Below are positions 1 through 21,163 of a stretch of DNA of 21,163 bases, one piece after another. This stretch comes from a virus. A program made the translations under genes and the position numbers. Below the pieces are notes generated by a model, which worked only from the letters and a program-made list of their open reading frames with translations, was not told where the DNA came from and ran no database searches. How positions within the stretch are numbered: position 1 is the first letter of the stretch; each line of letters starts with the position of its first letter. Location of the stretch: the IMG/VR virus record IMGVR_UViG_3300025860_000110, positions 1-21,163 of that record; one strand, 5' to 3'.

Positions 1-34
1 GCGAGGTCGTTGCAGTTTTATTATCATCAGGCAT
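1..34 (-). CDS. Start of a leftward gene, cut by the window edge
   Basis: An ATG on the minus strand at 34-32 opens a frame that stays open to the window edge and begins MPDDNKTATTS. It lies 37 bases downstream of the stop of the preceding leftward gene, so it would be the next gene of the DNA polymerase block. The upstream bases are A/T rich with no Shine-Dalgarno site, as for other leftward genes here. A second ATG at 27-25 is out of this frame. Only 11 codons are visible, so no function can be given and the gene itself is tentative. Confidence 0.35.
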   Translation of the reverse strand, partial: MPDDNKTATTS

Positions 35-71
35 ATATTATCTTTCGTTAGTTGTTAAAATCTAGGGCTAT

Positions 72-395
72 CTACTCGCCATTATCCATCTCTACGTTCT
101 GCTTAGGCTCCCAGCCTAGCGGTTTGCCCGTCTTTTGGGATACGCTGCTCATTGCAGACATCGTAGCCAGCGCGGCGGTCGGAGAAAGTTTAACAGTTGT
201 CTGCACTTTATCTTCTCCAGAACCCCTCAGCCAAGTCAGCACCCATTCGCCGCTTTCAAGGAGAAACGCGCAACATTCTCTGTTGCCGTTGTCGTCCCAC
301 TTCCTTGCGGAGCTTTCTAAAACTTCGGGAGCAGAACCAGCCAATTCGGACAAATCCGAGGTTGCTACATTTTTGTTATTTTTCCGTGATTTCAT
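72..395 (-). CDS. Hypothetical protein, 107 aa, downstream of DNA polymerase
   Basis: The frame begins MKSRKNNKNVATSD at the ATG at 395-393, ten bases after the polymerase stop. The frame can be extended to a TTG at 431, which would overlap the polymerase by 26 bases; I prefer the ATG. The N-terminus is basic (KSRKNNK). The middle, about residues 32-55, has WDDNGNRECCAFLLESGEW and looks like beta strands of a small globular protein; the tail is Ala/Ser/Met-rich and then acidic. I do not recognise a family. Its position as last gene of the replication block suggests co-expression with the polymerase, but nothing shows a role in replication. Confidence 0.6.
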   Translation of the reverse strand: MKSRKNNKNVATSDLSELAGSAPEVLESSARKWDDNGNRECCAFLLESGEWVLTWLRGSGEDKVQTTVKLSPTAALATMSAMSSVSQKTGKPLGWEPKQNVEMDNGE

Positions 396-405
396 TACAT
401 TTTTG

Positions 406-2280
406 TTAACACCATGTTGGCCCAAGGTCAATGTCAGCCACTACTGGAACTTTTAGTTGTATCGCGTTTTCCATGATTTCTTTTAGTAAAAAGCTGTCTT
501 TTTCTGAATCAACCATAGCGTTAATCTCATCGTGAACTGGGAGACGCATGTCAAATCCAGCCTCATAAGCATCTACCATAGCTTTTTTTGCTTGGTCGGC
601 TGCGCTGCCCTGAATAAGTCTATTTAGAGCTTTGCTGGTATAGGCTCTTTGTAGCGGTTTGTTTGGGTATTTTCCTTTAGCTGGTCCGTATCCTTTTACT
701 GCTGGGTCTTCAAAGCTTGGTGTCCAGAAGTCAAAACGAGCTTTTCGGCCGAGTATAGTTTTGATGTAGCCACGAGTGCTTGCGACATTCATTGCATTGT
801 CAAACAGCACTTTTAAGAAAGGAGCTTCGCTGTTGAACTTGAGCATTGTTTCTTTGCACACTTCCTCAGACACACCTAAAGTGGACGCCATTTTTTTCAT
901 ACCCATTCCGTAACTGATACCTAAGCATAGCATTTTACATGTGTCGTAAGGCAAGCCTGTTGTTTTCTCAAAGAATGTGTACAGTTTTTCACCTTTTTTA
1001 AATGCTTCTAGGGCGTCAGTTGCTTTTGGAAGTGGTTTACCGAATTCGCCTATAAGAGCGTAATGAACTTGTAGTCTGGGCTCTTGTGAACTGTAATCTG
1101 CTTTGCACCAGAGTTTGTCAGTTTCGGCAATATATAGCGACCTGATTGCTTTTCCAATATCACTTCGCTTAGGGACTTGTTGCATGTTTGGGTTGGCTGA
1201 AGATAGCCGCCCTGAACGAGTCCCACCAGAGTCCGATGCAACTTGTTTGAAGTCTGCGTGTATTCTTCCTTTATAACTTTGGTTGAGAATGATATCTTCA
1301 ACAAAGACTTTTCTGAGTCTGTTAATGCTTCGTGCTTCATGAATTAGTTTTACTTCGGGGTGTTCACAATTTGTTAAGAAGTCTTTAGATACGGAAGGAT
1401 TTCCTTTTTCTGTTTTTGGTACAATAAGCCCTAGTCCTTCTACATGTTTTGCTAACTGGGCGGGCGACCATATATCTAACTTTGAGAAGTGTTTCTTTAA
1501 GCTGTCTTCTTTTGCTTTTAGCTGGTCGTTTAGTTTTTCTGCTTGATCGAGATTTACGGGTACACCTTTTAGAGTCATGTGCATTAGAACAGGTGTGAGC
1601 TTACACTCCAGCTCCCATACATTCCACAAACCTTGCTCAATTAGTACTGGCTTCTGGTGTTGATACACGTCCCAAGTGTTTCGTGCATCCATCTCAGCAT
1701 ATTCACCTACGAAGCGGGCTGGTAGTTTCCACATACCGCCTTTGGGGTCTACTCCGTAAGCTTCTGCAGCTTTGTTTAGGTTTTCTTCAAACTTAGTGCG
1801 TTTGAGGTATTTCTTAGACAAGTTATTTAGGCTGTAAGAAAACTGTTCTTCGTCGATCAAAGCTTCTGCAATCTGCACGTCTCTTACTGGGCAAGTAATT
1901 TTTATACCCATGACAGAAAGCCAGCCCAAATCATAGGCTGCGTTAGCAAAAAGTATTTCTTTGCTTTTTGAAATTACATTTTGAACGTAATTGCAAATTA
2001 GATTCTTGTCTAGGTTGTCGCCGCCTTGGTGGTCTATCGGCAAATAAACTTCTTGATGTTCGTCTGCTATTGCAAATCCAACCACTTTGCCTTGTCCTCG
2101 TTTATACGATGGTCCGTACTTTTTTAAGTCAGGGTCATAAGTTTCTAGGTCGATTGCAATTACATCGCCAAAGCTTGGTAACTGAGCTGGTGGCCGCCAA
2201 CTACATTTTGGTTGCATTACAGGGGGAAGATCGTGAGCTGGTTTTTCACTGCGAGGTATATCAAAGAGATCTTGTTGCAT
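406..2280 (-). CDS. Family A DNA polymerase with 3'-5' exonuclease domain
   Basis: Replicative phage DNA polymerase of the Pol I/T7 gp5 family, 624 aa. The N-terminal proofreading exonuclease is complete: Exo I IDLET (D44, E46), Exo II NAAYD (N113, D117) and Exo III YAEMD (Y194, D198). The polymerase part has TRSGRLSSANPNMQQVP (354-370), motif A DYSSQEPR (D395, E400), motif B with K449 and SYG (456-458), and motif C VHDE (582-585). There is no 5'-3' exonuclease domain. At the site equivalent to E. coli Pol I Phe762 there is Leu453, and the position of Arg754 reads Tyr445. ATG 2280 overlaps the end of the muramidase gene by 20 bases, so translation is probably coupled. No helicase, primase or SSB is seen in the window. 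Confidence 0.97.
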   Translation of the reverse strand: MQQDLFDIPRSEKPAHDLPPVMQPKCSWRPPAQLPSFGDVIAIDLETYDPDLKKYGPSYKRGQGKVVGFAIADEHQEVYLPIDHQGGDNLDKNLICNYVQNVISKSKEILFANAAYDLGWLSVMGIKITCPVRDVQIAEALIDEEQFSYSLNNLSKKYLKRTKFEENLNKAAEAYGVDPKGGMWKLPARFVGEYAEMDARNTWDVYQHQKPVLIEQGLWNVWELECKLTPVLMHMTLKGVPVNLDQAEKLNDQLKAKEDSLKKHFSKLDIWSPAQLAKHVEGLGLIVPKTEKGNPSVSKDFLTNCEHPEVKLIHEARSINRLRKVFVEDIILNQSYKGRIHADFKQVASDSGGTRSGRLSSANPNMQQVPKRSDIGKAIRSLYIAETDKLWCKADYSSQEPRLQVHYALIGEFGKPLPKATDALEAFKKGEKLYTFFEKTTGLPYDTCKMLCLGISYGMGMKKMASTLGVSEEVCKETMLKFNSEAPFLKVLFDNAMNVASTRGYIKTILGRKARFDFWTPSFEDPAVKGYGPAKGKYPNKPLQRAYTSKALNRLIQGSAADQAKKAMVDAYEAGFDMRLPVHDEINAMVDSEKDSFLLKEIMENAIQLKVPVVADIDLGPTWC

Positions 2281-2641
2281 TATCGTATAGTTGGTTTTTA
2301 ACTTTGTTCCAGTGTCTTATTGTTGTTGGTTTTTTCCACCCGTTTGGTCCACCGTTGTGTATTCTTACAATGTCTTCAATTGTGGGTTCTCTACCTAACC
2401 GTTTGTGAGTCGCATAATGATCTGTGTATATCATAAACATCTCAATTGATTTATCCCTACAAAACGCATCTTCGTGTATGTACTCTTTACGTCCTAGTAT
2501 GCGGTTAACGTCGTCTACATAGGTTTTGTGTATTTGTAGACAGCCGTAAGCTTTCCCTTTATCTCCAACAGCCAAGTCGTTGTTATTACTTTCGACTTGG
2601 ATTAGAGCGATAATCAGGGACATTATGGTCATTGTTTGCAT
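2261..2641 (-). CDS. SLT-type lysozyme-like muramidase (lytic transglycosylase fold)
   Basis: A 126-aa protein with the signature of phage lysozyme-like/SLT domain proteins. It has a helix ALIQVESN with the candidate catalytic Glu17, then GKAYGCLQI (residues 29-37), a DVNR segment (44-47), and a C-terminal RIHNGGPNGWKK block followed by HWNKVK. It should cleave peptidoglycan, for lysis or for entry. The hydrophobic start is the enzyme helix rather than a clear signal peptide, so export would need a holin or another route, none of which is visible. The ATG at 2641 overlaps the upstream gene by 13 bases; an ATG at 2632, which forms an ATGA stop-start overlap, is an equally good start. It is placed directly before the polymerase. 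Confidence 0.82.
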   Translation of the reverse strand: MQTMTIMSLIIALIQVESNNNDLAVGDKGKAYGCLQIHKTYVDDVNRILGRKEYIHEDAFCRDKSIEMFMIYTDHYATHKRLGREPTIEDIVRIHNGGPNGWKKPTTIRHWNKVKNQLYDNATRSL

Positions 2642-2895
2642 TTTTCGTTAATTACTCTGTTAACTGCGAGCCAAGGTTTTTGTCGCATTTCTAGGTTAAT
2701 TTCGGATTCACTTTTGACACGAAGAAGTCCATTATCAAAGCCCCATTTTACTGCTTTTCTGTATTCACTGTAAGTGTCTTGCTTTAAGAGTCGCTCTATT
2801 CCTCTTTGAACGATGTCTAGTGTTTCAACAAAAGAGTTGGTCTCTCCTGATGCTGTTAGTTCTGGTGTTGGGTTGACGTATGTTGGTGTTTCCAT
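2629..2895 (-). CDS. Hypothetical protein, 88 aa, first gene of polymerase block
   Basis: The frame begins METPTYVNPTPELT and has a disordered Thr/Pro/Ser N-terminus, then a helical region of about residues 22-60 (VETLDIVQRGIERLLKQ) and a conserved-looking tail RQKPWLAVNRVINEKCKQ. I do not recognise it. It is the first gene after a 229-base gap with hairpins and it is preceded by an ACCAATAAAAACAAAT leader with no Shine-Dalgarno site. Its stop overlaps the muramidase start, so the two are probably translated in a coupled way. A small DNA-binding or regulatory protein is possible but not shown. Confidence 0.7.
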   Translation of the reverse strand: METPTYVNPTPELTASGETNSFVETLDIVQRGIERLLKQDTYSEYRKAVKWGFDNGLLRVKSESEINLEMRQKPWLAVNRVINEKCKQ

Positions 2896-3124
2896 ATATT
2901 TGTTTTTATTGGTTGTTAGTAAATTGGCTGATTAGCTACTTCCATAACTAATCAGTTATCTAGGATGGACGGTTGCTGCATACTCCATTGGGTGATTCAA
3001 GTGTCGCCTAGTCTGTGCAGTTTTTCAGCTGATGCACAGAGTTTCAGGTTTTGAGTGGGGTCTGCTTGTCGTTGTCAAACTCGACCTAAGTCTCGATGAC
3101 GTTTTAAGCTCTCCGCTTTCAAAG
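2896..3124 (-). promoter_or_regulatory. Non-coding gap with two hairpins upstream of polymerase block
   Basis: 229 bases with no convincing gene, between the nuclease stop and the next leftward ATG. It holds an 8-bp stem CTGATTAG/CTAATCAG (2928-2935 with 2949-2956) and a separate 8-bp stem TCTGTGCA/TGCACAGA (3012-3019 with 3033-3040, 13-base loop). The bases just before the ATG follow the CCAATAAA leader pattern of other leftward units. It probably ends the nuclease transcript or holds the promoter and leader of the next unit. No clear -35/-10 pair was found and neither hairpin has a U tract. Confidence 0.45.
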
Positions 3125-3526
3125 TTATACGTTGATGTAGTTGATAAAATCAACAAATCCATTTTTGTCTAAAGTAAATGTTATTTCGTTATCACAAACA
3201 ACGCCTTCTTCTGTGATAGAATTCGTGTCAAACTTGAGCATTACAAATCTCTTGGTCTTCGGATAGGCTGCGAGTGTGATGCAGATGTTGTTTGATTTTT
3301 TAAGAACAGTGTTTGCTTTAATTTGGAAGGCAGCTTGTTCTGGGCGTATTTTCCTAGTTTCAAACTTACTCTCGATAAAAAGAACTTTGTCTTGAAGTAT
3401 AACCAGAATATCTGGAACACCATTAGATGTAGTATTTTCGATGCGTTGTACAAGCACTTTGTTACTAAAGACATCAGAAAACATCCTCCTTATCCATTGA
3501 TTGAATTTCTGTTCCGTCTGCATCAT
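3125..3526 (-). CDS. PD-(D/E)XK nuclease, VRR-NUC or Holliday-junction resolvase-like
   Basis: A 133-aa protein from the ATG at 3526 (MMQTEQKFNQWIRR). It shows the PD-(D/E)XK core: NGVPDILV with D39, then LFIESKF with E52 and K54, followed by RPEQAAFQIKA, the helix with Gln residues seen in VRR-NUC and phage resolvase-type enzymes. Such nucleases cut branched or structured DNA in phage recombination and packaging, as T7 endonuclease I does. The open frame extends upstream to 3790, but that part lies inside the JAMM gene and looks like a shadow. The chosen start overlaps the JAMM gene by 53 bases. An ATG at 3484, abutting a strong AAGGAGG, is in frame but would remove conserved N-terminal residues. 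It is last in the Ubl-conjugation operon. Confidence 0.75.
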   Translation of the reverse strand: MMQTEQKFNQWIRRMFSDVFSNKVLVQRIENTTSNGVPDILVILQDKVLFIESKFETRKIRPEQAAFQIKANTVLKKSNNICITLAAYPKTKRFVMLKFDTNSITEEGVVCDNEITFTLDKNGFVDFINYINV

Positions 3527-4634
3527 ATCCACAATATTTGTATTGCTGGAGCAGAAATTTAAGGTCTTCGATGGTGCTGTCAAGTCCATTTGATGAAGAG
3601 AATTCTCGTAAAAACTCTTTAGTGAGTTCCATAGCTTTTTTACCTTTTTTTGTTTTAAGGAATTTTTTGTGCTCATACATGTCGAAAAGGTCTTTTGCGA
3701 GTTCTTCTGGTTCTTTTGTTGAATTATATAGTTGGTAGCTGCTTGTATGATCGTTGATGTGATCATAATAGTTATTAAGCATTGTTTCATATTCGTGATC
3801 TTCGAAAACTAAGTTGATAAGTTCTTCTGCTTCATCTAAATCCAAAACTTCTTCTTTTTTTTTAAACGACATATCTTCTTCGTCATTCAAATAAGAGTAT
3901 GGTTTGTTATATGAAAAACCTAATTGACCCTGATATCTTTGCGAGTTTAGCAGGGTTTGTTGTTTTTCTACATTGTCCATTTGGAAGATTGTGTTTTTAT
4001 AGTCTTCTGGTAAAGTGACAATGTCTTTTTTGTGAAGGTATGTTCGAATATCTAGCTTAACATCGTTTGGAATGTTTGCTGTCTTTTTGAACGGATCTTC
4101 TGCCATTTCAATGTAGGTTTCGGCTGGAATTTCTGCATGACAGCCACCGATAGTGATACGACAGTGTAGATCGAAATCGTTAGCTTTGTTCATGTTGCCA
4201 ACTGTGAAGTGAATGCCTTCTCGGTTTACTTCGTCAGCTTCGTCAGTCCCTGATTGAAACGCAGATGTACTACAGTGATGATGAACAGTGCCGAACATGG
4301 TGTCTGGGTAGTTTTTACGCTGTAATTGATACTCTGGGTTATCTGGGTTTGATCGGACGGTCATACCGCTCGTTGTTTGCGGTGGAATCCACCAAGACCA
4401 AGGATTGTTGGATTTTTCGTCATAAAACAAATAAACAAGTGTTTCTGACTTAAACTTTTCGTATGACTGCTTCATAAAGCTTAAGATTTCTTTCCACACT
4501 CTACGTGGAATCTTTTTGCCCTTGAATACAGGGATTAACTCATCAGACGAACGTGCTTCTAGCTCTTGGTATGTAGTAAAAAGATGGTTGTCTATTTCGT
4601 TATACAACTTATTGCCGTGAATTATAGTGCTCAT
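3474..4634 (-). CDS. JAMM (JAB/MPN) metallopeptidase with long C-terminal extension
   Basis: 386 aa. A full JAMM zinc motif is present: H118-x-H120-x7-S128-x2-D131 in GTVHHHCSTSAFQSGTD, with Glu64 (KSETLVYLFY) as the likely upstream catalytic glutamate. Proteins of this family are isopeptidases that remove or mature ubiquitin-like modifiers. The JAMM domain covers about residues 30-180. The remaining 200 residues are acidic and helical (for example EEVLDLDEAEELINLVFEDHE, shown here in part as 261-281), with a Lys-rich patch at 323-334, and match no domain I know. The gene joins the E1 gene by an ATGA stop-start overlap. The neighbours (E1, E2-like, Ubl) argue for a deconjugation or processing role rather than the tail-assembly JAB of lambda K type, since no tail genes are near and no NlpC/P60 domain is present. 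Confidence 0.85.
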   Translation of the reverse strand: MSTIIHGNKLYNEIDNHLFTTYQELEARSSDELIPVFKGKKIPRRVWKEILSFMKQSYEKFKSETLVYLFYDEKSNNPWSWWIPPQTTSGMTVRSNPDNPEYQLQRKNYPDTMFGTVHHHCSTSAFQSGTDEADEVNREGIHFTVGNMNKANDFDLHCRITIGGCHAEIPAETYIEMAEDPFKKTANIPNDVKLDIRTYLHKKDIVTLPEDYKNTIFQMDNVEKQQTLLNSQRYQGQLGFSYNKPYSYLNDEEDMSFKKKEEVLDLDEAEELINLVFEDHEYETMLNNYYDHINDHTSSYQLYNSTKEPEELAKDLFDMYEHKKFLKTKKGKKAMELTKEFLREFSSSNGLDSTIEDLKFLLQQYKYCGYDADGTEIQSMDKEDVF

Positions 4635-5347
4635 ACTGCTTTTTTCTCCATTTTGGTTAGGTCATCAATTGTAATTGTTTGCATACGGGAAAACGTGCTT
4701 TGAAACTCAATGGGCATGTATCGAAGCATTTCCATGTCTACAGGTATGCCGTGCCAAGACCAAAGCAGGTAATTTGCAAAGCTTGCAGCTACTTGGTTTG
4801 CAATAGCAAGCTGAGGATCTGATTCAAGCGCATCACCTTGACAGCTGATTGGGCTGCCTGATTTGTCTATTGCAATCTCAGGATAACGAGCAATTGGGTC
4901 AATCATTGGGTATGCGTGCTCTAGCTCGGGTGAGTAATAGAACGCCTGACTGGTGTGATATTCGTTAGCACACACAACAACGGGTTTGTTGTACAGCTTA
5001 GCTGCTTCAAGGACTGCTTTTCTGGCTGGGTGGTTGTCTACTGCGCAGATGTAAACGTCAGCATTGGCGAACACAAGCTTGTATTCTGTGTTAAGCATGT
5101 CTTCGCTGAAGTATTCTCGGATAGCGAGACCTTCGTCTTTGCGAAAGTTATACTGTTTGAGAAGAGCCACTGCTTTGTATTGGCCGACAGCGTTATTGCG
5201 GAACAGCTGTCGATCCAAGTTGTGCGTTTCTAGTATGTCTCCATCAACGATTGTTGCTGTGAGATTGAAGCTGTTTTTAAGAGCAGGTAGCATGTAACTG
5301 GTTACGCCGCCTGCGCCAATGATTACTGCATTTAGTGTTGGTTTCAT
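4631..5347 (-). CDS. ThiF/E1-like adenylating enzyme
   Basis: 238 aa from the ATG at 5347. It has the Rossmann ATP-binding loop GAGGVTS (11-17), the VDGD segment with D35 and D37, the NLDRQ block (43-47) that binds nucleotide, and the AVDNHPARK motif (D104). SPISCQGDAL provides C169 as candidate catalytic cysteine, followed by PQLAIANQVAA, as in ThiF-like enzymes of bacterial ubiquitin-like pathways. Such an enzyme would adenylate the C-terminus of a ubiquitin-like protein. The start is set by an ATGA overlap with the 109-aa gene; longer in-frame starts to 5446 would read through that gene. Its partners are JAMM downstream, E2-like upstream and Ubl in the next unit. A metabolic ThiF/MoeB role is unlikely, as no thiamine or molybdopterin genes are near. 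Confidence 0.9.
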   Translation of the reverse strand: MKPTLNAVIIGAGGVTSYMLPALKNSFNLTATIVDGDILETHNLDRQLFRNNAVGQYKAVALLKQYNFRKDEGLAIREYFSEDMLNTEYKLVFANADVYICAVDNHPARKAVLEAAKLYNKPVVVCANEYHTSQAFYYSPELEHAYPMIDPIARYPEIAIDKSGSPISCQGDALESDPQLAIANQVAASFANYLLWSWHGIPVDMEMLRYMPIEFQSTFSRMQTITIDDLTKMEKKAV

Positions 5348-5673
5348 AGTCTTCTTAGTTTGTGGTACAGAGATTGTCCGAGTTTTTCTTTTGGTTTGTG
5401 GTATGACTTTATATATCGAAGGATTGCACCTCGTTTGCGGCCACAATCTTCGTATTCTTTTGCTAGTATGCGAAAAAGCACACGAACTTCATCTACACTT
5501 AGTCCATGTTCGATGGCCTGTGTGTCGTCTTCGTATGTTTTTTGTCTTTGATTGGATGCGCTTATGTTGTTTTCTTCACTCATTGATGTATTACCAAGAG
5601 GTGGAGTTCTGTGGTAGGTGGGCGCAACTACATGCAATCGACTTAGTGCTTCGGTTATTGTTGATTCAGCCAT
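5344..5673 (-). CDS. Hypothetical protein, 109 aa, between E2-like and E1 genes
   Basis: The frame starts MAESTITEALSRL, overlaps the end of the E2-like gene by 19 bases, and is joined to the E1 gene by ATGA. The first half is polar and probably disordered (20-55); the second half is a basic helical region (LSVDEVRVLFRILAKEYEDC, then KRGAILRYIKSYHKPKEK). There is no Cys-His cluster for a RING or treble-clef E3. Its conserved placement inside the operon suggests an accessory factor of the conjugation module, such as an adaptor, but I recognise no family. Confidence 0.75.
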   Translation of the reverse strand: MAESTITEALSRLHVVAPTYHRTPPLGNTSMSEENNISASNQRQKTYEDDTQAIEHGLSVDEVRVLFRILAKEYEDCGRKRGAILRYIKSYHKPKEKLGQSLYHKLRRL

Positions 5674-6518
5674 GATGTAAACTCCATAATTGATTCGTTG
5701 TTAATTTGTTGAAAGAAACCTTTGTCAGCGTTTGTTACACCATTTTCTAAAGTTCTTACAGAACTACCGTCTCTGTTGAACTTTAAGTAATTTCTTTCGT
5801 TATCTAGTTCTCGAAGATCGTTGTTGCACACGCTAGTGTTTAGGTGCTTGATTTGCTTTTTGATTAAAGCTATCAGGTCTCGGTTGTCTATGTCGTCAAA
5901 CTGCTCTACACTGAATGGGAAATCTTCACCAGCGCAGATGTCGCCTCGAGTGAACACATTTGGAAGATTTGGCGCATACGATTGTTTACTGATTGGATCA
6001 TAAACAAAGGCGTAAGGTACTGTTGATCTTTCTGGGCACCCGTTTTTGCCTTTTCTAAAGCTCAACATAAAGAAAAGCCTTAGACCGCTTACAGACGGAG
6101 TCCAGCGTGGTGGAATGTTTAGTTCTTCTCGAAACACAATATCATGTCTTATTGTGTTAAGAGTTGTTCGGTCCCTATAGATTGTTAGGCCATAAGGTGT
6201 ATCTTCTTCTTCGTTTTCTGGTTTAACTCGACTAAGACCAGCGCCTGTGAAATAGAAGTTTCGTGCCTCTACGAAGCATTGATGAAGTGCGGGCTGTCCT
6301 GATGCTACAATGTTGTTTGCCAAGTACATTTCATACTCGTCAGCTTCGTGATCAAAAAGTCCAAACACATAGGGAAACAAGCTTATGTTGAACATAGGCT
6401 TGGCTTTGATAGCGGATAATGCCGCATCTTGGTTGATTAGTATTGTCTCTACTGTTGTGCGGCGATAGAAGTTGCCGTCGGAACGTAAGACGAATTCTTG
6501 ATTTAGTTCTTGGCTCAT
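5655..6518 (-). CDS. Putative E2-like (PRTRC-B/Prok-E2-type) protein
   Basis: 287 aa from the ATG at 6518; longer starts to 6587 run through a terminator-like hairpin. About residues 110-205 recall the Prok-E2 family that includes PRTRC protein B: NIPPRWTPSVSGLRLFFML, then VPYAFVYDP and a LPNVFTRGDICAGEDF block where C195 is the candidate catalytic cysteine within a 'N-V-x3-G-x-I-C-x-G' pattern. The first 100 residues are beta-rich (ISLFPYVFGLFDHE) and unassigned. It heads the operon with E1 and JAMM, which supports an E2-type transfer role. The assignment is by motif and context, and the fold is not proven. The leader has the CAA-rich sequence ACCAAAAACCAAGAACC and no Shine-Dalgarno site. 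Confidence 0.6.
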   Translation of the reverse strand: MSQELNQEFVLRSDGNFYRRTTVETILINQDAALSAIKAKPMFNISLFPYVFGLFDHEADEYEMYLANNIVASGQPALHQCFVEARNFYFTGAGLSRVKPENEEEDTPYGLTIYRDRTTLNTIRHDIVFREELNIPPRWTPSVSGLRLFFMLSFRKGKNGCPERSTVPYAFVYDPISKQSYAPNLPNVFTRGDICAGEDFPFSVEQFDDIDNRDLIALIKKQIKHLNTSVCNNDLRELDNERNYLKFNRDGSSVRTLENGVTNADKGFFQQINNESIMEFTSWLNQQ

Positions 6519-6727
6519 GGTTCTTGGTTTTTGGTTTGTAAAAGCCTGCCGCCTTGCAAGAAGACGGCAGGCACACACATTAATCACTTACTTTTTGTAT
6601 TACTAACACAAAAGATAAGATCAGTGGATGGTGTATCCTTTTTCTCTTGGGGCTGATCTCCTCCCTCACGCTATTGCGATCTTACTATAAAGTCCAAGCA
6701 GTTTAGTGTCATGCTTAGGACGTTGAG
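6519..6727 (-). promoter_or_regulatory. Gap between Ubl and E2-like genes
   Basis: 209 bases without a gene. Besides the terminator hairpin at 6540-6572 it has a 7-bp inverted repeat AGATCAG/CTGATCT (6618-6624 and 6653-6659) and a GGGAGGAG run at about 6660-6667 on the minus strand that resembles a ribosome binding site but has no start codon after it. A promoter for the E2-like operon is expected here; I could not identify one. Confidence 0.35.
6540..6572 (-). terminator. Rho-independent-type terminator after the Ubl gene
   Basis: On the minus strand an 8-bp GC-rich stem GCCTGCCG/CGGCAGGC (6565-6572 with 6544-6551), whose loop contains the extra pairing CTTGCAAG, is followed at once by TTTT (6543-6540 region). 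It lies only 22 bases before the E2-like start, so it could act as a terminator for the Ubl unit or as an attenuator that separates Ubl dosage from the enzyme operon. Confidence 0.65.
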
Positions 6728-6958
6728 CTAAGCCTTGCTGGAAGCTTGTTGCTCCAAGGTAATTGTGGAGAACCCGTTCAACAGGTCGCTCCCAGACAGG
6801 GTCTCACCGCTAGAAACAGCGGATACGGACTCTGGTGCAGACAAGGCTGCAAGGATAGAACGGTCGTTGAGGATATCAGCGACAGTTGCGTCATATGGAA
6901 AGCTACGAGTTACTGTGTTAGTAAGACCGTAGCGGATTGTTACTGTAGTTTCAGCCAT
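6728..6958 (-). CDS. Ubiquitin-like beta-grasp protein, 76 aa
   Basis: A 76-residue protein, the size of ubiquitin, with the same order of elements: a beta hairpin TVTIRYG and VTRSFPYDA, a helix VADILNDRSILAAL, a strand-loop SAVSSGETLSGSDLL that mimics ubiquitin's AGKQLEDGRTLSDY, and a last strand STITLEQQ. The tail ends QASSKA, with no diglycine and no glycine after residue 62. It is a single-gene unit directly upstream of the E2-E1-JAMM operon, so it is the natural substrate of that module. The lack of glycine means either a non-standard linkage or a structural, non-conjugated role. The leader has tandem CCAATAA repeats and no Shine-Dalgarno site. The call rests on predicted topology and neighbours. 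Confidence 0.65.
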   Translation of the reverse strand: MAETTVTIRYGLTNTVTRSFPYDATVADILNDRSILAALSAPESVSAVSSGETLSGSDLLNGFSTITLEQQASSKA

Positions 6959-6962
6959 GTTA

Positions 6963-6997
6963 TTATTGGTTATTGGTTATTGGTTATTGGTTATTGT
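6963..6997 (-). repeat. Tandem heptamer CCAATAA in the Ubl leader
   Basis: Four perfect copies of TTATTGG on the plus strand (6963-6990) and one imperfect copy (6991-6997) lie directly upstream of the Ubl start. On the coding strand this is a CCAATAA run that fills the leader. It matches the single CCAATAA-type sequence seen before other leftward genes and may serve as an unstructured translation enhancer or a protein binding array. Confidence 0.85.
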
Positions 6998-7122
6998 TGT
7001 ATTTCGGACTCATTCAAGCCCAAAAGCATCTATTTTTTCTTGACAAGTATAGCTTTCAGCTGCATGTTCGTGTTACAGCATTATTACTTATGTTGTCTGT
7101 TATTGTTCATTGTTTATTGGTT

Positions 7123-7151
7123 GAGCAGCCTGTCTTTTTGGCAGGCTGCTC
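7123..7151. terminator. Hairpin GAGCAGCCTG/CAGGCTGCTC
   Basis: A perfect 10-bp stem (7123-7132 with 7142-7151) with a 9-base loop containing TTTTT. The short T run (TTTC) follows on the plus strand, so as a terminator it would act best on rightward (antisense) transcription. On the minus strand it is followed by AACCAATAAACAATG, so for the leftward transcript it is more likely a processing or stabilising hairpin, or a weak terminator. Confidence 0.55.
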
Positions 7152-7162
7152 TTTCAAATTGG

Positions 7163-7203
7163 GTAGCCCTTGATTGCAAAGAACAACCAAGGGCTACTTT
7201 TCT
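7163..7203. terminator. Hairpin GTAGCCCTTG/CAAGGGCTAC with T tail on plus strand
   Basis: A perfect 10-bp stem (7163-7172 with 7188-7197), 15-base loop, followed by TTTTCT on the plus strand. It is 11 bases from the first hairpin, giving a tandem pair. On the leftward transcript it is the first hairpin met after the membrane-protein gene and may end or stabilise that transcript. Confidence 0.55.
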
Positions 7204-7286
7204 ACTAATAGTTCTGATGTCGTCTCCGATTATCACTGTCTCTTAAAACTCTGAACGTATATCTAGTGAGGGCACACTTTACTACA

Positions 7287-7601
7287 TCAAGAGCGAGAGG
7301 GACGATAACCCTCAGAACTGTTTGTGTTATCTTCTTGCTTACCATAAGTGACTGTATCAGTCAGCATTGTTGGTGGGTTTACAATTACCTGTAGCAAGCA
7401 AGTCAGGATTGTAAACCAAAGACCTGTAAAGAACGCGGTGATCATGCCGCTAAACGTGCCTACGAAGAGGACAGGTATGCCGAACGTCACAATCACGTCT
7501 AACATCTTCCTTATTTTTAGTGTGCGTCGTAGACCTATGGTGCGTGTAAGCACTAGAAGTAGACCTAGTGCTGAAATGAACGAGAATAATATGATTTCCA
7601 T
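7287..7601 (-). CDS. Small membrane protein, 104 aa, three predicted TM segments
   Basis: The sequence has three hydrophobic stretches: EIILFSFISALGLLLVLT (2-19), about 35-57 (VIVTFGIPVLFVGTF) and about 59-75 (GLWFTILTCLLQVIV). A basic loop (RRTLKIRK, 25-32) lies between the first two, which puts that loop in the cytoplasm by the positive-inside rule. The tail from 78 on is polar. The start follows the 77-aa gene by four bases. Holin-like function is possible, since a muramidase is coded nearby, but three TM segments alone do not prove it. A membrane-anchored regulator or superinfection factor is as likely. Confidence 0.7.
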   Translation of the reverse strand: MEIILFSFISALGLLLVLTRTIGLRRTLKIRKMLDVIVTFGIPVLFVGTFSGMITAFFTGLWFTILTCLLQVIVNPPTMLTDTVTYGKQEDNTNSSEGYRPSRS

Positions 7602-7605
7602 GTGA

Positions 7606-7839
7606 TTATGTTATGTTTGGTGTTGTGGTGTTGCCGTTGATTGCGTCTGAAATAAAGCGCAACCACCTACAAAATGAGTGTGTATAGTAATGACCTATTA
7701 CAATTGTTTGTTTGTTTTGCTTTTTGTTGTCGACGGTGTGTATGCAAACGCAACCTAAGTCTTTAGTTAGTGTGAAGTCGTAAATACCCATTTTGTTTGC
7801 GTATCTTGTGATTTCTTTAGATGATTGCGGAAATTTCAT
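7606..7839 (-). CDS. Hypothetical protein, 77 aa
   Basis: The frame begins MKFPQSSKEITRYANKMG and continues with strands YDFTLTKDLGCVCIHTV and QTIVIGHYYTH, then a helix FCRWLRFISDAI. It may have a compact alpha-beta fold, but I recognise no family. It starts six bases after the 325-aa gene and ends four bases before the membrane protein, so the three genes form one operon. Confidence 0.65.
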   Translation of the reverse strand: MKFPQSSKEITRYANKMGIYDFTLTKDLGCVCIHTVDNKKQNKQTIVIGHYYTHSFCRWLRFISDAINGNTTTPNIT

Positions 7840-7845
7840 TTCTTT

Positions 7846-8823
7846 CTAGTCAGTGATGTTTTGCTTGATGCGGTTGGCAACAAGGCGTTTGCGACGGACG
7901 GGATCTGTGCGTTTCATCCATGATCCAAGCTCAATATCTATCTTGTTATCTGAATCTAGGTAGCTCATACGAAGGCGACGTGCTGTGTCTTTGTCGTAGT
8001 AGTTGGGTTCGGGTAGGCTGTTTGTGTAAAGTCCGTTGAGAACACCTCCTGATCCGCGTTTACGATCTACTTGGTTGGAGCGCATTTTGTCATCCCATTC
8101 GTCACTACGTGGTGGCGTTCCAATGAAGCGGGCGTCGTCGGGATCACATTCTGCGTCTTGGTAGAATGATTCTGCGTATTCCTTGGACATTGCTTGTTGA
8201 TCGGCTGCGTCAAGGGACTCGTGTTCCATGAATGTGATGTTGTTGCGTTCGTGAGACTCTCCGTAAGCTGTGTATGTTGTAATATCGCAGCTGGTGTAGC
8301 GGATATACTTGTCGACTATTTCGCTAGCGTTGTCTGCTAGCCATTGGTCGGATGCGTGCTTGAGGAACTCTGCTAGTCGTGGTGATGATCCAGCTATTTG
8401 ACTGTGCAAACGATCACGTATAGTTTGACGTAGTCTGGTATTTGTTGAGTTGCCTGTGAATACTTCTTTGATAGCTGCAATTGCGTCTGTTTTTGCTGCT
8501 TGTTCCATTGCTTGGACACAACTGCAGTCACCTGTATGTCGGTCATCTTGTGGGCTAGAGTGCTCTACGTAGTGGTCGTTGTACTCTGCCATCCACTGGT
8601 CTACGATGATGGATACCATGATTTCGTCTGTGTCGCGTGGTACTGTGAGACCTTTGTTGATGTATTTGCCACGAGTACGGATTTTGTAAGCGTGTAGCTT
8701 AGCTGCTTGGAACAGAGAACGCCATGCTGCTTTGTTTTCGTCAGAATAGCGTTCTGTGGAGTTGATGTCTGTGATGATGTTATGTATGTCTGTGTTCATG
8801 TGTATGTGTTGGTTTTGTGACAT
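7846..8823 (-). CDS. Hypothetical protein, 325 aa
   Basis: The start is taken as the ATG at 8823 (MSQNQHIHMNTDIHNIIT), after a CCAATAAA-type leader. Upstream in-frame starts to 8967 would cross the hairpin at 8902-8929 and the end of the preceding gene. The protein is hydrophilic and mostly helical, with many Asp, Glu and Arg residues. It has a region with paired cysteines (GDCSCVQAMEQAAK, about 122-135) and a basic C-terminus (MKRTDPVRRKRLVANRIKQ). No enzyme motif is visible. It is the first and largest gene of a three-gene unit. It could be a DNA- or host-protein-binding early product, but this is a guess. Confidence 0.75.
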   Translation of the reverse strand: MSQNQHIHMNTDIHNIITDINSTERYSDENKAAWRSLFQAAKLHAYKIRTRGKYINKGLTVPRDTDEIMVSIIVDQWMAEYNDHYVEHSSPQDDRHTGDCSCVQAMEQAAKTDAIAAIKEVFTGNSTNTRLRQTIRDRLHSQIAGSSPRLAEFLKHASDQWLADNASEIVDKYIRYTSCDITTYTAYGESHERNNITFMEHESLDAADQQAMSKEYAESFYQDAECDPDDARFIGTPPRSDEWDDKMRSNQVDRKRGSGGVLNGLYTNSLPEPNYYDKDTARRLRMSYLDSDNKIDIELGSWMKRTDPVRRKRLVANRIKQNITD

Positions 8824-8901
8824 ATTAGTCAAACTACTATCTCTATTGTTTTTTATTGGTATATGTTTTGGTCGTTGGTGTCTATTCGTTGAACACCAGA
8901 A

Positions 8902-8929
8902 AGCAAGGGGACTCTTCAGCCCCCTTGCT
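8902..8929 (-). terminator. Terminator-like hairpin after the 75-aa gene (left copy)
   Basis: A perfect 9-bp stem AGCAAGGGG/CCCCTTGCT (8902-8910 with 8921-8929) seven bases after the 75-aa gene. The T tail on the minus strand is only TT. A related hairpin closes the right arm of the inverted duplication at 9646-9677; both contain GAAGAGTCCCCTTGCT. Confidence 0.6.
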
Positions 8930-8936
8930 GTTGAGG

Positions 8937-9164
8937 TTAGCAAGTTACGAGGAAGGTGTCCTTCCAACCGTTTGCCCAGACCACTTCGTCAATTGTGACG
9001 GCAGTGCCACGTTTGAGAGCTGTGTCGAACCAGACCTTAAAGTAATCCCCGTCCGTTGTGCGAACGGTGATTGGGTACTCGCTCTCAGCAGATTGAGGGC
9101 CTACGGCAATGACTTCACCTTGATAGTGGGTTACTGTTGTATCGGATGTTTTGTTATTACTCAT
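8937..9164 (-). CDS. Hypothetical small beta-rich protein, 75 aa
   Basis: The ATG at 9164 (MSNNKTSDTTVTHYQGE) follows ACAACCCATAAAAACA, the leader type of this block. An upstream TTG start at 9215 is in frame but lies in the leader. Predicted strands are HYQGEVIAVG, YPITVRTTDG, YFKVWFD, TAVTIDEVVW and DTFLVTC, which suggests a small beta barrel such as an OB or SH3 fold. It ends in Cys. It is the first leftward gene from the strand switch and forms a single-gene unit. A diverged, frame-broken copy lies inverted at 9394-9639. The function is unknown; being first suggests an early product. Confidence 0.7.
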   Translation of the reverse strand: MSNNKTSDTTVTHYQGEVIAVGPQSAESEYPITVRTTDGDYFKVWFDTALKRGTAVTIDEVVWANGWKDTFLVTC

Positions 9165-9393
9165 TGTTTTTATGGGTTGTGGAGCGGAATTGCTCGTCCC
9201 GAAGGGATCTGTCAAGGTGGAGATTTGGGGCGCATTACAATTGTCGTAGCCGAAATTCGGCTCGATGAGACGATCTTACAAATACTCTACGATGAACGAT
9301 TGACGACATGCACCACATACAAGACGGCATCGCCCCAAATACTACCTTGACAGAGCCCTTAGAGCAATTCCGATCCACAACCCATAAAAACAT

Positions 9394-9639
9394 TGTGAGG
9401 AGGAATAACACAACAGCAGAGACAACAGTGACGTGGATCCACTAACAAGGGGGAGTCAGGGACGTAGGTGCTCAAGCTGATGCGAAGAGCGAGTGCCCAA
9501 GCGCCGTTCGTGCGACGGACGGGGTTCATTACTTAGGTCTGGGGCGGCGCGGCACTCAAATGTGGGACTGACGGTGCGAGTGTCGTATGGGTTGGAGCTA
9601 AGGGGTGGATGGGCGCAAGCCTCGTTTCTACTTGCTTAG
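9394..9639 (+). pseudogene. Frame-broken inverted copy of the 75-aa gene
   Basis: This segment aligns with the 75-aa gene base by base over nearly its full length but cannot code for it. The ATG position reads TTG followed by TGA. A GTG start at 9395, after which a GAGGAGG lies inside the frame, reaches a TAA at 9443 where the gene has a Tyr codon. There are insertions of several bases (near 9430 and 9490) and many T-to-G and A-to-G differences. The copy is more G-rich than its partner. It may be decaying, or it may act as RNA. Confidence 0.7.
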
Positions 9640-9645
9640 CTCAAC

Positions 9646-9677
9646 AGTGAGGGGGTGATAGGAAGAGTCCCCTTGCT
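9646..9677 (+). terminator. Hairpin closing the right arm
   Basis: AGTGAGGGG (9646-9654) can pair with CCCCTTGCT (9669-9677). Against the left copy (AGCAAGGGG) two bases differ, and both changes replace Watson-Crick pairs with G-U pairs, so the RNA stem is kept. No T run follows on the plus strand. Confidence 0.45.
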
Positions 9678-10145
9678 GTAGGGTGTGGTTGTTGGTTTTG
9701 GTTGTTTAAGTGCTTGTGGATGAGAGTGTTGTGGTTGTGGGGTTCGAGATAGGGTGCTTTTGAGGGCGTGTTGTGTGATTTGGTTGGACGAAGCGGAGAC
9801 AACGTCCTGAGCATCAACGAGTTACCGCGTCACTTGCGGCTGGGTTGATGGTCGTGGGGTTTGAAGGGTCATGGAGATTAGTTTGAACGATCAAAGTTCG
9901 GGGGTTGATAGTTGTAGTTCAGAGGTTCTTGGACCTTGGACTAGTGCTCAAGGGTTCACTGTTCGGGGGAACTTGGAGCATGGAGCGGGACTGATGAACA
10001 ACGCGACACGGACAAAGCACCCCCCCCACTGGGGGAAATTACGAAACGGACGACAAAGGGGTCCCTACCGTCAAATCCAATTTTCAATTTTTGGGAATTT
10101 CGGTGTTTTAGTGTACAAGTGTTCAGCAGAATAGGCAATTATTGT
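9678..10145. other. Gene-free G/T-rich stretch at the strand switch
   Basis: 468 bases with no supported gene. The first 100 bases are strongly G+T rich on the plus strand (repeats of GGTTGT/TGTGGTTG). GTTCGGGGG occurs twice (about 9896 and 9961), the second as part of a small GTTCGGGGGAAC hairpin. A C8 run at about 10021 faces GGGGG six bases later. CCCTACCGT occurs at about 10063 and again as CCCTACCGT near 10264 inside the next element. An open frame at 9871-10134 has no family likeness and odd composition, so I do not call it. Confidence 0.5.
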
Positions 10146-10405
10146 GAATCTGTCACACTTATCACACTTGCATCACACTTTTTCGAGACAAGTGTGACTT
10201 ATTAACCAGTACCTTTATCAACGACTTACGTAATTCATCACACAAATCACACTTTTTTTGACCCCCTACCGTTTACCTGTTGTACCCCCCCAAAAAAAGT
10301 GTGATTTGTGTGACAGATTCTCTAAGTCCTTAATAATCATATAATATACTTAATCACACCCCCCCAAAAAAAGTGTGATACAAGTGTGATAAGTGTGACA
10401 GACTT
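10146..10405. repeat. Iteron-like AAGTGTGA array in nested palindromes; origin or operator candidate
   Basis: Nine perfect copies of AAGTGTGA or its complement: TCACACTT at 10153, 10162, 10173, 10247; AAGTGTGA at 10190, 10297, 10371, 10382, 10391. Three variants lie at 10238, 10306 and 10354. The clusters are spaced by 9-11 bases, about one helical turn. An outer inverted repeat pairs 10148-10183 with 10368-10403 (36 bp, two mismatches). An inner one pairs 10238-10260 with 10291-10313 (23 bp, exact). A run of C7A7GTGTGAT occurs twice (10285-10305, 10359-10379). An AT-rich stretch (TAATAATCATATAATATACT) lies at about 10331-10350. The array sits at the divergent strand switch just before the packaging operon. 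Confidence 0.8.
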
Positions 10406-10439
10406 GACAATATGTTCACCACCTGTTTTACATCATAAG

Positions 10440-10976
10440 GTGCCAACCAAGAAACCAGATGGAAGAACCTACGCTGCTGGTAAGAAACCCAAGCAGGTAG
10501 TTAAACAACAAAATGCTAAACGGACTAGGTGTCATCGTAAACGTATGAAAGCAGAAGAAGACATGAAGGTCGCCAAGAAAGAACTTGCTGTGGTAGAGAA
10601 GGATCTCTCGATCAAGCAGCAATTTCTGGACATGATGAGCAAAGCCCCCACCCCAGCAGAACAACGCAAGGCATTACTTGCCATGTTTGCCGAGAAGGGT
10701 ATCAACCCAATTGAAGAGCTACTGGGCTACACTTCAAATGAGGACGTCCCCCTAAAGGAGAGAATTGCGATCTGGAAAGAACTAGCAAGCTACACCCAGC
10801 CAAAGCTTAAGAGCGTAGACGTCCAGCAGAACATTACAGGGGAGATGAAGATAATGACTGTGGACTACAGTAAAGTGTCCAAAGCTGACATGGCGACAGC
10901 AGTTGACGCAGAAATAATTGACAACGAGGACGGATACGACGAGTTTTTGAGTGAAGAAGAAAAAAATGAGTCTTGA
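10440..10976 (+). CDS. Putative terminase small subunit
   Basis: 178 aa from a GTG at 10440 (MPTKKPDGRTYAAGKK), preceded by an AAGG that touches the start. The frame is open to 10386, but that part codes through the palindrome array, so I chose the later start. The N-terminus is very basic (KKPKQVVKQQNAKRTRCHRKR), then a charged helical coil of about residues 34-64, a second helical segment, and a C-terminal part SYTQPKLKSVDVQQNITGEM, as in phage small terminases. The tail is acidic. The role would be recognition of phage DNA for packaging with the large subunit coded 240 bases later. The position before TerL is the main support; sequence likeness is modest. Confidence 0.6.
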   Translation: MPTKKPDGRTYAAGKKPKQVVKQQNAKRTRCHRKRMKAEEDMKVAKKELAVVEKDLSIKQQFLDMMSKAPTPAEQRKALLAMFAEKGINPIEELLGYTSNEDVPLKERIAIWKELASYTQPKLKSVDVQQNITGEMKIMTVDYSKVSKADMATAVDAEIIDNEDGYDEFLSEEEKNES

Positions 10977-11223
10977 ATCAATCGAACAGGCGGTGGCCAT
11001 TCTCGGAGAGCATTTCCGAAACTACGTTGTAATTGCAAGCGACGAGGACAAACCACTGGCCTATGACATAAGGTTCAGCGACCCATACGCAGCATCGGGT
11101 CTTCTTAGCGCAGCATCCAAGTACCATGAAAACTACATCGGCGACGGTGGAGTGGAAGAAGACTGGGAGTGGGCTGAGTGCGACGACGATGACGATATTT
11201 TTGACGACCTAGATGAATATTAG
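10966..11223 (+). CDS. Hypothetical acidic protein, 85 aa, between terminase genes
   Basis: The ATG at 10966 (MSLESIEQAVAILGEHF) overlaps the end of the small terminase gene by 11 bases, and the stop overlaps the large terminase start by 11. Residues 1-60 look folded (YVVIASDEDKPLAYDIRFSD, then PYAASGLLSAASKYHENY). The last 25 residues are almost all Asp, Glu and Trp (EEDWEWAECDDDDDIFDD), a DNA-mimic-like or binding tail. I do not recognise a family with a known role. Tight overlaps suggest a packaging accessory. Confidence 0.75.
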   Translation: MSLESIEQAVAILGEHFRNYVVIASDEDKPLAYDIRFSDPYAASGLLSAASKYHENYIGDGGVEEDWEWAECDDDDDIFDDLDEY

Positions 11224-12526
11224 TGTCCCAGCGCAGGGATGGGAGCCGAGACCTTATCAGCTCCCATTGCTCAAGTACATGACTCAGAAAAAGCGAAGCC
11301 TTCGGGCAGTGGTCGCTTGGCACCGTCGTGCAGGTAAGGATTTGACTTGCGTCAACATTGTTGCGATCAAGGCGCTACAGCGTGTGGGCACTTACTGGTA
11401 TGTGTTGCCCTACGGTAATCAGGCACGCCGAATTGTTTGGAACGGCATGACTGGCGAGGGCAAGAAGTTTATCGACTACTTCCCGAGGGAACTGGTCGAG
11501 AAGAAGAGTGAGCAGGAGATGCGAATCCACCTGAAGAACGGCTCGATCATCCAGCTCATGGGGTCTGACGACCCAGATAAAATGGTTGGGGCAAACCCCA
11601 TCGGTGTGGTGTTCTCCGAGTACAGTATCTCCGATCCAAGTGCGTGGCAGCTGATCAACCCCATCCTAGCGGAAAACGGCGGATGGGCGTTGTTCAACGG
11701 AACGCCTCGTGGCGAGAACCACTTCTACAAGATGCTTCTCAAAGCCAAGTCTGATAGTTCGTGGTACAGCAGCCACCTTTCAGTCAAAGACACTCAGGCC
11801 ATTGCCCCAGAAGAACTGCGGAAAGCTCGTAACGAACTGAACAATGAAGCAAGGTTCCAGTCCGAGTACATGTGCTCGTTCAAGACCCCAGTTGAGGGCG
11901 CGTACTACGGAGCACAGATCAACAAGGCCTACAGGGACAAGCGGATCGTGGACACTATTGCGGTCGACCCACTGCTCCCCGTCCACACCGCGTGGGACTT
12001 GGGGATGGACGACGCGACAACCATTTGGTTCTTCCAGCTATTTCGTAACGAAGTGCGAATCGTAAACTACTACGAAAATAGCGGAGAGGGCTTACCACAC
12101 TACGCGCGAGAGCTACAGAGATGGTCAACCCAGAAGGATGTAACGTACGGGAAGCATTATGCTCCGCACGACATCAAGGTGCGAGAACTTGGTACAGGTA
12201 AGTCTCGCTTGGAGACAGCCCGAGGTTTGGGCTTGAAGTTTACGACAGTCAAGAAGCTGTCGATCATTGACGGCATTGAAGCCGTCCGAAACCTTCTTCC
12301 CAAGTGCTGGTTCTCGAAGACACACTGCTACGCAGGTATTGAAGCGCTAAAGGGCTACCATAAAGAATTTGACAGCTCCAGAGGCGTTTTTCGAAAAACC
12401 CCTGTCCACGACTCCAATTCTCACGGGGCAGACGCATTTAGGACGCTGGCCGTTGGACTTAAGCAGCCATCACTTGAAAAAAAGAAGTCAAAACATGAGT
12501 ACGAAGTATCAAGTATCAGTTGGTGA
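11213..12526 (+). CDS. Terminase large subunit (ATPase and nuclease)
   Basis: 437 aa, the packaging motor. The ATPase half has an atypical Walker A WHRRAGKD (36-43), Walker B with catalytic Glu GVVFSEY (131-137, E136), and the coupling motif FNGTPRG (161-167). The RNase H-like nuclease half has HTAWDLGMDDATT (D262), APHDIK (D320) and HDSNSHGADAFR (D407). It would dock on the portal, cut concatemers and drive DNA into the head. The start overlaps the preceding gene by 11 bases. No intein, insertion or missing active-site residue is seen. Confidence 0.95.
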   Translation: MNISVPAQGWEPRPYQLPLLKYMTQKKRSLRAVVAWHRRAGKDLTCVNIVAIKALQRVGTYWYVLPYGNQARRIVWNGMTGEGKKFIDYFPRELVEKKSEQEMRIHLKNGSIIQLMGSDDPDKMVGANPIGVVFSEYSISDPSAWQLINPILAENGGWALFNGTPRGENHFYKMLLKAKSDSSWYSSHLSVKDTQAIAPEELRKARNELNNEARFQSEYMCSFKTPVEGAYYGAQINKAYRDKRIVDTIAVDPLLPVHTAWDLGMDDATTIWFFQLFRNEVRIVNYYENSGEGLPHYARELQRWSTQKDVTYGKHYAPHDIKVRELGTGKSRLETARGLGLKFTTVKKLSIIDGIEAVRNLLPKCWFSKTHCYAGIEALKGYHKEFDSSRGVFRKTPVHDSNSHGADAFRTLAVGLKQPSLEKKKSKHEYEVSSISW

Positions 12527-12962
12527 GGACTACAGGCTATCTTTGCTAGACGAAGCAGTTGTCCTGTACCACACTCAGGGACAGAACTTTGTCTGGCTGC
12601 AGGACTATTATCTCAACTGTCCGCACGGAGGAGAACGCTACTTTTGGAGCACACCAAACTACATCCTGATGGCAGAGGTTCTTGAGGACGAGATTGGGCG
12701 ATACTGGAAGATTGCTTACGCAGCAAGCCGAGACCCATCTAAAAGCGTAGCATTGTTTTTTAAACTTGCTCCGTTTCCGCTTGACAGAGTCGTGTTTACA
12801 AGATACCACAGAATGAACAAACCAGACTCAGAAAAATTTTATAACTGGGAAACCTTAAAACGTATATCAAAATATGGGCTCAAAACCAAAAAGACCGCCT
12901 CCCCCTCCTCCACCCCCTGCGCCTCCTCCCCCTCCAGCGCCGATGGCACGGAGAGCGGTTAA
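12495..12962 (+). CDS. Hypothetical protein, 155 aa
   Basis: The ATG at 12495 (MSTKYQVSVGEDYRLSLL) lies inside the end of the terminase gene (32-base overlap), with an AAGAAG upstream. The frame is rich in Tyr, Trp and Phe (VLYHTQGQNFVWLQDYYLNC, EIGRYWKIAYAASRDPSKS), as in small phage acetyltransferase-like or virion accessory proteins, but I see no diagnostic motif. The last 30 residues (Ser/Pro/Thr) are read from the same bases as the proline-rich gene at 12874 in another frame. Confidence 0.7.
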   Translation: MSTKYQVSVGEDYRLSLLDEAVVLYHTQGQNFVWLQDYYLNCPHGGERYFWSTPNYILMAEVLEDEIGRYWKIAYAASRDPSKSVALFFKLAPFPLDRVVFTRYHRMNKPDSEKFYNWETLKRISKYGLKTKKTASPSSTPCASSPSSADGTESG

Positions 12963-13104
12963 GCAGGCAGCGGCTCCATCAGCAAGAGTAACATCTGCTG
13001 GACTTATGGGATCGCAAGCCACGCTACCGCGCAGACTGGCTGACCAAAAGAAAAAGGTTCAGGGTCGCTCAGCACTAGGCGGCGGAACGAGCTTATATGG
13101 ATAG
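12874..13104 (+). CDS. Small proline-rich protein upstream of portal
   Basis: 76 aa: MGSKPKR, then a Pro run broken by Ala (residues 8-22), then a basic Ala-rich part and GRSALGGGTSLYG at the end. It overlaps the 155-aa gene by 89 bases in another frame and the portal by 8. Short proteins with a poly-proline N-terminus and a Gly-rich end often precede T7-like portal genes in podoviruses, which supports it as real. The overlap and low complexity lower certainty. Function is unknown; a virion or head-tail accessory role is a guess. Confidence 0.6.
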   Translation: MGSKPKRPPPPPPPPAPPPPPAPMARRAVKQAAAPSARVTSAGLMGSQATLPRRLADQKKKVQGRSALGGGTSLYG

Positions 13105-14713
13105 ACTCAAACAAAGGTATGCCGAGCTTAAGGTTCTGCGGTCTAACTTAGACAGCATGTTCTATGATGCTCAGCGGTTTGTTCGTCCGAACTCCGACAA
13201 ATTTGATCACGGGCATACGCCCATGCAAGAAGATGGATCAAAGGAGATGTACGACGACACAGCCGTTTGGTGCAACCAGATGTTTGCAAATGGTCTAAGC
13301 TCTAACCTGATCCCCAAGTCCGATCGCTGGTTCTACCTGCGCATCACTGACAGGTCTCAGGGTAGCGTAACCCCAGAAGAGACAGCTTACTTGCAGAAAG
13401 TAGCTGACCGAATCCTTCACGAGTTCGCGCTCCCTCAGTCACAGTTCTACAGCTCAAGTCACGAGTGCTTCCTAGATATCGGTGCTTACGGCACATCCCC
13501 CGTACAGATCTCTGAAGTTAACGGCGTTGTTAACTTCCGATCACGCCCGCTAGCTGATGTGTTCTTTGACACCGACCAGTACGGAACGGTAGATACAGTT
13601 TACTATCGTTGCTACAAGACTGCCCGTCAGTTAATGCAGGCGTTCCCACAAGTTGTGGATATGGATGGGTTCAACAAGGACAACTCCATTCACAACAAAT
13701 ATGAGCTGATTTACACGATCGAACCCAACACGGACAAAGCAGCCAAGAAAGGCAGCCGAGTTGGAAAAGGCCGTCCGTACAGCGTGACCTACTGGTGCCC
13801 AGCGCTTAAGCAGCCTTTGCAGGAAAGCGGTTCCAGCTACTTTACATTCTTAGTGCCTCGCTGGTCTAAGCTGGCAGACGAAGTGTACGGCCGTGGCCCA
13901 GCATTCTCGTGCTTGTCGCAGATTCGCGCACTTAACAAGATGGTTAAGGAGGCGTTGACCTCAGCGGAGTATTTGAACTTCCCGACGCTTACGGCGGAAG
14001 AAGACAGCATCATGCTCCCCATGAAATATGGCTCACGCCAGATCATGTTTCATGAGGCAGGTAGCGAGAAGCCATCACCAATTATGGCTGGGAATCAACC
14101 CCAGTATGTAATGGAGATGATTCGCATGTATCGTGACTCCGTTAACCGTGCATTCTTTGTTGACCAGATCATTCGTCAGGAAAAGAAAGAACGTCAAAGT
14201 GTTACAGAGATTCAAGACGTACGTGGACAGATGCTAAACCAGTTGGCTCCGTTGCTTAACCGCATGGAGACCGAATACCTCGGACCAGCCATCGAAGCAA
14301 CATTTGAGTTGCTCGACCGCACCGGAAAGCTCCCAGAAAAGCCAGCAACCTTAGCTGGTGCGTCTTTGGAGATATCTTACTCTAGCCCAGCGTCTCAGTC
14401 TCAGTTTGCCACCAGATTGTCAGATATCAGTGCTTTTATGCGGGATATCACCCCATTGGCCCAAGCCAAGCCCGAGATAATGGAGACAATCAACGAACAA
14501 AGACTGCTGGCAAGTTATGCTCAGTATAGAAACATTCAGCCCGACATCATTAAATCTGAAGAGGAGCTTAATGAGATAAAAGAAGCTACTCAGCAACAAA
14601 ACCAACAGCAACAGGCCATAGCTGCTGCTCCGCAAATCGGAGGTGCGATGAAAGATATAGCACAAGCCAAGCAGATAGACCCAGAAGGCGTAGGTCAGTT
14701 GTTAAACATCTAA
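13097..14713 (+). CDS. Portal / head-tail connector protein (T7 gp8-like)
   Basis: 538 aa, close to the 536 aa of T7 gp8. The N-terminal signature RYAELKVLRSNLDSMFYDAQ, then YDDTAVWCNQMFANGLSSNL and PKSDRWFYLRI, is that of the T7-type head-tail connector family. The middle has LVPRWSKLADEVYGRGPA and LNKMVKEALTSAEYLNFP, the helical crown and stem region. The C-terminus is Gln-rich (QQQNQQQQ). A dodecamer should form the packaging vertex and bind TerL and later TTPA. The start at 13097 lacks a clear Shine-Dalgarno site. Confidence 0.95.
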   Translation: MDRLKQRYAELKVLRSNLDSMFYDAQRFVRPNSDKFDHGHTPMQEDGSKEMYDDTAVWCNQMFANGLSSNLIPKSDRWFYLRITDRSQGSVTPEETAYLQKVADRILHEFALPQSQFYSSSHECFLDIGAYGTSPVQISEVNGVVNFRSRPLADVFFDTDQYGTVDTVYYRCYKTARQLMQAFPQVVDMDGFNKDNSIHNKYELIYTIEPNTDKAAKKGSRVGKGRPYSVTYWCPALKQPLQESGSSYFTFLVPRWSKLADEVYGRGPAFSCLSQIRALNKMVKEALTSAEYLNFPTLTAEEDSIMLPMKYGSRQIMFHEAGSEKPSPIMAGNQPQYVMEMIRMYRDSVNRAFFVDQIIRQEKKERQSVTEIQDVRGQMLNQLAPLLNRMETEYLGPAIEATFELLDRTGKLPEKPATLAGASLEISYSSPASQSQFATRLSDISAFMRDITPLAQAKPEIMETINEQRLLASYAQYRNIQPDIIKSEEELNEIKEATQQQNQQQQAIAAAPQIGGAMKDIAQAKQIDPEGVGQLLNI

Positions 14714-14714
14714 T

Positions 14715-14981
14715 ATGCGAGTCCTTGATTCCCTCAGCAGGCTTCGTGAAAAAGCGAAGCTCAAAGAAGACTTAACCCACATACTGGAGACGCCACAAGG
14801 AAAGCGCTTCTTCACAGTGTTGCTGAGGGAGTGTCATGTGACTAAACCAGTGTTTCACGCCGACGAAGCAAAGCTTCGGGAATGCGAAGGTCGACGACGG
14901 TTGGCTATGAGTTTTCTCACTCTATTGGGTCAGGATGATCCACAAGAACTTATTAACAAAATAGAGATGGAGAATAAATAA
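14715..14981 (+). CDS. Bbp19-like small phage protein, 88 aa
   Basis: The sequence follows the pattern of the Bbp19 family of podoviruses: an N-terminal basic helix, then HILETPQGKRFFTVLLREC, HVTKPVF, and CEGRRRLAMSFLTLL. Members are found between portal and capsid genes in BPP-1-like phages; their role is not well known to me. It begins one base after the portal stop and ends one base before the scaffold ATG, so the genes are co-translated. Confidence 0.65.
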   Translation: MRVLDSLSRLREKAKLKEDLTHILETPQGKRFFTVLLRECHVTKPVFHADEAKLRECEGRRRLAMSFLTLLGQDDPQELINKIEMENK

Positions 14982-14982
14982 T

Positions 14983-15900
14983 ATGCTAGAAGATACAGAA
15001 CCAACAGGGGGTCTGGGCGGTGATATCACCACACAGGTAGCCTCCGAACCCGCAACTGAGCCCAGTACTTTTGATTTTACATCAGAAGACACATATGCCC
15101 AGTTTTATGAGTCGTTGCCCGATAACCTTAAGGCGCACGAAACGCTAAAGAACACCAAGTCTGTTCACGCACTTGCAGATCAACTTGTAAACGCTCAGAG
15201 TGCTTTGGGAACTAAGCGATTGCCAGTGCCTCAAGCAGATTGGGGTGAAGAGCAGTGGAATGATTTCTATAGCCATCTTCGACCAGAGAACAATGAATAC
15301 TCTCTACCAGAAGAACTTTCATTTGAAGGAGCAGAAAAGGCTCCCGAAATTAGCGAAGAGAGCATTCAAGAGCTAGTGGATTTTTCTGCCAAGATGGGTC
15401 TAAACCAGCAGCAGTTCGACCAACTGTACGAACGGTATGTTCAGCTTGCTGTAGATGGGAATGAGCTAAGCAGTGCCCAGACTCAAGAGACAGTGAAAGC
15501 ACACCGTCAAGCCATTCAGGGTGAGTGGGGTGAAAAGTATGACGCTAACTTGGCTGAAGCAAATCAAGCTTACGAAGCACTGTCTTCGGAGATCCCAGAG
15601 CTGAGAGAGCTTATCGAGTCAGACCCCATCATCGCCAACCACCCAGCTGTGTTGAAGGTGTTTCACCGCATTGCAGAAGTGTCTGGTGATGCGCTTCCGT
15701 TGTCGCAGAACAACCCCACATCGGGCTTTGCTTCTGAGAACGTACACGGAATCAGGACAGCAATTCAGGAGCTAGATTCCTCAAATGCGTCACTGATTAT
15801 GTCCGATCCGTCTTCTCTAAGCATGGCTGATCGCACCAAGCGGCAGCAGGTCTTAGAACAAAGGGCACGACTTTACTCAAGTTTGTACCCATCTGCGTAA
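14983..15900 (+). CDS. Capsid scaffolding protein (T7 gp9-like)
   Basis: 305 aa (T7 gp9 is 307). Acidic and largely helical, with an unstructured N-terminus. LPDNLKAHETLKNTKSVHAL, then LVNAQSALGTKRLPVPQADW and a LRPENNEYSLPEE segment are typical of podoviral scaffold proteins. It should guide capsid assembly and leave the head before packaging. It is followed after 26 bases by a strong terminator that separates it from the capsid gene. Confidence 0.85.
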   Translation: MLEDTEPTGGLGGDITTQVASEPATEPSTFDFTSEDTYAQFYESLPDNLKAHETLKNTKSVHALADQLVNAQSALGTKRLPVPQADWGEEQWNDFYSHLRPENNEYSLPEELSFEGAEKAPEISEESIQELVDFSAKMGLNQQQFDQLYERYVQLAVDGNELSSAQTQETVKAHRQAIQGEWGEKYDANLAEANQAYEALSSEIPELRELIESDPIIANHPAVLKVFHRIAEVSGDALPLSQNNPTSGFASENVHGIRTAIQELDSSNASLIMSDPSSLSMADRTKRQQVLEQRARLYSSLYPSA

Positions 15901-15926
15901 ATAAACTTGACAAAGACCCTAAACAA

Positions 15927-15960
15927 GGCTATCCCATTACTATTGGGGTAGCCTTTTTTT
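15927..15960 (+). terminator. Rho-independent terminator between scaffold and capsid genes
   Basis: A 9-bp stem GGCTATCCC/GGGGTAGCC (15927-15935 with 15945-15953, one G-T pair), 9-base loop, then seven T. It is the clearest terminator in the window. It would end the terminase-portal-scaffold transcript or attenuate it. Confidence 0.9.
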
Positions 15961-16075
15961 AGGTCCCAGTAGCAGCTTCAGATAGCCGTTGGTTCCGTAT
16001 AACTAGAAGAGTCCGAAAGGGTAGCTCATCGAAAAAAAGCAAACTTCTATTTAACCTAACTTATTATATACTATC
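15961..16075 (+). promoter_or_regulatory. Leader and presumed promoter of the major capsid gene
   Basis: 115 non-coding bases between the terminator and the capsid ATG. Because a terminator precedes it, a promoter for the highly expressed capsid gene is expected here. The last 20 bases are AT-rich (ACTTATTATATACTATC) and have no Shine-Dalgarno site. TATTATAT also occurs, inverted, in the AT-rich part of the switch region (about 10338). No -35/-10 pair of sigma70 type stands out. Confidence 0.4.
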
Positions 16076-17179
16076 ATGGCCTATTCAGACCCATCCTACA
16101 TGGCAAGCAATGGCGCAGGAGCTGCTGCAATCAGCAACGCTGCCGCTATTAACACCGCATACGTTGAATCATTCAAAGCTGGCTTCGAACAAGCATTCCA
16201 GCAAACTGAATCCAAACTTCAGCCGTATTTCGAACAAGAGTCCCAAAACGAAGAGTTTCAATACTTCGATCGCATCGGTGTTGCCGCAGCAATGACCGAA
16301 GACGCTACTCGTTATGGCGACAATCCTAACAGCGATATCTCTCACGATCGCCGCCGCATCGGTCTTAAGGACTACGAGCTCGGCAAATACATCGACGAGA
16401 AAGATCTCAAGCGCGTACTTACTGATCCAATGAATGCCTACACTCAGGCACTCCTTTCATCGGGTAAGCGTAAGGTCGACGATATCATCATCGACCGAAT
16501 CTTCGGAGAAGCTTACACAGGGCGTAGCGGTGGTACAACCGTCACGTTCTCTCGTGCTGCTTCCTCGACTCGTGACACCAACATCACGATTGGTAATCTG
16601 AGCAAGAACGACGCTAACCCAGTTGTTGACACCTATGACGCAGCTACTGCGAAAAACGGTATCGACATCATCTCTGGTAACACTGAAGGTTTCTCCATCG
16701 GTGCTAACTACGATGGTACTCCAACTGGCGGCGCAGCTCCTCTTGGTCTTACTCTTGAGAAGCTCAAAGCGGCTCGCCGCACGATGCTTCGTCTTGAGGC
16801 TATCGGTCAGGATGACGTTGTTAACTGCTTCCTTACTTCGACTCAGTTCAACGACCTTCTTGGTATTGAGGAAATCATCAACTCCGATTACGCAGTTCGC
16901 AAGTCTCTTGCAGAAGGCGCAGTCACCACGTTTATGGGCTTCCGCTTTATCCAAACCGAGCGTCTTGGACTTAACAGCGACGGCGCTAACGACGACGAGC
17001 GTCGTGTTATCGTTGCAACACCTAAAGCACTTAAGATGTCTGTTGGTACAGCTCTTAAGGGCGATGTGTGGCGCGTTCCTGCCAAGAAGAACATCCCTTA
17101 CATTTACTTCAAGCTTTGCGCTGAAGCATCTCGTATGTGGGGTGAGGTCACTGGCGAAATCCGCTGCCTAGAGGCGTAG
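16076..17179 (+). CDS. Major capsid protein
   Basis: 367 aa, with the position and features of a podoviral HK97-fold capsid protein. The N-terminal arm has FKAGFEQAFQQTESKLQPYF, followed by RIGVAAAMTEDATRYGDNP, RRIGLKDYELGKYIDEKDL and LLSSGKRKVDDIIIDRIFG, as in the phage capsid family of BPP-1-like podoviruses. The C-terminus has VPAKKNIPYIYFKLCAEAS. Codon use differs from its neighbours (more C-ending and optimal codons, such as CGT, ATC, AAC), as expected of the most abundant protein. It is flanked by a terminator on each side. Confidence 0.92.
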   Translation: MAYSDPSYMASNGAGAAAISNAAAINTAYVESFKAGFEQAFQQTESKLQPYFEQESQNEEFQYFDRIGVAAAMTEDATRYGDNPNSDISHDRRRIGLKDYELGKYIDEKDLKRVLTDPMNAYTQALLSSGKRKVDDIIIDRIFGEAYTGRSGGTTVTFSRAASSTRDTNITIGNLSKNDANPVVDTYDAATAKNGIDIISGNTEGFSIGANYDGTPTGGAAPLGLTLEKLKAARRTMLRLEAIGQDDVVNCFLTSTQFNDLLGIEEIINSDYAVRKSLAEGAVTTFMGFRFIQTERLGLNSDGANDDERRVIVATPKALKMSVGTALKGDVWRVPAKKNIPYIYFKLCAEASRMWGEVTGEIRCLEA

Positions 17180-17188
17180 TCTTATCTG

Positions 17189-17218
17189 TAGCCTCCCCTG
17201 TCAATTCGGGGGAGGCTA
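17189..17218 (+). terminator. Terminator-like hairpin after the capsid gene
   Basis: A perfect 10-bp stem TAGCCTCCCC/GGGGAGGCTA (17189-17198 with 17209-17218), 10-base loop, then the pyrimidine-rich CTTCCTCTTT that runs straight into the next ATG. With a weak U tract it may be a partial terminator that lowers tail gene expression. The GGAGG in the 3' arm is also the only Shine-Dalgarno-like site for TTPA, 13 bases before its start, so the hairpin might mask it. Confidence 0.75.
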
Positions 17219-17228
17219 CTTCCTCTTT

Positions 17229-17840
17229 ATGGCTACTGAAGCAAACAAACTGGAGATACTGAACTCTGCCCTACGCATGGTAGGCAGCTTTCATATCGAC
17301 GCCGATGACGAATCAAGCAGCACGTATGAGATAAGTACACGTGCCTATGCTCAGGCCGTCACCGAGTTGTTTGGGGACAATATATTCAATTACAACACAA
17401 AACGAGCTACGCTCTCTGGAACCGAGTCTTTGGAGTTTACGAACTTCAAGTATGAATACACGCTTCCTCTTGATTTTAATTTGTTTCTGTACATAGAAAG
17501 TGCAGAAGATATCCTTATTAGTGATTTTCGCTTTGCAAACGGAAAGCTTTACTCTGACGAAAGCACACTGAAAATTACATACACTTATGTCCCAGATCTA
17601 GAAACATCTGCATCTGGGCTTCCTGCTTTTATTACTCGACTGCTTACCTTGCACATGGCGCAAAACATGAGCATTGAGTTGTCTGGTTCGGAAAATAGAC
17701 ACGAGATACTACACAAGCAATACGTTCTCGCGCTTCGACGAGCAAGAATGTTGGAAGGTCGCCAAGGACCAGCTCAAACCTACATCAACGACGGAAATTC
17801 TCAATTCATAAGCGCACACCAAAGGTATGGCTCGGTATAG
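17229..17840 (+). CDS. Tail tubular protein A (T7 gp11-like adaptor)
   Basis: 203 aa (T7 gp11 is 196). The start ATEANKLEILNSALRMVG, a DDESSSTYEISTRAY segment, and TELFGDNIFNYNTKRATL match the gp11 family, in which this helical protein forms a ring between portal and nozzle. It overlaps the TTPB gene by 14 bases. Confidence 0.9.
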   Translation: MATEANKLEILNSALRMVGSFHIDADDESSSTYEISTRAYAQAVTELFGDNIFNYNTKRATLSGTESLEFTNFKYEYTLPLDFNLFLYIESAEDILISDFRFANGKLYSDESTLKITYTYVPDLETSASGLPAFITRLLTLHMAQNMSIELSGSENRHEILHKQYVLALRRARMLEGRQGPAQTYINDGNSQFISAHQRYGSV

Positions 17841-20814
17841 CAACGTTCAGACAGATTTCTCAGGCGGTTTAATCAGTGATTACGTTCTCGGACGCACTGA
17901 CATTAAACGGGTAGCTAACTCTGGCCGTACATTCAAAAACTTCTTTCCGTCACTTCAAGGACCTGCTGTTTTTCGTACAGGGTTTAAACACTATAACACT
18001 ACAGACTACACCACAGACAGCGTGGTGGCTGTTGACGTTATCTTAGCAACTGACCAACCATACAGGGCTGTGTTTACTCCGCAGCAAGTGGAGATATTTG
18101 ATTCTAATGGAACATCAAAAGACGTAGTCCCAACACCTTATTCGGCTGTAGACATCAGTGAGCTACGTTTTAGCTCAGAAACGTCGGAACTTTACATTGC
18201 TCACGGTCGCCATAGACCTAAAAAACTTACAGCGGATATTTCATTTGTAGCATCTTCACTTGTATCTAGTGACGGTTACACGTTATACGCACAAGGCGAT
18301 ATCTTGCTGAACGCAAATGTTGAAGTACAGGGTGACGATCAGTGGACTCTATCTGACCTGACTTTTGAAGTAGAGCCGTTCTTGGAGAAAGAAGACGACG
18401 GCACTAAATATACTATTTCACAGAACGAGCGCTATGTAAAACTTGAAGCAGACACAGCAGCTTTTTCAGCCATAGCCAATGACTTCGTAGCAAGTCCAGC
18501 AGGCTCTTACAGTCAAGACTGGTATGTGGAATACACCGTTGGATCTACCAAGTTACTTGGAAAAGCACTACACGCAGGTTCGTCCACAAACTACACATTG
18601 GAAGACCCCACAAGCACGGTTGTTTACGTAGAACCCGTTGTGTCTGTCCTAGACATCGAAGATGACGCAGCTCAGCTGTATTTATTAGATAGCGACGAAG
18701 TAGATGAAGCCACACAACCAACAAAAAGCAAAGCTTTAGAGCTAGACGGAGTTGATGTGGACGAAATACATTTGCGCTCTGATACAGTTATTTTCAACTC
18801 AGGGTATACGGACTCGTGGGTTAGAGTCGCCGATGACAGGCGAAATAACGAGGTTGTAGTCGGTGAAACTCGGAGCAAAACTCGCTGGGTTAAGATCAAA
18901 GAGCATCTTGGTACAGAAGACCACCCTGTTGAGTTTTATAGAGGAACATACGACAATACGCTTTATAGTGGTGGCTCTGTTTATCGAATCTATGAAGGTT
19001 TAACCACCACCTTATATCAATTTGGACCAACTACTACTGGAGCCTTGACAATTGTTACGGCTGTGCTCACTCCAACAGGCAATAGAACCTATTCGTTTGT
19101 TAATGGTTTGGGAACATACAGTAATCACCCATTAGGCGACTCTAACAACCCATACCCAACAGGACCTTTTGTTATAGGTAACCTATCTACACAGAGACAA
19201 TTTGATGTTGTATCGTGCTACAATATAGCTGACGGTGTTCCAAAAGTCGAAGAGTATGACTCAGGAAGCTCTACTGGGAATTTAGTTATTCCAGATGCAC
19301 TTAGTAACCTTTCAGCCACTACGATTGCAAACGATGCTTTGCTGAATGTTACACAAAGTAAGTTCGGTCCAGAAGACGTAGGTCGTCACATACTTGGCCG
19401 AATGAAGTCTGGAAATGTGTACATGTCCATTTCTCGCTTTGTAAGCACCACTCAGGTTGTTGTGACACTTATTAACTCCGTCCCTCGCAATAAACGAACA
19501 CTTGCTTTTGAAAACGGAGGCACCTTTGAAGATGTTAAGCTGGGAGCTTGGTATTTTGATAACTACCCCAGAACGGTTGCTAAGTTCGAGCAGCGGCGTA
19601 TATTTGGAGGAACTTACGCAAACTCAAACTTCCTCTATTACAGCCGAGCCGAGGATGAAACCAGCTTTCAGCCCACACAGGATAACGGAGATGTTTTGGA
19701 TACGGACGCAATCACCTACGCGCTATCTAACAGAAACGCCGCAATCCGTTGGATCAACGCAGCCAAAGACTTAATTGTAGGCACAACGGGCGGTATTTAC
19801 CGAATTGTCCCCAACCAGTACCAATACGGTATTAGTCCAAAAACGATACGGATGGAGCTTACAGAAGAAGAGCCCTGTGAGGCTCAAGCAGAAACAGTGG
19901 GTAGCTCCGTGTTTTATCCAGACCAGTCGGGTACTCGACTGATGGAGTATAAGTATGACACAACGCTTAACAGCGCATCCTCTAATGATGTATCAAAGCT
20001 TGTTTACCCAACTTTTCTAACTGATGCCATCGCCCAAATTGCCTACCAGCACACGCCTCAGCCTCGTATTTGGGTGCGCACTCGGTCGGGTAAAATTTAC
20101 TGCTTATCGTATCACAGACAAGAAGAATTCTACGCGTGGTCTGAACAAGACTTAGGCGGTGATACGCAAGTTTTAGACATCAGTGTTCTTCACCGAGGAA
20201 CAAGCACGCAGTTGGACCAAGTGTGGATTGTTGTCCGCCGAAACGGAAACACTTACACAGAAGCCTTAGCAGAAACTGACCCAGTTCAACTTACCAGCTA
20301 CCCGATGTTGGACAGCTACATTGAGCTGGTTAAACCAGAAGGAGCCCTGATAAGCAACGACGTAAGTGAGCGTTTCGGAGAAGGAGACACTGTCGCTGTA
20401 ATCGAAGACGGTGTTTACACAGGCGATCAGACGCTAACCGATGGAACCGTTACACTACAGTCTGCGGATGCAACCCGAGTCATTGTTGGTCTGCGTTACA
20501 CAGGCGAGTTGCAGATGATGTTTCCTACTTGGGATGCAAGCAATAAGCCAGCCTATGCAGCAGACACAGCTAGAATCGTGTCGATAAGACCGTTCCTGAT
20601 CAACACATGGAGCTATAAGGTTGGAGTTGGTGACAGATTTGAAACAGTCCGCGTGTCAACAAACTACGGAAGTGGTAACGGCTTTACAGGCTTTGACAAA
20701 GAGCGGCCAGTGACTGGCTCTACGTTTGGCGTCGACAATGTGCCCACAATTAAGCACGAAGAGCCATATCCCTTGACAATTGCGTCTTTAACAACCAAAA
20801 CTGATTTGAATTAA
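17827..20814 (+). CDS. Tail tubular protein B (T7 gp12-like nozzle)
   Basis: 995 aa, about 200 longer than T7 gp12 (794). The N-terminus NVQTDFSGGLISDYVLGRTD, then KNFFPSLQGPAVFRTGFKH, is diagnostic of the family. Around residues 585-610 FEQRRIFGGTYANSNFLYYS, followed by AIRWINAAKDLIVGTTGGIY and SSVFYPDQSGTRLMEY, forms the conserved beta-propeller part. The extra length lies mostly in the beta-rich first half (about 140-450), a candidate inserted domain. It builds the tail nozzle through which DNA leaves. The ATG lies in AAAGGTATGG. Confidence 0.92.
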   Translation: MARYSNVQTDFSGGLISDYVLGRTDIKRVANSGRTFKNFFPSLQGPAVFRTGFKHYNTTDYTTDSVVAVDVILATDQPYRAVFTPQQVEIFDSNGTSKDVVPTPYSAVDISELRFSSETSELYIAHGRHRPKKLTADISFVASSLVSSDGYTLYAQGDILLNANVEVQGDDQWTLSDLTFEVEPFLEKEDDGTKYTISQNERYVKLEADTAAFSAIANDFVASPAGSYSQDWYVEYTVGSTKLLGKALHAGSSTNYTLEDPTSTVVYVEPVVSVLDIEDDAAQLYLLDSDEVDEATQPTKSKALELDGVDVDEIHLRSDTVIFNSGYTDSWVRVADDRRNNEVVVGETRSKTRWVKIKEHLGTEDHPVEFYRGTYDNTLYSGGSVYRIYEGLTTTLYQFGPTTTGALTIVTAVLTPTGNRTYSFVNGLGTYSNHPLGDSNNPYPTGPFVIGNLSTQRQFDVVSCYNIADGVPKVEEYDSGSSTGNLVIPDALSNLSATTIANDALLNVTQSKFGPEDVGRHILGRMKSGNVYMSISRFVSTTQVVVTLINSVPRNKRTLAFENGGTFEDVKLGAWYFDNYPRTVAKFEQRRIFGGTYANSNFLYYSRAEDETSFQPTQDNGDVLDTDAITYALSNRNAAIRWINAAKDLIVGTTGGIYRIVPNQYQYGISPKTIRMELTEEEPCEAQAETVGSSVFYPDQSGTRLMEYKYDTTLNSASSNDVSKLVYPTFLTDAIAQIAYQHTPQPRIWVRTRSGKIYCLSYHRQEEFYAWSEQDLGGDTQVLDISVLHRGTSTQLDQVWIVVRRNGNTYTEALAETDPVQLTSYPMLDSYIELVKPEGALISNDVSERFGEGDTVAVIEDGVYTGDQTLTDGTVTLQSADATRVIVGLRYTGELQMMFPTWDASNKPAYAADTARIVSIRPFLINTWSYKVGVGDRFETVRVSTNYGSGNGFTGFDKERPVTGSTFGVDNVPTIKHEEPYPLTIASLTTKTDLN

Positions 20815-20815
20815 A

Positions 20816-21163
20816 ATGGCAGACCCTTTTACATGGATAGCGATAGCCACTACACTTGCATCAGGTGCTGTGCAGTATCATGGTGCACAACAAACCGCAA
20901 AAGCACAAGAATATGCAGCTGATGCTGCTGAAGCACAAGGCAAGGTCAACGCTCAAATAGACGTCAACAACATGGTTGATGCCACAGCGCAGGAAAACTT
21001 TAAACAGTCTGCTGCCGAGGCTAATAAGTTTCGTGATTTGGAAGCTATCCAAAGAAAGCGAGTTGCTTTGTCAAGAAAGCTTGATGCTGATTTAGCCAAA
21101 GAACGTATCTCTCTGTCCTCTAGCTACGGAACAATGGAGGACGTCTTCAGGTCATACGATATG
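20816..21163 (+). CDS. Internal virion protein, T7 gp14-like (partial, 3' end outside window)
   Basis: The ATG at 20816, one base after the TTPB stop, opens a frame that continues to the window edge (116 codons visible). It begins MADPFTWIAIATTLASGA, a short hydrophobic N-terminus, followed by Ala/Gln/Lys-rich helices (AQQTAKAQEYAADAAEAQGK) and KFRDLEAIQRKRVALSRKL. This pattern and the place after TTPB fit T7 gp14, the core protein ejected into the outer membrane. The rest of the gene is not visible. Confidence 0.75.
   Translation, partial: MADPFTWIAIATTLASGAVQYHGAQQTAKAQEYAADAAEAQGKVNAQIDVNNMVDATAQENFKQSAAEANKFRDLEAIQRKRVALSRKLDADLAKERISLSSSYGTMEDVFRSYDM

Follow-up and report, generated by a model that had tools for sequence, protein, structure and literature searches.

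In phage phi29, a multimeric p4/p6 complex occupies the divergence of the early and late promoters. The parS sites of P1 and P7 carry an IHF site flanked by inverted boxes with species-specific words, and many plasmid and phage origins are built from repeated sites, IHF and AT-rich DNA. In lambda cosB, opposed gpNu1 R sites lie on either side of an IHF bend (site I1) before terS, on an asymmetric 120-bp element with three sites; across lambda, 21 and N15 the recognition words drift, as does the recognition helix (PMC4669245). In the PLE satellites, origin and initiator change in concert: the iteron words and the DNA-binding domain of RepA vary together while the rest is conserved, and specificities are swapped (PMC8263062). 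The PLE origin comprises three semi-palindromic iterons of ~30 bp, occurs in two replicon types and is served by a RepA_N initiator. The stoperators of Cluster A mycobacteriophages are many copies of one asymmetric word scattered over temperate-phage genomes, with word and repressor diverging between subclusters (PMC6550527).

We analyzed a 21,163-bp fragment of an uncultivated marine phage (a virus of bacteria), hereafter the window, which contains an array of short sites between two diverging gene blocks (Table 1). Like cosB, the array places an IHF bend between opposed sites before terS; unlike cosB, it has twelve sites in a mirror dyad with two IHF sites, and the TerS-like protein stays constant when the word changes. 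In contrast to the PLE origin, no RepA_N-type protein was recognized, and an origin role for the array is putative. Whereas stoperators are distributed genome-wide in one orientation to transcription, the sites here form a single cluster, and no lysogeny gene was recognized in this phage. The role proposed below shares with the phi29 p4/p6 region a multimeric complex at the early/late divergence; the phi29 region has neither an IHF dyad nor a 12-site array, and no p4 or p6 homologue was recognized in this phage. The architecture is composed of known kinds of parts, and we know of no other equal to it.

Table 1. Coordinates of the array, its component sites and the genes discussed, in window positions.
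Feature	Position	Strand	Remarks
Whole array	10150..10401	none	12 half-sites and 2 IHF-like sites in one dyad, centered on 10275.5
Half-site GTGTGACAG	10150..10158	-	mirror of 10393-10401
Half-site GTGTGATAA	10159..10167	-	mirror of 10384-10392
Half-site GTGTGATGC	10170..10178	-	mirror of 10373-10381
Half-site GTGTGACTT	10192..10200	+	mirror of 10351-10359
IHF-consensus site 1, TATCAACGACTTA	10216..10228	+	exact WATCAANNNNTTR
Half-site GTGTGATGA	10235..10243	-	mirror of 10308-10316
Half-site GTGTGATTT	10244..10252	-	mirror of 10299-10307
Half-site GTGTGATTT	10299..10307	+	mirror of 10244-10252
Half-site GTGTGACAG	10308..10316	+	mirror of 10235-10243
IHF-like site 2, TATTAAGGACTTA	10323..10335	-	1 mismatch; exact mirror of site 1
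Half-site GTGTGATTA	10351..10359	-	mirror of 10192-10200
Half-site GTGTGATAC	10373..10381	+	mirror of 10170-10178
Half-site GTGTGATAA	10384..10392	+	mirror of 10159-10167
Half-site GTGTGACAG	10393..10401	+	outermost right; mirror of 10150-10158
TTGACA, -35-like box of presumed terS/late promoter	10404..10409	+	adjoins array
TerS-like protein, 178 aa from GTG	10440..10976	+	first gene of packaging block; assigned by position only
Terminase large subunit (TerL)	11213..12526	+	phrog_2, 1.1e-27
Hypervariable protein, candidate array reader	7846..8823	-	leftward block

The array consists of nine exact AAGTGTGA octamers, spanning 10153 to 10398, and three variants (10235-10243, 10308-10316, 10351-10359). 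The octamer is absent from the rest of the window; 1.2 copies would be expected, and nine were reached in none of 100 shuffles. The initial annotation had counted the same nine and three, and our search places all twelve inside 10150-10401, with single copies at most elsewhere. It had also described nested palindromes, a 36-bp outer and a 23-bp inner inverted repeat. Both are present, the inner exact (10238-10260 / 10291-10313) and the outer near-exact (10146-10181 / 10370-10405), but a repeat search shows them to be parts of one 112-nt, 76% inverted repeat (10149-10260 / 10291-10402), a single dyad with six sites per arm. What had been overlooked are the two IHF-like sites, scored with a published consensus (PMC8942017), and the pair of half-sites at -25 and +142.

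With the first A of ATCAA in the left IHF site (10217) taken as zero, the left-arm sites lie at -59, -50, -39, -25, +26 and +35 and the right-arm sites at +82, +91, +142, +156, +167 and +176. The offsets of every mirror pair add to 117 and its members have opposite orientations; the right IHF site likewise mirrors the left at 117. Random placement, repeated 20,000 times, gave 1.7 mirror pairs on average and never more than 4, compared to the six seen here. Neighboring half-sites are spaced 9 or 11 bp apart, which bears out the helical-turn spacing noted earlier. The second IHF-like site is AT-rich and is immediately followed by TATAAT. An Rfam search gave no match at the gathering score. To the left of the array (~10020-10100), the window and its relatives carry a conserved block with a C-run/G-run hairpin and GTCCCTACC...AATTTTTCAATTTTTGGG.

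The gene layout agrees with the earlier placement of the array at the divergence of two gene blocks, directly ahead of the packaging genes. The rightward block encodes the TerS-like protein, terminase, connector, major head protein and tail proteins, and the leftward block a family A DNA polymerase, a ThiF-like protein and primase-like and helicase-like genes, among others. No phage RNA polymerase was recognized in the gene lists read. A 100-aa protein of a related contig (G008, 29453-29755; L109) was read as sigma-70 region 4-like and has relatives in G004, G007 and G012; the window itself has no match. The minus-strand segment 3474-6958 reads as a PRTRC-like gene set, here carried by a phage. 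Its ThiF-like protein has PRTRC_ThiF as the best NCBIfam match, though at a score under the cut-off; a second protein matches PRTRC_A weakly, and a small third one of 76 aa is possibly ubiquitin-like. At 8893-9686, four pairs of inverted repeats (25-44 nt, 79-94%) occur in mirror order, suggesting that gene 8937-9215, with its neighborhood, is present in a second, inverted and degenerate copy.

Relatives were collected through TerL (80 loci) and through the leftward candidate protein (42). Contigs that cover the corresponding stretch usually have a similarly built array in the same place, ~0.55-1.1 kb before terL. Across ~50 distinct arrays from related uncultivated marine podoviruses, the position before terS/terL and the pair of IHF sites 105-108 bp apart are kept, as is much of the site layout in most. 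Among 46 distinct arrays, the first IHF site is exact in 41 and the second has at most two mismatches in 45 (22 exact); the spacing between them is 105-107 bp in 42-44 and 108 bp in three. Some arrays retain one to five mirror pairs, and two (L059, L168) none by the GTGT-core measure; the count is lower because fewer of their sites keep an exact GTGT core. In eight large related contigs, few of them complete, the words cluster once per contig and elsewhere do not exceed 1-2 per 260 bp. The initial annotation had named comparable clusters within coding regions as grounds for refuting its proposal; none were seen. Judged by overlaps of 127, 123 and 64 bp between their ends, G031, G032 and G033 appear to be complete, at ~42.3, 40.5 and 42.1 kb. 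G008, with two unequal ends that are 80% alike over 1.1 kb, and the partly duplicated G010 both look mosaic.

No comparable array was found in the isolate phages related by TerL that we examined, nor did a second scan for further homologues of the GTGTGAAC group yield any new member. Searches of 50,697 annotated phage records matched neither the array, apart from one 27-bp chance-level match (E 0.5), nor the candidate protein. One close relative with a GTGTGAGCA array (L212, NZ_NZMB01000001.1) lies on a contig binned as Sneathiella sp.; this is a hint only of the host, as binning is no proof.

While this layout is retained, the word itself is re-spelled in nearly all sites between relatives. 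Most groups retain GTGT, whereas the four to five bases after it occur in more than 12 group-specific versions, including GTGTGAYAG, GTGTACCA, GTGTGAACA, GTGTGACCA, GTGTGAGCA and GTGTCTAGT, as well as GTGTCAACA, GTGTCTACA, GTGTCTATG, GTGTCTGTC, GTGTCACAA, TGTAGTCA and TGTCAGG. For the four letters after GTGT, agreement is 0.69 among the sites of one phage and 0.34 with sites of other groups that occupy the same position in the array; shuffling the labels gave a word similarity of 0.34, with a maximum of 0.38. For example, the variable halves of the sites in L047 and L048 are identical at 31 of 51 positions, compared to 275 of 312 in the flanks and 42 of 44 in the core, and their TerS-like proteins are 96% identical despite the differing words. 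Weaker versions of the word occupy positions in register across groups (e.g. GTGTGATTT beside GTGTGACAG), a pattern that looks like graded affinity. With the architecture kept and the word re-spelled in almost every copy, the array looks like a control center read by a fast-changing protein.

The initial annotation had noted no obvious binder in the window. This holds, though a hypervariable protein of 280-325 aa in the leftward block is now the best candidate for the array reader, as yet unproven. It is present in the leftward block of every contig covering that stretch, and its identity is 0.67-0.72 in same-word pairs and 0.36 in different-word pairs. Its structure model is poor (mean pLDDT 62.8) and has no significant PDB match; the three C-terminal helices are predicted at pLDDT ~80-85, and the protein has a variable basic tail. 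A neighboring short, hydrophobic, membrane-like protein (7287-7601, minus strand, and homologues) gave the best word correlation of the genes tested (r 0.76 versus 0.65 for the candidate), so linkage explains much of the covariation, and partial correlation did not single the candidate out. In addition, G008 pairs a GTGTACC array with a candidate protein of the GTGTC-group type, in conflict with the candidate unless the contig is mosaic. Finer markers were also rejected: the Y/R in PEPxY[Y/R] is broken as a word-type marker by L148, convergence of the L147 tail helix to its word group is weak (3/8 positions versus 1/8), and the candidate's tail varies in same-word pairs too.

Other proteins were considered as reader and rejected. 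The primase-like C-terminus hardly varies between word types, and the TerS-like N-terminus is near-invariant across them; the TerS-like structure was predicted at low confidence, with no significant PDB match. The 300-aa PRTRC_B-like protein (5655-6587, minus strand) is only ~43% identical even in same-word phages; it and its homologues (~260-310 aa) are hypervariable, differing to this extent even between phages with other genes 79-95% alike.

Promoter-like elements adjoin the sites. In 49 of 50 distinct arrays, TTGAC[A/T] lies 2-14 bp past the rightmost site, whereas random 90-bp stretches contain it at a chance rate of 8%. For this presumed late promoter, the best match to a -10 is mostly 3/6, and a good -35-like box with a poor -10 fits a promoter that needs an activator or is held off until late. 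As no phage RNA polymerase was recognized, late genes would rely on host RNA polymerase and a regulator. An early promoter was not located; GTGACA within site 10308..10316 forms a weak -35-like hexamer (10310, spacer 16, AATAAT). Taken together, the observations are best fitted by a single protein-assembled control region. Of the earlier proposal, a phage origin or master operator, the part that is well supported is one protein-assembly site, under strong constraint, where the two blocks diverge. Between the two roles, we tentatively favor a master operator, on account of the adjoining promoter box, the location at the divergence and the finding that no phage RNA polymerase was recognized. Such an operator would be a nucleoprotein platform between the two blocks, although this reading falls somewhat short of probable. 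Host IHF would bend each arm and bring together the sites flanking the bend, while a phage-encoded sequence-specific protein, most likely the hypervariable leftward-block product, would occupy the half-sites. The complex would then balance the leftward promoters (early, replication) against the rightward ones (late, packaging and structure), and may serve replication too. Against this, two unequal promoters could be controlled without any mirror symmetry in their operator.

The main rival, a replication origin, has a real though lesser chance of being correct. A phage initiator would fill the half-sites and IHF would bend the arms, whose AT-rich stretches would open for loading of primase, helicase and polymerase; two mirror arms could load two forks. 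The dyad, the IHF pair and the AT-rich arms suit such a scheme, as does the presence, in the leftward block, of genes for a family A polymerase and for primase-like and helicase-like proteins. The cluster of half-sites with IHF and AT-rich DNA is also the only one of its kind in the contigs searched, few of which are complete. However, no known initiator family was recognized, the window proteins scanned include no Rep family, and the primase-like C-terminus is near-constant across word types. GC skew, a check proposed in the initial annotation, is positive on the TerL strand both left and right of the array in each of the ten records giving a result, a comparison confounded by differing codon use of early and late genes. 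This uniform sign is unlike a bidirectional origin; a unidirectional or rolling-circle start is possible. It would also suit the rolling-circle concatemers of a packaging site of the cosB kind, with TerS bound on both sides of an IHF bend before its own gene. The position before the TerS-like gene, the IHF sites between inverted sites and the drift of the recognition words do parallel cosB of lambda, 21 and N15. We nevertheless consider a packaging site unlikely because the TerS-like protein stays almost the same from word to word, its basic N-terminus, where the recognition segment would be expected to vary, being nearly invariant. In addition, the protein is predicted as one long helix rather than a winged helix, and packaging is directional while the array is symmetric. 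Contig starts in a tally of relatives are scattered over ~2 kb with no single shared terminus.

Two further explanations appear improbable. A partition or maintenance site resembling P1 parS, or another recombination-type complex, would account for the likeness to the P1/P7 parS build and for the leftward-block genes resembling plasmid PRTRC genes, but neither the protein scans nor the gene lists read revealed a ParA, ParB, integrase or transposase. Likewise, the reader might be a host protein, with the word tracking host species: the phage reader is only a candidate, and the covariation seen between the word and all genes could stem from host ranges. Against this, near-identical flanks and TerS can go with different words, as in L047 and L048, and a host factor with more than 12 specificities at otherwise related sites would be unusual.

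Returning to the master operator, it is conceivable, though on balance doubtful, that this lytic phage group has a frozen mirror-symmetric IHF complex in which the word is rewritten time and again, in nearly all twelve sites, together with an undescribed family of DNA-binding proteins. If true, co-infecting relatives would be mutually deaf, like the immunity groups of temperate phages, and specificity diversification would extend to phages without recognized lysogeny genes. On a scaffold that stays fixed, the relatives would supply a single protein-DNA code in more than 12 solved 'spellings', and comparing these could reveal the recognition rules. The array would also offer a handle on genome control in an abundant, uncultivated group of marine phages.
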